From Schaalia turicensis ACS-279-V-Col4 (GTDB lineage: Bacteria; Actinomycetota; Actinomycetes; Actinomycetales; Actinomycetaceae), in the NCBI RefSeq assembly GCF_000296505.1, contig NZ_JH815210.1:186001-250000 (forward strand): a stretch of 64,000 nt of DNA, given 5' to 3'. This document shows positions 1 to 64,000 of the stretch, in pieces (the stretch's first letter is position 1; each line of letters opens with the position of its first letter). The position numbers and the translations under genes are program-made. The notes under the pieces are model-generated. The model was not told the DNA's origin. It did no database searches and was given only the letters and a program-made list of their open reading frames with translations.

Positions 1-944
1 CACTTGATCTGACGCCTGGCCAACTGCCTGGTCGCGATAGCGATCGATTCCTTCGCTTCATCGATGCTCATCTGCCCATCGATCACCGCAATTGCCTGGG
101 CATACCCCGTCGCCTTCGACGCCGTCTTCGCATCGCGCAAACCCTGATCGATCAGGGCGCGAGTCTCTTCAATCAGACCGTCATCAAACATCATCTGGGT
201 GCGAAGAACAATGCGTCGATCCAATTCATCGAGGTCACGGCGGATCGCGATCATCACAGACGGCTTCACGAACTCTTTGACCGGCATATGCGACGAGTAG
301 GGTTTGCCAGTCAGTTCAATGACTTCGAGGGCACGAATAATACGACGAGCATTGTGCGGATCAATGCGAGAAGCAGACACCGGATCGAGGGCCTCGAGTT
401 TGCCATGAAGCCCCCGACTGCCCAGCGGGCCTTCCGCTTCTTCTTCCAGTGCAGAGCGTACTTTCGGATCTGTTCCAGGGAACTCAATATGATCGAGCAA
501 CGCACGTTGATAAAGACCCGAACCGCCGGCAACGATCGCAACGCTTCCCTCGCCGTGGATCGCCTCTAGGTCCGCTCGCGCATGCCTCTGATAGTGGGCA
601 ACCGACGCTTCCTGACTGATGTCGAGAACATCGAGTTGATAGTGAGGAATCCCGCGACGTTCCTCCAGCGGCGTCTTCGCCGTGCCAACATCCATGCCCC
701 GATACAGCTGAAGTGCATCAGCACTCACGATCTGACCGCCATTTGCTCCCCAGCGTCTGCCCAATTCTTCGGCAAGATCCAGAGCCAAATCAGACTTGCC
801 CGACGCTGTCGGTCCAACAACAGCAACAATCAGTTGCGACGGATTCGCTAGAGTCATCGCCTGGCTCTCACGATCCCCCACCTGAGCATCAGACGTGGTG
901 CAGCGCGCATCAGCGCTTGGGATTAAAGAATGAGTGTCAGCCAT
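1..944 (-). CDS. miaA: tRNA dimethylallyltransferase MiaA (3' end cut by window edge)
   Basis: Transfers the dimethylallyl group of DMAPP to N6 of A37 in tRNAs that read UNN codons, making the substrate later methylthiolated by MiaB. The visible ~314 codons begin with a ~30-residue unconserved stretch, then the P-loop GPTASGKS at residues 44-51. The last visible residues, TRQLARRQIKW, are the usual C-terminal Arg-rich motif of the family; the stop lies left of base 1. The ATG at 944 is preferred over the inner ATG at 857 because a TAGACT -10 box lies exactly 6 bases upstream (951-956), which predicts a leaderless mRNA. The gene is divergent from the YbjN pair. Family call is secure; start is inferred. 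Confidence 0.95.
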   Translation of the reverse strand, partial: MADTHSLIPSADARCTTSDAQVGDRESQAMTLANPSQLIVAVVGPTASGKSDLALDLAEELGRRWGANGGQIVSADALQLYRGMDVGTAKTPLEERRGIPHYQLDVLDISQEASVAHYQRHARADLEAIHGEGSVAIVAGGSGLYQRALLDHIEFPGTDPKVRSALEEEAEGPLGSRGLHGKLEALDPVSASRIDPHNARRIIRALEVIELTGKPYSSHMPVKEFVKPSVMIAIRRDLDELDRRIVLRTQMMFDDGLIEETRALIDQGLRDAKTASKATGYAQAIAVIDGQMSIDEAKESIAIATRQLARRQIK

Positions 945-950
945 GGGTTC

Positions 951-956
951 AGTCTA
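951..956 (-). promoter_or_regulatory. -10 box of miaA (leaderless)
   Basis: TAGACT on the minus strand, then GAACCC, then the ATG of miaA at 944. No Shine-Dalgarno site is present, so transcription probably begins at the start codon. No good -35 is visible. Confidence 0.6.
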
Positions 957-994
957 AATGGCACTTCCTATTTCCCGCCGTCTACCAAACCCCG

Positions 995-1000
995 TAAGGT
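995..1000 (+). promoter_or_regulatory. -10 box of the YbjN gene pair (leaderless)
   Basis: TAAGGT followed by six bases and then ATG at 1007. Same geometry as the divergent miaA promoter 39 bases away. The -35 region (about 972-977, TTCCCG) is weak. Confidence 0.5.
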
Positions 1001-1006
1001 AGCAGT

Positions 1007-1453
1007 ATGAGTGTGACAACAACAGATCCGGTCACCATCGACCGCATTGCACGCGCACTTGAAGACATGGGCGTTTTCCCCTTCATTTCGTCCAAGGATC
1101 AAGTTGCTGCTCTGCTTCCAAACCGTACAATCCGATTCATCGTCCCGCCCACGTCTCCAGCACAGGGCGTTGTCGACTACCCCCGCTTCTTCCACCCGTC
1201 GCACCAGCAAGCTCTGCTTGAAACAATGCGCACGTTGAACGCTTCAACATACGTGCCGAAGGCGACAACCTACACCAGCGAGCAAGGGATGATCGGTATC
1301 CGCCTCTTCCACTGCTTCAACTGGGTAGCTGGGGCGACTCATGAGCAGCTGGCAGAAGAGGTCCAGCAGTTTGTGCTCGCATCCATCGCGGTCCAAAACC
1401 GTCTTGACCAGATGTACGTTGACCCATGGACAAAGGAGGCCTCCAATGCCTGA
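1007..1453 (+). CDS. YbjN domain-containing protein
   Basis: 148-residue soluble protein with the look of the YbjN / type III secretion chaperone-like fold that actinobacteria carry as paralogous pairs: a short helical N-terminus (VTIDRIARALEDMG), a central beta-rich part and a C-terminal helix ending the domain (FVLASIAVQNRLDQM). Biochemical role is unknown; in other bacteria YbjN proteins affect stress response and motility. It overlaps the next gene by 8 bases, so the two are co-translated, and they are probably partners. No signal peptide or membrane segment. The start is set by the 6-base spacing from the -10 box at 995-1000. Family assignment is from sequence pattern only. Confidence 0.75.
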   Translation: MSVTTTDPVTIDRIARALEDMGVFPFISSKDQVAALLPNRTIRFIVPPTSPAQGVVDYPRFFHPSHQQALLETMRTLNASTYVPKATTYTSEQGMIGIRLFHCFNWVAGATHEQLAEEVQQFVLASIAVQNRLDQMYVDPWTKEASNA

Positions 1454-2000
1454 ATGGAAGTCATTTTCGATGGGTGACGGCGCCTCTCCACTGACCGAGT
1501 CACCGATCCAGCACCTGTCCCAGACCGCTACGCCGGCACCGGGCATGGAAGCTGATGAAGCCGCTGAAAAGTGGGGTACCGAGGTTTCTGAGGTCAGCAT
1601 TGAACGAATTGAAAACGTTGTTGCTGGAGATGGACTGTCCCACGGCTCAAACGAATTCGTTGTTATCACTGAAGTTGAGGGTGCTCGCATCCAGATTCAC
1701 CGCGAACCAGCAGATTCGCCGTGGATTCAGGTCGAAGCACGCATGGAACTCGACGCTGAGAGAGCAGCTAAGCTCGACATGCCTCGCCTGAACGAACTCA
1801 CCAATAAGTGGAACGTCGACCATCTTCAGCCGACCACGTTCGCTCTTGAAACTGAAGATAGCAAGGTCGTTATCTTGGCGACCCGTTTCTTCGCTGGCAA
1901 GGGAATGTCAGACCGTCAGATCCATGCGATGGTGCGTCGCGGACTGGGAGTGACACTGCAAGCATTGAACGAAATGCCGGCTTTGCTGGCACACGCGTAA
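1446..2000 (+). CDS. YbjN domain-containing protein (second of pair)
   Basis: 184 residues from the ATG at 1446, inside the end of the preceding gene; a longer upstream frame (from 1341) only reads through that gene in another frame. The first ~60 residues are low-complexity and acidic; the body (from about SIERIENVVAGDG) resembles the preceding YbjN-like gene, with a C-terminal segment SDRQIHAMVRRGLGVTLQALNEM like the final helix of such domains. Function unknown; tight coupling suggests a heteromeric pair. It ends 47 bases before a strong hairpin (2047-2089) that separates it from the convergent miaB. Confidence 0.7.
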   Translation: MPEWKSFSMGDGASPLTESPIQHLSQTATPAPGMEADEAAEKWGTEVSEVSIERIENVVAGDGLSHGSNEFVVITEVEGARIQIHREPADSPWIQVEARMELDAERAAKLDMPRLNELTNKWNVDHLQPTTFALETEDSKVVILATRFFAGKGMSDRQIHAMVRRGLGVTLQALNEMPALLAHA

Positions 2001-2046
2001 GTCTTGATCAGTGCGCACACGATTGGTGCGCGATTCGCGAAACGAA

Positions 2047-2089
2047 ATAGCAGGTGTGCATCGCTCATCGAGCGGAGCACACCTGCTAT
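2047..2089. terminator. Bidirectional hairpin between convergent YbjN gene and miaB
   Basis: A perfect 13-bp inverted repeat (ATAGCAGGTGTGC / GCACACCTGCTAT) whose loop holds a second 5-bp stem (CGCTC/GAGCG). It sits between the stops of two convergent genes; no long T tract follows on either strand. Confidence 0.8.
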
Positions 2090-2113
2090 GCGTCTATAGG
2101 GAACCGAGCAGTT

Positions 2114-3676
2114 TCAGTGAGGTCGTCCCACGCGGATCGTCGGAATACCCAACGACACGCGTTCGTCTTCCTCATGAGCTTGGCGACGCTCCCATGCATC
2201 GCCTGCGCGCGTACGGCGCATAGTCCATAGACCACCACCTGTCAGAGCCGAATCTGCGATCAAGTGGTGCGGGGCGCCGTGAGTGACGGTAGCGGTCACC
2301 ATGTCGCCAGGACGTGGCTTATCTGCTTCGCTGATGCCCTCCGGCAAAGCAACGTGCACCAAGCGATTATCGCGGGCTCGCCCGGTAACGCGCAGTGTTT
2401 CACCATCTTTACGACCATCACCCTCAGAGATCAGGACCTCGACCGTGGTGCCTTCCAATGCAGCATTATCTTCCGCGCAAATTCGCTCTTGAAGAGCAAC
2501 GAGGCGCTTGTAGCGTTCCAGTGCGACATCATCGGGAACCTGGTCTTCACGATCGGCAGCTGGCGTACCCGGACGCGGGGAATAGAGGAACGTGAACGCT
2601 GACGAGAATCGAGCCTGTTCGACAACGTCCAGCGTCTGTTGGAAGTCTTCTTCGGTTTCACCGGGGAAGCCAACAATGATGTCTGTCGTAATCGCAGCAT
2701 CGGGAATCGCGGCGCGGACTCTTTCGAGAATACCCATGAACTTTTCGCGCCTATAGGAGCGTCGCATCTGACGAAGCACCGCATCGGAGCCAGATTGAAG
2801 TGGCATATGAAGGCTGGGCATCACGGTAGGAGTTTCAGCCATCGCCGCAATCACATCGTCCGTGAAGGCAGCCGGGTGAGGTGATGTGAAACGTACGCGT
2901 TCGAGACCCTCGATCTGCCCCACTGAGCGAAGGAGAGAGGCGAATGCGCCTCGTTCACCGAAACCGACACCATATGAATTGACGTTCTGTCCCAGCAACG
3001 TCACTTCGATCGCACCTTCTAAGACGACCGCCTGAACTTCGGACAGAATCTCTCCTGGACGACGATCTCGTTCTTTACCGCGCAGATGAGGAACGATGCA
3101 GAAGGTGCACGTGTTGTTGCAACCCACGGAGATTGAAACCCACGCAGCGTACGCGGATTCGCGGTGAGTGGGCAGAGTCGACGGGAAGACCTTCAACGAT
3201 TCTTCGATTTCGACAGCAGCTTTGCGGTTGTGTTCAGCACGCTTCAACAGGGCGGGGAGCACATCAATATTGTGTGTTCCAAACACTGCATCAACCCATG
3301 GAGCCTTATCGATAATGCCGTCACGCATCTGTTGCGCAAGACATCCACCGACGGCGATCTGCATGCCCGGACGTTCACGTTTTACCGACGCGAGCTGACC
3401 GAGGTTGCCATACAGCTTCGTCGCAGCGTTCTCGCGAACCGAGCAGGTGTTGATAACAACAACGTCGGCACCCATGTCACCGGCATCAGTTGCTCGTGCC
3501 TGAGCTGCAGGAACACGGTCAACCGGGATGAGTCCAGCTTCTTCCAGCAAGCCAGCCATACGCTCAGAGTCGTGAACGTTCATCTGGCATCCCAGCGTTT
3601 TAATCGCATAGGTGCGCGGAAGAGCTACCTGAGATGCTTCGTCTATATTCGTTTCCATCGCGGACAGTTTAATCAT
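2114..3676 (-). CDS. miaB: tRNA-2-methylthio-N6-dimethylallyladenosine synthase MiaB
   Basis: Radical-SAM methylthiotransferase that converts i6A37 to ms2i6A37 in tRNA, acting after MiaA. From the ATG at 3676 it is 520 residues. UPF0004 iron-sulfur cysteines are at about 30, 78 and 112 (TLGC, NTC, GGC); the radical-SAM CxxxCxxC motif (GCNNTCTFC) is at about 186-193; a TRAM domain follows near the C-terminus. The ATG at 3676 overlaps the cinA stop by 8 bases; an ATG at 3658 is the alternative start. Reading upstream to 3793 would run deep into cinA and is unlikely. The pathway link with miaA 1.2 kb away is standard for actinobacteria. Confidence 0.95.
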
Positions 3677-4163
3677 TCCCATCGGTTCGGGTGAAGTGAA
3701 GAACATCGTGGGCAAGGCTGAGAGCTGCACTAACACTCTGGTTGCGTACCGCTTCCCTGTCCCCCATGAAGTGGAAGAGGCGATGGCGCTCAACAGCGCC
3801 CATCACGCAGGCGACATGCACGGTTCCGGCAGGATGAAGTCCCTGCGGTCCGGGACCAGCAACCCCCGTCGTTGCAATGCCAAGGTCTGAACCAGTGAGC
3901 TCGCAGACTCCGCGCGCCATTTGAATTGCAACGCGCCGGTCAACGGGACCGAATGACTGTAACAGGCTGGGATCAACACCCAGGATCTGAGCTTTTAATT
4001 TGGTGTCATAGGTGCACACTCCGCCAAGAAGGACAGCTGATACTCCCGGCACATCAACCAATGTGGAGCACAGTTTTCCACCGGTCAGTGATTCAGCAAC
4101 GCTGACGGTGACATGATTCAGTGAGCATTGTTGAATCAGTTCAACTGCTTCTTCTACAGGCAT
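3669..4163 (-). CDS. CinA C-terminal-domain protein (nicotinamide-nucleotide amidase type)
   Basis: 164 residues, equal to the stand-alone CinA C-terminal domain (PncC type), which deamidates NMN to nicotinic acid mononucleotide in pyridine-nucleotide recycling. The family signature [11 protein letters not shown] is at about 20-30 and the GxAGPGPxG-like segment (GVAGPGPQG) follows. The N-terminal MoCF-like COG1058 domain of full CinA is absent. The ATG at 4163 is preceded by GGAAG at good spacing. It sits between recX and miaB, and overlaps the miaB start; in many actinobacteria cinA instead lies between pgsA and clgR, so its position here is a local rearrangement. The amidase activity is inferred from the family. 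Confidence 0.88.
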
Positions 4164-4204
4164 GAGGTTCTTCCACTCAACGCACAGCCACAAAGCATGG
4201 TGTG

Positions 4205-4807
4205 CTATTCGTTGTCTTCAGCTTCGATGTCATCAGCAAGCACCTGCAAGACGGCACTTGAGACAACCGAAGGCGAATACCCTTTTCTGCTCAACATACC
4301 AACCAGCCGACGATAGGCAACTTGGCGACTGACACTGCCCATTGACCTGCGCTTTCGCATGGCAAGATCGAATGCCTTGTTCGCTTCATCATCAGGTTTT
4401 ATCAAAGCAAGTGCTTGCTCAATGTCAGCGCGCGACAGTCCTTTACGTCGTAGTTCTTCAACGAGTGCTCGCCCGGTCTTCCCACCAAGTTCAAAACGAT
4501 CATGAACAAGCATGCGAGCAAAAGCAGCATCATCAACCAACCCAACCTGTTGGAGGCGATCGATCACTTCGTCGGCAGTCTCGGTTGAGAAACCTTTTGC
4601 GACGATAGCGCTACGCAATTCGCCAGTCGAACGACTCCGAGAATCAAGCTGTCGAAGAGCAACTTCACGCGCCGCTTCGATCGCTTCAGTGCCCGTCAGA
4701 GCAGCATTCTTCTCTTTTAAGCGTGCAAGACGCTCTCCGACTGAGGAGCGCGCCTTGCACGTTCGTTCGAGCTCCGGATGATCTTCAGGATCCAGATAAC
4801 GAACCAT
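4205..4807 (-). CDS. recX: Regulatory protein RecX
   Basis: 200-residue RecA modulator that caps or destabilises RecA filaments. It consists of the repeated three-helix RecX modules: RQLDSRSRSTGELRSAI near residue 55, the VDDAAFA segment near 95, and a final SRKGYSPSVV segment near 175. It starts 5 bases after the recA stop, so it is co-transcribed with and probably translationally linked to recA, as is usual. It therefore falls under the LexA box in front of recA. Confidence 0.93.
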   Translation of the reverse strand: MVRYLDPEDHPELERTCKARSSVGERLARLKEKNAALTGTEAIEAAREVALRQLDSRSRSTGELRSAIVAKGFSTETADEVIDRLQQVGLVDDAAFARMLVHDRFELGGKTGRALVEELRRKGLSRADIEQALALIKPDDEANKAFDLAMRKRRSMGSVSRQVAYRRLVGMLSRKGYSPSVVSSAVLQVLADDIEAEDNE

Positions 4808-4812
4808 TGGTG

Positions 4813-5907
4813 TTAGAAACCTGCATCTTCCATCGGATCGATGTCAGGAAGATCTTGGTTTTCATCTTCGGGCTCAAGTGGTTCACCGATTCCGAGGGCT
4901 GCCAGAATCTTGTTTTCGATCTCTGTGGCAAGTTCAGGGTTATCGATCAGGAACTGACGGACGTTTTCTTTGCCCTGTCCAAGCTGATCGTCCCCGTAAG
5001 TAAACCAGGATCCCGACTTACGCACGACGCCAGCCTCAACACCCATGTCGATAATCGAACCTTCACGCGAGATGCCCTTGCCGTAGACGATGTCGAATTC
5101 GGCCTGCTTGAAGGGTGGCGCCATCTTGTTCTTCACGACCTTGGCACGCGTGCGGTTACCGACCGGGGCTCCCGCTTCCTTCAAGGTTTCAATGCGACGA
5201 ACATCAATGCGAACCGATGCGTAGAACTTCAGAGCCTTGCCACCCGTTGTCGTTTCGGGAGAACCAAAGAATACGCCGATCTTTTCACGTAGCTGGTTAA
5301 TGAAAATGGCCGTGGTCCCAGTGGCAGAAAGCGCACCCGTGATCTTACGAAGTGCTTGGCTCATCAGGCGAGCCTGAAGACCAACATGGGAATCGCCCAT
5401 TTCGCCTTCGATTTCAGCCTTAGGAACGAGGGCTGCAACCGAGTCAATAACAATAATGTCGATACCACCGGAGCGGATCAACATATCTGCAATTTCAAGG
5501 GCCTGTTCACCGGTATCGGGCTGAGAAACCAGCAGAGCGTCCGTATCCACACCCAGCGCCTTTGCATATACCGGGTCAAGAGCATGTTCAGCGTCAATGA
5601 ACGCTGCGTTACCGCCAGCCTTTTGAGCGCTGGCGACAGCATGGAGAGCAACGGTGGTCTTACCGGAGGATTCGGGTCCGTAGATTTCGATGACACGACC
5701 ACGTGGCAAGCCACCGATGCCGAGAGCAACATCCAGAGCAAGCGAACCGGTGGGAATCACCTGTACCGGCGGACGCGAGTCGTCGCCCAAGCGCATGACA
5801 GAGCCCTTACCGAATTGCTTATCAATCTGAGAAAGCGCTACTTCGAGCGCCTTGTTGCGGTCATTTCCCTTGGGAGCAGACACGGGTGCATTCTTGCGAC
5901 CTGCCAT
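4813..5907 (-). CDS. recA: Recombinase RecA
   Basis: 364-residue DNA strand-exchange protein and LexA co-protease. Walker A GPESSGKT is at 77-84, Walker B-like [10 protein letters not shown] follows, and the L2-region signature ALRKITG and the C-terminal acidic tail are present. The reading frame is uninterrupted, so no intein is present, unlike some mycobacterial RecA. AAGGA lies upstream of the ATG. The upstream region has a LexA box (6085-6100) and a candidate -10 (6066-6072). First gene of a recA-recX unit. Confidence 0.98.
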
Positions 5908-6038
5908 GATGTCCTTCTTAAGATCCGAGCCTCACCGGCTGACGATTATTCTGGCCTTTGAAGTGTGATCCCCTCTCCGAGGACACACAATGACGATATG
6001 CCTGACCATGGGCAAACCACATTGCACACCTGCTTACC

Positions 6039-6047
6039 TGTGGATAA
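6039..6047 (-). promoter_or_regulatory. Perfect DnaA-box match in recA 5' region
   Basis: The minus strand reads TTATCCACA, the strict DnaA-box consensus, about 130 bases upstream of recA and downstream of its predicted promoter. A single box in 64 kb is expected by chance about half the time, so function is uncertain. Confidence 0.3.
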
Positions 6048-6065
6048 GTGGGGGCAAAATGCGCC

Positions 6066-6072
6066 ATCTATA
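6066..6072 (-). promoter_or_regulatory. Candidate -10 box of recA
   Basis: TATAGAT on the minus strand, 12 bases downstream of the LexA box, so LexA bound there would cover the -35 region. The predicted recA 5' UTR would be about 150 bases long. Confidence 0.45.
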
Positions 6073-6084
6073 AGAAATGATATA

Positions 6085-6100
6085 TGGAACAGGTGTTCTA
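6085..6100 (-). promoter_or_regulatory. LexA (SOS) box upstream of recA
   Basis: The plus strand reads TGGAACAGGTGTTCTA. The core GAAC-N4-GTTC matches the actinobacterial/Bacillus-type LexA consensus, and the GAACAGGTGTTC core equals the known mycobacterial recA SOS box. It predicts DNA-damage induction of recA-recX. Confidence 0.85.
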
Positions 6101-6124
6101 CACCTTCGGGCGACGCGCCGAAAG

Positions 6125-6361
6125 CTACGAACGAGACCTACGTCGCTCTTTTTGATCCAGTCGATGAATCCACTTCATAGACGGATCAACACCCGCTTCA
6201 TCGACCAACGCATCCCACACTTCCTGAGGAGCAACCCCGCGATCAAGAGCCTCTTCGCACGTTCCACGTAGCGAAGTGAGATAGAGGTCAGACGTGTATG
6301 AACGACCGAGCGTCGCCCCAAAGACAGCGTCAACGCCCTCCCAGAATTCAGATACCTTCAC
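6125..6361 (-). CDS. DUF3046 family protein
   Basis: 78-residue protein that starts with the family signature KVSEFWEGVDAVFG and contains the EEALDRGVAPQEVWDALVDE helix. DUF3046 proteins are found almost only in actinobacteria, nearly always beside recA and clgR, and have no assigned biochemical function. It follows clgR by 3 bases, so the two are co-transcribed. The C-terminus (KERRRSRS) is short and basic. Confidence 0.9.
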   Translation of the reverse strand: MKVSEFWEGVDAVFGATLGRSYTSDLYLTSLRGTCEEALDRGVAPQEVWDALVDEAGVDPSMKWIHRLDQKERRRSRS

Positions 6362-6364
6362 GCG

Positions 6365-6679
6365 TCAGCTAATCAAGGTAACAGGGACAAGATCATCCGG
6401 AACAGTATCCGGAACGACAACGCCATCTACAACGGCAAGGCGGTCAGAGACTTCACGCAGAACAAACCACAGCGGGACATCGAGGGCCTCGCAAATAGCT
6501 TCAAGCAACTCTGACGACGCTTCCTTCTGACCGCGCTCTACCTCTGACAGATATCCCAGCGAAACTTGAGCGCCGGCAGAGACCTCTCTGAGCGTGCGCT
6601 TTTGACGCTGACGGATACCACGCAGGACGTCGCCAAGCTCAGTCCTCAATAAAGGTGCGGTAGTCAGTGAAGCATTCAT
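6365..6679 (-). CDS. clgR: XRE-family transcriptional regulator ClgR
   Basis: 104-residue Cro/C1-type helix-turn-helix protein. Residues ~12-70 carry the ClgR core: [41 protein letters not shown] and the helix ending LDVPLWFVL. In corynebacteria, streptomycetes and mycobacteria ClgR activates clp protease and other proteostasis genes and is itself a Clp substrate. The ATG at 6679 is chosen because TACTCT lies exactly 6 bases upstream and no Shine-Dalgarno site is visible; the longer frame from 6772 adds an unconserved tail. It sits downstream of pgsA and upstream of the DUF3046 gene. The unusual C-terminal LIS end differs from the -AA type degrons, so ClpXP turnover cannot be judged. Confidence 0.9.
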
Positions 6680-6685
6680 AAGAAA

Positions 6686-6691
6686 AGAGTA
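6686..6691 (-). promoter_or_regulatory. -10 box of clgR (leaderless)
   Basis: TACTCT on the minus strand, six bases (TTTCTT), then the ATG of clgR. There is no Shine-Dalgarno site. This promoter lies within the 158-base gap after pgsA. Confidence 0.6.
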
Positions 6692-6837
6692 TCCCCCATC
6701 ATATAGAAATGCGCGTGCAGACCACGTGATAAGACCAACCCACCGACTGGATAGCACAAGAAATGCGGACATTATCCGCGAAATTTCAACGATAAGACGC
6801 GAAAGGGGAAGTGTGTCTCACCATTAAATAAGTTGAG

Positions 6838-7476
6838 TCACTTTGACTCAACTTGAGGTGAGCTTGCCTTCCAGAGCTTCGCGCCCTCGACAACATAAAC
6901 CAGACCAGACCAGACAGTCATCACCAATGCCAGGCCTGCGACAACCCAACCGAAGATCAGCATTCCGTGGGTCAGCGAAGCATATGCGGGCCACGAAGCA
7001 CCCAGAGACTGCCACGGAATCAGAAGCAACCAGATCGCGAAAATCTGCAGAACCGTCTTCAGCTTGCCACCCTTATTTGCCGACACAACAATGTCACGTC
7101 GCAACAAAACTGCACGCAAAGCCGTAATACCAAGCTCGCGAACAGCAATCAGAATCGTCACCCACCACGGCAACAATCCAGCAATCGAGAGCACGATGAA
7201 TGCACCCAGCGTAAGCGCCTTATCCGCAATCGGATCCATCAAACGACCGAAGTCTGTGATGAGATTTCGCGAACGCGCAATATGCCCATCAAGCTGATCT
7301 GTTGCGGCAGCAACCATGAAGACTACAACAGCCCACCAGCGCGCAGCAGAAGCCTCAAGGAACATCAGCCAAATGAATACCGGGACCAGAACCAGACGGA
7401 AAACGGTCAAAACATTGGGCACGTTCCATAAAGAAACATGGTGTTCATGATCAACACGAGAAACATTACTTCCCAT
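6838..7476 (-). CDS. pgsA: CDP-diacylglycerol--glycerol-3-phosphate 3-phosphatidyltransferase
   Basis: 212-residue integral membrane enzyme that makes phosphatidylglycerophosphate, the first step of phosphatidylglycerol/cardiolipin synthesis. The CDP-alcohol phosphatidyltransferase motif DxxDGxxAR...GxxxDxxxD is complete (DQLDGHIAR, then GRLMDPIADK) at about residues 60-90. Five to six hydrophobic segments are visible. AAGGGG precedes the ATG. Located between ftsK and clgR, as in mycobacteria. Phosphatidylinositol-phosphate synthase is a related enzyme, but context and motif spacing favour PgsA. Confidence 0.92.
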   Translation of the reverse strand: MGSNVSRVDHEHHVSLWNVPNVLTVFRLVLVPVFIWLMFLEASAARWWAVVVFMVAAATDQLDGHIARSRNLITDFGRLMDPIADKALTLGAFIVLSIAGLLPWWVTILIAVRELGITALRAVLLRRDIVVSANKGGKLKTVLQIFAIWLLLIPWQSLGASWPAYASLTHGMLIFGWVVAGLALVMTVWSGLVYVVEGAKLWKASSPQVESK

Positions 7477-7494
7477 AGCACCCCTTTTTTTGGC

Positions 7495-10272
7495 TTAGCG
7501 ACCGGTCAGCTGCCAAGCGTCCTCATCATCGTCGGGCTCTTCATCTACCCATTGTGGTGCATTCCCACCATAATCATGTCCTGAATATGGGTCCGGTGCC
7601 GACATAGCACCATCGACCGCACCAGTGCGCACATCGGTGCCGGGAACGCCATCACCAGTTGACGCGGTCTCGTCACCCATGGAAGGCACGACCTCTGTTG
7701 CTTCGTCTAGCGTCTCTACTTCGCCTCGTAGCATGGCAAGCACCTGAGGCAACTGCTCGGGCGCAACCAACACCTGGCGCGCCTTCGACCCTTCGGATGG
7801 GCCGACGATTTCACGCGACTCGAGCAGGTCCATCAGGCGACCTGCTCTGGCAAAACCGACACGCAACTTGCGCTGAAGCATCGACGTCGAACCCAGCTGC
7901 GAGGAAACAACCAGCTCAGCTGCCTGCAACAGATCATCGAGGTCATCGCCAATATCCTCGGCGACCTTGACCTTCTTCGCCGGCGCAACCACATCCTCGC
8001 GGTACGTGGGTTGCATCTGCGACTTCACGTGCGCGACAACCTTGTGAATCTCCGACTCGCTGACCCACGCGCCCTGGACGCGCAACGGCTTCGAAGCGCC
8101 GGCAGGAAGGTAGAGAGCATCGCCCTGACCGATCAGCTTCTCAGCACCCGGCTGGTCGAGAATCGTGCGAGAGTCAGTCAGGGACGAGGTAGCAAACGCC
8201 AAACGCGAGGGGATATTCGCCTTAATCAAGCCGGTCACAACGTCAACAGACGGACGCTGCGTCGCCAGCACCAAGTGGATGCCAGCGGCACGCGCCAGCT
8301 GAGTGATGCGCTGAATCGAGGCTTCAACATCGCGCGGAGCGACCATCATCATGTCGGCGAGCTCATCAACCACCACCAGCAAATACGGGTACGGGTGAAG
8401 CGTGCGTTGCAGACCGGGCTTTGCCTGAACCTGACCGGACGCCACAGCCTTATTGAAATCGTCAATGTGCTTGAAGCCATACTCAGCCAGATCATCGTAA
8501 CGCGCATCCATTTCGCGCACGACCCATTCGAGAGCCTCAGCAGCCTTCTTCGGATCAGTGATAATCGGCGAAATCAGGTGCGGAATTCCTTCGTAAATCG
8601 TCAGTTCCACGCGCTTGGGATCAACCAGGATCATGCGCACCTGCTGGGGCGTCGCACGCATCATGATCGACGTAATCATCGAATTCACGAAGCTCGACTT
8701 ACCGGAACCCGTCTGGCCAGCGACCAGCATGTGAGGAGTCTTTGCGAGGTTCGTGACAACGTACCCGCCTTCGACGTCCTTACCCACGCCGACGACCAGC
8801 GGATGCTGGTTACGCATAGCAGCGCCGGAACGCAATACGTCACCCAGCGCCACGTTTTCGCGGTCAGCGTTCGGAATTTCAATGCCGATCGCTGACTTTC
8901 CAGGAATCGGAGCAAGGATACGCACGTCAGCTGAAGCCACCGCATACGCGATGTTCTTCGTCAGGTTCATCAGTTTGTCGACCTTGACGCCGGCACCAAG
9001 AACAACTTCGTAGCGCGTCACTGTCGGACCTCGTGAAAAACCGGTGACCCTCGCATCAACGTTGAAGTCAGCGAACACCTGCATCAGCGCATTGACAACC
9101 TGATCATTGACCTCGGAGCGCGTCTTATGTGGCGGGCCGGCAACAAGAAGACTGGCCTGGGGAAGCGTGTACGTGATTGCATCGTCCAGGTTCGGCTGAA
9201 AACCGGGCTGAGCAGGAGGATCGGTGATCGGCGGAGCAGGAATACTTGTCGCTCCCCCACGCACATCGACTTCGGAGGTCGCTATATTAGCGGTCAGCCC
9301 ATCGATGCCAGCAGTCGCATCAGGCAGGGAAATCACCTGAGTTGGCATGTCCTGCGGATCGGGGGAAGGCTCAGCCTTCTTCGCAAACCGAGACTTGCGC
9401 GCCGGCTTATCAACAAACTTTTCCGCATTCGCATCTTGCTCAAGGACAACCGTCGGGTCATCGCTGATCTGTGGGGAACGGAACGACTCATCACCATCAT
9501 ATTGTTCAAGGAAAGGATCATCGCCCGCAGCAAGATCCTCGCGCGCACGACGCCTGCGTTCGCGTGCACGTTCTTCATCGCTCATTTCTTCATCTCCACC
9601 GCGGTGGGTCAGCGAACGGAAGAAGGAGGCGAGAGCAGCCGGAGCATCGGCAACACGCGTACGAGTTGCCAGCAAGATCGAGTAAATGCCCAAAAGAATG
9701 AGGATTCCGCCAGCCCCCCACCCTGACAGCAGAAGCGTCAGTGGGCGCGCGATAAACCAGCCGATAATGCCACCGGCCGATTCAATAGCTGCTAGGTCAT
9801 CGAATGCCGGATTTCCTTGACTGATATGCACCAAACCGGTCAGGGCAACCGTCAACCCAATGCCACCCGCAGTGTGGTGTGGCAAGGCGTGGTTTCCGGA
9901 GCGCGCGCGGAAGAGTTCTACGGCTTGTGCGACAAGTGCCAGTGGAACAACGACAGAGAATAGACCAACGAGGCCGGCTGCCCCGTGGTGCAATACATCC
10001 CCAGCCTGGCCGGAAATGTGGAACCACTCGCGCAGGGCGACAACGATCGCTAGCGCAAGAAGCACAAACGCAAGGCCGTCGCGCTTTACTTGCACATCAG
10101 CTGCATTGAACGCGCGAACCATCGAGGCAATACCACGCCCGATTGCTGAGAAGAACGAGGCAAGGAGCCCCGGCTTCTCCGTTATCTCGGGTTGAGCCTG
10201 CTTCTGATTCGACGTGCGCTGGCGCGACTTGGCGTTCGAGCCATTTCGGGCAGATGGGTTGCTTTTAGCCAT
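7495..10272 (-). CDS. ftsK: DNA translocase FtsK/SpoIIIE
   Basis: 925-residue septal DNA pump that clears chromosome from the closing septum and activates XerCD at dif. The N-terminal ~210 residues hold about four membrane segments; residues ~210-370 are a charged linker with an RERRRRARE run; the motor follows with Walker A GQTGSGKSS at ~519-527 and Walker B LLVVVDELADMMM; the C-terminal winged-helix gamma domain (LQRKLRVGFARAGRLMDLLE) is present and should read KOPS. The ATG at 10272 is used; an upstream in-frame TTG at 10281 adds three residues only. The linker is short compared with E. coli FtsK. Confidence 0.96.
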   Translation of the reverse strand: MAKSNPSARNGSNAKSRQRTSNQKQAQPEITEKPGLLASFFSAIGRGIASMVRAFNAADVQVKRDGLAFVLLALAIVVALREWFHISGQAGDVLHHGAAGLVGLFSVVVPLALVAQAVELFRARSGNHALPHHTAGGIGLTVALTGLVHISQGNPAFDDLAAIESAGGIIGWFIARPLTLLLSGWGAGGILILLGIYSILLATRTRVADAPAALASFFRSLTHRGGDEEMSDEERARERRRRAREDLAAGDDPFLEQYDGDESFRSPQISDDPTVVLEQDANAEKFVDKPARKSRFAKKAEPSPDPQDMPTQVISLPDATAGIDGLTANIATSEVDVRGGATSIPAPPITDPPAQPGFQPNLDDAITYTLPQASLLVAGPPHKTRSEVNDQVVNALMQVFADFNVDARVTGFSRGPTVTRYEVVLGAGVKVDKLMNLTKNIAYAVASADVRILAPIPGKSAIGIEIPNADRENVALGDVLRSGAAMRNQHPLVVGVGKDVEGGYVVTNLAKTPHMLVAGQTGSGKSSFVNSMITSIMMRATPQQVRMILVDPKRVELTIYEGIPHLISPIITDPKKAAEALEWVVREMDARYDDLAEYGFKHIDDFNKAVASGQVQAKPGLQRTLHPYPYLLVVVDELADMMMVAPRDVEASIQRITQLARAAGIHLVLATQRPSVDVVTGLIKANIPSRLAFATSSLTDSRTILDQPGAEKLIGQGDALYLPAGASKPLRVQGAWVSESEIHKVVAHVKSQMQPTYREDVVAPAKKVKVAEDIGDDLDDLLQAAELVVSSQLGSTSMLQRKLRVGFARAGRLMDLLESREIVGPSEGSKARQVLVAPEQLPQVLAMLRGEVETLDEATEVVPSMGDETASTGDGVPGTDVRTGAVDGAMSAPDPYSGHDYGGNAPQWVDEEPDDDEDAWQLTGR

Positions 10273-10397
10273 GATGATCAAAACGCTACCCGTAGACCTG
10301 ACGAATCGTGATCGGCGCGCCGTTAAAGCGCAGTCTCACGCGGATCTCACACTCGTGACGCGTCTGCGAATAGAAGAAAGAGGCGCACGTGCAGTCT

Positions 10398-11348
10398 CTA
10401 CAGTGCCGCGAGGCTCTCGACTGTTCCCGTTTCCATGACGATATCAATCTGTTCGCGTGAGGGAACAGGAAGAGCAGATTCATGAGAGAGCGCAATTGCG
10501 GCAGCCGCGTTCGCGATACGACATGCTTCCGCAACGTCTTTGCCGGTGATCAGAGTGGCGCACATTGTCGCGATGTGTGTATCACCGACACCAGCGGTGT
10601 CGACGACGTGCGTCTTGTAGGCGGGGATCATAACGGGTTCATCAGTCTGTGTGCGTTGCAATTCGCACCCCGACGCGCCCGTGCGACGGACCAGCGCAGC
10701 TTCGGGTCGCATGAGGTGACGCACTCCCGTGCCGGGCTCAAAAGAGTCGAGGATCGACGCCAAGGTGTTCGATTCACGGACATTCATTGTCACGACGTCA
10801 GCACGATGCAACAGCTGGCGCCATAGTTCTACGGGAACTTGCTCAACTGCCGGGGAAACGGCCACAACAAGAGTGACAGATGACGGCAGGGCTGCAGCCC
10901 ATCCCGCAAGGACCTTCGCAGAATGAGGATTCGTCAAGTCAGAGGCAGCAATATGGATCAAGTCGCCAGGGGTAAGAACAAGAGAGTCCAACGCTGTACG
11001 CGACGGCTCTGACTCAACACCGGACGTCACAATCGAGGTCATCGACCCATCGGGTTCGATCAACTGCATTGCGACGCCGATGTCACCCACCAGTTCTGGA
11101 ATAAGAACCTCAACTCCAGCTTCAACAAGCTGACGACGAACAGTGAACGAGTTCGGTCCAGTGCCTAACGGGGAAGCCAGCGCAGCCGGGATACCGAGAG
11201 CTGCCACCGCAGATAGGGTTGTAAAACCACCCCCGGGACGCGAGCTAGAAGCATCGGCATGGATGGAAGCGCCACGAACCGGTGAATGTGAAATGTGCAT
11301 CGGAAGAACAAGCACCACCGAGTGGGTTGAGATAAAACGACCTGTCAT
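10398..11348 (-). CDS. PfkB-family carbohydrate kinase
   Basis: About 316 residues of the ribokinase fold, which phosphorylates sugars or nucleosides with ATP. The N-terminal PfkB signature is represented by PGGGFTTLSAVAALG at ~38-52; the C-terminal signature is DTAGVGDTHIATM near residue 255. The catalytic Asp of the GAGD anion-hole motif is kept but the motif reads GVGD, and the next residue after GD is T rather than the common A/S-F. Substrate cannot be told; neighbours (rnj, ftsK) give no pathway hint. Start may be the ATG at 11348 or the GTG at 11357; neither has an ideal ribosome site. Confidence 0.8.
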   Translation of the reverse strand: MTGRFISTHSVVLVLPMHISHSPVRGASIHADASSSRPGGGFTTLSAVAALGIPAALASPLGTGPNSFTVRRQLVEAGVEVLIPELVGDIGVAMQLIEPDGSMTSIVTSGVESEPSRTALDSLVLTPGDLIHIAASDLTNPHSAKVLAGWAAALPSSVTLVVAVSPAVEQVPVELWRQLLHRADVVTMNVRESNTLASILDSFEPGTGVRHLMRPEAALVRRTGASGCELQRTQTDEPVMIPAYKTHVVDTAGVGDTHIATMCATLITGKDVAEACRIANAAAAIALSHESALPVPSREQIDIVMETGTVESLAAL

Positions 11349-11463
11349 TTCTTCCACGCTTCTTTGAGTTTGAGGCTCTTCGTTGAGGTTGCTGACACCA
11401 GAGTACGCGATAGGGACCCCCTCAAACGCTCGTGCGGTGAAGAGATCCCCACGTGTGCCTCTT

Positions 11464-13155
11464 CTACTGTTCTACAACGACTGGGACGATCATCGGACGA
11501 CGGCGGAGCTTGCGCGCCACCCAACGACCGATCACACGACGCATTGCCTGCTGGAGAACGTAGGGGTCGACTCCACCGGGAGCCGCCGCTTCCGCGAGCG
11601 CTACTTCGACGTCCGGCTGAATCTCTTCAAAGACCGAATCATCTTCTGCCATACCGATTGCGCGGATGATCGGCGCAGAAAGCACCATACCTGAATCGTG
11701 TTCAACGACGGCATAGACGGAGATAAAGCCTTCGGAGCCGAGCGTGCGCCTAGTTTCAAGCTCGTGTTCAGAGATTTCGCCGATGGAGCGACCGTCGACG
11801 TACACGTATTCGCAGGGAACGGCTCCACTGACGCGTGCCATGCCGTCCTTCAAGTCGACGCAGACGCCGTCTTCTGCCAGCACCACGTTGTCGGGTGAGA
11901 TACCGGTCTTCACGGCAAGTTGTCCGTTAGCGACCAGGTGGCGGACCTCGCCGTGAATCGGCATGACGTTGGTGGGTTGCACGATGTTGTAGCAGTAAAT
12001 CAGCTCGCCTGCAGCGGCGTGGCCGGATACGTGAACCTTCGCGTTCGCCTTGTGCACGACGCGTGCGCCCAGGCGCATGAGGTCGTTGATGACGCGGTAG
12101 ACGGAGTTTTCGTTTCCAGGAATCAGAGAGGACGCTAGGACCACCATGTCGCCGGGCTCAATGGAGACGCTACGGTGAGTTCCAAGGCTCATACGGGACA
12201 GCGCGGCCATTGGTTCACCCTGCGAGCCGGTTGCCATGTAGACACGCTTGGAGGGTTCAAGCATTTCAATGGTGCGCGCATCGACAATAACGCCCTCGGG
12301 AATAGTCAGGTAGCCCTTTTCCTGAGCGATGCGCATATTGCGTTCCATTGAGCGCCCCACCAGGCAAACGTGCCGCCCGTGGTGCGCCGCAGCCTGAATA
12401 ACCTGCTGGACGCGGTGGACGTGCGAGGCGAAGGATGCAACGACGATCTGTCCCGGAGCTTCACCGAATACTCGATCGAGGACAGGGCCGATTTCACGTT
12501 CGGGAGTGATGAAGCCGGGAACCTCAGCGTTCGTGGAGTCAACCATGAACAGGTCCACGCCCTCTTCACCGAAGCGAGCAAAGGCACGAAGGTCGGTCAG
12601 GCGAGAGTCAAGGGGAAGCTGATCCATCTTGAAATCACCGGTGATCAGTAGTTTTCCTGCCGGGGTGCGGACAAAGACAGCCAGAGCGTCGGGGATCGAG
12701 TGGGTCACGGAGACGAATTCAAGATCGAAGTCATCAATAGTGATTCGGTCACCTTCTGCTACGACATGCAGGTTGTCGGTGGTCAGCTTGTGCTCACGAA
12801 GCTTCGGTTCGACGAATGCCAGCGTCAGTTCCGAACCGTAGATTGGGATGTCTTCGCGGAGTTTCAACAGGTACGGAACACCGCCGATATGGTCTTCGTG
12901 ACCGTGGGTGAGGACCATGCCGACAACGTCGTCCATGCGGTCTTCAATCCAAGAGAAGTCCGGGAGAATCAGGTCAACACCCGGCTGGGTTTCTTCAGGG
13001 AAAAGAACGCCACAGTCGACAACGAGGAGTTTGGAGTCGAACTCCAGCACGTTCATGTTGCGGCCCACTTCACCCAAGCCACCAAGTGGGATGATGCGAA
13101 TGGCGCCCTCTTCTAGGGGTGCGGGTTCGGAAAGGTTCTCATACAGGGACTTCAT
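11464..13155 (-). CDS. rnj: Ribonuclease J
   Basis: 563-residue metallo-beta-lactamase/beta-CASP ribonuclease with endonuclease and 5'-3' exonuclease activity in mRNA decay and rRNA maturation. The zinc motif HGHEDH is at 84-89, a GDFK segment follows near 172, and the C-terminal domain ends RRRPMIVPVVVEQ, typical of RNase J. It lies directly downstream of dapA (54-base gap), an arrangement shared with mycobacteria and streptomycetes. The minus strand shows CACACT seven bases upstream of the ATG, a weak leaderless-type promoter. Confidence 0.96.
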   Translation of the reverse strand: MKSLYENLSEPAPLEEGAIRIIPLGGLGEVGRNMNVLEFDSKLLVVDCGVLFPEETQPGVDLILPDFSWIEDRMDDVVGMVLTHGHEDHIGGVPYLLKLREDIPIYGSELTLAFVEPKLREHKLTTDNLHVVAEGDRITIDDFDLEFVSVTHSIPDALAVFVRTPAGKLLITGDFKMDQLPLDSRLTDLRAFARFGEEGVDLFMVDSTNAEVPGFITPEREIGPVLDRVFGEAPGQIVVASFASHVHRVQQVIQAAAHHGRHVCLVGRSMERNMRIAQEKGYLTIPEGVIVDARTIEMLEPSKRVYMATGSQGEPMAALSRMSLGTHRSVSIEPGDMVVLASSLIPGNENSVYRVINDLMRLGARVVHKANAKVHVSGHAAAGELIYCYNIVQPTNVMPIHGEVRHLVANGQLAVKTGISPDNVVLAEDGVCVDLKDGMARVSGAVPCEYVYVDGRSIGEISEHELETRRTLGSEGFISVYAVVEHDSGMVLSAPIIRAIGMAEDDSVFEEIQPDVEVALAEAAAPGGVDPYVLQQAMRRVIGRWVARKLRRRPMIVPVVVEQ

Positions 13156-13208
13156 AGGTCTAAGTGTGCCACGACCTCAGGGGAAATCCGTGAACACTCA
13201 GACCCAAG

Positions 13209-14105
13209 TCAGAGCAGTTCGGCCACTTTCAGCGCAGACTTCAAGGATTCCATTTCGTCATTCGAGGCTCCCACCAACGGCAGACGCAGAACCGGCGTTT
13301 CAATGACGCCCTGCAGGTACAGGGCTGCTTTTGCCATGACAGCCCCCTGTCCCCCGCCCATGATGGCAGCCACCAGCGGGCGAAGCGAGTAGGCAAGTTC
13401 GCGGGCTTCCCAGACCTTATCGGCATCCAGCAGGTCGATCATCTTCCGATAGTGCGACGAGGCAACATGTGACACGACCGACACGAAACCGGAGGCTCCG
13501 CCGGTCATCCAAGCGAAGTTCAAGCCGTCATCACCCGAGTAGTACTCGAGCTTAGTTCGGTGCATTCGTTCGACGCCCTGTTCAACGTTGCCTGTGGCAT
13601 CTTTAACAGCTTTGATACGCGGGTGGGTGGCAAGGTCGTCCAGTGTCTCATCACTGAACGCCAAGCCGGTACGTCCCGGAATGTCGTAGAGCATGACGGG
13701 AAGATCAGTTGCGTCCGCAATAGCGCGAACGTGGGCACGCAGACCCATCTGAGAGGGACGGTTGTAATACGGGGAGACAACCAGCAGACCATCAGCCCCC
13801 GACGCCTGCGCCCCTTCACCAATACGCACAGCGTGCGCGGTGTCGTTCGAGCACGCACCGCAGAGAATAAACGCGCGGTCACCCACAGCTTCCTTCACAG
13901 CAACCGTCAGTTCATCCTTCTCCGGCTGATGGGTCGTCGGAGATTCGCCAGTCGTTCCAGACAGCAAAACTGTGTCAGACCCGTCGTCAACGAGTTTCTT
14001 CGCCAAACGGACCGCGGAGTCGAGATCGATTGACCCGTCAGCGTGAAACGGGGTCACCATTGCGGTTGCGAGGGAGCCGAAAAGACGGCGCGGGGTGTAG
14101 TTCAT
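13209..14105 (-). CDS. dapA: 4-hydroxy-tetrahydrodipicolinate synthase
   Basis: 298-residue TIM-barrel aldolase that condenses pyruvate with aspartate semialdehyde in the first step of the lysine/diaminopimelate branch. The GTTGESPTT motif is near residue 50 and the Schiff-base lysine lies in IKAVKDATGN near 170. The ATG at 14105 is fixed by TATGCT six bases upstream and gives the normal N-terminus (RLFGSLATAMVTPF); an ATG at 14144 would add 13 unconserved residues. Works with dapB (next but one gene) and lysA at 54 kb, supplying both lysine and peptidoglycan. Confidence 0.96.
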   Translation of the reverse strand: MNYTPRRLFGSLATAMVTPFHADGSIDLDSAVRLAKKLVDDGSDTVLLSGTTGESPTTHQPEKDELTVAVKEAVGDRAFILCGACSNDTAHAVRIGEGAQASGADGLLVVSPYYNRPSQMGLRAHVRAIADATDLPVMLYDIPGRTGLAFSDETLDDLATHPRIKAVKDATGNVEQGVERMHRTKLEYYSGDDGLNFAWMTGGASGFVSVVSHVASSHYRKMIDLLDADKVWEARELAYSLRPLVAAIMGGGQGAVMAKAALYLQGVIETPVLRLPLVGASNDEMESLKSALKVAELL

Positions 14106-14111
14106 GGGTTG

Positions 14112-14117
14112 AGCATA
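14112..14117 (-). promoter_or_regulatory. -10 box of dapA (leaderless)
   Basis: TATGCT, a near-consensus -10, then CAACCC, then ATG. No Shine-Dalgarno site. It separates dapA transcription from the upstream GNAT gene. Confidence 0.65.
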
Positions 14118-14165
14118 TGACGCGGAGGCATCGAAACAGCCCAAAGTTCACTAGGTGAACGCCTA

Positions 14166-14741
14166 TCACTCGTCAGGTGTCTGCGTCGAAGTCCACCACA
14201 GGTGTTGGACAACATCAGGCATGTCGGGGAATGTGCGCCTCACCCCTGCCGGCCCAAACCCGCACGAGGTGAAGAAACGGATCCGGGCCTCGTCCCTTGA
14301 ATCAATCCACGTACTGAGGGCGGTCGCACGCGAAACATCGACGCACGCCTGCACCAAGCGAGAGGCGTGTCCGCTTCGACGGAAACTTTCGTCCACGTCC
14401 ATTTCGGCAATTAACGAGGGGCCCGTAATGGCGCTACCATCACCGGCGGTGAAATCATCGCCGGGAACAACCAGAGCATAACCGGCGACCACGTTGGCGT
14501 GGAGGGCAACAAGAGTGAAGCACCCAGCGGGAGCAGGAGCAGTCAATGTTGTTGCCCACTGTTGCACAAGAACCTGTTCGCCCACCTGTGCGCTCGCGCC
14601 GAAGAGCCTCTTGAGCGAGGCTGCCTGAATACGCGCAATCTGTGGCGCATCCTGAGCCAATGCGGGGCGAACCGATCGGTCGGGCAACTTCGAAACAGAC
14701 TGAGGTGCACCTGCTCCCGGCATACCAAGGTCGATGCTCAT
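14166..14741 (-). CDS. GNAT-family N-acetyltransferase
   Basis: 191-residue acetyl-CoA-dependent acetyltransferase. The GNAT core runs from SVRPALAQDAPQIARIQ (~23) through IAEMDVDESFRRSGHASRLV (~112-131), where RRSGHAS corresponds to the acetyl-CoA pyrophosphate loop (Q/RxxGxG/A), to FFTSCGFGPAGVRR (~155-168), the usual C-terminal strand-helix pair. The acceptor is unknown. The start codon overlaps the dapB stop as ATGA, so it is translationally coupled to dapB; no functional link to lysine synthesis is known. Confidence 0.85.
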   Translation of the reverse strand: MSIDLGMPGAGAPQSVSKLPDRSVRPALAQDAPQIARIQAASLKRLFGASAQVGEQVLVQQWATTLTAPAPAGCFTLVALHANVVAGYALVVPGDDFTAGDGSAITGPSLIAEMDVDESFRRSGHASRLVQACVDVSRATALSTWIDSRDEARIRFFTSCGFGPAGVRRTFPDMPDVVQHLWWTSTQTPDE

Positions 14742-15490
14742 AGAAGCCCCGGCAGGTCAAGGACAGTATCCAAGCCGATCGACAGACCCGGATGCTTGCT
14801 CACTTCACGCACGCCTAACAAAACGCCGGGCATGAAAGAGAAACGGTCGAAGGAATCCGTGCGAATCACCAGCTGTTCACCAGGGTTGCCCAGCAGGATC
14901 TCTTCCGAGGCTGTCAGGCCACGCAGGCGGACAGCATGGACAGGCACGCCGTCTACGACTCCCCCTCGGGCCCCCAGTGGATCCGACTGGGTGGCATCAG
15001 GCATGGGACCACATCCGGCCTTTCCGCGCGACGCTGCGATCCCCTTCGCAGTGGCAACCGCAGTACCGGAAGGCGCATCCACCTTGTTCGGATGGTGCAT
15101 TTCAATAACCTCAGCGGACTCGAAATACGGGGCGGCCAGCGCAGCGAACTTCATCGCCAGCACGGCAGACATCGCGAAGTTCGGTGCGATCAGGACGCAA
15201 CGGCCAGATTCTTCAGCGTGGACGCGCACACGCTCATAGGATTCATCACTCCACCCCGTTGTGCCCACAACGACGTTCACCCCAGCGTCCAGCAGTGCGT
15301 GGACATTTGCTTCGGTAACAGACGGCGTTGAGAAATCGACGGCAACCTCGGCGCCACCAAGGTTACTGGCTGTGATCTGATCCGAAGCATCAAGACCAGC
15401 GACGAACTCCATGTCGTCTGCACCGTTCACTGCTTCAACGACGGTCGCGCCCATACGGCCTTGAGCGCCAATGACTGCTACGTGAATCAT
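14738..15490 (-). CDS. dapB: 4-hydroxy-tetrahydrodipicolinate reductase
   Basis: 250-residue NAD(P)H-dependent reductase following DapA in lysine/diaminopimelate synthesis. N-terminal nucleotide-binding motif VAVIGAQGRMG at 4-14; the catalytic stretch appears as EMHHPNKVDAPSGTA near 130-145 (His and Lys of E(L/M)HHxxKxDAPSGTA). The C-terminal FMPGVLLGVREV segment is standard. AGAGGAA precedes the ATG. It follows the M16 peptidase by 21 bases and is coupled to the GNAT gene by ATGA. Confidence 0.96.
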   Translation of the reverse strand: MIHVAVIGAQGRMGATVVEAVNGADDMEFVAGLDASDQITASNLGGAEVAVDFSTPSVTEANVHALLDAGVNVVVGTTGWSDESYERVRVHAEESGRCVLIAPNFAMSAVLAMKFAALAAPYFESAEVIEMHHPNKVDAPSGTAVATAKGIAASRGKAGCGPMPDATQSDPLGARGGVVDGVPVHAVRLRGLTASEEILLGNPGEQLVIRTDSFDRFSFMPGVLLGVREVSKHPGLSIGLDTVLDLPGLL

Positions 15491-15511
15491 GATGAGTTCC
15501 TCTTCTTGTCT

Positions 15512-16831
15512 TTAGGCGTTGTTCGGAAGGACGAGAGCACGAGAGAAATTACGGCGTGCAAGGTCGGTGGCCATGGCCTTCACGTCTTCAGCGCTCACCT
15601 GGTTGATCGCGTCAATTGCTTGTTCGATGGACTTGTATCGGCCAGACACTTCAGCGCGACCAATAAGCATCATGCGCGACCAGTTATCTTCTTGGCTCAG
15701 CACGACGGAGCCTCGCACTTGGCCTCGTACGCGCTCCATCTCTGAGGCGGTCGGGCCTTCGCTTGCGAGCAACTCCAATTGGCTCCGCATGAGTTTTTCG
15801 ACCTCGTCTACCTTCGCCGGCGATGTGCCCGCGTACATGCCGAAGCTACCGGTTTCCGCGTAGGACGAACCGAAAGCGTAGGTCGTGTAGGCCAAGCCTC
15901 GTTTCTCGCGAACTTCCTGGAACAAGCGCGACGACATCGACCCGCCCAGCACATTGAGCAAAACGTTAAAGGTCGGGAGTTCATCAGCGAGTGCGCGAAA
16001 CCCCCTGGTGCCGATCACAACGTGAGCTTGTTCAACATCGCGACGCCTCACTATTTCCGCCGACTGAACGCCTTCGTTGGTTGCGAGCTTCGAGCGGCGC
16101 TGACGAGGCCGGCTGGATGATTTCAGCTGTGACGCCCAATTGGACGCCGACAGAGCATCGGTCACCATGTTCACGACTGCTTCATGCTCAATATCGCCGG
16201 CAACCGCAACGATCAAGTTGTTCGGCGCATAGTGGCGGTGATAGTGCTCAAACACCTTGTCACGACTGACAGCGCTAATAATGTCAGGGGTGCCACCCAC
16301 CGGGCGACCAAGCGGAGTATCACCGTGAATTGCCTGCTGGAATGCTTCGTGGACGTTCTCGGTCGGAGAGTCTTTTGACATCGCGAGCTCATCGAGGATG
16401 ACCCCTCGTTCCATTTCAAACTCTGCCGGATCCAAGAGCGAGTTGGTCAACATGTCAGCGATCGTCCCCACCGCCATTGTGAGATCGGTCGAAACGACGC
16501 GAGCCCAGTATGCAGTGTGTTCCTTCGCGGTTTCCGCATTCGTTTCTCCGCCCACACGGTCGAAACTTTCGGCGATGTCAAAAGCGGAGCGAGTATCCGT
16601 CCCTTTAAACAACAGATGTTCAAGGAAGTGGGTCGAACCTGCGACTTCGGGGGTTTCATCGCGAGATCCCACAGGAACCCACATGCTGACTCCAGCAGAA
16701 TGCGTGGCAGGAATGTGCTGGGTGATGATACGCGTACCAAACGAAGTCACTGTCCGTCGCAGATCGCCATCAGTGTCATCCAGTAACTGATTGTCGATCG
16801 CATCGAGTGTCAGTTCGATCGGTTCGCTCAC
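15512..16831 (-). CDS. M16-family zinc peptidase (PepR/processing-peptidase-like)
   Basis: 439 residues from the GTG at 16831, which has GGAAG five to six bases upstream; the extra N-terminal residues reading to 16909 are not conserved. The inverted zinc motif HxxEH is intact as HFLEH near residue 68-72, with a distal Glu about 75 residues later in the GVILDELAMSKD region. The C-terminal M16 domain with its R/Y region (REKRGLAYTTYAFGSSYAETG) is also present. Members adjacent to pnp are conserved in actinobacteria (PepR in mycobacteria); natural substrate unknown. Probably cytosolic: no signal peptide. Separated from pnp by a terminator, so it probably leads an M16-dapB-GNAT unit. Confidence 0.9.
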   Translation of the reverse strand: MSEPIELTLDAIDNQLLDDTDGDLRRTVTSFGTRIITQHIPATHSAGVSMWVPVGSRDETPEVAGSTHFLEHLLFKGTDTRSAFDIAESFDRVGGETNAETAKEHTAYWARVVSTDLTMAVGTIADMLTNSLLDPAEFEMERGVILDELAMSKDSPTENVHEAFQQAIHGDTPLGRPVGGTPDIISAVSRDKVFEHYHRHYAPNNLIVAVAGDIEHEAVVNMVTDALSASNWASQLKSSSRPRQRRSKLATNEGVQSAEIVRRRDVEQAHVVIGTRGFRALADELPTFNVLLNVLGGSMSSRLFQEVREKRGLAYTTYAFGSSYAETGSFGMYAGTSPAKVDEVEKLMRSQLELLASEGPTASEMERVRGQVRGSVVLSQEDNWSRMMLIGRAEVSGRYKSIEQAIDAINQVSAEDVKAMATDLARRNFSRALVLPNNA

Positions 16832-16983
16832 GAGTCTTCCATTTCCTTTTCTTCTGGCCGTTAACGCGATGTTCCCCCGATTGTTCAGGCGGAGGTTCAA
16901 AACGTCCACGTGTGTGAGTCTACTTGCTCAATGCTCAACCGGTTGGAGACGTTCAGGCAGAGCAGTATTGACTGAAAAATACT

Positions 16984-17014
16984 GTTGGGCCGGTGGCTCT
17001 GCCACCGGCCCAAC
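16984..17014 (-). terminator. Rho-independent terminator of pnp
   Basis: A perfect 14-bp stem (GTTGGGCCGGTGGC / GCCACCGGCCCAAC) with a three-base loop; on the minus strand it is followed by AGTATTTTT. It lies 18 bases past the pnp stop. Confidence 0.9.
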
Positions 17015-17031
17015 GAGGTGATGAAGAACTA

Positions 17032-19404
17032 TCAGTCTTCAGACGGAGCCTGGGTTGCTTCACCCTCGTCCTCACGCTTGCGACGCGTGCGGGTGCGCGG
17101 ACGACGCTCACGACGCTCGGAGCGGTCACGGCGTTCGCGACGCTCGGGGCGACCTTCGGACTCGGAGTTGGAAGCATTGGCAGCTTCAGCGGCTGTAGCT
17201 TCGTCATCAAGGACAGCGTGCAGGGAGAGCTTGCCACGATCGCCGATTTCAGCGATCTCGACCTCAAGCTGCTGGCCAACCTGCAGAACGTCATCGACAG
17301 ACTCGATGCGCTTGCCACCGACCAGGCGACGAACCTGGGAAATGTGGAGCAGGCCATCCTTACCCGGGGTCAGGGAAATGAATGCACCGAACGACGTGGT
17401 CTTGACGACCGTGCCGATGAAGCGTTCGCCGACCTCAGGCATCTGCGGGTTAGCAATCTGGTTGACCATCTGGCGTGCAGCTTCAGCGGCTTCGCCGGCA
17501 GCGGCAGCAATGTAGACGGTGCCGTCATCTTCGATCGTCAGATCTGCGCCGGTATCTTCCTGGATCTGGTTGATCATCTTGCCCTTCGGGCCAATGACCT
17601 CACCGATCTTATCCACGGGAACCTGGACGGTGATGATGCGAGGAGCGTTCGGGCTCATTTCATCAGGGCCGTCAATAGCCTGGTTGATCAGATCAAGGAT
17701 GGTCAGGCGAGCGTCGCGGGCCTGAGCAAGGGCGCCACGCAGGACCTGGGAATCAATACCGTCGAGTTTGGTGTCGAGCTGGAGGGCGGTGATGAAGTCC
17801 TTGGTGCCGGCTACCTTGAAGTCCATGTCGCCGAAGCCGTCTTCGGCACCGAGAATGTCGGTCAGGGTGACAGCCTTCTGAACGCCATCAACTTCACCGG
17901 TCATGAGGCCCATGGCGATACCGGCGACGGGTGCGCGCAACGGGACGCCAGCCTGGAGTAGCGACAGAGTCGATGCGCAGACGGAGCCCATCGAGGACGA
18001 GCCGTTGGAGCCCATGGTCTCGGAGACCTGGCGGATTGCGTAGGGGAACTCTTCGCGCGACGGCAGAACCGGGATCAGAGCGCGCTCTGCAAGGTCACCG
18101 TGGCCGATTTCGCGGCGCTTCGGGGCACCCACTCGGCCGGTTTCACCGGTCGAGAAGGGAGCGAAGTTGTACTGGTGCATGTAGCGCTTCGCGGTGACGG
18201 GGCTCAGGTTGTCGAGCTGCTGTTCCATGCGAAGCATTGCCAGTGTGGTGACGCCCAGGATCTGGGTTTCGCCACGCTGGAAGATGGCGGAACCGTGGAC
18301 GCGAGGCAGAACCTCGACCTCTGCGGAGAGGGAGCGGATCTGGCGCGGGGTACGACCATCCATGCGGATTTCTTCACGCAGCGTGCGCTGACGGATCGTG
18401 TACTTTTCGAGCGAACGGAAGGCTGCCTTCAGTTCCTTCTCAGCGTCTTCATGTTCGAAGCGCGCAAGCAGTGCCTCGAGCATCTCGGCCTTAACAGCAT
18501 CAACGGCTTCGTCGCGTGCCAGCTTGCCTTCGGTCAGGAGCGCCTTGGCAAGCTTGTCGCCAACCCATTCCTCGACTACTGCGTATTCTTCATCGGTGTA
18601 GTCGATGAAGAGCGGGAACTCTGCAGTTTCCTTCGAAGCGGTCTTGGCGACCTCAATCTGGGCCTCGCAGAGGACCTTGATGAAGGGCTTTGCTGCTTCA
18701 AGACCATCGGCAACAACATCTTCGGTCGGAGCAATGGCACCGGCCTGGATGAGTTCCCACTGGTTCTTTCCGCCACCGGCCTCAACCATCATGATTGCGA
18801 CGTCTTCGGTGCCGTCTTCAGCGGTCACGATACGACCGGCAACAACGATGTTGAAGACGGAGCGCTCGAGCTCAGACCAACGCGGGAATGCCACCCACTG
18901 GCCGTCGATCAGAGCAAGACGGGTGCCACCGATCGGGCCGGTGAAGGGCAGACCCGCGATCTGGGTAGACATGGATGCTGCGTTGATTGCCAGAACGTCG
19001 TAAGCGTCATCCGGGTGAACGGTCAGGACAGTCTCGACAACCTGGACCTCGTTGCGCAGGCCCTTGACGAAGCCGGGGCGCAGCGGGCGGTCAATCAGGC
19101 GGGCTGCGAGGATTGCCTCGGTGCCCGCGCGACCTTCGCGACGGAAGAACGATCCGGGGATACGACCCGCAGCGTACGAACGTTCTTCAACGTCGACAGT
19201 CAGCGGGAAGAAGTCGAACTGATCGCGAGGCGACTTGCCGACAGTGGTGGCCGACAGGACGGTGGTCTCGTCGTCCAGGTATGCCAGAGCGGAGCCGGCG
19301 GCCTGCTTGGCAAGGCGACCCGTTTCGAAGCGCACGGTGCGCTTGCCGAAACGGCCGTTATCAATAATCGCCTCTGCGGCGGTGATGTCTGAACCTTCCA
19401 TCAT
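17032..19404 (-). CDS. pnp: Polyribonucleotide nucleotidyltransferase (PNPase)
   Basis: 790-residue phosphorolytic 3'-5' exoribonuclease and polymerase in RNA turnover; in actinobacteria also called GpsI. Two RNase PH domains (first ~1-240; second from [16 protein letters not shown] near 335), a KH domain ([15 protein letters not shown] near 610) and an S1 domain ([14 protein letters not shown] near 680) are in order. The C-terminal tail after ~745 is very basic and repetitive ([20 protein letters not shown]), probably RNA-binding. GGAG sits 7-8 bases before the first of two tandem ATGs. Its 5' region shows an octamer repeat and a hairpin, possible autoregulatory elements. Confidence 0.97.
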
Positions 19405-19508
19405 GATGGGGATTCTCCTTTGTGATTCTCAACTGAAGAACTCACGTCACGCTTCGGCCTTCGATCGAAGTCCACGGCGTCGCACCCGACAAACAAGCGG
19501 GGGTCCGT

Positions 19509-19545
19509 GAACCACTGTCGAAAACCGGCGACGCGTTCGTGGTTC
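19509..19545 (-). promoter_or_regulatory. Branched hairpin in pnp 5' leader (candidate)
   Basis: GAACCAC (19509-19515) pairs with GTGGTTC (19539-19545), and the interior can form a second small stem. It lies about 105-140 bases upstream of pnp on the transcribed strand. PNPase mRNAs in other bacteria are autoregulated through leader hairpins; assignment here is speculative. Confidence 0.3.
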
Positions 19546-19554
19546 TTTCCTATT

Positions 19555-19575
19555 GGGTGTGTGGGTGTGTGGGTG
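19555..19575. repeat. Octamer tandem repeat GGGTGTGT x2.6
   Basis: Two full copies of GGGTGTGT and a partial third in the rpsO-pnp intergenic region. On the pnp sense strand it is an unstructured CA-rich stretch. Such short repeats can slip and vary in number. Confidence 0.7.
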
Positions 19576-19595
19576 AAAACGCCACACGTAGTGAA

Positions 19596-19625
19596 CCGGC
19601 CCGGTCCCATACGGGATCGGGCCGG
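19596..19625 (-). terminator. Terminator hairpin after rpsO
   Basis: A 13-bp GC-rich stem (CCGGCCCGGTCCC / GGGATCGGGCCGG, one G-U type mismatch) with loop ATAC begins 8 bases past the rpsO stop. No T tract. Confidence 0.8.
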
Positions 19626-19632
19626 CACAAGT

Positions 19633-19902
19633 TCAGCGACGCAGGCCGAGACGCTCGATGAGCGAACGGTAGCGTTCGATGTCGACCGAAGCCAAGTAGC
19701 CAAGGAGGCGACGACGACGACCAACGAGCAGCAAAAGGCCACGACGTGAGTGGTGATCGTGCGTGTGGTACTTGAAGTGCTCGGTCAGATCCTTGATGCG
19801 CTGGGTCAGCAGTGCAATCTGAACCTCGGGGGAACCGGTGTCGCCCTCGTGGGTCGCGTACTCGGCGATGATCTGGTCTTTAACGTCCTTGCTCAGCGGC
19901 AC
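19633..19902 (-). CDS. rpsO: 30S ribosomal protein S15
   Basis: 89 residues, the normal length. Primary 16S-binding protein of the small-subunit platform. Family landmarks: [18 protein letters not shown] at ~18-35 and the C-terminal [17 protein letters not shown]. It starts with GTG preceded by AAAGGAG. The 5' leader carries a perfect 9-bp hairpin (19935-19957), a candidate for the autogenous control known for S15. It lies between ribF and pnp, the standard order. Confidence 0.98.
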
Positions 19903-19934
19903 AGGCGTCTCCTTTGCTTCATTCGTTGCGCGGA

Positions 19935-19957
19935 GCTGTAAAGCTTTCCTTTACAGC
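19935..19957 (-). promoter_or_regulatory. Hairpin in rpsO leader (candidate S15 autoregulatory element)
   Basis: GCTGTAAAG / CTTTACAGC, a perfect 9-bp stem with loop of five bases, 33 bases upstream of the rpsO start on the transcribed strand. S15 represses its own mRNA through varied leader structures in several bacteria. Whether this one binds S15 is not shown. Confidence 0.4.
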
Positions 19958-20078
19958 ATCGGATCCGCGGCCGTTTGACGGCTTTTCAAGGTTAGCATGA
20001 TGCGGGCTTTTCCCCGTATCTACGTGGGCAGACTCACCTTGTGAAAGGACAATCACACCCGAGGGAAACCCGTTGCTT

Positions 20079-21068
20079 TCAGACGGCGGTCACCGAATCG
20101 GGATCCACGCGATTCGCCACGGCGATTCCGAGCACGGACGCGGTCTTCAGCAGGTCATTATCCATCTGGAAAAGTAGTTCATCGAGAGAATCGAAGGTCA
20201 TCATTTCGCGAATGCGTGACACGAAGGTGACCGCGATTTTCTCGCCGTAGAGGTTCAGGTCGGATCGCCCCAGCACGTGAGCTTCAACAGTGCGCTCTAC
20301 CCCATCGAACTGTGGGTTCGTTCCCACCGAGATCGCTGCGGGCAAGAATTCTGCGGACTGCGTTCCCGGAACGGTACGCACAACCCAGCCGGCATACACG
20401 CCATCAGCAGGCACAACGCCTTCAATTCCGCCCCGCAAATTGGCGGTCGGAAATCCCAGAGAACGGCCTCGTTTAAAACCGTGTTCGACCGTGCCACGGA
20501 TTCGGTGCAAATGCCCCAAAACCCGGGCAGCGCCAGCGACATCGCCTTCAGTGAGCAGTTCACGCACCCACGATGAGGACCAGCGACGCCCTTCGGGAGC
20601 CTGAATATCGGTGACCATCACAACATCAAAACCGTAGGTGCGTCCCAGCGCCCGAAGCGTATCGATTGTGCCTAAGTTGTGGGCACCAAAACGGAAGTCT
20701 TCACCGACAACAACTTCAACCGCACCCAAGCGGTCAACGAGGAACTCGGTGACGAAATCTTCGGGTTCCAGCGTGTACACGCTTTGGTCATAGTGCTCCA
20801 CAAGTGTCGCATCCAGTCCGCACGAGGCCATGGCATCAAGTCGATCCCGCAACGGCGAAATCAGCTGGAGGTTTACTTCCGGGCGATGCACCTGGGTCGG
20901 ATGCGGGTCGAAAGTAATCGCCACGGCATCCACACCGCGTTTGCGTGCGCGCTCAACGCACGAGGCAACGACTCGGCGGTGCCCATTGTGCATACCGTCA
21001 AAGTTACCGATGGTGACCACCGACTTTTCGTCGCCGGGAATCTCAGACAGGTCGGTCCAGACCTTCAT
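20079..21068 (-). CDS. ribF: Bifunctional riboflavin kinase / FAD synthetase
   Basis: 329 residues. The N-terminal FMN adenylyltransferase domain carries the nucleotidyltransferase motif GNFDGMHNGH at ~22-31; the C-terminal riboflavin kinase domain begins near GTVEHGFKRGRSLGFPTANL (~185-205). It converts riboflavin to FMN and FAD. The ATG overlaps the truB stop as ATGA, giving coupled translation. Normal length for the family. Confidence 0.95.
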   Translation of the reverse strand: MKVWTDLSEIPGDEKSVVTIGNFDGMHNGHRRVVASCVERARKRGVDAVAITFDPHPTQVHRPEVNLQLISPLRDRLDAMASCGLDATLVEHYDQSVYTLEPEDFVTEFLVDRLGAVEVVVGEDFRFGAHNLGTIDTLRALGRTYGFDVVMVTDIQAPEGRRWSSSWVRELLTEGDVAGAARVLGHLHRIRGTVEHGFKRGRSLGFPTANLRGGIEGVVPADGVYAGWVVRTVPGTQSAEFLPAAISVGTNPQFDGVERTVEAHVLGRSDLNLYGEKIAVTFVSRIREMMTFDSLDELLFQMDNDLLKTASVLGIAVANRVDPDSVTAV

Positions 21069-22093
21069 TGTGTTTCTCCAGAAAATACGTTGAGAGTCTT
21101 CAAAGAATGATTCTTAATGGCCAGCACCCCACAGAGCACTCCAGATGTATTGCATGCTGCAATGACATCGCCGGGGTTCCCTAATGCCATGACTTCCTGC
21201 GCGTCACGCGTCGGTGCCTGACCATGGGAGAAACGCTGTTCTTCTTCCGCGCTCAGAACAATGGAGGGGAACAACGAGGTCGCGGCCTCGGCAATCGGAA
21301 TCAGGCCGGGAGACGGCAACGAGGGCGCGCCTGGCGAAAACTCCCCTCGCGCTTCAGTTTCCGCTTGCAGATCAGCCAGCTGGTGGGCGCCCGAAAGGGT
21401 GAACGAGGCAACACGCGTACGACGCAACGCCGTCAGGTGTGCGCCGCACCCCAGCATCTGCCCGAGGTCGCGGGCGAGGGAACGAATATACGTGCCAGAC
21501 GAGCAATCGACGTGAACGTCAACATCAACGACACTGACTGGAATAGCCGTCATTTCAGCCGAATCATCATCTGTAGCAATCGCATACTCCGCCATTTGAA
21601 TGCGCGGATCGCCCAGTCGTTCGAAGGCGTGGATTGTAATCGGACGCGCTTTCAGTTCAACAGAGCGGCCTTCACGTGCTAACGCGTAGGCTCGCTTACC
21701 ATCGACCTTGATCGCCGAGACCGTTGCAGGAACCTGCATGATCTCACCGCGCAGGCTTGCCATTGCAGATTCGAGCGCTTCTCGGTCCAGCTGTTCGCAT
21801 CCGGCAATCGAAATCGGCTGGCCTTGCGCATCATCCGTGGTCATTGCAACGCCGAAACGAATCGTCGCATCATAAGCCTTCGATCCGGCGGTAATGTAGG
21901 TCAGCAGTCGCGTTGCTTGACCGATGCCGATGACCAAAACGCCGGTCGCCATCGGATCAAGGGTTCCTCCGTGGCCGACCTTACGAGTATGCGCCACGCG
22001 TCGCATCTTCGACACGACATCGTGGCTGGTCATCCCAGCTGGCTTATCGATAATAACGATGCCTGGGATGGAAGTGTCAGGCTTTTTCGCCAT
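21065..22093 (-). CDS. truB: tRNA pseudouridine(55) synthase
   Basis: 342 residues from the ATG at 22093, one base after the rbfA stop. It makes pseudouridine 55 in the T-loop of tRNAs. The catalytic Asp is in GHGGTLDPMATGVL near residue 45; the N-terminal GIVIIDKPAGMTSHDVV motif and the YAYALARxG-like segment (KRAYALAREG) are present. A C-terminal domain beyond ~250 is actinobacterial-type. A longer in-frame extension to 22300 is rbfA read in another frame and is rejected. Confidence 0.95.
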   Translation of the reverse strand: MAKKPDTSIPGIVIIDKPAGMTSHDVVSKMRRVAHTRKVGHGGTLDPMATGVLVIGIGQATRLLTYITAGSKAYDATIRFGVAMTTDDAQGQPISIAGCEQLDREALESAMASLRGEIMQVPATVSAIKVDGKRAYALAREGRSVELKARPITIHAFERLGDPRIQMAEYAIATDDDSAEMTAIPVSVVDVDVHVDCSSGTYIRSLARDLGQMLGCGAHLTALRRTRVASFTLSGAHQLADLQAETEARGEFSPGAPSLPSPGLIPIAEAATSLFPSIVLSAEEEQRFSHGQAPTRDAQEVMALGNPGDVIAACNTSGVLCGVLAIKNHSLKTLNVFSGETQ

Positions 22094-22094
22094 C

Positions 22095-22571
22095 TCAGGC
22101 GAGGTCCTGCTCATTTTCGTCGAAGCCGTCGGCTTCCTCGCTACCTTCATCGTCATCGTCGCGACGGTAGGGATCTGCATCTCCAGCGTAGGTAGCCCCG
22201 ATCGACGAGGCCGCGATCTCTTCATCGCGCTTCTTCGCTGCTGCCAGCGCGTCTTCGAGAGCTGCCGCAGACTCGGGCAGGCCATCCAGGATGAATTCAA
22301 GGGTCGGGGTCAGGCGAATGCCTAGAGCCTTACCCACTTCGGAGCGAATAATGCCCTTTGCAGATTCGAATGCGCGACCGGCGCCTGCGCGGTCAGCATT
22401 ATCGCCGAGGACTGTGTAGAAGATCGAAGCATGCTGAAGGTCGCCGGTCACTCGCACGTCGGTGATCGTGACGAAGCTGAGACGTGGATCCTTGATTCGA
22501 CGGCCGAGCATACGCGCGACGGTCTGGTGAATACGGTCTTGAACTTTGCGCTGGCGTGCTTCGTCTGCCAT
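22095..22571 (-). CDS. rbfA: 30S ribosome-binding factor A
   Basis: 158 residues. The KH-like domain occupies the first ~110 residues: [48 protein letters not shown] and the helix ending [11 protein letters not shown]. It assists 16S rRNA 5'-end maturation and cold adaptation. The C-terminal ~40 residues are strongly acidic and unconserved. GGGGAG precedes the ATG. It heads the rbfA-truB-ribF cluster, separated from infB by a terminator. Confidence 0.94.
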
Positions 22572-22742
22572 GGCACTCCCCTTTTTTCTTCTGTCACCCG
22601 TTCAGTGGCTCATGATTTCAGTCGAACTGGCGTACTTGCTGGTATCCCATCGTAGAGGCTCTACCCCTCATCGGCTGAATGCTGGTGGATACCTCACGTT
22701 CAACGCACCTCTCCAAACGCGTTAGCTGCTTGGAACACACAG

Positions 22743-22775
22743 GTCGGGTGGAAACGAAACTCGCTTCCACCCGAC
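22743..22775 (-). terminator. Terminator hairpin after infB
   Basis: A perfect 11-bp inverted repeat GTCGGGTGGAA / TTCCACCCGAC with an 11-base loop, 35 bases past the infB stop. The rest of the 238-base infB-rbfA gap shows no gene and should hold the rbfA promoter, which I could not place confidently. Confidence 0.8.
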
Positions 22776-22809
22776 ACTACGTATGTCCTACAAGCGGACC
22801 ATCACGGCC

Positions 22810-25623
22810 TCAGTCACGCGGCTTTTCGCGCATTTCCCAGGTTTCGATGATGTCGCCTTCGGCGATGTCCTTGTAGCCCAGCGTGATACCACATTCGTAG
22901 CCTTCGCGGACCTCGGTGACATCGTCCTTCTCGCGACGTAGCGACGCGATTTCGAGGTTGTCCGCGACAACCACGCCGTCGCGAACCAAACGAGCCTTGG
23001 TTCCACGCTTGATCGTGCCAGAGCGGATGATCGAACCTGCGATGTTGCCGAACTTGCCGGAGCGGAAGACCTGACGGATCTCTGCGCTACCGAGTGCGAC
23101 CTCTTCGTAGATCGGCTTGAGCATGCCCTTAAGAGCGGCCTCAATGTCGTCGATCGCCGAGTAGATGACGTTGTAGTACTTGATCTCGACGCCTTCGGAG
23201 TCGGCCAGTTCTGCCACGCGTTCTGCGGGGCGAACGTTGAAGCCGATGATGACGGCGTTGTCGACCGTTGCCAGGTTGACGTCGTTCTGCGTGATTGCAC
23301 CAACACCGCGGTGGATGATGCGCAGTGCGACCTCTTCGCCCACATCGATGCTGAGGAGTGAATCTTCCAGGGCCTCGACGGCACCGGAAACGTCGCCCTT
23401 GATGATGAGGTTGAGAGTATCGACCTCGCCTTCCTTGAGGACCTTATCGAAGTCTTCAAGGGAGACACGCTTACGGCGCTTGGCAAGCATTGCCTGACGT
23501 TCTGCTGCCTCACGCTTGCCAGCAATCTGGCGAGCAGTACGGTCATCGGAGGCAACCAAGAAGGAGTCGCCTGCACGCGGAACGGAGGTCAGACCAAGGA
23601 CAGCAACCGGACGCGACGGACCGGCTTCAGAAACGTCATCCCCCGTGTCATCAAACATGGCGCGGACGCGACCGTAGGAGGAACCGACGACCAGTGCGTC
23701 ACCGATGCGCAGGGTGCCACGCTGAACCAGCATGGTTGCAACGGCGCCACGACCCTTATCGAGGTTCGCTTCAATGGCAACGCCACGTGCTGCGGTATTG
23801 GGGTTAGCTTCCAGGGTCAGAGCAGCGTCTGCGGTCAACAGAACCGCTTCGAGCAGTTCGCGGATACCGGTACGCTGCTTTGCCGAGATGTCGACGAACA
23901 TGATGTCGCCACCGTATTCCTCGGCAACCAGACCGTATTCGGTCAGCTGGCCACGGATCTTGTCCGGGCTTGCGCCTTCCTTATCGACCTTGTTGACCGC
24001 GACAACGATCGGAACGTTTGCTGCCTGAGCGTGGTTGATTGCTTCAACCGTCTGTGGCATGACTCCGTCGTCGGCTGCGACAACCAGGATCGCGATGTCA
24101 GTGACCTGAGCACCGCGGGCACGCATAGCGGTGAATGCTTCGTGACCGGGGGTATCAATGAACGTGATCGGACGCTTGCGACCTTCATGTTCAACGTTGA
24201 CCTGGTAGGCGCCGATGTGCTGCGTGATGCCACCGTGCTCGGTATCGACCACATCGGTGTGACGGATCGCGTCAAGCAGCTTGGTCTTGCCGTGGTCGAC
24301 GTGACCCATGACGGTGACGACCGGCGGACGAGGCATGAGGTTTTCGACGTCGTCGAGTTCTTCGGCCTCGAGGTCGATATCGAAGGACTCCAGTAGTTCG
24401 CGGTCTTCTTCTTCGGGAGAAACGACCTTAACGTCGTAACCGAGTTCTGCACCGAGTGTTTCAAAGGTGTCCTGGTCGAGCGACTGGGTTGCGGTTGCCA
24501 TTTCACCAAGGTGGAACAGAACGGTGACCAGTGCTGCGGGATTGACCTCGATCTTCTCGGCGAAGTCTGCGAGGGATGCACCCTGGCGGATACGGATAAC
24601 CTTGCCGTTTCCGCGAGGAATCTGAACGCCACCAATGACGGGTGCATTCTGCTGTTCGAACTCTTGACGTTTTGCGCGCTTCGACTTGCGTCCGCGCTGA
24701 TTGCGACCGCCTCCGCGACCGAATGCGCCCGGAGTTGAGCCGCGTCCACCACGTCCACCACCGCGGGGAGCACCTCCGAAACCGCCACCGGCGTTTGCGC
24801 CGGGACCGCCCGCAGAGCGACCACCAGCGGGACGTGCGCCACCACGACCACGGCCACCACCGTTACGTGCGGGGCGATCATTTGCGGGGGCGGCGCCGGA
24901 AGCGTTGCGAGCAAAGTTTGCTTGTCCTGGCATCATGCCGGGGTTCGGGCGATTGGCACCACCGGAACGGTTACCACTCGGACGAGGGCTACCGGAACGG
25001 TTGGAATTGCCACGTGTCGGGCGATCATTGCCACCCTGCGGACGGCTGCCACCGGGGCGCGGGCCCGGACGAGGACCGGGTCGCGGGCCACCGGTACCAC
25101 CCGGCCGAGGCATGCCCTGGCTGGACGCATACGGGTTGTTACCCGGACGTGGGCCACCCGAACGAGGGCCGGGACGAGGTGCAGAAGGACGTGGCGCGCT
25201 AGCGTCGTCCTTGCTTTCAGCTTTTTGCTTGCCTGCCGGTTTGGGGCCTGCCGGCTTGGGGGCTGCAGGCTTGGGAGCACCCGGCTTGGGGGCCGAGGTC
25301 TTCTCAGCGCTCTTTGTTGCCTTCGGTGAGGCAGGCTTCGGAGCGGAAGATTGCGAAGAAGAAGCCTTCGATGCCACAGTCTTCTTTTCGGCAGTCTTCT
25401 TTTCGGCGGGCTTCTTTTCGCTCTTGGTAGCGGTCTTCTTCGTTGAAGGGGCTTCAGCCGGGCCCTTCGATCCGTAGTGCTCGCGCACGGAACGCACAAC
25501 TGGCGATTCCAATGCTGAGCTTGAGGCTTTGACGAACTCACCGTGGTCGTTGAGGTACGTCAAAAGTTCCTTGCTGGTGATTCCGAGCTCTTTGGCGAGC
25601 TCGTGGACACGCAACTTTGCCAC
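22810..25623 (-). CDS. infB: Translation initiation factor IF-2
   Basis: 937-residue GTPase that delivers fMet-tRNA to the 30S subunit. Residues 1-50 hold the IF2_N helix region ([20 protein letters not shown]); ~65-330 is a long low-complexity linker, first Lys/Ala/Ser-rich, then Pro/Gly/Arg-rich; a second IF2_N-like piece follows near 345; the G domain has GHVDHGKT near 445 and NKVD near 550; domains II-IV complete the protein. Start is GTG with GGAGAAAA upstream. The G/R/P-rich linker produces a long open antisense frame that is not a gene. Confidence 0.97.
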
Positions 25624-25730
25624 TTTTCTCCTGTCCGGAAGCGCCTCCGGACGGAGACGCGTTACTTGTATTGCTGGCAGCTCATCGCTGGGTACTCATC
25701 GGGTGCCCATCGGCTTCCAACCCGCTTTCA

Positions 25731-26006
25731 TTACTCGACGAGAGCACTGTGTGCTCGTGATGAGGCAACCTGGCCAAGCTGGTCCCACATGTGGGCGTCA
25801 ATGTCGCCCTCGCATGAGAGTGCGCGTTGAAATGCCCGACGCTTGCGGGCGGTTTCGATACACGTTGGATCCGGGTGAATCCACGCACCTCGACCGGGTT
25901 GCGCGCTTGTGGGGTCTACGGTGCACACCCCATTTTTCGAAACAACAACGCGAATTAGATCCGCGCGTAACGCTCGACGTGAACATCCCACACACGTACG
26001 CACCAT
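25731..26006 (-). CDS. YlxR family RNA-binding protein (DUF448)
   Basis: 91 residues from the ATG at 26006 (AAGG upstream); a GTG at 26054 would add 16. The signature RTCVGCSRRALRADLIRVV at ~3-21 and the GRGAWIHPDPTCIETARKRRAFQRAL stretch (here split for brevity: GRGAWIHPD, ARKRRAFQRAL) define the YlxR/DUF448 fold. These small proteins lie between nusA and infB in most Gram-positives and are thought to bind RNA or influence RNase P and transcription; function is not settled. Confidence 0.9.
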   Translation of the reverse strand: MVRTCVGCSRRALRADLIRVVVSKNGVCTVDPTSAQPGRGAWIHPDPTCIETARKRRAFQRALSCEGDIDAHMWDQLGQVASSRAHSALVE

Positions 26007-26078
26007 TACCGCGCCTTGTGGCACGGTAATCTGGTTCAGCGCAGGATGCGACACATGATCAGTTTAATCGAGCTGGGC

Positions 26079-27134
26079 TTATTCCTCGTCGTCCACGCAT
26101 GAGCGACTGGTCACGTCATCAGGCATTGAGGTGCGCGAAACGTCTGCTTCTTCACCGTTTTCCGTATCAGAATGAATGTCGATATGGAATTCGGTCAGAC
26201 GCGCGGCTAGGCGAGCATTCTGGCCTTCCTTACCGATCGCCAGCGATAGCTGGAAGTCCGGGACGATCGCGGTTGCGGTGCGATTGTCGATCGAGTGAAC
26301 GACAACGCGGGCAACGCGTGCAGGCGACAGAGCGTTTGCGACGTAGCGTGCCGGATCTGCCGACCAGTCGACAATATCGATCTTTTCGCCACCGAGTTCG
26401 TTCATGACCGCGCGCACACGTGCACCCATCGGACCGATGCATGCGCCCTTGGCGTTAATGCCGTCACGAGTCGGTGCAACGGCGATCTTCGTACGGTGTC
26501 CGGCTTCGCGTGCGATCGACTTGATCTTGACCAAGCCCTGCTGAATTTCGGGGACCTCGCGCTCGAAGAGACCGGAAACGAGGCCCGGGTGAGTGCGCGA
26601 AAGCGTGATGCGTGCGCCTTTTTCGGTGCGTTCAACGTTGACGACGAACGCGCGAATGCGGTCTCCGTGACGGTAGGTTTCGCCGGGAGCCTTTTCCGAG
26701 TCGGGAAGAACTGCTTCGAAGTCATCGCCGACCTTGACGATGGTGATGCGCCCGTCGCGCGACTGGTCAACGACGCCGGTGACGACCTGTCCCTTCTGGG
26801 AAGCAAAGTCGCCGAGAACCTTCTGATCGTCTGCATCACGCAGGCGCGCAATGATGATCGAACGAGCGGTCGTCTGGGCGATACGACCGAAGTTCTTCGG
26901 GGTGTCGTCGAATTCGCCGATCGGGTTGCCCTCTTCGTCTTCTTCGGTGGCGATCACTGCGACGCTACCGGTCTTCTTATCGATTTCGATTCGAGCCTGA
27001 GAGATGGCGCCGGGAAGATTGTGGTAGGCCTTGAGAAGGGCTTCTTCAATGGCATCGACGAGCCGGTCTAGGGACACGCCCTTTTCCTGCTCGACCATGC
27101 GCAGTGCTGTCATATCGATTTCCATGCGTCTCAT
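26079..27134 (-). CDS. nusA: Transcription termination/antitermination factor NusA
   Basis: 351 residues, the short actinobacterial form without the C-terminal acidic repeats of E. coli. N-terminal RNAP-binding domain (1-~130), an S1 domain (KGQVVTGVVDQSRDGRITIV near 135), and two KH domains, including IGPMGARVRAVMNELGGEKIDIV near 240 (cited in part) and LAIGKEGQNARLAARLT near 310. It modulates pausing and termination. The first ATG overlaps the rimP stop; a second in-frame ATG three codons on is possible. Confidence 0.96.
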   Translation of the reverse strand: MRRMEIDMTALRMVEQEKGVSLDRLVDAIEEALLKAYHNLPGAISQARIEIDKKTGSVAVIATEEDEEGNPIGEFDDTPKNFGRIAQTTARSIIIARLRDADDQKVLGDFASQKGQVVTGVVDQSRDGRITIVKVGDDFEAVLPDSEKAPGETYRHGDRIRAFVVNVERTEKGARITLSRTHPGLVSGLFEREVPEIQQGLVKIKSIAREAGHRTKIAVAPTRDGINAKGACIGPMGARVRAVMNELGGEKIDIVDWSADPARYVANALSPARVARVVVHSIDNRTATAIVPDFQLSLAIGKEGQNARLAARLTEFHIDIHSDTENGEEADVSRTSMPDDVTSRSCVDDEE

Positions 27135-27607
27135 TCCTCCGAACCGAATTCGACGCGCGGACGCGCCTTCTTAACCTGGGTGTATTCAATGGTAGTAGGC
27201 GTTCCATCGACGTTCAGCACAGCATGGAAATCAGTGGCGGATTCGACACGTCCGACCAGCTTCGTAGCGTCTTTGAGTTTGACGGCAACAAGGCGCCCAA
27301 TTTGGCGCCCCCAATGACGAGGGGTGACCAGTTCACGCTCAGCTCCCGGTGTTGACACCTCAAGGAAGTATTCGCCATCGACGGGATCGACTTCATCCAT
27401 AATCGGGCTGACTGCACGTGACATATCGGCAAGAGCTTCCGAATCGACGCTGGCGCCGGGCTCGATTGCTTCGACGATCACTCTAACAATCTGCATTCCG
27501 GATTCTTTGACTCCAATAACGGAATCGAGTTCGAGTCCGAACCCTGAAGCGATAGGCGCTAAGCGTTCTTCAAGCGCCTCAAAGTGATGTTGTGGCTTCG
27601 CCACCAT
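27131..27607 (-). CDS. rimP: Ribosome maturation factor RimP
   Basis: 158-residue 30S-assembly factor. Recognisable parts are VRVIVEAIEPGASVDSEALA (~38-57), the SRAVSPIMDEVDPVDGEYFL stretch and VSTPGAERELVTPRHW, the family's most conserved segment. It heads rimP-nusA-ylxR-infB, the standard order. GGAGG lies very close to the ATG at 27607, so the GTG at 27604 could also be used. Confidence 0.93.
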   Translation of the reverse strand: MVAKPQHHFEALEERLAPIASGFGLELDSVIGVKESGMQIVRVIVEAIEPGASVDSEALADMSRAVSPIMDEVDPVDGEYFLEVSTPGAERELVTPRHWGRQIGRLVAVKLKDATKLVGRVESATDFHAVLNVDGTPTTIEYTQVKKARPRVEFGSEE

Positions 27608-27664
27608 TCCTCCTACGTGTCCAACACGGCATTAGCTCCCCATCGTACCCGCCTTGAAACATGA

Positions 27665-27670
27665 CATGAT
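27665..27670 (+). promoter_or_regulatory. -10 box of lipoprotein gene (leaderless)
   Basis: CATGAT, six bases, then GTG at 27677. The spacing supports GTG at 27677 over the TTG at 27671 as the start. Confidence 0.45.
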
Positions 27671-27676
27671 TTGAAG

Positions 27677-28846
27677 GTGCATCTTGTTGATCATCACACT
27701 CAGACTGACCGAGCCACTTCGTCGCGACCAGTTCGGCGTCGCCGAATCGCCACCTCGGTGAGCATCAGTATCGCTTCTGCCCTGATCCTCAGCGCCTGCA
27801 CGTCAACGAATATCCCATTTTTGACGCGAACACTTCAGATCCCGTCAATGTCTGACACCGACATCATTCGCGATCGCGCTGCGCGCGCTGATCAGGCAGC
27901 AGTGATTCGCGCTCAGGGTTTCGCTTCCCTTGCTTCATCGTGTGAGTCATGTGCCACTGCGCTTTCAACTTTTTCTACGCAGGCTCAGGGACGCGCAAAT
28001 TCCTTGGGTGGGGTCTGGCAGCCGTGGGGAACTCAGGTGCCAGACAATGCCAAGAACGTTCCGGATATTGCCGACGCGCCACTTTCGATTGACGAATTCA
28101 TCGCGTGGAACGAAACAACTGCTCTTCGAGATCTTGCAACCGCATCAAATCCCGATGCTCTTGACGGCGGACAAGCCGTTGCCCTCACTCAAGTGGCTTT
28201 GAGCCGCTACGCCGATACTCAGGGGCTTGCTCTGACGTACGGGATTGGTACACGCATGCAGAGTCAGAGCCTCCAGACTCTCAACTCTCGCTTCAGCATG
28301 AAAACAGACGATAGGGAGCTCGCGGCGCTGGCAACATGGGGGATTGACCAGGAACACCTTGAGAATGGCACCATGTTGCCCACGCTCGAAATAAGCGACG
28401 AAACAGGTGAAAAGCTTGCAGCTTCCACGGAGCTCTCCGATTCTGTCGCACGCTGGGATTGTGTTGCTCAGTCACTGCCGACTGCTCAGTTAAAGAACCA
28501 AGTCATTTCTGATGCCAGCATCAAAGCCGATGAACTATTCAGCCGCGTCGATGAAACATTAAAGAATGGTGCAACGGACACGCGCGCCATGAGGTGTTCA
28601 ATCGATACGTCCAGCGCTGACGCTATTTTCTTGACTCTGATTGAAGCCGACCTTCACTTGGTGAATACGTCTGACGAAAGCCTGCGGACAATCGGCATTC
28701 AGGCAGCCCTCGATGATATTCGCTCATGGATGGGTGTTGCCACGATGAGCTCTCTTCCATTGCCGACCCCCGTTCCCGCCGAGGGCACTGACGACTCCCC
28801 GTCATCTCAATCCGTTGCTCGCACCGAATCCGGACAGAGCAACTAA
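27677..28846 (+). CDS. Putative lipoprotein, possibly DUF4439/ferritin-like
   Basis: About 389 residues. An Arg-rich n-region (RRRR at 20-23), a hydrophobic stretch and a lipobox LSAC with the lipidated Cys at 41 indicate an exported membrane-anchored protein. The mature part is helical and Ala-rich; a C-terminal ~130-residue region (from about ARWDCVAQSL) may be a four-helix DUF4439-like bundle, which is often encoded divergently from rimP in actinobacteria. That family call is tentative. The first mature segment has a C-x-x-C motif (CESC). No enzyme motif is visible. Confidence 0.7.
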   Translation: MHLVDHHTQTDRATSSRPVRRRRIATSVSISIASALILSACTSTNIPFLTRTLQIPSMSDTDIIRDRAARADQAAVIRAQGFASLASSCESCATALSTFSTQAQGRANSLGGVWQPWGTQVPDNAKNVPDIADAPLSIDEFIAWNETTALRDLATASNPDALDGGQAVALTQVALSRYADTQGLALTYGIGTRMQSQSLQTLNSRFSMKTDDRELAALATWGIDQEHLENGTMLPTLEISDETGEKLAASTELSDSVARWDCVAQSLPTAQLKNQVISDASIKADELFSRVDETLKNGATDTRAMRCSIDTSSADAIFLTLIEADLHLVNTSDESLRTIGIQAALDDIRSWMGVATMSSLPLPTPVPAEGTDDSPSSQSVARTESGQSN

Positions 28847-28913
28847 CTGTCCGTCTTGGAAGCCCGCTTTTCGCAGGACGCCACCTCGCCCAGCCGGGCA
28901 GATGGCGTTTGCT

Positions 28914-28919
28914 TACAAT
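28914..28919 (+). promoter_or_regulatory. -10 box of hypothetical gene (leaderless)
   Basis: TACAAT, six bases, then ATG at 28926; no Shine-Dalgarno site. Confidence 0.6.
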
Positions 28920-28925
28920 GAGCCC

Positions 28926-29411
28926 ATGACTACCGTTCTGCCCGCGTCCGCTCTTGGCCTACTCCCCGATAGTGATCGCAACCCCGTCGCTGAGCAAGTA
29001 GGCGATGACCTTTGGGTTGTCGCCGGCGCTCATGCGCTGATCCTGACTTCCGCCACCGCGATCATCGACTCCGCAATGTGGTACGAGGCCGCGACCGCTC
29101 AATGGGAGGCTGAAACTCGTCAGTTGTCGGTCACCTGGGTTGATCCTCAACGCCCGGATTGGACGCTGACGACAGTGTCTGAAGATCCGCACGTTCTGAT
29201 GCGGACCATCAGTGACCGCGTCAATCATTCGATCGTGATTCACAAGGCCTTGAAGGTGTCGAATGGAACGCAAGTAGCGGCATGGATTCGGCGCGCGGAA
29301 GACGGAAAGCTGTTTTCTGTTCTGATTGCGCTTGGCCCGCTTGACGAGGCTTCCCAGAAGGAAGCAGATGCCTTCGAACGCGATTTGCGTGAGAGCGTGG
29401 GCCTCGATTAG
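28926..29411 (+). CDS. Conserved hypothetical protein, 161 aa
   Basis: Not recognised. 161 residues from the ATG at 28926; an upstream frame from 28815 would overlap the lipoprotein gene and ignores the -10 box. A predicted mixed alpha/beta soluble protein with a WVVAGAHALIL strand near 30-40 and a Trp-rich centre; no signal peptide, no cysteines, no catalytic motif seen. It ends 21 bases before a strong terminator. Codon use fits the neighbours, so it looks like a real resident gene. Confidence 0.75.
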   Translation: MTTVLPASALGLLPDSDRNPVAEQVGDDLWVVAGAHALILTSATAIIDSAMWYEAATAQWEAETRQLSVTWVDPQRPDWTLTTVSEDPHVLMRTISDRVNHSIVIHKALKVSNGTQVAAWIRRAEDGKLFSVLIALGPLDEASQKEADAFERDLRESVGLD

Positions 29412-29431
29412 GTCTATTCCCCAGTAATACA

Positions 29432-29469
29432 CGTGTCGGCGAAGTCTGTGACCTCGCCGACACGTTTTT
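29432..29469. terminator. Bidirectional terminator between hypothetical gene and luxS
   Basis: A perfect 11-bp stem CGTGTCGGCGA / TCGCCGACACG with an 11-base loop, followed on the plus strand by TTTTT (29465-29469). It serves the plus-strand gene and probably the convergent luxS. Confidence 0.9.
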
Positions 29470-29488
29470 CAGTCGCTACAACGCGCCT

Positions 29489-29968
29489 CTAGTCGTCCAG
29501 CAGAGTGCGCACAAAAGGATCAATGGAGAACTTCTTATCCAGGATGGCTCGCGCCCATTCTTTGGCGGAGAACAGTGAGTGATCACGGTAGTTACCGCAG
29601 GACACGATGTCGGTGCCGGGAACCTCATCCCAAGTGATCTGGTCAGCGATTGCTTCAAGGCTGGAGACAACGGCTCGTGTGACTTCTTCAATGCTTGGGG
29701 TGCCCCACGTAATCAGGTGGAAACCGGTTCGGCAACCGAACGGCGAGCAGTCAATCACTCCATCCATGCGGTCGCGCAGAAGGGATGCCATCAGGTGTTC
29801 GATCGTGTGCAGACCACCGGTTGGGATCGCGTTTTCATTCGGCTGGACGAAACGCAGATCAAAGTTAGAAATCGCATCCCCCCTCGGGCCGTGTTCAACG
29901 GCAATCAGGCGAACATAGGGTGCTTTCACTGCAGTGTGATCCAGCGCGAAGCTCTCAACTTCAGCCAT
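29489..29968 (-). CDS. luxS: S-ribosylhomocysteine lyase LuxS
   Basis: 159-residue metalloenzyme of the activated methyl cycle that cleaves S-ribosylhomocysteine to homocysteine and DPD, the precursor of autoinducer-2. The metal motif HTIEH is near residue 54-58, the catalytic Cys is in PFGCRTGF near 81, and the third metal ligand Cys is in [11 protein letters not shown] near 125. The ATG at 29968 is preceded by AAGGAGG. No pfs, metK or met genes adjoin it. luxS is patchy in actinobacteria, being best known in Actinomyces and Bifidobacterium relatives. Confidence 0.96.
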
Positions 29969-30040
29969 GGTGGCCTCCTTGGGGTCAAACATGTCGGTAG
30001 CACGGCACCGGGGAAGCCAGTGCGAGAAACGATCAACAAT

Positions 30041-32005
30041 CTAGTCGCGTTCACGCAAAGAACGTCGTCGCTGTTCAAGAGTGACCAGGTATTCGAATGT
30101 TTCTTGATACTTCGGGTCGTCTTCATTCATACGCTGAAGCTGAGAGCGAATGTCGGCTGTTTTGCGATTCAGGTCCAGTCGAACCAGTGCGTTCACAACT
30201 CCCTTGCAGTAGGAACGCATTTCGTCTTCGCGATCCTGAGGAAGTTCGACGACTGCAAGTTTGGTGATAATCGGTTCAATCAATTCGCCTGCTTCTTGGC
30301 GAATATCATCCACGAAACGACGTGTCGCCACCTCTTGCGCATAGACACTATCGCCTGTTTCGTCCTGTGCTTTCTTCAGCTGACGAGCAAACGCATCGAC
30401 GCCACCAACCGCTTTAACCGCATCGAATACGGCTCTGCGCGTTGGATGAGTAAACGTCGCACCATCGATGGAATCGAACTGCGTGCCAATGAAATAAATC
30501 GGCTGTTGCAAAACTGCTTCCAACGCCTGGCGTTCCACGCGCGAGACGAGATCTTCGGGTTCGGGGCGCGCTTGAGGTTGCGGGCGACCAGCTCCAGCCA
30601 TGTGGTTATTCTGCGCACTGTCGAAACGCTGGTATCTCCCGCGTGATAGTGAACGAATCTGGTTTTGCACGAAACGAGGATCCATGCCAAGCCAGCCGGC
30701 TAGCAGGCGTTCGTACTCCATCCGTAATGCGCGATCTTTAATGTCAGCAACGATGGGAGCAGAAGCTTCCAAAGCCCGAACGCGTCCTTCGGGGAAATTG
30801 AGGTTCGATTGGCGAAGGATCGAACGCAAGACGAATTCAAACAGTGGAATACGCGAGCGAATCAATTCAACAACCGCGTTCTTCCCACGATTAATCATGA
30901 TGTCGCACGGATCCATCCCCTGAGGATCAACTGCAACAAACGTTTGAGACGCAAAGTTCTGGTCTTCTTTAAACGCGCGAAGAGCAGCCTTTTGGCCCGC
31001 CTCGTCACCGTCAAAGGTAAAGATCACTTCGGAACCTCGTGCCTGCCCACTGGATAGGACAACCCCGGCAGCAGAATCCGCTGAGTCGCCCAGCAGTCGG
31101 CGGACAACGCGAACGTGCTCGGATCCGAAAGCCGTACCGCAGGTAGCAACCGCGCAGGTCACACCGGCCATATGAGCAGCCATCACGTCCGTGTATCCCT
31201 CGACAATGACGACCTTACGGTTCTTGGAAATCTCTTTCTTCGCCAAATCCAGCCCATACAGCAACGTGGACTTCTTATACAGCGGAGTTTCGGGGGTATT
31301 CAAGTACTTCGGGCTCTGCTTGTCTTCGTCGTTCAAACGCCTGGCGCCAAAACCAACGGTTGTTCCCGTGATATCCCGGATCGGCCACATGACGCGACCG
31401 CGGAAACGATCAATCAGACCTCGCTGCCCACGCGACGCCAAACCGGACTTTTCAATCTCTTCATCGGTAAAACCACGTGAGCGAAGCATGCGCGTCAGAG
31501 TGTCCCAGGAATCGGCTGAGTAACCGACGCCAAAATGCCGGCACTCTGCAGGTCCGAACCCGCGGTTGCCTAAGAACTTACGGGCAGGCAAGGCCTCTGG
31601 AGTTTCAAGCTGTTGTTGATAGAACTCTTCAGCAATTCGATGCATGTCGATCAGACGCTGGCGCCTGCCGGGCTGTTCACGCACCGTCTGAGAGCTTCCC
31701 TCTTCGTACCGAAGAGGGACACCCGTCATTTGAGACAGGTATTCAAGAGTCTCTGGGAAGGAAAAATTATTGATCTTCTGAACAAAAGCGAAGATGTCCC
31801 CGCCTTCTCCACACCCGAAGCAATGCCAGAGACCCGTCGTCGGATTAACGGTGAAACTCGGAGTGCGCTCATCGTGAAAAGGGCACAACCCCTTCAAAGA
31901 GTTCATTCCGCCGCTACGCAAAGTGACGTGTTCACCTACGACACGAGCAACATCAATTGCCTGTCGTAAGCGTTCCTTGTCTTCTTCAAGAATGCGTCCG
32001 GCCAT
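30041..32005 (-). CDS. dnaG: DNA primase
   Basis: 654 residues from the ATG at 32005. Zinc-binding CHC2 domain with CPFHDERTPSF and CFGCGEGGD (~40-70), the catalytic core, and TOPRIM motifs VEGYTDVMAAH (Glu) and FTFDGDEAGQKAA (DxD type, here DGD). A C-terminal helicase-binding region follows. Makes RNA primers for replication. A longer frame to 32104 runs into dgt and is unsupported; a TAGACT box seven bases before the ATG suggests the real promoter. Confidence 0.96.
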   Translation of the reverse strand: MAGRILEEDKERLRQAIDVARVVGEHVTLRSGGMNSLKGLCPFHDERTPSFTVNPTTGLWHCFGCGEGGDIFAFVQKINNFSFPETLEYLSQMTGVPLRYEEGSSQTVREQPGRRQRLIDMHRIAEEFYQQQLETPEALPARKFLGNRGFGPAECRHFGVGYSADSWDTLTRMLRSRGFTDEEIEKSGLASRGQRGLIDRFRGRVMWPIRDITGTTVGFGARRLNDEDKQSPKYLNTPETPLYKKSTLLYGLDLAKKEISKNRKVVIVEGYTDVMAAHMAGVTCAVATCGTAFGSEHVRVVRRLLGDSADSAAGVVLSSGQARGSEVIFTFDGDEAGQKAALRAFKEDQNFASQTFVAVDPQGMDPCDIMINRGKNAVVELIRSRIPLFEFVLRSILRQSNLNFPEGRVRALEASAPIVADIKDRALRMEYERLLAGWLGMDPRFVQNQIRSLSRGRYQRFDSAQNNHMAGAGRPQPQARPEPEDLVSRVERQALEAVLQQPIYFIGTQFDSIDGATFTHPTRRAVFDAVKAVGGVDAFARQLKKAQDETGDSVYAQEVATRRFVDDIRQEAGELIEPIITKLAVVELPQDREDEMRSYCKGVVNALVRLDLNRKTADIRSQLQRMNEDDPKYQETFEYLVTLEQRRRSLRERD

Positions 32006-32012
32006 AGACGCT

Positions 32013-32018
32013 AGTCTA
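32013..32018 (-). promoter_or_regulatory. -10 box of dnaG (near-leaderless)
   Basis: TAGACT on the minus strand, seven bases, then ATG at 32005. It lies between dgt and dnaG, which are otherwise adjacent and co-oriented. Confidence 0.45.
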
Positions 32019-32045
32019 CCGATCCGTTCACCGTTTAGCGCACGC

Positions 32046-33344
32046 TCACAATTGGGTTGAAAGCATGCCACACCACTGGGCGTGCCAGCGTGATGCGGAC
32101 GCATCCGTCAGCGACGCGACCTGGTCAATCACCACGCGCAAACGCTCATTATCATCGTTCGTTTGACGCCAGTTTTCAGCAAAAAGAGGCTCCAAAGCCG
32201 ACGGTCCAGCTTCGAAAAGAGCATCCACCAAGTCCGCCAAAAGCGTGCGCTGCTGGTAATACACCGGCTCGTTCTCACGCGGGCTCATCACGAAGTGAAC
32301 AGCCAGCCCCTTCAGGATCTGGATCTCTGCACGAGCCTCGGGAGGAACAACCAGATCCGCACGGTATCGTCCCAACGGACCGGCACCAAACTCAACACGA
32401 GTCGCGCTGACCGTAGAGGCACAGAAACGTCCGATCAGTTCGGATGTGAAATCTTTCAATTCCGCGAGCGCACGATAGGAACCATCAAAGGATCGTGGCC
32501 ATTCGGGCATACGAAGCAGACGTTCAATCGCCAGTTCCAAATCGGTGCGGGCAACACCTGTCCCGTACCAGTTGATCGTCGAGTCAATAATCTCATTCAG
32601 TGTCGATTCATCGCTGAGGGATGCAACGTCGCATTTACCCGTTGCGATGGCATCTTCAACGTCATGCACGGAGTAGGCAATGTCGTCTGAGAGATCCATG
32701 ATCTGTGCTTCCAAGCAACGTCGACCAACGGGTGCTCCCTGACGCATCCACTCGAAAACGTGAGCATCATCTGAATAGACGGAGAACTTCTTTGCTGACT
32801 TCATCGGATCCGGCCCCTGGCCTTTCGCCCACGGGTATTTACAGATCGCATCCAGTGTCGCCTTCGTCAGATTCAACCCCGCCGGATGCCCATCATCGGT
32901 CAGCACTTTCGGCTCAAGTCGGCTCACTAGACGCAGAGTCTGCGCGTTTCCTTCAAAACCACCGCAATCGCCGGCAAGCTCATCCAAAACCCTCTCGCCA
33001 TTGTGCCCAAACGGCGGGTGTCCAAGATCGTGGCTCAGGCACGCTGCATCCACCACGTCAGGATTCGCGCCCAATTCTTTACCCAGTTCACGACCAACCT
33101 GCGCAACCTCAAGAGAGTGCGTCAGACGCGTACGAACAAAGTCGTCAGTGGCCGGGCCTAACACCTGAGTCTTCTCACCCAGACGACGCAAACCCGACGA
33201 GTGCACAATTCGAGCCCTGTCGCGTTCGAACGCTGTCCGCATCGCTGACTTCGAAGGTTCAGGCCACATACGTGACTGATCCTGGGACGAATACACGGGC
33301 ACGAGCACCATGGCACTCCGAGTCATTTCAGGGCTTTCATTCAC
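32046..33344 (-). CDS. dgt: Deoxyguanosinetriphosphate triphosphohydrolase-like HD protein
   Basis: 432 residues. HD-domain dNTP triphosphohydrolase that cleaves dNTPs to nucleoside and tripolyphosphate. The metal-binding His and HD pair appear as RLTHSLEVAQVGRELG (~72-87) and SHDLGHPPFGHNGE (~103-116); a later DLSDDIAYSVHDVEDA segment supplies the remaining ligand. The start is taken as GTG at 33344, because a TAGGCT -10 lies six bases upstream; the ATG one codon earlier (33347) would fall before the predicted transcription start. Neighbour dnaG is the usual partner. Confidence 0.92.
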   Translation of the reverse strand: MNESPEMTRSAMVLVPVYSSQDQSRMWPEPSKSAMRTAFERDRARIVHSSGLRRLGEKTQVLGPATDDFVRTRLTHSLEVAQVGRELGKELGANPDVVDAACLSHDLGHPPFGHNGERVLDELAGDCGGFEGNAQTLRLVSRLEPKVLTDDGHPAGLNLTKATLDAICKYPWAKGQGPDPMKSAKKFSVYSDDAHVFEWMRQGAPVGRRCLEAQIMDLSDDIAYSVHDVEDAIATGKCDVASLSDESTLNEIIDSTINWYGTGVARTDLELAIERLLRMPEWPRSFDGSYRALAELKDFTSELIGRFCASTVSATRVEFGAGPLGRYRADLVVPPEARAEIQILKGLAVHFVMSPRENEPVYYQQRTLLADLVDALFEAGPSALEPLFAENWRQTNDDNERLRVVIDQVASLTDASASRWHAQWCGMLSTQL

Positions 33345-33350
33345 CATATA

Positions 33351-33356
33351 AGCCTA
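33351..33356 (-). promoter_or_regulatory. -10 box of dgt (leaderless)
   Basis: TAGGCT, then TATATG (six bases), then GTG at 33344. The geometry decides the start codon against the adjacent ATG. Confidence 0.5.
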
Positions 33357-33379
33357 TCCCTTGGGAATGGGCAGACGAG

Positions 33380-33388
33380 TTATCCACA
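33380..33388 (+). promoter_or_regulatory. Perfect DnaA-box match between dgt and GH13-like gene
   Basis: TTATCCACA, strict consensus, in the divergent promoter region of a dNTP-pool gene. Could be chance. Confidence 0.3.
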
Positions 33389-33395
33389 TCTGTGA

Positions 33396-33401
33396 CACGA
33401 T
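33396..33401 (+). promoter_or_regulatory. Weak -10 box of GH13-like gene
   Basis: CACGAT, six bases, then GTG at 33408. Only three of six match TATAAT, but the spacing equals the other leaderless promoters here. Confidence 0.3.
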
Positions 33402-33407
33402 GAAAGG

Positions 33408-34535
33408 GTGAAACACCACGAGCCTCGCCCACACGCCGTCCGCACCCTGCTCGTTCACCGATCCAGGCGCGGTCCTAGTCCCTGGTGGCATTCCTGTGCG
33501 CTCGCGACGATCCCTACTTCTCTGTCTGCGGATAACGCTGCTCAGATTTCCACTGATGCACTGACCTTACACAATGCCGGTTTTGATACCGTTCTTGTCA
33601 CTCTTGATGACCCGATTCTGCTGGTTCATCCGAAGTCGCCGTTGCCAGAGTTTATTCATCAGTTGAAAGCGCGCCGCCAGCGTGTGATTGTGCGTATCCC
33701 GAATGAAACATTCGTGTCTTTGGGGGCGCGCGGAGCGGATATGGAAAACCGCGTCACGACGCTCCTTCTGAGGACGCGCGGTGCCCTCAACGCTGGCGCG
33801 GATGGTGTTGATTTGGGCGTGTGCGCCGAAGAGTATGAAGACTCCCCGATCCGCAGGGCGCTTGCGCGAGAGCGTTTCACTGCTCTTGTCCGCCAGGTTG
33901 AAGCAGAGTGTGCAACATTTGATTCTCAGCCGATTGTGACGGCACGCCTGTCTGGCTTTGACACTCCCGCCATTATGTCTCACCTTGAAGACGAGTGGTT
34001 CCATCATCTGTACGATGATGCGCTACGAACTGCTTCTTTTGACGCTCCAAGCCTTGAGTTGGTTGTTTCAGATTCGCTGTCTATCCGCGATCGTATTGGT
34101 GCGGTTGCTCCATGGAACGTTGATTGTCTGCCCGCCGATCGCCAGTCGGATGCGGATCGTGCGTTAACGCTACTTGCGCTTGGTCTGCCGGGTGTGTTCC
34201 ACGGTCGCCTTCGTGAAGAAAACGTGGTCGAGCAGGTCAGTGCGACCTCGTACATTCGAACGGCGCTTGCCCTGCGATCCGAACGCAAGCTGGGAACGCA
34301 CGCGCTGGGCGTACTGCACGGGTTGGAGTGGGCGCGCCCCGACACTCTTGTCTATCTGAACTCCGACGTGATGATCGTTGTGAACACCGCCGATCAGCCT
34401 CTCGCTCTTCCGTCCGGTTCCCAGATCCTTGTGGCGAGTTCCCAGAGTAGCCATGGTGTGGTCGCTCCCAGGTCGTGCGCGTGGGTAAGTGTCGCCCGCA
34501 TCCAGCCGGCACCGACCGCCGAGTTCTCTGGCTGA
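33408..34535 (+). CDS. Degenerate GH13 (alpha-amylase/alpha-glucosidase-like) protein, catalytic residues lost
   Basis: 375 residues. Pieces of the GH13 barrel are recognisable: GADGVDLGV at 130-138 aligns with conserved region II (GxDGFRxDV) but the Arg is Asp and the nucleophile Asp is Gly; APWNVDCLPADR near 234-245 aligns with region IV (xNHDxxR) but the His is Val; ALTLLALGLPGVFHGRLREE near 252-271 mirrors the LLLALPGxxxxYxGEE turn; the C-terminal VYLNSDVMIVVNTADQPLALP matches the all-beta domain C. Region I and the general acid are not seen and the protein is about 150 residues shorter than active enzymes. It is intact and translated-looking, so a non-enzymatic role is possible. Confidence 0.65.
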   Translation: MKHHEPRPHAVRTLLVHRSRRGPSPWWHSCALATIPTSLSADNAAQISTDALTLHNAGFDTVLVTLDDPILLVHPKSPLPEFIHQLKARRQRVIVRIPNETFVSLGARGADMENRVTTLLLRTRGALNAGADGVDLGVCAEEYEDSPIRRALARERFTALVRQVEAECATFDSQPIVTARLSGFDTPAIMSHLEDEWFHHLYDDALRTASFDAPSLELVVSDSLSIRDRIGAVAPWNVDCLPADRQSDADRALTLLALGLPGVFHGRLREENVVEQVSATSYIRTALALRSERKLGTHALGVLHGLEWARPDTLVYLNSDVMIVVNTADQPLALPSGSQILVASSQSSHGVVAPRSCAWVSVARIQPAPTAEFSG

Positions 34536-34580
34536 CGGATCCACGACCACCGTTTCGATTTCCGCTTTCGTGCGCGCCTT

Positions 34581-35381
34581 TCAGCGTTGAAGGGTGACGA
34601 GGCCACGCCGGGTTTCTTCAACGCTGAGCTGACCTGGGGCGCTAGAGGACGACGCTGAAGCGAATGTTGCCGCGCTGGCGAATGTGTGACCGCAGATCCT
34701 GGTGATCGCACCGAATTCACCCATTCCAATGCCGATAACAGGAAGGGCATAGGTTCGTGACGCTCTTAGTTGCGCGTCCATGATCCTCAGTGCGTCCTCG
34801 GGCCGATGAGTCATATAGGCAATTTTGAGCACGTCGGCGCCAGCTTTTGCCATCGATGCGAATACTCGATCAATGTCAACGGTGAGGGGCGTTCGGGTGA
34901 AATCATGGTGCGACGCCACGGCGATGCTACCGGCCTCGTGAATCTCTTCAACTATGTCGATTGCACCCGGGTGACAAATTTCAAGGTCGATCGCGTCGGC
35001 GAAGGTGGCCAGGATGGCAAGAAAGTCCGTGTATTGACCGTCAGAAAGATCAACGAGGCCCCCTTCGGCGACTGTGCGAATTGTTGCCAACAGAGGAAGC
35101 GGGCTCTGATCCGTCACGAGCTTGAGTCCAGTGCGTAATAGGCCTTCACGCTCGCTCGCTTGCACCGAGGCAAGGAGTGGGTCAACGCGCCATTCAATCA
35201 GGTCGGGCTGAGCGCCGGCGACATCCGTGATCTCGCTTGTTAGCGATTCCAGTGAGGCGCTCATCAGCGAAGAGATGACGGCCGTTGGAGCGCCCCCTCC
35301 GATGTTGAGCATTCCTCGCGGAGTCGACGCATGACCAATCGTCACTTCAGTTGGGATGCAATCATCGCAGGGATTCGACAT
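34581..35381 (-). CDS. aroD: 3-dehydroquinate dehydratase, type I
   Basis: 266 residues from the ATG at 35381, which has GGAGG six bases upstream; earlier ATGs at 35399/35435 lie inside dusB. The enzyme dehydrates 3-dehydroquinate in the shikimate pathway through a Schiff base. Active-site His is in ASHHDFTRTP near 160 and the Schiff-base Lys in ADVLKIAYM near 188; the substrate-binding IEWRVD is near 63. The start lies two bases past the dusB stop, so it is the last gene of glyS-dusB-aroD. Type I enzymes are less usual in actinobacteria, most of which use type II AroQ. Confidence 0.93.
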   Translation of the reverse strand: MSNPCDDCIPTEVTIGHASTPRGMLNIGGGAPTAVISSLMSASLESLTSEITDVAGAQPDLIEWRVDPLLASVQASEREGLLRTGLKLVTDQSPLPLLATIRTVAEGGLVDLSDGQYTDFLAILATFADAIDLEICHPGAIDIVEEIHEAGSIAVASHHDFTRTPLTVDIDRVFASMAKAGADVLKIAYMTHRPEDALRIMDAQLRASRTYALPVIGIGMGEFGAITRICGHTFASAATFASASSSSAPGQLSVEETRRGLVTLQR

Positions 35382-35382
35382 A

Positions 35383-36642
35383 TCAGCCTCCACTGACATC
35401 GGATTCAGCAAGATGAAGGGTCTGGCGTTCAGCATCGCTCAGATAGGGAGAGTCCAACCACCCATCGGGTAGGCGTGGCGTCTTTTCACCGCCGGCGCGA
35501 CCGCGAGCTCCCAGCGCCGCCTGCGGATACTCCTGATCGAGGTCCAGCATGTGGAGAAGATCGTGGAGTTCTTCGAGGGTCGACACCATTGAGAGCGCGT
35601 GACGAGTCGGCCCGCCGATCGCGAAGCCTCGCAGATACCAGCCGACGTGCTTGCGCATTTCGCGGAGGGCCCGCAGTTCATCGCCCTGGTCTTCAATGAC
35701 CCATGCGGCGTGCTTTTCGATGATGTCCGCGATATCGGAAAGACTCGGGTCGCTAAAGGCAGGACCACCCATCAGTGTCGAAGTCAGGTCGGTAAACAGC
35801 CAGGGGCGCCCCTGGCATCCTCGACCAACGACAACTGCATCGCAACCGGTTTCATCCATCATTCGCTGCGCATCTGCGCCGGAGAAAATATCGCCGTTGC
35901 CGAAGACAGGAATACGCATCGCGTCTTTCAAACGCTTGATCTGCGTCCAGTCAGCGTGACCCGCGTAGTGCTGGGTTTGCGTGCGCGCGTGGAGGGCAAC
36001 CGCTGCGACACCGCGATTTTCAGCCACTTTCGCAGCGTCGAGGAACGTAATGTGATCGTCGTCGATACCAACGCGCATTTTCACTGTGACGGGAATATCG
36101 CGACCAGCTGCTGCTCCGGCCCTGTCCGCAGCACCAACAACCGCGTGTACAAGATCGTCGAACAGGTCGCGCTTCCACGGAAGGGCAGCTCCCCCACCCT
36201 TCTTCGTCACTTTCGGAACCGGGCACCCAAAGTTCAGGTCAATGTGATCCACCAGGTCGCGGTCAATAAGGATCGATGTAGCCTGAGCCATCGTTGCTGG
36301 ATCGACGCCGTAGAGCTGGATGGAGCGCACGCGTTCGGCGGGGTCTGGGCGCACCATTTCCAATGTGCGCACATTACCTTCAACGAGGGCGCGCGACGTT
36401 ACCATTTCGCAGACGTATAGGCCGGCGAGTGCGTCCACGCCTTTTTCTGGAGTGACCTGAGCGTTCGAGCTGGAAGGATTCAACCAATCCGGCAGTCCTT
36501 CTTCGCCCATCTGTCGACATAAACGCCGAAATGGCACATCGGTTACTCCCGCCATCGGGGCAAGAACGATGGGCGACCATACGCGCAGTGGCCCGACCTC
36601 AAGAGCTAAGGTCGGGCCAAGCGTTGATTCGGATGGAATCAA
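35383..36642 (-). CDS. dusB: tRNA-dihydrouridine synthase (DusB type)
   Basis: About 419 residues from the TTG at 36642, directly after the glyS stop; an upstream TTG at 36690 would overlap glyS by 47 bases. FMN-dependent reduction of uridines in tRNA D-loops. The barrel begins VLAPMAGVTDVPFRRL; the catalytic Cys sits in DLNFGCPVPKVTKKGGG; the HARTQTQHYAGHADW and GNGDIFSG motifs bind flavin/tRNA. The insertion MGEEGLPDWLNPSSSNAQ near residue 50 is not typical. Start codon is uncertain, family is not. Confidence 0.93.
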   Translation of the reverse strand: MIPSESTLGPTLALEVGPLRVWSPIVLAPMAGVTDVPFRRLCRQMGEEGLPDWLNPSSSNAQVTPEKGVDALAGLYVCEMVTSRALVEGNVRTLEMVRPDPAERVRSIQLYGVDPATMAQATSILIDRDLVDHIDLNFGCPVPKVTKKGGGAALPWKRDLFDDLVHAVVGAADRAGAAAGRDIPVTVKMRVGIDDDHITFLDAAKVAENRGVAAVALHARTQTQHYAGHADWTQIKRLKDAMRIPVFGNGDIFSGADAQRMMDETGCDAVVVGRGCQGRPWLFTDLTSTLMGGPAFSDPSLSDIADIIEKHAAWVIEDQGDELRALREMRKHVGWYLRGFAIGGPTRHALSMVSTLEELHDLLHMLDLDQEYPQAALGARGRAGGEKTPRLPDGWLDSPYLSDAERQTLHLAESDVSGG

Positions 36643-36643
36643 A

Positions 36644-38035
36644 TCAGCAAGCTCCGAGCTTTTCGATGAGGAGCTTCTTGACGTTCTCAAGCGGAATACG
36701 TTCCTGAACCATCGAGTCGCGGTCGCGGACGGTCACTGCCTTGTCTTCAATCGAGTCGAAGTCGTAGGTGATGCAGTACGGGGTGCCGATTTCGTCCTGG
36801 CGACGGTAGCGACGGCCAACGGCGCCCGCATCGTCGTATTCGACATTCCAGATGGAGCGGAGGTCTGCTGCAAGTTCACGTGCCGGGCCGGTGAGCTCGG
36901 GCTTACGCGATAGTGGCAGGACAGCTGCCTTCACGGGGGCAAGACGCGAGTCGAGGCGCAGAACGGTGCGCTTGTCGACGCCGCCCTTGGTGTTGGGGGC
37001 TTCGTCCTCGTGGTAGGCCTCGATGAGGAATGCCATGAGCGAGCGGGTCAGACCAGCGGACGGCTCGATGACGTAGGGAGTCCAACGTTCGCCGGTGGTC
37101 TGGTCGAAGTAGTCGAGCTTCGAGCCGGAGGCTTCGGAGTGGACACCCAGGTCGTAGTCGGTACGGTTTGCGATGCCTTCGAGTTCACCCCATTCGGAGC
37201 CCTGGAATCCGAAGCGGTATTCGATGTCGACGGTGCGCTTGGAGTAGTGCGAGAGCTTTTCCTTTGGGTGCTCGTAGAAGCGCAGGTTGTCGGGGTTGAT
37301 GCCAAGGTCGGTATACCAGTCGCGACGGTAGTCGATCCAGTACTGGTGCCATTCTTCGTCGGTGCCCGGTGCGCAGAAGAACTCGAGTTCCATCTGCTCA
37401 AATTCGCGGGTACGGAAGATGAAGTTACCGGGGGTGATTTCGTTACGGAAGGACTTGCCGATCTGGCCGATGCCGAACGGCGGCTTCTTGCGCGAGGCTG
37501 CCGCAACGTTTCCGTAGTTGATGAAGATACCCTGAGCGGTTTCGGGGCGCAGGTAGTGCAGACCGGACTCGTCGTCGACCGGGCCGAGATAGGTCTTGAG
37601 CAGGCCAGAGAATGCGCGAGGCTCGGTGAACTGACCGCGGGTGCCACAGTTGGGGCATGCGACGTCTCCGAGAGGGACGTCATCCGGGTTGTCGATGCCG
37701 TGCTTAGCAGCGTGAGCTTCCTGCAGATTATCTGCACGGAGGCGCTTGTGGCAGGAGGTGCACTCAACGAGCGGATCGGTGAATGCCTTGACGTGACCGG
37801 AAGCAACCCAAGTCTGACGAGGAAGGATGACGGAGGAGTCCAGACCCACGACGTCTTCGCGGGAGCGAACCATGTACTGCCACCACTGCTTCTTGATGTT
37901 TTCCTTCAGTTCAACGCCGAGCGGACCATAATCCCACGCTGAGCGAGTACCACCGTAAATATCGCCACATGGGAAGACGAATCCGCGACGCTTGGCTAGG
38001 GAGATAACGGAATCAAGACGAGAAGGCGCTGCCAC
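36644..38035 (-). CDS. glyS: Glycyl-tRNA synthetase (alpha2 type)
   Basis: 463-residue class II synthetase of the dimeric eukaryote/Gram-positive type. Class II motif 2 region [19 protein letters not shown] (~150-169) and motif 3 region [14 protein letters not shown] near the C-terminal third; the N-terminal [14 protein letters not shown] is typical; a CxxC...CxxC zinc-like insert (CTSCHK, CPNCGT) is present. Start is the GTG at 38035 with AAGGAG upstream; the frame reading on to 38275 is unsupported. First gene of glyS-dusB-aroD and divergent from the zinc operon. Confidence 0.96.
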
Positions 38036-38157
38036 TTTGTGCTCCTTGTTTTGGCGGCCACACCTGGCTGGCGCAGCCTGCGATAGTGGGAGTCTATCGA
38101 ACTTAGCGACGGCTTCGTTGACAGGCTCAGTGTGACGCACACCCCCCTTCCCACTAT

Positions 38158-38172
38158 TGGCAATGATTACCA
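38158..38172 (+). promoter_or_regulatory. Zur box upstream of the zinc-uptake operon
   Basis: TGGCAATGATTACCA is a 7-1-7 imperfect palindrome (only one mismatched pair, C/A) resembling the TGNNAATNATTNNCA zinc-repressor site. It ends 20 bases before the znuA start. It predicts repression by the Zur encoded 3 kb downstream. Confidence 0.8.
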
Positions 38173-38192
38173 TTAAGGGTGAAACTTGAAAC

Positions 38193-39257
38193 ATGAAGCT
38201 GTCTCGTTCTGTTGTTATCGCTAGCGCGCTCGCTGGCTCTTTCGCTTTGGCCGCATGCTCGGGCACGACGACCACCCAGTCGGCGTCAGATACCTCCGCA
38301 TCTGGTTCATCATCACCTCTGAATGTGATGGCGTCCTTCTACCCACTGAAGTATCTGACCGAAGAAATCGGTGGCGACCTTATTAAGGTCACCTCGTTAA
38401 CCCCCGACGGTGCCGAACCGCACGATCTTGAGCTTTCTCCCGCCACCGTCGACCAGCTTGGCAAGGCCGATGCTGTCGTTTATCTAGGGGGCTTCCAGTC
38501 CGCAGTGGACGAAGCTGTTGAGCACAACGGCCCGGAAACGGTTATCGACGTCGCTAAGGCTGTTCAGCTTGTTGATGTTGCAGAAGACGGCAATCACCCG
38601 GCTGAAGCGGAAGAAGAAGGCGACGCTACCGAGTCTGATTCGCACGATCATGAAGCAGATCATGACGACGGCCATCACATGGCCTCGAGCGAAACCGCTG
38701 AGTCCGGTGAAGAAGCTGAGCACCATCACCACCACGACATGACGACTGACCCTCACTTCTGGCTGGATCCGGAACGCATGGGCCAGGCAGCAACGGCTAT
38801 CGGTCAGGCTCTGGCCAAGGCTGATCCTCAGAATGCTCAGACCTACACATCCAATGCTGCGACACTCACCAAGAACATGAAAGATCTGTCGACCGAACTC
38901 GTTGACGCAACAGCAACCTGCAAGCACCAGACCTTCGTCACTGCTCACACCGCATTCGGCTACCTTGCAGACCGCACTGGCCTGACCCAGGTGGGCATCT
39001 CGGGTCTGGATCCCGAATCCTCGCCCTCGCCGGCGCGCCTGGAAGAAATCTCCAAGCTCGTGAAGTCGGAAGGTATCACGACGATCTTCACTGAAGCTCT
39101 CATCGACCCAAAGGTTGAGCAGACTCTTGCTGACGATCTTGGAATCCAGACCGCGGTTCTCGATCCGATCGAAAGCCAGGTTGATTCATCCAAGGACTAC
39201 GCAGCGGTCATGCGTGACAACATCACAGCTCTTCAGACGGCTCTGTCCTGCAAGTGA
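38193..39257 (+). CDS. znuA: Zinc ABC transporter substrate-binding lipoprotein
   Basis: 354 residues. Signal peptide with lipobox LAAC, lipidated Cys at 22. Cluster A-I metal-binding protein: EPHDLELSP provides the first His ligand (~75), then a long His/Asp/Glu-rich loop (~128-180, including HHHHH), then [11 protein letters not shown] (second His), THTAFGYL-like [12 protein letters not shown] (third His). The His-rich loop marks zinc rather than manganese specificity. First gene of znuACB, with a Zur box 20 bases upstream. The downstream stop overlaps the znuC GTG. Confidence 0.93.
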
Positions 39258-40078
39258 GCAACACCAAAAACTCGGAAGCGGATGTCCCTGAGGTGGGGAT
39301 ATCCGCTCCCGTCATTTCACTGGATAATGTCCACGTTGCGTGGGATTCTCACCTCGTTCTCCACGGGATCGAGTTCGATGTTCACCCTGGGCAAACTGTT
39401 GCCCTGACGGGTGCGAATGGATCAGGAAAGTCCACGACTCTCCACGCCATTCTTGGTACCGCTCCGATTACCCGCGGATCGATTCACATCTTCGGTGTTG
39501 ATAACACTCAGCGTCGCGCGGTCAACTGGGATCGAATCGGCTATGTCCCTCAGCGCATCAGCGTTGGTGGTGCAGTCACGTCCAGTGCTCTGGAAGTTGT
39601 GAAGTCAGGTCTTCTTGGCTCAAAGAAGTGGTGGAGCCTTCCCGGAAATACAAAGAAGGCAATGGCTGCGCTGAAGAGAGTCGGGTTGGCACACCGCGCC
39701 AAAGACTCGATGTCGATTCTTTCGGGTGGACAGCAACAGCGAGTCCTCATCGCTCGAGCACTCGTCCGCAATCCCGATTTGCTGATCATGGACGAACCCA
39801 TGGCCGGCATCGACCGGACATCTCGAGAGCGCCTCGCGCGAATCGTTAGCGAAGCAAAAGCTGAGGGAACAACGATTCTTGTCGTACTCCACGAGCTCGG
39901 CGAACTCGGTCCGCTTCTCGATAGGGAACTCCACATCGGTGGGGGACACGTCACCTACGACGGGCCACCTCACATCAGTGACGACCATGAACAGCATTCC
40001 GATGGTGGCGGCCATCATCACGGGCATCCACATCCGCAGGCCGGGCCAGGCCTCGTCGACGATATTTGGCAGGCATGA
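39254..40078 (+). CDS. znuC: Zinc ABC transporter ATP-binding protein with His-rich tail
   Basis: 274 residues. Walker A GANGSGKST (~52-60), signature LSGGQQQR (~158), Walker B LLIMDEPMAG (~177). Couples ATP hydrolysis to zinc import. The GTG start overlaps the znuA stop. The last ~30 residues are unusual: a His-rich segment (HSDGGGHHHGHPHP, ~250-264) not needed for ATPase function and likely able to bind zinc in the cytosol. Confidence 0.92.
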   Translation: MSNTKNSEADVPEVGISAPVISLDNVHVAWDSHLVLHGIEFDVHPGQTVALTGANGSGKSTTLHAILGTAPITRGSIHIFGVDNTQRRAVNWDRIGYVPQRISVGGAVTSSALEVVKSGLLGSKKWWSLPGNTKKAMAALKRVGLAHRAKDSMSILSGGQQQRVLIARALVRNPDLLIMDEPMAGIDRTSRERLARIVSEAKAEGTTILVVLHELGELGPLLDRELHIGGGHVTYDGPPHISDDHEQHSDGGGHHHGHPHPQAGPGLVDDIWQA

Positions 40079-41037
40079 TGATCGCGACAATTATCGACGG
40101 ACTCACCTCACTGCTGACCTCGTCCCTCATGCAACGCTCACTTCTTGCCGCTCTCATCGTCGGCTTGTCAGCACCCGTTGTCGGCACCTACTTAGTGCAT
40201 CGCCGACTGGCAATGCTCGGTGACGGAATCGGGCATATTTCGCTGACCGGCGTAGCGCTCGGCTGGCTTGCCGGCACAATGGCGAACGCGAACCCACAAG
40301 ATTCGTGGGCGATCCCAGGGGCGATGATTATTTCGCTTGTGGGAGCTATCACGATCGAATTAGTCCGCCAGTCTGGGCGCACGTCTGCTGACGTGGCGCT
40401 CGCGATGCTGTTCTATGGTGGCATTGCCGGCGGTGTCCTTCTTATCGGTCTTGCCGGTGGCACTTCAGCCCAGCTGAATTCTTACCTCTTCGGCTCGATT
40501 GCAACCGTGACATGGACTGATATCACGCTGATTTCAGTCCTCGGAATCCTCATCTTGGCAGTGGGAGTCGGTATTGCACCAGCTCTTTTCTCAGTGACGA
40601 ACGATGAAGATTTCGCGCGTTCAACCGGACTACCCACGAAGACACTGTCGATGATTATTGCCATCCTGTCTGCCCTGACCGTAGCTGTTGCGATGCGCGT
40701 TGTGGGATCGCTACTGGTGTCCGCACTCATGATCATTCCCGTTGCCATCTCACAACTGATGGCACAGTCATTTCGATCAACGATGGCATGGGCCATGGTT
40801 TTCGGCGCAATCATCTGCATCACGGGACTGTCTTTCACATACTTCATCGATCTGTCCCCGGGCGCATCCATCGTCGTATTCGCGATTGCCCTGTACGCGA
40901 TCGGATTCATCATCAAGGGACTGGTCGACAGGCACCAGCGTGCGTCAAAAATGGCGAATGTGCGCGCCCACGTCGCTCACCCCGAACACCAAGACACCCA
41001 CTCAACACAACAGAATCGCTCCCGTACCCGGCTGTGA
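40075..41037 (+). CDS. znuB: Zinc ABC transporter permease
   Basis: 320 residues with about eight or nine membrane helices of the ABC-3 family (PVVGTYLVHRRLAMLGDGIGHISLTG near 37-62, cited in part, and MRVVGSLLVSALMIIPVAIS near 210). The ATG overlaps the znuC stop. The C-terminal tail is hydrophilic and His-containing (AHPEHQDTHSTQ). Last gene of the znuACB unit. Confidence 0.92.
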   Translation: MMIATIIDGLTSLLTSSLMQRSLLAALIVGLSAPVVGTYLVHRRLAMLGDGIGHISLTGVALGWLAGTMANANPQDSWAIPGAMIISLVGAITIELVRQSGRTSADVALAMLFYGGIAGGVLLIGLAGGTSAQLNSYLFGSIATVTWTDITLISVLGILILAVGVGIAPALFSVTNDEDFARSTGLPTKTLSMIIAILSALTVAVAMRVVGSLLVSALMIIPVAISQLMAQSFRSTMAWAMVFGAIICITGLSFTYFIDLSPGASIVVFAIALYAIGFIIKGLVDRHQRASKMANVRAHVAHPEHQDTHSTQQNRSRTRL

Positions 41038-41062
41038 TCAGACACAGTGCCACTATCACGGT

Positions 41063-41091
41063 CGGACAGAAACGAACCGAACCGATATGCT
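41063..41091 (+). promoter_or_regulatory. Candidate promoter of zur
   Basis: -35 CGGACA (41063-41068), 17-base spacer, -10 TATGCT (41086-41091). A 7-bp hairpin GCTCAGG/CCTGAGC (41089-41109) overlaps the predicted start of transcription. Confidence 0.5.
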
Positions 41092-41154
41092 CAGGCTGTG
41101 CCCCTGAGCCACCCATCCACCCGATTGACTCGACGCAAAACTGGAGGTCCGAAA

Positions 41155-41592
41155 ATGCAACGCATGACCAAGCAACGTCAGGCGGTTTTTGCCGAGCTGA
41201 CTCGGGTACCTGATTTCCGTAGCGCCCAGCAGATTTTCGAAGACCTGCACAAGCAGGGACTCAAGGTCGGTCTTGCGACCGTCTACAGGAACCTGCAGGC
41301 TCTTGCCGACGGCCGCGATGTGGACGTGTTGCGTAGCGCCGATGGAGAATCCTTGTTCCGCGTATGCCATTCATCAACGCACCACCATCATTTGGTCTGT
41401 CGCACCTGCGGGCATACTGAAGAGATCGAACTGGATATGACCGAGAAGTGGATTCGCGATAATGCGTCCGCGCACGGTTTTACGGCTGTCGAGCATTCCG
41501 TTGAGTTGTTTGGCCTATGCCAGACGTGTTCGGCTGGCGTGGCAGATGATGAGGGCCCTGCGGGCGCTCAGTCGTCTAAGGATGCTCAGTGA
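41155..41592 (+). CDS. zur: Fur-family zinc uptake regulator Zur
   Basis: 145 residues from the ATG at 41155 (GGAGG upstream). N-terminal winged helix (TKQRQAVFAEL, SAQQIFEDLHKQGLKVGLATVYRNLQAL in pieces), then the metal-sensing domain: HHHHLVCRTCGHTEEIEL and the C-terminal CQTC giving the structural CxxC pair. Position beside znuACB and synteny with mycobacterial zur (next to glyS and uppS) support zinc rather than iron sensing. It probably represses znuACB through 38158-38172. Confidence 0.92.
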   Translation: MQRMTKQRQAVFAELTRVPDFRSAQQIFEDLHKQGLKVGLATVYRNLQALADGRDVDVLRSADGESLFRVCHSSTHHHHLVCRTCGHTEEIELDMTEKWIRDNASAHGFTAVEHSVELFGLCQTCSAGVADDEGPAGAQSSKDAQ

Positions 41593-42098
41593 TTCCCTCG
41601 TGGGCCGATCACGGCTCGACGCTTTTTATTGCCCTCTTCGTGATCGTTTTTTGCCGAGCCCAGGGAACCTATTGGTTGGGTCGAGGTGCCGCGCGTGGCG
41701 CGTTGGCTGGCGCCGGGAAAGATGGTGTGCGGGGTTCGATTGCCCGCTGGTTTAACGGCCCTACGCCGAAGCGCGGTGCGAAGCTGTTGGACACATGGGG
41801 GTTGATCATCATTCCCCTGTGTTTCCTGACCGTTGGTATCCAAACTGCGGTAAACGCCGGTGCCGGCTTAGTCTCCATGAAGTGGCGCACATACACGCTA
41901 GCGATGATTCCTGGTTGCATCGCATGGGCAATCCTGTACGGCATGGGGCTGCTGGCTATTTGGATGGCATTGCTTGGCACAGTTGCTGGCTCCTGGTGGG
42001 GTCGCACGGGAGGCCTTGCCGTCGCCGCTGTTGCCATTGGAGTCATTGCATGGCGCAAGCGCACCTCCAGCGAGCCTGCTACCGTCCGCGTCGACTGA
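41589..42098 (+). CDS. DedA/VTT-like membrane protein
   Basis: 169 residues with four or five hydrophobic segments. GTYWLGRGAARG near 27-38 is like the YWLGR motif of DedA/SNARE-associated proteins; the central WGLIIIPLCFLTVGIQTAVNAGAG matches the re-entrant loop region but lacks the R-x-x-P-G-x-R motif. DedA proteins are lipid scramblase-type membrane proteins; assignment is tentative. The GTG start overlaps the zur stop (GTGA), so it is co-expressed with zur. It ends 7 bases before the convergent uppS. Confidence 0.7.
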   Translation: MIPSWADHGSTLFIALFVIVFCRAQGTYWLGRGAARGALAGAGKDGVRGSIARWFNGPTPKRGAKLLDTWGLIIIPLCFLTVGIQTAVNAGAGLVSMKWRTYTLAMIPGCIAWAILYGMGLLAIWMALLGTVAGSWWGRTGGLAVAAVAIGVIAWRKRTSSEPATVRVD

Positions 42099-42105
42099 CT
42101 CGTTT

Positions 42106-42936
42106 TTACGAGGCCGACCCCACCTGATCAATCGCTCCCCCGAATCGGCGGTCACGCCCTGCGTATTCGAGCAGACAGTCCCACAGCACTTCACGATCGA
42201 ACGCAGGCCACGGCGTATCAATGAACATCATTTCCGAGTACGCCATCTGCCAGAGCAGGTAGTTGGAGATGCGCTTCTCCCCCGACGTGCGAATCATCAG
42301 GTCAACGTCAGGAACATCGGGCAGATACAGGTGATGGGCAAATGACTTTTCTGTCACGCCATCTGGGCGGAGCTTTCCCGCTGCGACCTGCCTAGCGATA
42401 TCTCGCGCAGCATCAGCGATCTCTGCACGCCCGCCATAGTTCACGCACATGATGAGGTCCAGTGTGGAGTTATCTTTCGTGGCTTCGTCTGCCTTCAACA
42501 GGGCCTTCACGACGGACTTCCATAGGCGGGGTTCACGCCCACTCCAGCGCACGTGGACTCCCCAGTCATTCAGTTGATCGGTACGGCGAGCAAGAACGTC
42601 GGTCGCGTAATTCATGATGAAACGGACCTCTGCTGGGCTCCGCTTCCAGTTTTCCGTGGAGAACGTGTACACCGACAGGTAGCGGACTCCCGCATCAATG
42701 GCACCCGCGATCGTATCCATCAGCGCATATTCACCGGCGCGGTGTCCTTCGGTGCGCGCGAGGCCTCGTGAATTCGCCCAACGGCCGTTACCATCCATGA
42801 TCAGCGCAACGTGCGCGGGCACTTCCCCAGTAGTAAATTCGGGAACAGGCTGATGCCACTGACCCGGCCCGGTCAGAGGCGCGCTGGGATCCCCACCGGC
42901 TCGATCCATCGGTGTCAGATTCGCTTCAGGTGCCAT
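42106..42936 (-). CDS. uppS: Isoprenyl (undecaprenyl/decaprenyl) diphosphate synthase
   Basis: 276-residue cis-prenyltransferase making the polyprenyl carrier for cell-wall synthesis. The catalytic Asp is in ALIMDGNGRWA near 45-55; TFSTENWKR (~92) and the C-terminal DLMIRTSGEKRISNYLLWQ bind the allylic and homoallylic substrates. The ATG overlaps the recO stop (TGATG). A TTG one codon upstream is ignored. Chain length cannot be judged from sequence. Confidence 0.95.
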   Translation of the reverse strand: MAPEANLTPMDRAGGDPSAPLTGPGQWHQPVPEFTTGEVPAHVALIMDGNGRWANSRGLARTEGHRAGEYALMDTIAGAIDAGVRYLSVYTFSTENWKRSPAEVRFIMNYATDVLARRTDQLNDWGVHVRWSGREPRLWKSVVKALLKADEATKDNSTLDLIMCVNYGGRAEIADAARDIARQVAAGKLRPDGVTEKSFAHHLYLPDVPDVDLMIRTSGEKRISNYLLWQMAYSEMMFIDTPWPAFDREVLWDCLLEYAGRDRRFGGAIDQVGSAS

Positions 42937-43673
42937 CAACTGTTCCTTTCAAGGACCCGCAATGAACGAATGCGATGTTCAACGTGCCATTGAGCATAGG
43001 CGTTGACAAGCCCGTATGCCTCAATGCGAGCGAAATCCGGCGAGTTATCGGCTCGGCCCCACTCTCCGGACAGCAGGTCCCCCATCAATTCCATTGCTTC
43101 GAAAGAGGGAGCTGACGCTCCGACGGGTCGGCAGTTTTCGCAGACGGCACCGCCTTCCTGAATGGAGAAAGCAGCGTGTGGCCCCTGGGCTCCGCACACG
43201 GCACAATCGAAGAACGAAGGTGCCCAGCCGGCTATCGCAAGCGCGCGGAGAATATACGATGCGAGCACCAGATTGGGGTCGTGACGCACGTGTGCAAGAG
43301 CGTAGAGAGCACCGATCAGCAGAAGATGTTGGGAGCGCACTCCATCATCAGAATCAGCAGTCAGTTTCTCTGCGATCTCGATCATGACACATGCGCGGGC
43401 ATACAGCTCAAAATCTTTCGATAACGCGTCACCGTACTGGGTAATGACTTCAGCTTGGGTAATGATGTCGAGGTTCCTCCCGCGATGAAGTTGCACGTCA
43501 ATCACGCCGAATGGTTCAAGACGCGCGCCCATCTTCGACGTTGTTCTGCGTATGCCCTTACCGACTGCGCGAACCAGACCGTTATTCGCGGTGAGCAGTG
43601 TGATGATCCTGTCGGCCTCCCCCAGTTTGTGGGTGCGAAGCACGATCGCTTCGTCTCGATACGTTCTCATCAC
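42936..43673 (-). CDS. recO: DNA repair protein RecO
   Basis: 245 residues. OB-fold N-terminus (RDEAIVLRTHKLGEADRIITLLT), helical middle, and a zinc finger CAVC...CENC at ~157-180. Loads RecA on SSB-coated DNA with RecR. The GTG at 43673 lies six bases from a GACAAT box; the ATG one codon on is equally possible. Coupled to uppS. Confidence 0.94.
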   Translation of the reverse strand: MMRTYRDEAIVLRTHKLGEADRIITLLTANNGLVRAVGKGIRRTTSKMGARLEPFGVIDVQLHRGRNLDIITQAEVITQYGDALSKDFELYARACVMIEIAEKLTADSDDGVRSQHLLLIGALYALAHVRHDPNLVLASYILRALAIAGWAPSFFDCAVCGAQGPHAAFSIQEGGAVCENCRPVGASAPSFEAMELMGDLLSGEWGRADNSPDFARIEAYGLVNAYAQWHVEHRIRSLRVLERNS

Positions 43674-43679
43674 GGTGAA

Positions 43680-43685
43680 ATTGTC
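43680..43685 (-). promoter_or_regulatory. -10 box of recO-uppS (leaderless)
   Basis: GACAAT on the minus strand, six bases, then GTG at 43673. Confidence 0.4.
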
Positions 43686-43786
43686 CCACTTCGGTGCATT
43701 AATGGCGCGTTATGTAATGCGGGGACGAGGCGACTGTCGAGTCCCTGGCTGAAATTGCAGAGAGAAAACGGCGACTGGAAAATGGC

Positions 43787-43819
43787 CGGGGCGGGAACGA
43801 AGTGGTCGTACCCGCCCCG
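43787..43819 (-). terminator. Terminator of leuA
   Basis: A 14-bp stem with one mismatch (arms 43787-43800 and 43806-43819) and loop AGTGG, 15 bases past the leuA stop; a T-rich run follows on the minus strand (CCATTTTCC). Confidence 0.85.
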
Positions 43820-43834
43820 TTTCTCCCCTGTATG

Positions 43835-45589
43835 TCAGCGCAAAGCCCTGTTCACCGCAGAAATAACTGCTTTATAGGTTGCGCGCGTAATCGACGAATC
43901 GATACCGACACCCCAGAGGATTTGGTCGTTGACGGCGGCTTCAACATAGGACGCTGCCTTCGCGTCACCGCCCTGGCTCATCGCATGTTCGGAATAGTCG
44001 AGGACGCGGACATCCACGTCAAACTGGCCGAGTGCCTTGACGAATGCTTCGATCGGACCGCCGGCGTGTGCCTTGACCTCGACGGGCTCACCCTGATCCG
44101 TCAGTGTCACCTTCAGATCAACCTGCTCGTCGGCGTTAGTCGTCACGTGAGAAGCTCCGAGTTCGAAGCGACCCCAGGCGGTGAGGTTCTTCGCTGCCGA
44201 GTTCGGCAGGTATTCATCGGCGAAGATCTGCCAGAGGGTATCGCCGTCGATCTCGCCACCGTAGGAGTCCGTGTGTCGCTGAACGATGCGAGAGAACTCG
44301 ATCTGCAGACGACGTGGCAGTTCCAGATTGTGAGTGGTCGACATGAGGTAGGCGACGCCACCCTTGCCGGACTGCGAGTTCACGCGGACAACGGCCTCGT
44401 AGGAACGACCCACATCGTGCGGGTCGATCGGCAAGTAGGGCAACTCCCACACCACTGCATTTTCGTCACCGCCAGCTTCTCCAACTTTCTTCTTGCGGGC
44501 GACGAAGCCCTTCTTAATCGCATCCTGGTGCGATCCGGAGAAAGAAGTGTAGACGAGGTCACCCACGTAAGGTGCACGCGGTGACGTTTCCATCGACGTG
44601 CAGTATTCGACGGTCTGACGGATCTCATCGATATTCGTCAGGTCAACACCCGGGTCAATGCCTTGGCTGAACAGGTTGAGCCCCAGGGTCAACAGGTCAA
44701 CGTTACCGGTGCGTTCACCCTGGCCGAGCAAGCAACCTTCCACGCGGTCTGCACCGGCGAGCAATGCCAATTCAGCCGCAGCAACGCCGGTTCCACGGTC
44801 ATTGTGCGGGTGCACGCTGATCGCAATGTTGTCGCGACGGCTGAGGTTGCGTGCCATGTATTCGATCTGGTCGGCATAAACGTTCGGCGTTGCACGTTCA
44901 ACGGTTGCTGGCAGGTTCAAGATGATTTCGCGGTCGTCTTCGGGCTGCCAAATATCCATAACGGATTCGCAGATTTCGAGAGCAAAGTCGAGTTCGGTAT
45001 CCACGAAGATTTCGGGCGAGTATTCGAAGCCGAAGATCGTTTCATCGCCCAGACGCTTTTCTGCCTGCGCCACCACTTCGCGTGCACCAAAGACAGCCAA
45101 GTCGATCGTTTGTGCCTTGTCATTGCCGAAGACGAGCTCGCGGAACAGTGGCGACGTCGCGTTGTACAGGTGGACGGTCGCGCGCGGGAAACCGACGAGG
45201 GCATCAAGGGTGCGCTCGATGATTTCAGGGCGAGACTGGGTCAGAACCGAAATCGTCACATCGTCCGGCACGGCATCTTCGTCAATCAGGGATCGCACGA
45301 AATCAAAGTCAGTCTGCGATGCTGCGGGGAAACCGATTTCGATCTCCTTGTATCCGCGACTGACCAACAGGTCGAACATCTTGCGCTTACGAACCGGGTC
45401 CATCGGCTCAATCAGTGCCTGGTTACCGTCGCGCAGGTCCGTCGACATCCAGCGAGGTGCGTGAGTAATCCGATTCGAGGGCCACCTGCGGTCGTCCAGA
45501 ACAACGGGGTTCGTGTCGAGGAACGGCTTGTACTTCGCAATCGGCATGTGCGAGCCAGCAGGAGTGGGGACGTTTCCAGTCGTCTTCAT
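43835..45589 (-). CDS. leuA: 2-isopropylmalate synthase
   Basis: 584 residues. Condenses acetyl-CoA with 2-oxoisovalerate, the first committed step of leucine synthesis. HMGL-type metal motif STDLRDGNQAL near 49-59, the HPHNDRGTG motif (~262) and the C-terminal LeuA regulatory domain (from about GRFELGASHV near 475), the site of leucine feedback inhibition. The long actinobacterial type II form. A leader peptide with four Leu codons and alternative stem-loops precedes it, so expression should respond to charged tRNA-Leu. Confidence 0.96.
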   Translation of the reverse strand: MKTTGNVPTPAGSHMPIAKYKPFLDTNPVVLDDRRWPSNRITHAPRWMSTDLRDGNQALIEPMDPVRKRKMFDLLVSRGYKEIEIGFPAASQTDFDFVRSLIDEDAVPDDVTISVLTQSRPEIIERTLDALVGFPRATVHLYNATSPLFRELVFGNDKAQTIDLAVFGAREVVAQAEKRLGDETIFGFEYSPEIFVDTELDFALEICESVMDIWQPEDDREIILNLPATVERATPNVYADQIEYMARNLSRRDNIAISVHPHNDRGTGVAAAELALLAGADRVEGCLLGQGERTGNVDLLTLGLNLFSQGIDPGVDLTNIDEIRQTVEYCTSMETSPRAPYVGDLVYTSFSGSHQDAIKKGFVARKKKVGEAGGDENAVVWELPYLPIDPHDVGRSYEAVVRVNSQSGKGGVAYLMSTTHNLELPRRLQIEFSRIVQRHTDSYGGEIDGDTLWQIFADEYLPNSAAKNLTAWGRFELGASHVTTNADEQVDLKVTLTDQGEPVEVKAHAGGPIEAFVKALGQFDVDVRVLDYSEHAMSQGGDAKAASYVEAAVNDQILWGVGIDSSITRATYKAVISAVNRALR

Positions 45590-45638
45590 TGTGTTTCTTT
45601 CTTCGCTATCCTGATTCGCCCGGTTATCGGTGGGCGTC

Positions 45639-45694
45639 GGGTCGAAACACGTTGAGCCGTGGCGAGGTTTCGACCCTTTCAGGCCTCGTCACGG
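45639..45694 (-). promoter_or_regulatory. leuA transcription attenuator (mutually exclusive stems)
   Basis: On the minus strand, CCGTGACGAGG (45694-45684) pairs with CCTCGCCACGG (45667-45657), one mismatch, as the antiterminator. GGGTCGAAAC (45676-45667) pairs perfectly over 10 bp with GTTTCGACCC (45648-45639) as the terminator/sequester. The second stem's left arm lies within the loop of the first and shares one base with its right arm, so both cannot form. No U tract follows. Confidence 0.75.
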
Positions 45695-45726
45695 CAAAGA
45701 AGCAGGAGCATCCATTCTCGGCTCAT
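45679..45726 (-). CDS. leuA leader peptide (15 aa, four consecutive Leu codons)
   Basis: MSREWMLLLLCRDEA, then TGA. Codons 7-10 are CTC CTG CTT CTT (45708-45697), a run of four Leu codons 120 bases upstream of leuA. A ribosome stalled on them would leave the following antiterminator arm (45694-45684) free; one that reaches the stop would cover it. TACGCT seven bases before the ATG (45734-45739) suggests a leaderless mRNA. Classic leucine attenuation; peptide product itself need not be stable. Confidence 0.85.
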   Translation of the reverse strand: MSREWMLLLLCRDEA

Positions 45727-45733
45727 GCCTCGT

Positions 45734-45739
45734 AGCGTA
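45734..45739 (-). promoter_or_regulatory. -10 box of leuA leader transcript
   Basis: TACGCT on the minus strand, seven bases, then the leader peptide ATG at 45726. No Shine-Dalgarno site before the leader ATG. Confidence 0.45.
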
Positions 45740-45810
45740 TGACAGACGGGGGTAAGCGTACGCGTCCGCTTCGTTATGTGGACATTTTCGCCTTTCAGAT
45801 CGCCAACCCA

Positions 45811-46060
45811 ATCACGAGGCCGGCCACGCAATCAAGGGGAACGTGCCCTGGTTGTAGGCGTAGAACGCGTACTTTCGCGTTTCTTCAGCGCTATCGCCGA
45901 AGAATGAACGCGCGGGGGCGACCCTTCCCAGGCAAAGGCTTCCACATAGAAGATGAAACAGTGCAGAAGAGTGTAAAGATCGTCGCAGCAAGACCAATAA
46001 TCGTCAAAGATGTTATGGCTCTATTGTCCCGAGCATCGTAGCAACGCGCGTTTAACCATT
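45811..46060 (-). pseudogene. Possible decayed small membrane-protein gene
   Basis: In the gap between the carbamate kinase gene and leuA, one frame encodes a hydrophobic stretch (ITSLTIIGLAATIFTLFC) ending RPRAFILRR-stop; the frame one step over continues with FGDSAEETRKYAFYAYNQG...PLIAWPAS-stop, which also looks protein-like. Joined by a frameshift near 45900 they would make a single small membrane protein of ~75 residues. No start codon with a ribosome site is evident. This is weak; it may be plain non-coding DNA. Confidence 0.25.
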
Positions 46061-46062
46061 GG

Positions 46063-47028
46063 TCACACCGAGGTGATGGTTGTTCCCACTTCACCGCTCA
46101 GAGCTCTATCAGCATCCGCCAACGCGCAAATGACACCACGGCGAACCGTACCAGCCGGGGCCTTCGATACGAAGTCAACGATTGCTTCAACTTTGGGGCG
46201 CATGGAACCTTCAGCAAGTTCCCCCGACTCAATCAGAGCACGCCCTTCATCCAAAGAAATGTGGTGAAGCCAGTGTTGCATTGGTGTTCCCCACCCCGCA
46301 GCAACCGCCGGAACTGCAGTCAGAATAACCAGAGCAGAGGCTCCCAACTCATCAGCCATGAGAGCTGCGCTTCGATCCTTGTCGATAACCGCGTCCACGG
46401 CTTTCATTCCATAGTCGGTGCGAATAATTGGGATACCGCCACCGCCTGAAGCGATGACGATGAAGCCGGCGTTTGTCAGAGCTTGAACCGCCTCAATTTC
46501 AACGATCCGATGTGGCAATGGAGAGGCAACATACTTCCTAAATCCACGCCCAGCATCCTCGCGGTACACGGATCCGGGCTCTTCCTTCATCCGCTGTTCT
46601 GCCATTTCCCGAGTCAGAAACTGACCGATCGGTTTAGTCGGGTCAGCAAATGCTGGATCATTGGGATCGACTTCCACACGAGTCAGAAGAGCGACTACTT
46701 TGCCGGAATATCCGCGCCTCGCCCCAGCCTCGTCGATTGAACGCACCAGGTGCTCGCCGATGTAGCCTTGGCTCATCGCAACCATCTCTGGAAGATCAAC
46801 GTCGGGCACACCGGGGTCAGCTGCAACGCCCAGTGAAAACGCACGCGTGATCTGACCAACCTGGGGTCCATTCCCGTGAGCGATCACAAGAGGGCCCGCA
46901 TCAGCCAAACTCACCAAGACTGGCGCAGCCTGACGCAACAGGTGCAACTGATCGTCGGGTGTCTGCCCTAGAGCATTACCTCCTAGAGCAACAACCGTCG
47001 CGGAGCTAGAAGAGTAATCGCTCTTCAT
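46063..47028 (-). CDS. arcC: Carbamate kinase
   Basis: 321 residues of the amino-acid-kinase fold. VVALGGNAL at 12-20, HGNGPQVGQI near 51-60, DPTKPIGQFLTREMAE near 128-143 and ASGGGGIPI near 200 are the carbamate-kinase landmarks. It transfers phosphate from carbamoyl phosphate to ADP, or the reverse. There is no arginine deiminase (arcA) or ornithine transcarbamylase (arcB) nearby; instead it starts one base after the era stop in the phoH-ybeY-corC-era operon, which is unusual. Confidence 0.9.
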   Translation of the reverse strand: MKSDYSSSSATVVALGGNALGQTPDDQLHLLRQAAPVLVSLADAGPLVIAHGNGPQVGQITRAFSLGVAADPGVPDVDLPEMVAMSQGYIGEHLVRSIDEAGARRGYSGKVVALLTRVEVDPNDPAFADPTKPIGQFLTREMAEQRMKEEPGSVYREDAGRGFRKYVASPLPHRIVEIEAVQALTNAGFIVIASGGGGIPIIRTDYGMKAVDAVIDKDRSAALMADELGASALVILTAVPAVAAGWGTPMQHWLHHISLDEGRALIESGELAEGSMRPKVEAIVDFVSKAPAGTVRRGVICALADADRALSGEVGTTITSV

Positions 47029-48228
47029 CTAGAACCCGAGACGTCCCAACATTTTCGGATCTGACTGCCAGTCTTTCGCCGTTCGCACATGCAGATCCAA
47101 ATACACACGCGCTTTCAGCAAGTCCTCGATCAAAGGACGCGACTTTGAGCCAATCTCTTTCAGGCGTGATCCCTTCTTACCAATGATGATGGCCTTCTGA
47201 GAATCGCGTTCAACATAAACGTTGACGTGCACGTTCATGAGCGGTGGACGAGTATCACCCTGCCGTCGAGGCCTGGCAACGATCTCTTCAACCTGAACTG
47301 CAAGCGAGTGCGGAAGCTCATCACGGACCCCTTCAAGTGCAGCTTCGCGAATGAACTCCGCAATCAGAGTGTCACGCGATTCATCGGTCACATCCCCATC
47401 TGGGTAGAGCGGTGGGGAGAGCGGAACCGTCTTCGTCAGCACATCAAGCAACTGGTCAACGCCATTTCCGTCAAAAGCACTGACGGGAACGATCGCCGCG
47501 AAATCACCCATCTTGTCAATCGACAGCAGGTGTTTCATCAGGCGCTCTCGACTCACCAGATCGCACTTCGTCGCAACAGCAATAATCGGACGACGAACGT
47601 CCTTCAATTCGCGGGCAATGAACTTGTCGCCAGGACCAATACGCTGGTCAGCAGGCAAACAGAAGACGACGACATCAACTTCCGCGAGCGCCTCGCGAAC
47701 CATGTCATTCAGGCGCTTACCCAAAAGCGTTCGCGGACGGTGATATCCGGGGGTATCAACTAAAACCAGCTGGCTCTTTTCACCGTGGACGATGCCACGA
47801 ATATTGTGACGCGTCGTTTCAGGACGACCCGATGTGATCGCAATCTTCTGGCCGACAAGCGCGTTTGTCAGCGTTGATTTACCTACGTTCGGACGACCCA
47901 CGATAGAGACAAATCCCGCGCGGAAGTCCTCCGGAAAGTCTGGGATCATCAGGCCGGTGCCCACGTTCGTTTCGTCGCGCAGAGCTTTCATTCCCTCAAC
48001 GACAGCAAACACGTCTTCGGGGTCAATGTCACTTGCGTCGTCGAGATCGACGTCATCGAAGGCCTGGCTATCCGCGTCATCAACGTCATCGAACTCAGTG
48101 GTGTGCGCGACCTCGTCCCCCGATGCGCGTAGTTCGCCAGCATCAATATCACTGTCATCGACACACACTTCGTCGCTTTCGAACGCGTTCGGGCCTGCCA
48201 TCAGCTCGTCGTCGCTGGGGAAATGCAT
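47029..48228 (-). CDS. era: GTPase Era with acidic N-terminal extension
   Basis: 399 residues versus about 300 in most bacteria. G1 GRPNVGKST is at 111-119, then G2-region TTRHNIRG, G3 DTPGYHRP, G4 TKCD, and the C-terminal KH domain (IIIGKKGSRLKEIG near 355). Era binds the 3' end of 16S rRNA in 30S assembly. The first ~97 residues are extra and very acidic (29 Asp/Glu in residues 1-80, with DDVDDADSQAFDDVDLDD repeats). The start is firm: the ATG overlaps the corC stop as TAATG. Confidence 0.93.
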   Translation of the reverse strand: MHFPSDDELMAGPNAFESDEVCVDDSDIDAGELRASGDEVAHTTEFDDVDDADSQAFDDVDLDDASDIDPEDVFAVVEGMKALRDETNVGTGLMIPDFPEDFRAGFVSIVGRPNVGKSTLTNALVGQKIAITSGRPETTRHNIRGIVHGEKSQLVLVDTPGYHRPRTLLGKRLNDMVREALAEVDVVVFCLPADQRIGPGDKFIARELKDVRRPIIAVATKCDLVSRERLMKHLLSIDKMGDFAAIVPVSAFDGNGVDQLLDVLTKTVPLSPPLYPDGDVTDESRDTLIAEFIREAALEGVRDELPHSLAVQVEEIVARPRRQGDTRPPLMNVHVNVYVERDSQKAIIIGKKGSRLKEIGSKSRPLIEDLLKARVYLDLHVRTAKDWQSDPKMLGRLGF

Positions 48229-49547
48229 TATGCGTCCTCACTGGTTTCTTCGGTCGATTCATCGCTCGCCACGAGTAGCGAACACACAATCGTACCAACT
48301 TGGCGACGGCGTCCTCGTGCTTCTTCGGCGAGCATGTGGATGCCTAATGCGTCACCCTGCGCCCCGGGAAGAGGGACGCGCCCCAATGCCTTTGCAAGCA
48401 AACCACCGACAGAGTCCACGTCGTCATCTTCAAGTTCAAGGTCGAAAAGCTCGCCAAGCTCGGTAATTGGATAGCGTGCAGGTACACGCCACGATCCGTC
48501 GTCACGTTGTTCGGGCTCAATAATTCCCTTGTCATGTTCGTCGGTGAGGTCACCGACGACTTCTTCAATGAGGTCCTCAAGGGCCACCAGCCCCGCTACT
48601 CCACCGTATTCATCGATGACGATCGCCATATGGAAGTGGTCTGCTTGCATCAGACGAAGCAGATCGTCTGCGGGCTTCATTTCGACGGTGAACTCGACCG
48701 GGCGCATCATCTGCTCTGCCACCTGGTCCATGTCCGCCCCGTAGGTCTGCAAGCGGGCAACAACATCCTTGAAGTAGAGGATGCCACGAATGTCATCGAC
48801 ATCGTCACCTTCAACAGGAATACGTGAAAAGCCCGAGCGGACAAACAGGCGCAAGGCCTTATGAGCGGGAAGATCCGCCGGGGCGGTCACCATTTCAGTT
48901 CTGGGAACCATCACTTCGCGGACAAGCGTATGCCCCAGGTCCAGAACGGACCGCAACATTGCGCGATCTTCGTCTTCAAGTCCTTCGGTTTCACCCACCT
49001 GGTCGACCATTTCACGCAGGTCATTTGCCATTTCGGCGCGCGCTTCGGCTTCCGTCAGGCCAGATGCGGGAAGACGCCCACGGATGGCTTCAACAAGAGG
49101 GTCGAGGAATCTTGTCAAAGTAACAAGGGAGGAGACCAACGGTGCTCCCGACAGAGCAATCTTCTCTGGACTGCGCTGTCCCCAACGGGAGGGAGCAAGC
49201 GAAATGAAGACGAAATGGACGAAGGTGATCGCTAGTAAAGCAACGAGAGCTGTCGCCCACCACGCCAACGACATCGCAGAAAACGCAAGCGTCAATGAGA
49301 CGGCAACAATCACTTGGAAAAACGTGCGAAAACCACGCAAAACAAGCGTCGCCCGCCTGCGATGGTTCAGCAGAGCCAACAGTGCGGAAGCATTCTGGCG
49401 TTCTTCTTCAACCAGATCCGTTGCACGCGCAATCGACATACGAGAAAACGCAACCTCGATCGACTGAAGCATCGCAGCTAAGAAAAGCCCGACAACCGCG
49501 ATGATGATCAGAGCAGGAAGAGGAAGTGAGGTGGTGGAAGAGGTCAT
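48228..49547 (-). CDS. CNNM/CorC-family transporter-associated CBS protein
   Basis: 439 residues. An N-terminal DUF21/CNNM membrane domain with three or four helices (to ~150), two CBS domains (VREVMVPRTEMV near 207; MMRPVEFTVEMKPADDLLRLM near 275) and a C-terminal CorC/HlyC domain (YPITELGELFDLELED near 360). Family members are linked to magnesium/cobalt homeostasis; older annotations call them hemolysins. Coupled to era (TAATG) and overlapping ybeY by 4 bases. Confidence 0.9.
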   Translation of the reverse strand: MTSSTTSLPLPALIIIAVVGLFLAAMLQSIEVAFSRMSIARATDLVEEERQNASALLALLNHRRRATLVLRGFRTFFQVIVAVSLTLAFSAMSLAWWATALVALLAITFVHFVFISLAPSRWGQRSPEKIALSGAPLVSSLVTLTRFLDPLVEAIRGRLPASGLTEAEARAEMANDLREMVDQVGETEGLEDEDRAMLRSVLDLGHTLVREVMVPRTEMVTAPADLPAHKALRLFVRSGFSRIPVEGDDVDDIRGILYFKDVVARLQTYGADMDQVAEQMMRPVEFTVEMKPADDLLRLMQADHFHMAIVIDEYGGVAGLVALEDLIEEVVGDLTDEHDKGIIEPEQRDDGSWRVPARYPITELGELFDLELEDDDVDSVGGLLAKALGRVPLPGAQGDALGIHMLAEEARGRRRQVGTIVCSLLVASDESTEETSEDA

Positions 49548-49993
49548 CGAGTTGCCAGGAAAGTCAGCAGTAGCTTGCGTTGCAGGTCAAACATGACTTT
49601 CTTTTCATCTTCTTCTGCATGATCGTAGCCGAGCAGATGCAACATGCCGTGGGTGGCCAGCATCAGCATTTCTTCAACCATCGCGTGACCGGCTTCAAGT
49701 GCCTGTTTCTGGGCGACCTGCGGGCAAATGCAGATATCACCAAGCGTTCCCGACGGAGTCGGGTTGTCGGCACTTCCCGGGCGGAGCTCGTCCATCGGGA
49801 AGCTCATCACGTCGGTCGGTCCAGGAAGATCAAGCCAGCGCAAATGCAGGTCTTCCATCGGCTCTGGATTGATGAACAGAATGTTCAGTTCAACGTCGGT
49901 GGCAACGTGCATCTGCGTCAGCACGTGGTCAGCAAGAGCTGCGAATTCGCTCCCGTCAATGACGAAATCAGTTTCGTTGATGACTTCAGTCAT
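49544..49993 (-). CDS. ybeY: Endoribonuclease YbeY
   Basis: 149 residues from the ATG at 49993 with GGAGG upstream; it overlaps the phoH stop by 8 bases. Zinc-dependent RNase for 16S 3'-end maturation and 70S quality control. The metal motif HGMLHLLGYDH is near residues 113-123 and the TDVMSFPMDE stretch near 62. The adjacent genes phoH and era complete the standard rRNA-maturation cluster. Confidence 0.95.
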   Translation of the reverse strand: MTEVINETDFVIDGSEFAALADHVLTQMHVATDVELNILFINPEPMEDLHLRWLDLPGPTDVMSFPMDELRPGSADNPTPSGTLGDICICPQVAQKQALEAGHAMVEEMLMLATHGMLHLLGYDHAEEDEKKVMFDLQRKLLLTFLATR

Positions 49994-51086
49994 CGGTTCC
50001 TCCTCGGTAGTGACCAGTGCGTGATCGATCAGATGACAGCCTGCCCGTCCGAACTGCGCGTGAGCGCGAAACATTCGTACGTGTTCGCCCAGATATGGAG
50101 CGTTGAGCGCTCAGGCGGTCTTCCCAACGCTCGTAGGCGTCTATGATTACTCCGACCAGCTGATGACGCACTACGTCTGCGCTGGTCAGGTAGCAGAATT
50201 CAATTCCGTCGATGTCACTCAGGATCTTCGAGATGACCGCAAGACCGGATTGACCAGCACCCGGTAAATCCACCTGAGACGCGTCGCCAGTGACAACAAT
50301 CTGAGAGTTGAATCCGAGCCTCGTCAAAAACATTTTCATCTGGTTCGGCGTCGTATTCTGCGCCTCATCCAAGATGATGAAGGAGTCGTTCAGCGTGCGA
50401 CCGCGCATGTACGCCAGAGGGGCGACTTCGATTGTGCCCGCAGCCATGAGTTTCGGCAGGACCTCGGGATCGAGCATGTCTTTCAGCGCATCGTAGAGCG
50501 GACGCAGATACGGGTCGATCTTGTCGGTCAGGGAACCGGGCAGGAAACCGAGGTTCTCCCCCGCTTCCACCGCAGGACGGGTCAGCACAATGCGCTTGAC
50601 CTGCCCGGAAAGCAGACGTTGCACGCCGGCTGCCATCGCAAGATAGGTTTTACCCGTACCCGCCGGGCCGAGTCCGAAGACTATCGTCGACCGATCAATC
50701 GCATCAACATAGGCCTTCTGACCAGCAGACTTCGGGCGGATAGACCGACCACGGACGGAAAGAATTTCGTCGGAAACAGCGGGCGTTGCGAATGTTCGGG
50801 TCAGCAGTGAGATGGCGTGCTCGACTGCCTGCGCATCCAGTGGCTGCCCCTTCTTCGCCAAAGAAATCAGTTCTTCGATCAAGTCGCCGGCAACACCAAG
50901 ATCCGCAGAAAAGCCGGTGAGCGAAATATCGCGGCCGATGACGTGGAAGTTCACGCGCGGGAAACCGTGTTCCAGAGCGCGCAACACCTGATCTGATGTA
51001 CCAAGTAGCATCAGAGGATCAAGGTCAGCAGGGATTGAAATGTGACGGGTTGATGCGACAATTCGCGCAACGTCAGGGTCTGTCAC
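49986..51086 (-). CDS. PhoH-family ATPase (PhoH-like)
   Basis: 366 residues from the GTG at 51086 (GGGAG six bases upstream); the frame to 51116 lies at the predicted promoter. P-loop GPAGTGKTYLA near 137-147, Walker B-like FIILDEAQN near 235, and the arginine-finger RLGFNSQIVVTGD segment. PhoH proteins are RNA-dependent ATPases/helicase-like and cluster with ybeY. The C-terminal ~45 residues are an Arg/Ser-rich tail (SGRTRTNVSRSRAVRTGR) typical of nucleic-acid contact but not of the family core. Confidence 0.93.
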   Translation of the reverse strand: MTDPDVARIVASTRHISIPADLDPLMLLGTSDQVLRALEHGFPRVNFHVIGRDISLTGFSADLGVAGDLIEELISLAKKGQPLDAQAVEHAISLLTRTFATPAVSDEILSVRGRSIRPKSAGQKAYVDAIDRSTIVFGLGPAGTGKTYLAMAAGVQRLLSGQVKRIVLTRPAVEAGENLGFLPGSLTDKIDPYLRPLYDALKDMLDPEVLPKLMAAGTIEVAPLAYMRGRTLNDSFIILDEAQNTTPNQMKMFLTRLGFNSQIVVTGDASQVDLPGAGQSGLAVISKILSDIDGIEFCYLTSADVVRHQLVGVIIDAYERWEDRLSAQRSISGRTRTNVSRSRAVRTGRLSSDRSRTGHYRGGTDD

Positions 51087-51116
51087 TGATGCTCCCTTTC
51101 TTTCTTCGTATTCCAC

Positions 51117-51122
51117 AGTCTA
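51117..51122 (-). promoter_or_regulatory. -10 box of phoH operon
   Basis: TAGACT on the minus strand, about 30 bases upstream of the GTG at 51086, which would give a ~24-base leader containing GGGAG. Divergent from the hrpB promoter 12 bases away. Confidence 0.45.
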
Positions 51123-51134
51123 GCGACTTCACGT

Positions 51135-51140
51135 CATACT
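51135..51140 (+). promoter_or_regulatory. -10 box of hrpB-like gene (leaderless)
   Basis: CATACT, six bases, then ATG at 51147; -35 TCCACA (51112-51117) at 17-base spacing. Confidence 0.55.
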
Positions 51141-51146
51141 TATCCC

Positions 51147-53693
51147 ATGAGTGCGTGCGATCCCCTCCTGGCTAACCTGCCACGCCTGCCTATCGCCAAC
51201 GCTTTGGATCGCATTGCACCTTCAATCAAGCCAGGTCATGCCCTAGTTCTTTCTTCTCCGCCTGGCTCCGGTAAGACGACTTTGCTTCCTCCTCTTCTTG
51301 AAGCGATCCTCGATACTCGTGTGATCGTGTGTGCGCCACGCCAGATCGCGGTGCGTAGTGCTGCTCGCCGTCTTGCTTGGCTCCTCGGCGAAAAGGTGGG
51401 TGACACGTCCGGATATCGAGTACGAGGCGACGTCAAGGTCTCCGACCGTACTCGGGTCGAATTTGTCACGCCCGGTATTATGCTTCGTCGCCTACAGGGC
51501 GATCCGGAGCTTGAAGACGTTGGCGCCGTGGTCATCGATGAGTTCCACGAGCGCCATCTTGAAACGGATCTGTCGCTTGCGTTCATCGTGGACACGATGA
51601 GCGTCCTACGCCCAGATCTTCACCTGACTCTCACATCAGCAACTTTGAATGCTGATCGTTTGGCTTCGTTCCTTGGCGGCGTCCTCAATGAGGTCAACGT
51701 TGTTGATGTTCCCGGAGCACTGCATCCGATCACGACGCATTGGATGGCGCCGTCTACCCAACCTCTTGCAACGACAAGTAGCGGGAATGTGGTGGTCGCG
51801 CGTGAGTTCATCTCGCACATCGCGTCAGTCACGCGCCAAGCGGTCAGCCAGACCAATTCCGACATCCTCGTTTTCGTGCCCGGCACCAAAGAAATCGACG
51901 AGGCCGCCCAGGCTTTAGGAGGGTTCGGCCTCCACGAAGTTGGCGGGGTCATGATGGATGTGCGGGGCCTGCACGGGCACCTCGCTCCCGGACAGCAAGA
52001 CGCGATTCTGAGCGTCGACGATAGTCAGAAAGTCCGACGGATCATTATTACAACGTCGATCGCAGAGTCGTCTTTGACCGTGCCGAGCATTGGATGTGTT
52101 GTGGATTCTGGTCTTGCACGCGTTCCGTCGTATGACGTTCAACGCGATGCAGGTTCATTGATAACAGTTCCAGCGCCTCGCGCGAGTTGTGATCAGCGTG
52201 CTGGGCGCTCTGCCAGACTCGGGCCGGGCACGGTGTATCGCTGCTTTGATCAGGTGAGTTTCGCGCGCAGACCCGACCAGATCACCCCGGAAATCCTGTC
52301 GACGGATCTTGCAGACGCTGAGCTTCAAGCGCGTTGCTGGACCAGTGGTGGTTTGGATGCGTTGGCGCTTATTGACCCAGCCCCGCCTGGAGCATTAAAG
52401 CGTGCCCACGAGCGCCTCCACGCCGCAGACCTTGTGGACGACAATTATTCTCCGACGACACTTGGTCGTCGCGTTGCTCGAATGCCTGTTTCCCCTTTCC
52501 TCGGGAAGGCTTTGATTGCCGCTTCACCACTGATCGGGAGTAAACGCGCCGCATACTTTGTCGCTCTTCTCGGTGAGAATCCTCGAGTTGGCAACGGTGA
52601 CCTGGCACATTTTGCTCGACGATTGAAGGCGGGGCACGCCGATATTGCCCGTCGGGTACGTCAGTCTTCAAAGCGCCTCGAACACTGGGCGGATCCCCAT
52701 TCCGACCCCGGTAGGCTCTCTGACGAAGAGGCGATTGGCCTCGTTGCTGGGCTTGCTCACCCAACGTGGATTGCTCGCGCGCGAGGTGGACAAAGCGGAA
52801 CCTATCTTTTTGCTGACGGGCAGGGAGCTTCCCTCCCACCTTCGTCTCCACTGGCGGGAAGCGATTGGCTGGCAATCACGGATGTGACGCGCAGTGTCGG
52901 CCGAGCCGATGGTCTCATTCGAGCGGCTGTTCCGATTAGCGCCGAAGACGCACTATCCCTAGGACACTCACTCATCACGGAGCGCACGGACTGCACGCTC
53001 AGCGGTGGAAGAATCCGCGCAACCGCAACCACAATGCTTGGCGTCATTGCACTTGGGCAACCACGCAATGTGAAGCCCAGCCCTGAGGATGTCATGCGCC
53101 TACTCACCAATGAGTTCACCACCCACGGTCTTTCAATGCTGAAGTGGACTGAGTCTGCGACACATATGCGCGCTCGTCTCTCAGCGTTGCACGCGGTAGC
53201 GCCCGATATGTGGCCCGACGTGAGCGATGATGCGCTGATTGCCGACGCTGACTCGTGGTGTGCTCCCTTCATTTCCGCGTTGGCAGAGGGCGAATCGATC
53301 GCCAGGATTGACACTGCGTCGCTCATCAGGAGCTTGATCCCTTGGCGGCATGCGGGTTCTTTCGACGAGTGGGCTCCCGCCGACATTAAGATTCCCACCG
53401 GAGAGCGAAGGAAAATCGACTGGTCAACTGGCACTCCAACGGTGACACTGCGGGTACAGGAAGCCTTCGGTTGGACTGTAACGCCCACCTTCGCCAACGG
53501 GCGTCTTCCCCTTCTTATTCACTTGACGGACCCCGCGGGCAGACCCACTGCCGTCACATCAGACCTCGCAAGTTTTTGGGCAGGGCCTTACCAGCAGGTG
53601 CGATCCCAGCTACGGGGTCGTTATCCCAAGCATCTATGGCCTGAAGACCCGATGAGCGCGAAGCCGACATCGCGCGCGAAACCTCGTCGATAA
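51147..53693 (+). CDS. hrpB: ATP-dependent helicase HrpB-like
   Basis: 848 residues, DEAH/RHA superfamily 2. Walker A SPPGSGKTT near 36-44, Walker B IDEFHERHLETD (DEFH variant typical of HrpB), SAT motif TSATLN, and the C-terminal HrpB-specific region (EAFGWTVTPTFANGRLPLLIHL near 772). Nucleic-acid substrate and cellular role are not established for HrpB outside a few proteobacterial studies. Monocistronic, divergent from phoH; leaderless-type promoter. Confidence 0.9.
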   Translation: MSACDPLLANLPRLPIANALDRIAPSIKPGHALVLSSPPGSGKTTLLPPLLEAILDTRVIVCAPRQIAVRSAARRLAWLLGEKVGDTSGYRVRGDVKVSDRTRVEFVTPGIMLRRLQGDPELEDVGAVVIDEFHERHLETDLSLAFIVDTMSVLRPDLHLTLTSATLNADRLASFLGGVLNEVNVVDVPGALHPITTHWMAPSTQPLATTSSGNVVVAREFISHIASVTRQAVSQTNSDILVFVPGTKEIDEAAQALGGFGLHEVGGVMMDVRGLHGHLAPGQQDAILSVDDSQKVRRIIITTSIAESSLTVPSIGCVVDSGLARVPSYDVQRDAGSLITVPAPRASCDQRAGRSARLGPGTVYRCFDQVSFARRPDQITPEILSTDLADAELQARCWTSGGLDALALIDPAPPGALKRAHERLHAADLVDDNYSPTTLGRRVARMPVSPFLGKALIAASPLIGSKRAAYFVALLGENPRVGNGDLAHFARRLKAGHADIARRVRQSSKRLEHWADPHSDPGRLSDEEAIGLVAGLAHPTWIARARGGQSGTYLFADGQGASLPPSSPLAGSDWLAITDVTRSVGRADGLIRAAVPISAEDALSLGHSLITERTDCTLSGGRIRATATTMLGVIALGQPRNVKPSPEDVMRLLTNEFTTHGLSMLKWTESATHMRARLSALHAVAPDMWPDVSDDALIADADSWCAPFISALAEGESIARIDTASLIRSLIPWRHAGSFDEWAPADIKIPTGERRKIDWSTGTPTVTLRVQEAFGWTVTPTFANGRLPLLIHLTDPAGRPTAVTSDLASFWAGPYQQVRSQLRGRYPKHLWPEDPMSAKPTSRAKPRR

Positions 53694-53896
53694 TTCCCAC
53701 TCAAGGTGCTCAACGAGGCGCAGGCATGACTCGCACCACCACATGGTGAAATCAGGATTGAAAACCGTCGTAGCAGTCGTTGAATAGGCCGATCATGAAC
53801 GCACTGCGCATCCTTTCCTTTTCACGTGCGTGACTCAACAGTAAGCTGATCTTCTTTAAGGAAAAACATGAACGACATACGCTGAAGAATTCGCCC

Positions 53897-55348
53897 CTAC
53901 GTGTCGTTGGCGGTGGCAAGGCTGGCAAGTCCAGTATCGAGTTCCAGCAGGTCATCAATGGTTTGAGGACGCATGATCCAACGCGCCTGACCGCTTTCAA
54001 CAGCAATGACACCCGGTTTGGTCAACATATTGTAGTTCGATGCCATCGAATAACCGTAGGCACCGGTCACCGGGATAACGAGAAGGTCCCCGGCGTGCAC
54101 ATCACTCGGAAGATCAACATCCCAGACGATAACGTCGCCGCTCTCGCAGTGCTTGCCCACGATTCGCGAGCGCACTGGTTCGACATCGGAAACACGATTC
54201 GCGAGCGTCGCCGTGTAGCGTGCCCCGTATAAAGCCGGTCGAATATTGTCAGCCATCCCCCCATCGACCGCGATGTAGCGACGCTTCAGGCCATCTCCTA
54301 GGGTCGCGTCTTTTACGGCCCCAACGCGATAGAGGCTCACCATCGCGGGTCCAACAACCGAACGCCCAGGCTCAACTGAAACGTGCGGAACGGGGAAGTC
54401 CAGCTCAGCGCACGCGTCACGCACTGCACCCGCAATTGCGCGCGCTATCTCAATAGGCGAAGTCGGTGTTTCGTCATCACCCGTGTAGGCAACGCCAGCC
54501 CCACCGCCAAGATCAATATCGGGAATTGTCAGGCCGGTACGCTCCTGGATCTGCTTCGCCAGCCGGCAGATAATCGTAGCCGCTTCAACGAATGCGTCAA
54601 TGCCGATGATCTGCGAGCCGATATGCGAGTGCAGGCCTCGCAACTCAAGATGATCCGAGGAGGCAATCGAGTCAACGACCTCGTCAAGCTGACCATCGAA
54701 GGCACCAACGCCGAACTTCTGATCCTCGTGCCCGGTGGAAATGTATTCGTTTCCGCCCGCACGCACACCCGTCTTCACGCGCACCATGACACGTGCGACG
54801 ACGCCCAGCTTCTGAGCGATGCGTTCGAGCTGGCCGACTTCGTAGAGGGAATCGATGAAGATTCGCTCGATACCTTCTTTGTTGCCTGCCAACAGCGCAC
54901 GTTCGATTTCGCTATCAAGCTTGTTGTTCCCGTGCAACCCCACTTTGGCGGGGTTTACGCCGGAGCGCAACACCATTGTCAGCTCGCCGAGGGAAGCCGT
55001 ATCGACTCCCATCCCTGCGTCCGTGACGACACGGACTACGTCGGATGAAAGGAATGCCTTGCCGGCGTAGAAGGCGTCACCGCCATTCATTCCGTAGCCG
55101 TCCCAGAATTCTTCGGCCATCGCGGTCGCCCAGACATTCGCGCGTCCAGCAAGATCAGCGCGATCGAGGACAAACGCGGGCGTGGCAAAGCCATCGGCAA
55201 GGTCCGTCAAAGAAACTCCACCGATTTCTAGAACACCATTGTCAAGGCGCTTGGCCGACCAAGGCCACATGTCGGGCCGTTGATCGGGCTCTGGGCAAAT
55301 CAGGTCCCCGATGGGGCGGGCGTCAAACGATGCTGGCGCTTCCCCCAC
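53897..55348 (-). CDS. lysA: Diaminopimelate decarboxylase
   Basis: 483 residues from the GTG at 55348, one base after the argS stop; the frame reading back to 55420 is argS in another frame. PLP enzyme for the last step of lysine synthesis. PLP-Lys in AFYAGKAFLSSDVV near 94, HSHIGSQ near 243, PLP phosphate loop DLGGGAGVAYTG near 288, catalytic Cys in KHCESGDVI near 400. Together with dapA and dapB in this window it covers three steps of the pathway. The start lacks a strong ribosome site, fitting coupling to argS. Confidence 0.94.
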   Translation of the reverse strand: MGEAPASFDARPIGDLICPEPDQRPDMWPWSAKRLDNGVLEIGGVSLTDLADGFATPAFVLDRADLAGRANVWATAMAEEFWDGYGMNGGDAFYAGKAFLSSDVVRVVTDAGMGVDTASLGELTMVLRSGVNPAKVGLHGNNKLDSEIERALLAGNKEGIERIFIDSLYEVGQLERIAQKLGVVARVMVRVKTGVRAGGNEYISTGHEDQKFGVGAFDGQLDEVVDSIASSDHLELRGLHSHIGSQIIGIDAFVEAATIICRLAKQIQERTGLTIPDIDLGGGAGVAYTGDDETPTSPIEIARAIAGAVRDACAELDFPVPHVSVEPGRSVVGPAMVSLYRVGAVKDATLGDGLKRRYIAVDGGMADNIRPALYGARYTATLANRVSDVEPVRSRIVGKHCESGDVIVWDVDLPSDVHAGDLLVIPVTGAYGYSMASNYNMLTKPGVIAVESGQARWIMRPQTIDDLLELDTGLASLATANDT

Positions 55349-55349
55349 G

Positions 55350-57029
55350 TCACATCCGTTCCGGAGCAGCGACGCCCAACAGGCCAAGGCCGGTACGCAG
55401 AACCTGCGCCACGGCATCATTCAGCCAGAGGCGGGCAACGTGACCCGCATCGACTGGATCATCTCCACGAGGAGTGACGCGGCACTGGCCGTACCACGTG
55501 TGGTATGTAGCAGCGAGAGCCTCGAGGTAGCGGGCGACACGGTGCGGTTCACGTAGCTCAGCAGCCTGGGCGACCTGGGCAGGGAACTGGGCAAGCACAC
55601 CCAGAAGATCCGAATCCGCCTGCGTATCGAGAGCTGAGGGCTCGAATCCAGCTTCGCGCGTCACGCCGTGTTCGGCGGCATTGCGCGCAACGTTACGAGT
55701 ACGAGCATGTGCGTATTGGACGTAGTAGACGGGGTTTTCATTCGTGTGCGATGACAGCAGGTCAAGGTCGATGTCGAGGTTGGAGTCCATCGAAACGCGG
55801 ACCAGCGAGTAGCGGGCCGCATCGACACCCACAGCATCAACAAGGTCATCAAGAGTCACGATCGTGCCCGCACGCTTCGACATACGAACCGGCTTGCCAT
55901 CCTTCACCAAGTTCACCATCTGACCGATGAGGATCTGCATGTTCTCACCCGGCTTATCACCGAAGGCTTCACACATTGCCATCATGCGACCGATGTAACC
56001 GTGGTGGTCAGCACCGAGCAGGTAGATTGCGACGTCTGCGCCACGCTGACGCTTATCCAAGTAGTAGGCAACGTCTCCAGCGAAGTAGGCGGCCTGACCA
56101 TCCGATTTAATGAGGACACGATCCTTGTCGTCACCGTACTTGGTAGTGCGCAACCACACGGCGCCATCTTGGTCGAAGACCTCTCCGCGTTCGCGCAGGG
56201 TTTCAATCGCACGAGCGACTGCCCCTGATTCGTGGAGAGAGTCTTCGTGGAAGAAGACATCGAACTCAGAACGGAAGTCAGATAAGCGCTGTTTGATCTC
56301 GCCGAACATCAGCTCTACGCCACGAGCGCGGAAGACTTCAACAGCCTCTTCAGTTTCGAGGGTGACAGGATCAGGCTGAGCGGCCGTAGCCGCATCGGCA
56401 CGCACCTGGGCAGCAATATCGGCGATGTACTGGCCACCGTAGCCGTCTTCAGGCGCTTCTTGACCCATTGCACGGGCATAGAGGGAACGCGCGAAGCGAT
56501 CAATCTGCGAACCGTGATCGTTGAAGTAGTACTCGCGGGTTACCTGTGCACCCGCTGCAACCATCAGACGAGCAAGCGAGTCACCGACAGCTGCCCAGCG
56601 AGCACCGCCAAGGTGAACCGGACCGGTCGGGTTTGCGGACACGTATTCGAGGTTCACGTGCTTGCCAGCAAGCTTGTCTCCGGTGCCATAGGCATCGCCA
56701 GCTTCGAGGATCGTTCGAGCAAGTTCACCAGCAGATGCGGCACCGAGCCGAATGTTAATAAAGCCCGGTCCTGCGATCTCGGCCTCGTCGATTCCCTCAA
56801 CTGAGACAAGTGCGGAAGTGAGAAGCTGCGCGAAGTCACGAGGCGCCATGCCGGCCTTCTTGCCCAGTTGCATCGCGATATTGGTTGCCCAATCGCCATG
56901 GTCGCGGTTGCGCGGACGCTCAACCTTCACAGGGTCGGGAACGTCTTCAGCATTCAGGGTAAGCGAACCATTATCGATAGCAGCGATGATGGCCTGACGA
57001 ATAACAAGTGCAAGTTCTTCTGGAGTCAC
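55350..57029 (-). CDS. argS: Arginyl-tRNA synthetase
   Basis: 559-residue class I synthetase. The N-terminal Add-1 domain (1-~110), class I HIGH as HLGG in [13 protein letters not shown] near 133-145, and the KMSK-like stretch [14 protein letters not shown] near 377; the DALR anticodon-binding domain ends the protein. Start is GTG, seven bases after a TACCCT box. Immediately followed by lysA, the usual actinobacterial pair. Confidence 0.96.
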
Positions 57030-57036
57030 GCCTTCT

Positions 57037-57042
57037 AGGGTA
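57037..57042 (-). promoter_or_regulatory. -10 box of argS-lysA (near-leaderless)
   Basis: TACCCT on the minus strand, seven bases, then GTG at 57029. AGAAGG within those seven bases is too close to act as a ribosome site. Confidence 0.45.
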
Positions 57043-57131
57043 GTTGTTTTCGTCCCCGATTAGCTACGCGCACCGAGGTGAAATAGGACGAGTTGAAAGC
57101 AAATCTGCAGGTCAGGAACGGAATCGTTACC

Positions 57132-57143
57132 GGTAACGTATCC
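57132..57143 (+). promoter_or_regulatory. LacI-type operator O1 (upstream)
   Basis: GGTAACGTATCC. It overlaps a perfect 14-bp palindrome CGTTACCGGTAACG (57125-57138). It matches the promoter-proximal site O2 at 9 of 12 positions, and centres are 146 bp apart (~14 turns). Confidence 0.55.
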
Positions 57144-57209
57144 GTAAATGATTTAAAAACAACCCGACAGCCATTAAATGACTCAACCAAGCCATTTTTT
57201 CGTCACCAA

Positions 57210-57225
57210 ATTGTGACCTGACAAT
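57210..57225 (+). promoter_or_regulatory. ATTGT-N6-ACAAT palindrome upstream of sugar promoter
   Basis: 5-bp arms with a 6-base spacer, 13 bases upstream of the predicted -35. It could be an activator or catabolite-control site; the regulator is not identifiable. Confidence 0.3.
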
Positions 57226-57237
57226 CTTTTAAAAATG

Positions 57238-57267
57238 TGGACGCAAACGCCTTCATCGTCCTATGCT
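57238..57267 (+). promoter_or_regulatory. Candidate promoter of sugar ABC operon
   Basis: -35 TGGACG (57238-57243), 18-base spacer, -10 TATGCT (57262-57267); an A/T-rich stretch precedes it. The start of transcription would be near 57274, just ahead of operator O2. Confidence 0.5.
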
Positions 57268-57277
57268 CACTATCACC

Positions 57278-57289
57278 GGAAACGTTACC
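57278..57289 (+). promoter_or_regulatory. LacI-type operator O2 (at transcription start)
   Basis: GGAAACGTTACC, a 12-bp palindrome with one mismatched pair set and central ACGT, typical of LacI-family sites. Position just downstream of the predicted start fits direct repression by the LacI protein encoded at 60668. Confidence 0.65.
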
Positions 57290-57393
57290 GACGGAGATAA
57301 CAATTCTTCAGACGTAGCCCCCCGCTATCACATCAACTTGACGCACTTCAGGTAGCGTCACGAACTCGAAGCGTCCAAAGGAGGACACCTGCG

Positions 57394-58728
57394 ATGTCGA
57401 AGTTCATGAAGGTCGCCGCAGCATCCGTTGCAGCAGCCGCCGCCCTTTCTACTCTGGCAGCTTGCTCGTCAGGTTCAGATTCAGCCGATGACACCACCGG
57501 CTCCGTCTACTACCTGAACTTCAAGCCTGAATCCGATGCCACCTGGCAGGAAATCGCCAAGGCGTACACCGAGGAAACCGGCGTCGAGGTCAAGGTCGTC
57601 ACGGCAGCTTCCGGCACCTACGAACAGACCCTCAAGTCTGAAATCGCCAAGTCAGACGCTCCGACCCTGTTCCAGATCAACGGCCCCATCGGCCTGAAGA
57701 ACTGGCAGGACTATACCGCCGACCTGACCGACACCGACTTCAACAAGGCTCTCCTTGACCCATCAATGGCAGTCAAGGGTGAAGATGGCAAGGTCTACGG
57801 CGTTCCTTACGTCGTCGAAGGCTATGGCATCATCTACAACCAGTCCATCATGGACAAGTACTTCGCCCTCTCCGGCGCGAAGGCTTCCTCGATGGAAGAA
57901 ATCAACAACTTCGCCACGCTGAAGACTGTTGTTGAGGACATGCAGGCCCGCAAGGACGAGCTCGGCATCGACGGCGTCTTTGCTTCAACCTCACTCAAGC
58001 CCGGTGAAGACTGGCGCTGGCAGACGCACCTCGCCGACCTTCCCGTCTACTTCGAGTACCAGGACGACGGCGTGGACGACAAGGCAGAAATGACCTTCTC
58101 GCACGGCAATGAGTTCAAGAACATCTTCGATCTCTACCTGCAGAATTCCACCATTGATCCGAAGCTCGCTTCCTCCAAGGCAGTCAACGACTCCATGGCT
58201 GAGTTCGCCCTCGGCAAGGCCGCTATGGTTCAGAATGGCAACTGGGCATACGGCCAGATTTCTGACATCGAAGGCAACACTGTCAAGCCTGAAGATGTCA
58301 AGATGCTCCCGATCTACACCGGACACAAGGGCGAAGAAACCCAGGGCTTGAACATCGGCACTGAGAACTTCTTCTCGATCAACTCTCAGGTTTCCGAGGC
58401 CAAGCAGAAGGCTTCGATCGACTTCGTCAACTGGTTGATCAACTCCGAAAAGGGCAAGAAGTACATGGTCGAAGACCTCGGCTTCATCCCGCCGTTCAAC
58501 ACCTTCACCGATGCTGAGCAGCCGGCCGATCCGTTAGCAAAGGAAGTTGTTTCCTACCTGTCCAACACCGAGCTGACCACGATTCCGTGGGTCTTCACCA
58601 CCTTCCCGAGCCAGACCTTCAAGGATGACTTCGGTGCCGCCCTGTCGCAGTACGCAGCAGGCCAGATGGATTGGGACAAGGTCGTCGAAACCTTCACCAC
58701 CGGATGGGCAGCTGAAAAGGGCGCCTGA
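57394..58728 (+). CDS. Sugar ABC transporter substrate-binding lipoprotein (CUT1)
   Basis: 444 residues. Signal peptide with lipobox LAAC and lipidated Cys at 24, then the periplasmic-type SBP fold (family 1, MalE/MsmE-like): KPESDATWQEIAKAYTEETG near 45-64 and GKAAMVQNGNWAYGQI near 274. AAGGAGG precedes the ATG. Codons are strongly biased to C/G endings, suggesting high expression. Substrate unknown; the GNWAYGQ and FINSE-type motifs are general to oligosaccharide binders. A strong hairpin separates it from the permeases. Confidence 0.9.
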   Translation: MSKFMKVAAASVAAAAALSTLAACSSGSDSADDTTGSVYYLNFKPESDATWQEIAKAYTEETGVEVKVVTAASGTYEQTLKSEIAKSDAPTLFQINGPIGLKNWQDYTADLTDTDFNKALLDPSMAVKGEDGKVYGVPYVVEGYGIIYNQSIMDKYFALSGAKASSMEEINNFATLKTVVEDMQARKDELGIDGVFASTSLKPGEDWRWQTHLADLPVYFEYQDDGVDDKAEMTFSHGNEFKNIFDLYLQNSTIDPKLASSKAVNDSMAEFALGKAAMVQNGNWAYGQISDIEGNTVKPEDVKMLPIYTGHKGEETQGLNIGTENFFSINSQVSEAKQKASIDFVNWLINSEKGKKYMVEDLGFIPPFNTFTDAEQPADPLAKEVVSYLSNTELTTIPWVFTTFPSQTFKDDFGAALSQYAAGQMDWDKVVETFTTGWAAEKGA

Positions 58729-58758
58729 GCTTAACGCTCCGCACTAATCTGCCGAATA

Positions 58759-58794
58759 CGGGTGTGCGGGAACCAACCGGGTCCCGCACACCCG
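58759..58794 (+). terminator. Intercistronic hairpin after SBP gene
   Basis: 13-bp perfect stem (CGGGTGTGCGGGA / TCCCGCACACCCG) with a 10-base loop, no T tract. Placed between the SBP gene and the permeases, it probably stabilises upstream mRNA or partly terminates, giving more binding protein than permease. Confidence 0.75.
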
Positions 58795-58823
58795 CCTTCG
58801 CATAGTTCAAGGAAGAACTTTTC

Positions 58824-59669
58824 ATGATTAAAGCTCTTAAGAAATTTGGGTTGCTCTTCGTCGGACCCACATTCCTTGCGTACACGCTGGCGTTCCTTGC
58901 CCCGTTCGCAATCGGTTTGTACCTGTCCTTCGCGAAGTTCACGACCGTCACCAACGCGACGTTTGTCGGCGTTCAGAACTACATTGATGCATTCAGCGAC
59001 AAGCAGGGCTTCGTTACCGCTCTGATCTTCACCGCCGCCATCACAATTGTTTCCATCATTACGGTCAACGTGTTTGCATTCGCAATCGCCTACGCACTGA
59101 CCCGCAAGCTCAAGGGTACGAACTTCTTCCGTACCGTCTTCTTCATGCCGAACCTGATCGGCGGCATCGTCTTGGGCTACACCTGGCAGACAATTCTGAA
59201 CGCACTCTTGCTGCACTGGCAAACCACGCTGGTCACCAATGCCACCTACGGCTTCGTCGGTTTGATCATCCTGATCAACTGGCAGATGGTCGGCTACATG
59301 ATGATCATCTACATCGCCGGTCTTCAGGGTGTTCCGAAGGAACTCATTGAAGCAGCTGAAATCGATGGCGCAGGAAAGTGGACGATTCTTCGTAACGTGA
59401 CCATCCCGATGGTCATGCCGTCGATCACCATCTGCTTGTTCCTGACGCTTTCCAACTCGTTCAAGCTCTACGACCAGAACCTCGCATTGACGAACGGCCA
59501 ACCGCTCGACATGACCGAGATGGTTGCTCTGAACATCGTTAACACATTCTACTCGCGCGTCGGTTTCGAGGGCGTTGGTCAAGCCAAGGCCGTGATCTTC
59601 TTCCTCATCGTTTCCGTGATCGCATTCATTCAGTTGCGCGCAACCCGTAGCAAGGAGGTCGAAGCGTGA
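58824..59669 (+). CDS. Sugar ABC transporter permease (MalF type)
   Basis: 281 residues with six membrane helices. The EAA loop EAAEIDGAGKWTILRNVTIP near 173-192 contacts the ATPase. CUT1 family, first of two permeases. Its stop overlaps the start of the next permease gene. No ATPase gene is in the operon, so it must use an MsmK/MalK-type ATPase encoded elsewhere. Confidence 0.9.
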   Translation: MIKALKKFGLLFVGPTFLAYTLAFLAPFAIGLYLSFAKFTTVTNATFVGVQNYIDAFSDKQGFVTALIFTAAITIVSIITVNVFAFAIAYALTRKLKGTNFFRTVFFMPNLIGGIVLGYTWQTILNALLLHWQTTLVTNATYGFVGLIILINWQMVGYMMIIYIAGLQGVPKELIEAAEIDGAGKWTILRNVTIPMVMPSITICLFLTLSNSFKLYDQNLALTNGQPLDMTEMVALNIVNTFYSRVGFEGVGQAKAVIFFLIVSVIAFIQLRATRSKEVEA

Positions 59670-60541
59670 GCACAAAGGCTGCCCCCATCGTTGCCACGGA
59701 AGAACGCTCTAACCCCGTCGGCAAGGCGATTCTCTACATCGTTTTGATCGCACTGACTCTGGTGTTCCTTGGCCCCCTGTTCTTCATCTTGATGAACTCG
59801 TTCAAGGGCCGTCTGTTCATCTCTGATAACCCGTTTGCTCTGCCACTGGGCGATTACTTCGCCGGTATTCAGAACTACGTGACGGGCCTCGAGCAGACCG
59901 GGTTCTTGGCCGCCGCAGGCTGGTCATTCTTCATCACGATCGGTTCTTTGATTCTGATCGTCTTCTTCTGCGCGATGACCGCGTACTACATTACGCGTGT
60001 GAAGACGTGGTGGACGAACCTGCTTTACCTCTTCTTCGTCTTCTCGATGATCGTTCCTTTCCAGATGGTCATGTTCCCGACCGTCAAGATCGCTGACATA
60101 TTGCACCTCGACAACCCAATCGGCATGATCCTGCTGTACCTGGGCTTTGGTGCTCCCCTGTCGGTCTTCATCATCTCCGGCTTCGTGAAGTCAATTCCTC
60201 TGGAGATTGAAGAAGCCTCCATGATTGATGGGTGCGGTCCGGTTCAGAACTACTTCCGCATCGTTATGCCGATGCTGAAGCCCGTAATGATCACCGTCGC
60301 GATCCTCAACGCGATGTGGGTCTGGAACGACTACCTTCTGCCCTACTTGGTTATTGGCCTGTCGACCCCGTACAAGACGATCCCTGTTGTTGTTCAGCAG
60401 CTGGTCGGCTCGCGCGGTTCAAACGACATGGGCGCGTTGATGGCAATGCTCGTTCTTGCGATCATTCCGATCATCATCTTCTACCTGTCCAGCCAGAAGC
60501 ACATCATTGAAGGCGTCGTCGCCGGCGCAGTCAAGGGCTGA
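59666..60541 (+). CDS. Sugar ABC transporter permease (MalG type)
   Basis: 291 residues, six membrane helices, EAA loop EEASMIDGCGPVQNYFRIVM near 184-203. GTG start overlaps the previous stop. Forms the heterodimeric channel with the preceding permease. Followed by a long hairpin and then lacI. Confidence 0.9.
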   Translation: MSTKAAPIVATEERSNPVGKAILYIVLIALTLVFLGPLFFILMNSFKGRLFISDNPFALPLGDYFAGIQNYVTGLEQTGFLAAAGWSFFITIGSLILIVFFCAMTAYYITRVKTWWTNLLYLFFVFSMIVPFQMVMFPTVKIADILHLDNPIGMILLYLGFGAPLSVFIISGFVKSIPLEIEEASMIDGCGPVQNYFRIVMPMLKPVMITVAILNAMWVWNDYLLPYLVIGLSTPYKTIPVVVQQLVGSRGSNDMGALMAMLVLAIIPIIIFYLSSQKHIIEGVVAGAVKG

Positions 60542-60557
60542 ACATACTCATGACGGA

Positions 60558-60623
60558 CTCGCCCCTTATCTGAAGATGCGTCGCACCACACTTGATGTGA
60601 CACGGCCCACGATAAGGGGCGAG
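60558..60623 (+). terminator. Long hairpin after sugar permease genes
   Basis: Perfect 13-bp arms CTCGCCCCTTATC / GATAAGGGGCGAG enclosing 40 bases. Likely terminator or mRNA-stabilising structure between transporter and lacI. Confidence 0.75.
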
Positions 60624-60667
60624 CACCGTTTAACCCCCGTTTTCTAGAGAGCGAAACGAAGGCGATC

Positions 60668-61732
60668 ATGCGAGCCTCGAATTCCCGCCCCACGATTAAA
60701 GACATCGCCAAAGTCGCCGGTGTTGGTGTGGTGACAGTGTCTCGTGCACTCAATAACAAGCCCGATATCTCCGACTCCACTCGCGAACGCATTGTGGCGC
60801 TCGCCGATCAGATGGGATATCGCCCCAACCGTCACGCTCGCTTCCTCAAGCTCTCTCACAATCCTGCGATTGCCCTGATCATCAAGGGTATCGATAATCC
60901 GTTCTTCCAACAGGTTCTCGATCCATTGGAAGCTATCGTCCGTGAAAAGAACTATCTTCTGACCGTCGTGAAGGTCCCCCACTGGGCTGACGAAGTCGAA
61001 GAGGCCACGAAGATCGTTGATGAAGAACTGATGGCGGGAGCTATTTTCCTTGGCGGCTCTTTCCGCCACGAAGCATCCGTCTTCAAGAAGTTCAACGTGC
61101 CTTTCGTGCTTTCCACGGTGTCACGTCTGCCCAAGGTTGATGATTCGGCGTATTCGTCTGTAGCCGTTGATGACCAAGAAGAAGCTACCCGCGCTGTCCA
61201 ACACCTGATTGACTTGGGGCATACAACGATTGCCGCCCTTGGCGTTCCCGAAGGGGATGCTTCTGTTGGCGCCCAGCGCATCACCGGCTATCGACAGGCT
61301 CTTTCAAATGCCGGTATTCCGCTTGATGACGATCTGATTCGCTTCGAAACACGCGAGCAGATGAACCCCTACACCTACGAACACGGATATCACTTGGCGA
61401 AGCGCCTGCTTCAAGAGCGTCCCGATGTGACCGCGATTTTTGCCATCGCGGATGTTCTCGCGATTGGTGCAATGCGCGCAATTCGCGAAGCGGGTTTGTC
61501 GATTCCTGATGACATGTCCATCATTGGTTTTGACGGTATTACGATCGGCCAGTTTGTCGAACCTGAACTGACGACTGTCGTTCAGCCTCCCCTTGAGATC
61601 GCTCGCCTGACCTGCGATGTCTTATTCGAGCAGATCAATGATTCCGCACCGGTCCGCCACGTCTTTGTTCCCGCCACGATTCATGCTGGTGGCACGACTG
61701 CTCCCCTGGTTCAGAGCGGAGAAGCCAAGTGA
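60668..61732 (+). CDS. LacI-family transcriptional regulator
   Basis: 354 residues. N-terminal helix-turn-helix and hinge: TIKDIAKVAGVGVVTVSRALN at 8-28 (first 20 cited in effect), then MGYRPNRHARFLK; the periplasmic-binding-protein-like effector domain follows (IALIIKGIDNPFFQQVL near 62). Probably represses the adjacent sugar operon from O1/O2 and releases in response to the transported sugar or a derivative. Coupled to the next gene by GTGA. Confidence 0.9.
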   Translation: MRASNSRPTIKDIAKVAGVGVVTVSRALNNKPDISDSTRERIVALADQMGYRPNRHARFLKLSHNPAIALIIKGIDNPFFQQVLDPLEAIVREKNYLLTVVKVPHWADEVEEATKIVDEELMAGAIFLGGSFRHEASVFKKFNVPFVLSTVSRLPKVDDSAYSSVAVDDQEEATRAVQHLIDLGHTTIAALGVPEGDASVGAQRITGYRQALSNAGIPLDDDLIRFETREQMNPYTYEHGYHLAKRLLQERPDVTAIFAIADVLAIGAMRAIREAGLSIPDDMSIIGFDGITIGQFVEPELTTVVQPPLEIARLTCDVLFEQINDSAPVRHVFVPATIHAGGTTAPLVQSGEAK

Positions 61733-62400
61733 GCTCACGTTTTGGGCCTGATTCGTCAATCGCTCAGGTGCTGTCGTGGATTGCGGCGCTTGTGATGGCG
61801 AACGTTGTCGGTTTGCTCATTTCGCTACCCGTCGTCACTTTCGGTGTGGGTCTTGGTGTGATGACGCTGGTTTCGTTGCGTTTGATTGCTTCCGAGTCCA
61901 CGGCGATTGCCCCGGCCGTCGCTCAGGTTGTCCGCAAGGCAGCGTTGCCCGCGATTCTCCTTGCACTTATTGAAGGTCTTCTTTTCTCCCTACTGTTGTG
62001 GGAGTGGTCTGTGACGACGCATCTTGCTTCCCACTCAATGGCATTGATCGTTCGTGCGCTGATTGTGTTTGTGGTGCTGATTGCAGCGTTTACGCACGTG
62101 TGGGTCTGGCCGATGTTTGCTCACCGTTTGGCATACAGGGGACGCGTAAGCGTCAAAGATCTTCCGCGTTTGGCCAGCGCTGCGCTTTTGGCATCCGCGG
62201 CGAAGCTTCATCGGACTCTGTTGGCGTTGCTCGTTGTGGCTGGACCGCTTGTGCTGGCATCAATTTCACTGCCGTGGGCTATCCGTTTGCTTTTCTGGTT
62301 CGTCGTCTTCGGGATTGCCTTCGCCCAGTACGTCTGCGTGCTCGCTACCTACCCCGTGCTCTCCACCGATCAGGTTGACGAGGCTTCGAGCGAATCTTGA
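61729..62400 (+). CDS. YesL-like DUF624 membrane protein
   Basis: 223 residues with five or six hydrophobic helices. The N-terminal NVVGLLISLPVVTFGVGLGV resembles the LxSLPVVTxGPA signature of DUF624/YesL, a family that accompanies CUT1 sugar transporters and LacI regulators. Function unknown. Start GTG overlaps the lacI stop, so the two are co-expressed. Assignment is by motif and context. Confidence 0.75.
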   Translation: MSSRFGPDSSIAQVLSWIAALVMANVVGLLISLPVVTFGVGLGVMTLVSLRLIASESTAIAPAVAQVVRKAALPAILLALIEGLLFSLLLWEWSVTTHLASHSMALIVRALIVFVVLIAAFTHVWVWPMFAHRLAYRGRVSVKDLPRLASAALLASAAKLHRTLLALLVVAGPLVLASISLPWAIRLLFWFVVFGIAFAQYVCVLATYPVLSTDQVDEASSES

Positions 62401-62456
62401 TCCCTGGTCACGCTGGTCTAGCGTTGCTTTGGCGTGTTCATGCTCTTCATTCTTGA

Positions 62457-62485
62457 GTGACATCTCAATAAAAACGCGTTAGGGT
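62457..62485 (+). promoter_or_regulatory. Promoter of mntH (leaderless)
   Basis: -35 GTGACA (62457-62462, 5 of 6 to consensus), 17-base spacer, -10 TAGGGT (62480-62485), six bases, then ATG at 62492. Best complete promoter of the leaderless set. Confidence 0.65.
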
Positions 62486-62491
62486 TCCGGT

Positions 62492-63769
62492 ATGCCGAAA
62501 CTTGATTCTACGGAGATGCAGTCGCATACTCCAGGCACATCAAAGACCCATCACCCGTCGCTTGCGACACTGCTGGGTCCTGCATTCGTTGCGGCAATCG
62601 CCTACGTGGACCCTGGGAATGTTGCAGCAAACATTACCGCCGGCGCACGCTACAGCTACCTGCTGGTATGGGTTCTTCTAGCATCCAACCTTGCAGCAAT
62701 GCTCATTCAATACTTGAGCGCAAAGCTGGGCCTAGTCACGCGGCAATCACTGCCCGCTCTTCTCGGCACACGTTTGAAAAAACGCGCACGCATTGGCTAC
62801 TGGCTTCAAGCAGAAGTCGTTGCAGCCGCAACTGACTTAGCGGAAGTCATCGGCGGAGCTCTAGCACTTCACCTCCTTTTCGGGCTCCCGCTTCTTACCG
62901 GCGGAATCATTGTCGGTGTCGTTTCAACATTGTTGTTAACCCTGCAAGGTAGCGGGACACAAAAGATCTTTGAACGCGTCATCATCGGCCTTTTGGTCAT
63001 CATCACAATCGGATTCCTTGCAGGACTGGCCATTGCTCCGCCAGACGGCCCGTCAGTTGTGGCCGGCCTCGTCCCCCGATTTGCTGGCACGGACTCGGTT
63101 CTCGTCGCAGCGTCCATGCTTGGCGCAACCGTGATGCCACACGCGATTTACCTGCATTCCTCGCTGGTGAACGACCACGACGAAAAAGCTCCTCGCGCGA
63201 ACCTGAAACATTACTTGCGAGCAACCCGGATTGATATCGTGTGGGCACTCGGATTGGCGGGAATCGTCAACATCGGTCTGCTTCTTCTCGCAGCATCCGC
63301 ACTATCAGGGGTCAGCGGAACAGACACCATTGAAGGTGCTCACACTGCAATCGCCAGTGCACTTGGACCGGTCGTTGCCATGATCTTCGCCGTTGGTCTC
63401 CTCGCGTCAGGCCTAGCATCGACATCCGTTGGCGCATACGCCGGTTCAGAAATCATGGCCGGATTGCTTCACATTCGGATCCCGCTGATTGTGCGACGAC
63501 TGATCACGCTAATCCCCGCCCTCATCATCCTCGGCATAGGGGCAGAACCGACGTGGGCATTGGTCGTCTCCCAAGTCATCCTGTCCTTCGGCATTCCCTT
63601 CGCGATTCTTCCTTTGATCCGCTACACGCGCCAGCCTTCGATTATGGGCGAGCACTCGAATGCGACGATCACGCAGGTTTGTGGAACTCTGATTGCCGTC
63701 GCAATCGTGGCACTCAACATTTTCCTTGTGGCGCTGACCTTAGCTCCCTACTTCGGATTCGACATCTAG
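62492..63769 (+). CDS. mntH: Nramp-family divalent metal (Mn2+) transporter
   Basis: 425 residues with about 11 membrane helices. The metal-binding DPGN (AYVDPGNVAANI near 38-49) and the helix-6 motif MPHAIYLHS near 211-219 are intact. Proton-coupled uptake of manganese (possibly iron). Cytosolic N-terminus of ~25 residues is hydrophilic. Monocistronic, between the sugar locus and a strong terminator. No MntR/DtxR box was recognised, though the promoter spacer could hold one. Confidence 0.93.
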   Translation: MPKLDSTEMQSHTPGTSKTHHPSLATLLGPAFVAAIAYVDPGNVAANITAGARYSYLLVWVLLASNLAAMLIQYLSAKLGLVTRQSLPALLGTRLKKRARIGYWLQAEVVAAATDLAEVIGGALALHLLFGLPLLTGGIIVGVVSTLLLTLQGSGTQKIFERVIIGLLVIITIGFLAGLAIAPPDGPSVVAGLVPRFAGTDSVLVAASMLGATVMPHAIYLHSSLVNDHDEKAPRANLKHYLRATRIDIVWALGLAGIVNIGLLLLAASALSGVSGTDTIEGAHTAIASALGPVVAMIFAVGLLASGLASTSVGAYAGSEIMAGLLHIRIPLIVRRLITLIPALIILGIGAEPTWALVVSQVILSFGIPFAILPLIRYTRQPSIMGEHSNATITQVCGTLIAVAIVALNIFLVALTLAPYFGFDI

Positions 63770-63808
63770 GGGCAGGCCCAACTGAGCTACTTGCCCTGTG
63801 ACAACGCG

Positions 63809-63842
63809 AATGGGGTCCCTCGGAAAACCGAGGGACCCCATT
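63809..63842. terminator. Bidirectional terminator between mntH and rpiB
   Basis: Perfect 15-bp stem (AATGGGGTCCCTCGG / CCGAGGGACCCCATT) with AAAA loop between convergent genes. Strongest hairpin in the window. Confidence 0.9.
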
Positions 63843-63872
63843 CTATTGAGTTTCAGCGTCTAACGACACCAC

Positions 63873-64000
63873 TCACTTTCGATGCGCTTCGTCGTAATCA
63901 TCCATTTCGGAAATACGACGCTGGTGACGTTCATCTTCAGAGAACGGGGTTTCGAGGAAGGCATCGATGAATGCCAGGCACTCTTCGACGGTGTGCTGAC
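63873..64000 (-). CDS. rpiB: Ribose-5-phosphate isomerase B, C-terminal end only
   Basis: Only the last ~42 codons lie in the window; the 5' end is beyond base 64000. The visible end, FIDAFLETPFSEDERHQRRI followed by a short acidic tail, matches the C-terminus of RpiB/LacAB-type isomerases (xDAFLxTPFSxxxRHxRRI), which interconvert ribose-5-P and ribulose-5-P. Convergent with mntH. Confidence 0.8.
   Translation of the reverse strand, partial: QHTVEECLAFIDAFLETPFSEDERHQRRISEMDDYDEAHRK

Follow-up and report, generated by a model that had tools for sequence, protein, structure and literature searches.

What kind of control element precedes leuA in this actinobacterium, and does it act on transcription or on translation? 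In the window (the whole 64,000-nucleotide stretch of Schaalia turicensis DNA that was analyzed), the element sits directly 5′ of leuA (Table 1). Direct reading of the leader on the minus strand (codons at 45726-45679: ATG AGC CGA GAA TGG ATG CTC CTG CTT CTT TGC CGT GAC GAG GCC TGA) confirmed the run of four Leu codons, CTC CTG CTT CTT at 45708-45697, that the original prediction had reported as part of a leucine-responsive attenuator. The nearest match to this leuA is the locus of Actinomyces culturomici (86% identity in the best segment, with all 584 residues matched). The gene upstream of the leader (46063-47028, minus strand) reads as a carbamate kinase, as recognized from its sequence.

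Table 1. Observed and predicted features of the leuA leader region, in window coordinates.
Feature	Position	Strand	Basis
-10 box TACGCT	45734..45739	(-)	sequence; 7 nt 5′ of leader ATG
Leader ORF MSREWMLLLLCRDEA, predicted leaderless, 15 codons	45679..45726	(-)	sequence reading and spacing in relatives
Four control codons CTC CTG CTT CTT	45697..45708	(-)	sequence and Leu-run codon counts
P1 5′ arm	45684..45695	(-)	pairing in window and alignment of relatives
P1 3′ arm	45656..45667	(-)	pairing in window and alignment of relatives
S2 5′ arm, within P1 loop	45667..45676	(-)	pairing in window and shuffles
S2 3′ arm, completing H-type pseudoknot	45639..45648	(-)	pairing, alignment of relatives, shuffles
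Predicted Leu-run partner (pairs with 45709-45699), base stem around pseudoknot	45605..45617	(-)	-28 to -16 from leuA; duplex -10.9 kcal/mol
leuA, 2-isopropylmalate synthase, 584 aa	43835..45589	(-)	start 45589; sequence and match to relative

We regard the identity of this region as the LEU element (Seliverstov et al. 2005, PMC1262725) as close to certain. That element was described upstream of leuA in Actinobacteria, with Actinomyces naeslundii among the genomes studied, and consists of a leader ORF with a Leu run, a two-helix pseudoknot, and a base stem that joins the Leu codons to the Shine-Dalgarno (SD) box of leuA, with an alternative hairpin built on that stem (PMC1262725). The window and the LEU element have in common the Leu-run leader ORF, the two-helix pseudoknot, leuA as the gene, and a parts list without a terminator. 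How the element acts has been unsettled ever since mutants were reported that failed to fit attenuation, according to the passages of PMC1262725 that concern them.

Elements of this kind are already known from a leaderless, terminator-less leader in Streptomyces lividans, a uORF in Mycobacterium abscessus, and leader peptides in Corynebacterium. The S. lividans leader leuL1, MRFGLLLLSCRGEGL, lies before leuA, is transcribed leaderless, and has no typical Rho-independent terminator; it resembles the window in having a leader before leuA and belongs to another lineage, and the available passages of the source do not mention a pseudoknot (PMC8079986). In C. glutamicum and C. diphtheriae, leuL has four consecutive Leu codons before leuA and is treated as an attenuator leader in the relevant excerpts of PMC4046766, PMC5784534, and PMC8709942, a likeness to the window in the leader. 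The ilvB uORF motif of Corynebacterium likewise has branched-chain codons in a leader ORF, with codon reading as the proposed sensor, but it differs from the window in its gene and in its terminator and antiterminator stems, as described in part of PMC10272879. In M. abscessus, a ribosome-protected uORF before leuA is recorded in a passage of PMC4974804. What the present analysis adds to PMC1262725 is the computed covariation between the Leu run and the SD, and the presence of the same core before leuC, leuB-ilvE, and a LeuA_dimer-like protein; the text of that paper contains neither leaderless starts nor leuC, leuB, or LeuA_dimer targets.

The two helices of the window cross each other. P1 pairs 45695-45684 with 45667-45656 over 12 positions (11 pairs and one A/C mismatch) and takes in the first predicted stem (45694-45684 with 45667-45657), whereas S2 pairs 45676-45667 with 45648-45639 in the 10 perfect pairs that had been predicted. 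The only base in common is 45667; the 5′ arm of S2 is located within the loop of P1 and pairs with sequence past P1. With this topology, P1 and S2 form an H-type pseudoknot and are not alternative structures. The S2 score in the window was 26.0; 200 shuffled 3′ flanks averaged 15.0, and 2% of them reached the window score. Plain minimum free energy (MFE) folding of the window was not striking (z -1.39, with 18 of 200 shuffles equally good). A covariance model of the relatives found 45632-45712 on the minus strand at 56.9 bits (E 6.2e-10 over 231 kb), the window itself being one of the 49 training rows.

For comparison among relatives, 80 leuA loci plus the window (81 sequences) were parsed; 13 without a Leu run plus P1 and 9 with wrong or unclear parses were set aside, which left 59 loci. 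The covariance model was built on the 49 of these with a P1 loop of at most 25 nt, and model R1 covers the leader sequence and P1 only. In the alignment of these 49 loci (48 distinct rows), 89.8% of P1 cells were paired, and 6 of the 11 P1 pairs carried two-sided changes. For S2, such changes were seen in 9 of 9 pairs, but the share of paired cells was only 57.5%, a low value that arises in part because MAFFT fails to align all of the 3′ arms. Of the 59 parsed loci, 45 had an S2 of at least 6 bp; the other 14, including most Agromyces and Glutamicibacter loci, had 4-5 bp, and the 10 bp of the window are at the long end of the range. When S2 partners were swapped across the 59 loci, each locus's own pairing was the stronger (z -6.45; z -6.12 in the 15 nearest; controls +1.78 and -1.17). 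The corresponding P1 test was set aside as evidence, as the P1 arms had been picked by their own pairing. P1 is also conserved in sequence besides its pairing.

These results bear on the original claim that the two pairings compete, which does not hold: the topology is that of a pseudoknot, S2 covaries in the swap test, and both helices carry two-sided changes. Both of the pairings that a classical attenuator with two mutually exclusive hairpins would use are present in the window. We nevertheless consider such an attenuator highly improbable, as P1 and S2 cross with one base in common, two-sided changes occur in both across a single alignment, and terminator-like sites are rare (9 of 86 leuA leaders in the larger set of copies described below). 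Two candidate structures were rejected on these grounds, competing hairpins by the pseudoknot topology, and a terminator-type attenuator because S2 in the window is followed by no U tract, as had been noted originally, and because the helices are not alternatives. What stands of the predicted leucine-responsive attenuation is the Leu-codon leader before leuA; the classical terminator/antiterminator anatomy does not.

The placement of the leader ORF is conserved along with the helices. The TACGCT box seven bases 5′ of the leader ATG, which had suggested a leaderless start, has its counterpart in 53 of the 59 parsed leuA loci, where TANNNT lies 6-7 nt 5′ of the in-frame leader start, compared with 0 of 59 and 3 of 59 for out-of-frame controls. 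In 47 of these 53 loci the stop codon falls 1-7 nt past the P1 5′ arm, and in 6 it falls 14-17 nt past; in the window it starts two bases past the arm. From comparison of the aligned sequences, we conclude that the leader, the placement of its start and stop codons, P1, and S2 belong to the element as a family. The promoter spacing fits a leader transcript that is predicted to start at the leader ATG.

The model also recovered the element in three loci dropped from the parsed set, L002, L016, and L074 (E <1e-7), and weakly in L029, L069, and L077 (E 0.0065-0.014). In the class of one relative, 281 of 296 genomes were matched (E <= 1e-4); the figures were 44 of 61 for the family of the nearest relative and 46 of 396 for a phylum sample (both at E <= 1e-3). 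These counts may include training genomes, and the gene behind a match was checked in the fetched copies only. Nearly every sampled genome of the class is matched. The window copy has no match in Rfam 15 at the gathering score, the only hit near the element being CRISPR-DR10, far below its own gathering score. A known Rfam family was rejected on this basis. The Leu-codon leader, with its leaderless promoter spacing and without a terminator, is kept in most of the relatives compared, contrary to the refuting outcome named in the original prediction, though one group of near relatives is without the element. No element was found in the 3 kb before leuA at L003-L005, L008, L011-L014, and L017-L019 (Schaalia odontolytica, Trueperella pyogenes, and several Actinomyces), nor did the model match anywhere at E <= 1 in the genome that contains the S. 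odontolytica locus. The element seems to have been lost or replaced in this S. odontolytica/T. pyogenes group. The upstream stretch of L033 consists of N letters and was not judged. In the near relative L002 (the same locus as L085), the fold is kept and the Leu run is eroded (leader MRNVRLELMRRDGA).

The base stem was analyzed by the same exchange of partners. Across the leuA family, the Leu run paired better with the SD of its own leuA than with swapped ones (z -6.29, n = 59; z -4.79, n = 15), and five controls ranged from -1.49 to +1.03 (n = 59). Repetition on the 86 leuA leaders of a later set, in which L081-L084 duplicate loci of the first set and further overlap is possible, gave z -4.60 (control -0.82). 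When each locus was compared with its nearest relatives, the own pairing was better in 39 of 59 cases with a gain of 2.02 kcal/mol; because the controls also gained (0.22-0.94 kcal/mol, three of the four themselves at p 0.002-0.022), shared ancestry or composition could account for up to roughly half of the effect. A control that paired the Leu run to the leuA start reached z -2.11 among the 44 loci that are more distant. The Leu run also beat swaps with its own P1 3′ flank (z -3.45, 59 loci), which matches no described helix and gave z -1.23 in the later set (all classes, n = 131). A synonymous-codon test of the Leu run against the SD was null (0.49 and 0.45, compared with 0.5 expected), and the base-stem swap test was not significant for leuC leaders (n = 13) or leuB leaders (z -1.05, n = 27).

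Folding calculations on the 59 loci gave a related picture. With P1 and S2 held and the Leu run occupied together with the preceding 15 bases, mean computed SD openness rose from 0.40 to 0.57, with an increase in 55 of 59 loci. Masks of equal size in a longer frame gave an openness of 0.49 when the Leu run was masked and 0.40 when the upstream bases were masked (higher with the former in 42 of 59). When the P1 5′ arm was covered as well, the difference was not significant (mean 0.44 compared with 0.40, the free state being lower in 35 of 59; p 0.056). In the leuA family, it is as if the Leu codons were an anti-SD, with the SD uncovered by a stalled ribosome, an arrangement that the covariation fits. 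This pairing supports a translational route in the family.

SD masking in the window itself is weakly supported. The base stem that PMC1262725 describes, and that the family supports here, corresponds in the window to a duplex of 45709-45699 with 45617-45605 that ends 16 nt 5′ of the leuA start and is no better than swapped duplexes, 47% of swaps being as good. It enters the MFE structure when P1 is enforced and the S2 bases are kept unpaired. An alternative pairing, UUCUUUGC:GCGAAGAA at 45606-45599, has -9.0 kcal/mol. The computed SD openness of the window is already 0.73 when unoccupied and is 0.82 when occupied.

Based on these results, we propose, with a probability of about 0.6, that the window leader is a LEU element that controls leuA as a codon-reading, leaderless leader, with a base stem that would mask the leuA start and a translational control step. 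The leader probably senses leucine, judging by its codons. Transcription would start at or next to the leader ATG, and a ribosome would load directly on the 5′ end of the RNA. When charged tRNA-Leu is ample, the ribosome would pass the Leu codons and depart, the RNA would then form the P1/S2 pseudoknot together with the base stem between the Leu codons and the region before the leuA start, and leuA translation would be low. When leucine is short, the ribosome would wait on the Leu codons, the base stem would be blocked, and the leuA start would open so that leuA is made. Within this account, we infer the transcription start, the stalling, the direction of control, and the translational rather than transcriptional step.

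The original prediction had offered Rho-dependent or translational release as an alternative to a terminator, and this proved the better direction, the Leu run/SD pairing of the family backing the translational of the two. Release of RNA polymerase by Rho before leuA under leucine sufficiency, from the same leader and with no intrinsic terminator, we hold to be possible yet rather unlikely. It would suit the missing U tract in the window and the small number of terminator-like sites in leaders of other genes too (leuB 3 of 29, leuC 0 of 13, and dimer 1 of 5, beside the leuA count given above), and a review among the three Corynebacterium sources places C. glutamicum leuA under leucine transcription attenuation in the part that treats it. 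The leuB-type leaders, whose codon run has no significant covariation with the next start, a median of 138 nt beyond P1, would suit transcriptional control of those targets. The Leu run/SD covariation of the leuA leaders is not expected from Rho-type attenuation alone.

A second copy of the element is present in many genomes, and the genes behind these copies bear on the nature of the sensor. There were 116 matches in 56 genomes, from which the 60 lower-scoring copies were fetched, so the gene classes are not a census. The later set comprised 137 copies, or 135 without two duplicates, and consisted largely of lower-scoring copies from genomes with two or more. The gene behind these 135 copies was leuA in 86, leuB in 29, leuC in 13, a small protein in 5, and nothing recognized in 2. 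The later swap tests used 131 of the 135, leaving out the 2 copies without a recognized gene and 2 leuB-type copies without a microprotein start.

The control codons differ between these classes. The last six codons of the leader contain a mean of 3.16 Leu codons before leuA and 3.00 before leuC, and three or more Leu are present in 81 of 86 and 13 of 13 leaders, respectively; Ile or Val is also present in 11 of 86 leuA and 1 of 13 leuC leaders. In leuB leaders, the means are 1.31 Val, 0.93 Ile, and 1.31 Leu, Ile or Val occurs in 28 of 29, and no leader contains three Leu (for one of the 29, L217, the frame used was probably wrong). The gene ilvE follows leuB in 25 of the 29 leuB-type loci, within the fetched stretch, and IlvE makes all three branched-chain amino acids (Val, Ile, and Leu). 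The leuB start lies at most 0.7 kb from the element in 24 of 29 loci and further off in five (L089, L144, L162, L194, and L217). Between the Val/Ile/Leu leader and leuB lies a conserved microprotein ORF, whose motif was found in 23 of 29 loci (for example, at 199-307 past the element start in L215); its product has ∼20-45 residues, being longer from the furthest start, and ends near ALDRRDNGG. A protein search with one microprotein returned 17 relatives, all unnamed or hypothetical and without Pfam domains. Because this ORF is nearer to the element than leuB, it may be the direct target of the leuB-type leader.

The five small proteins, at L129, L132, L135, L137, and L207, follow Leu/Val leaders and resemble a free-standing LeuA_dimer domain, the allosteric and dimerization domain of LeuA. 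PF08502 was found above the cut-off in two (7.3e-6 and 2.4e-6) and below it in two more (0.053 and 0.044), and the fifth was assigned by similarity. Three of the five genomes also have a leuA with its own Leu leader, and 13 of 31 listed genomes carry a leuA leader plus a leuB or dimer leader. The codon-swapped copies point to two genes for which we found no described role, the microprotein before leuB and the free-standing LeuA allosteric domain. A search of part of the literature, judged from titles, abstract beginnings, and opened passages, turned up no recognizable paper on leaders of this type ahead of leuB, leuC, or a LeuA_dimer protein.

The core itself stays largely the same. An S2 of at least 6 bp is present in 78 of 86 leuA, 27 of 29 leuB, 4 of 5 dimer, and 5 of 13 leuC leaders; against shuffles, S2 stood out on average in the leuA and leuB leaders, gave mixed results in the dimer group, and was weak in leuC, where an average of 31% of shuffles were as good. 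Leaders with leaderless-type spacing (5-9 nt) number 75 of 86 for leuA, 13 of 13 for leuC, 19 of 29 for leuB (9 nt in most), and 3 of 5 for the dimer group. From these data, we favor, at somewhat better than even odds, the view that the LEU element is an instance of a modular Actinomycetes sensor. It would have a fixed leader-ORF/pseudoknot core and control codons swapped per gene (Leu for leuA and leuC, Val/Ile/Leu for a conserved microprotein-leuB-ilvE unit, and Leu/Val for the LeuA_dimer-like protein), with a ribosome reading the codons beside the pseudoknot and neither terminator nor antiterminator. Because the SD link is unsupported for the leuB-type leaders, the output step may differ between targets.

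The codon-swapped copies serve as a natural experiment by which codon reading can be told apart from protein binding. PMC1262725 favors the pseudoknot as the binding site of a putative regulatory protein, the leader ORF being secondary. Its proposal drew on the phylogenetic pattern of one helicase-domain protein and on reported Streptomyces mutants with unchanged regulation: its conclusion states that Leu-codon mutations in Streptomyces leave regulation unaffected, and a study it cites is said there to have found some effect of S. coelicolor leader mutations that is inconsistent with classical attenuation. The sequence conservation of P1, in addition to its pairing, would also suit a bound protein. 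Yet protein binding requires neither a change of codons with the gene under a constant fold nor a fixed ORF start and stop, both of which are observed, and we judge it improbable. Codon reading is favored over protein binding because the codons follow the product of the target gene while the fold stays, often within one genome. That the ribosome reading these codons is the sensor is thus argued for by the match of codon and product and argued against by the reported Streptomyces Leu-codon mutants.

The Leu run is also unusual in its choice of codons. CTT makes up 43% of the Leu-run codons of the 59 leaders (91 of 211), compared with 3.1% of the Leu codons in leuA genes (77 of 2459). The preference is not explained by pairing energy, because the synonymous-codon test was null; reading by a minor isoacceptor, a notion from general knowledge of codon use, is a possible reason for it. 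The run ends with CTT in 51 of 58 leaders, and the window has CTT CTT at 45697-45702.
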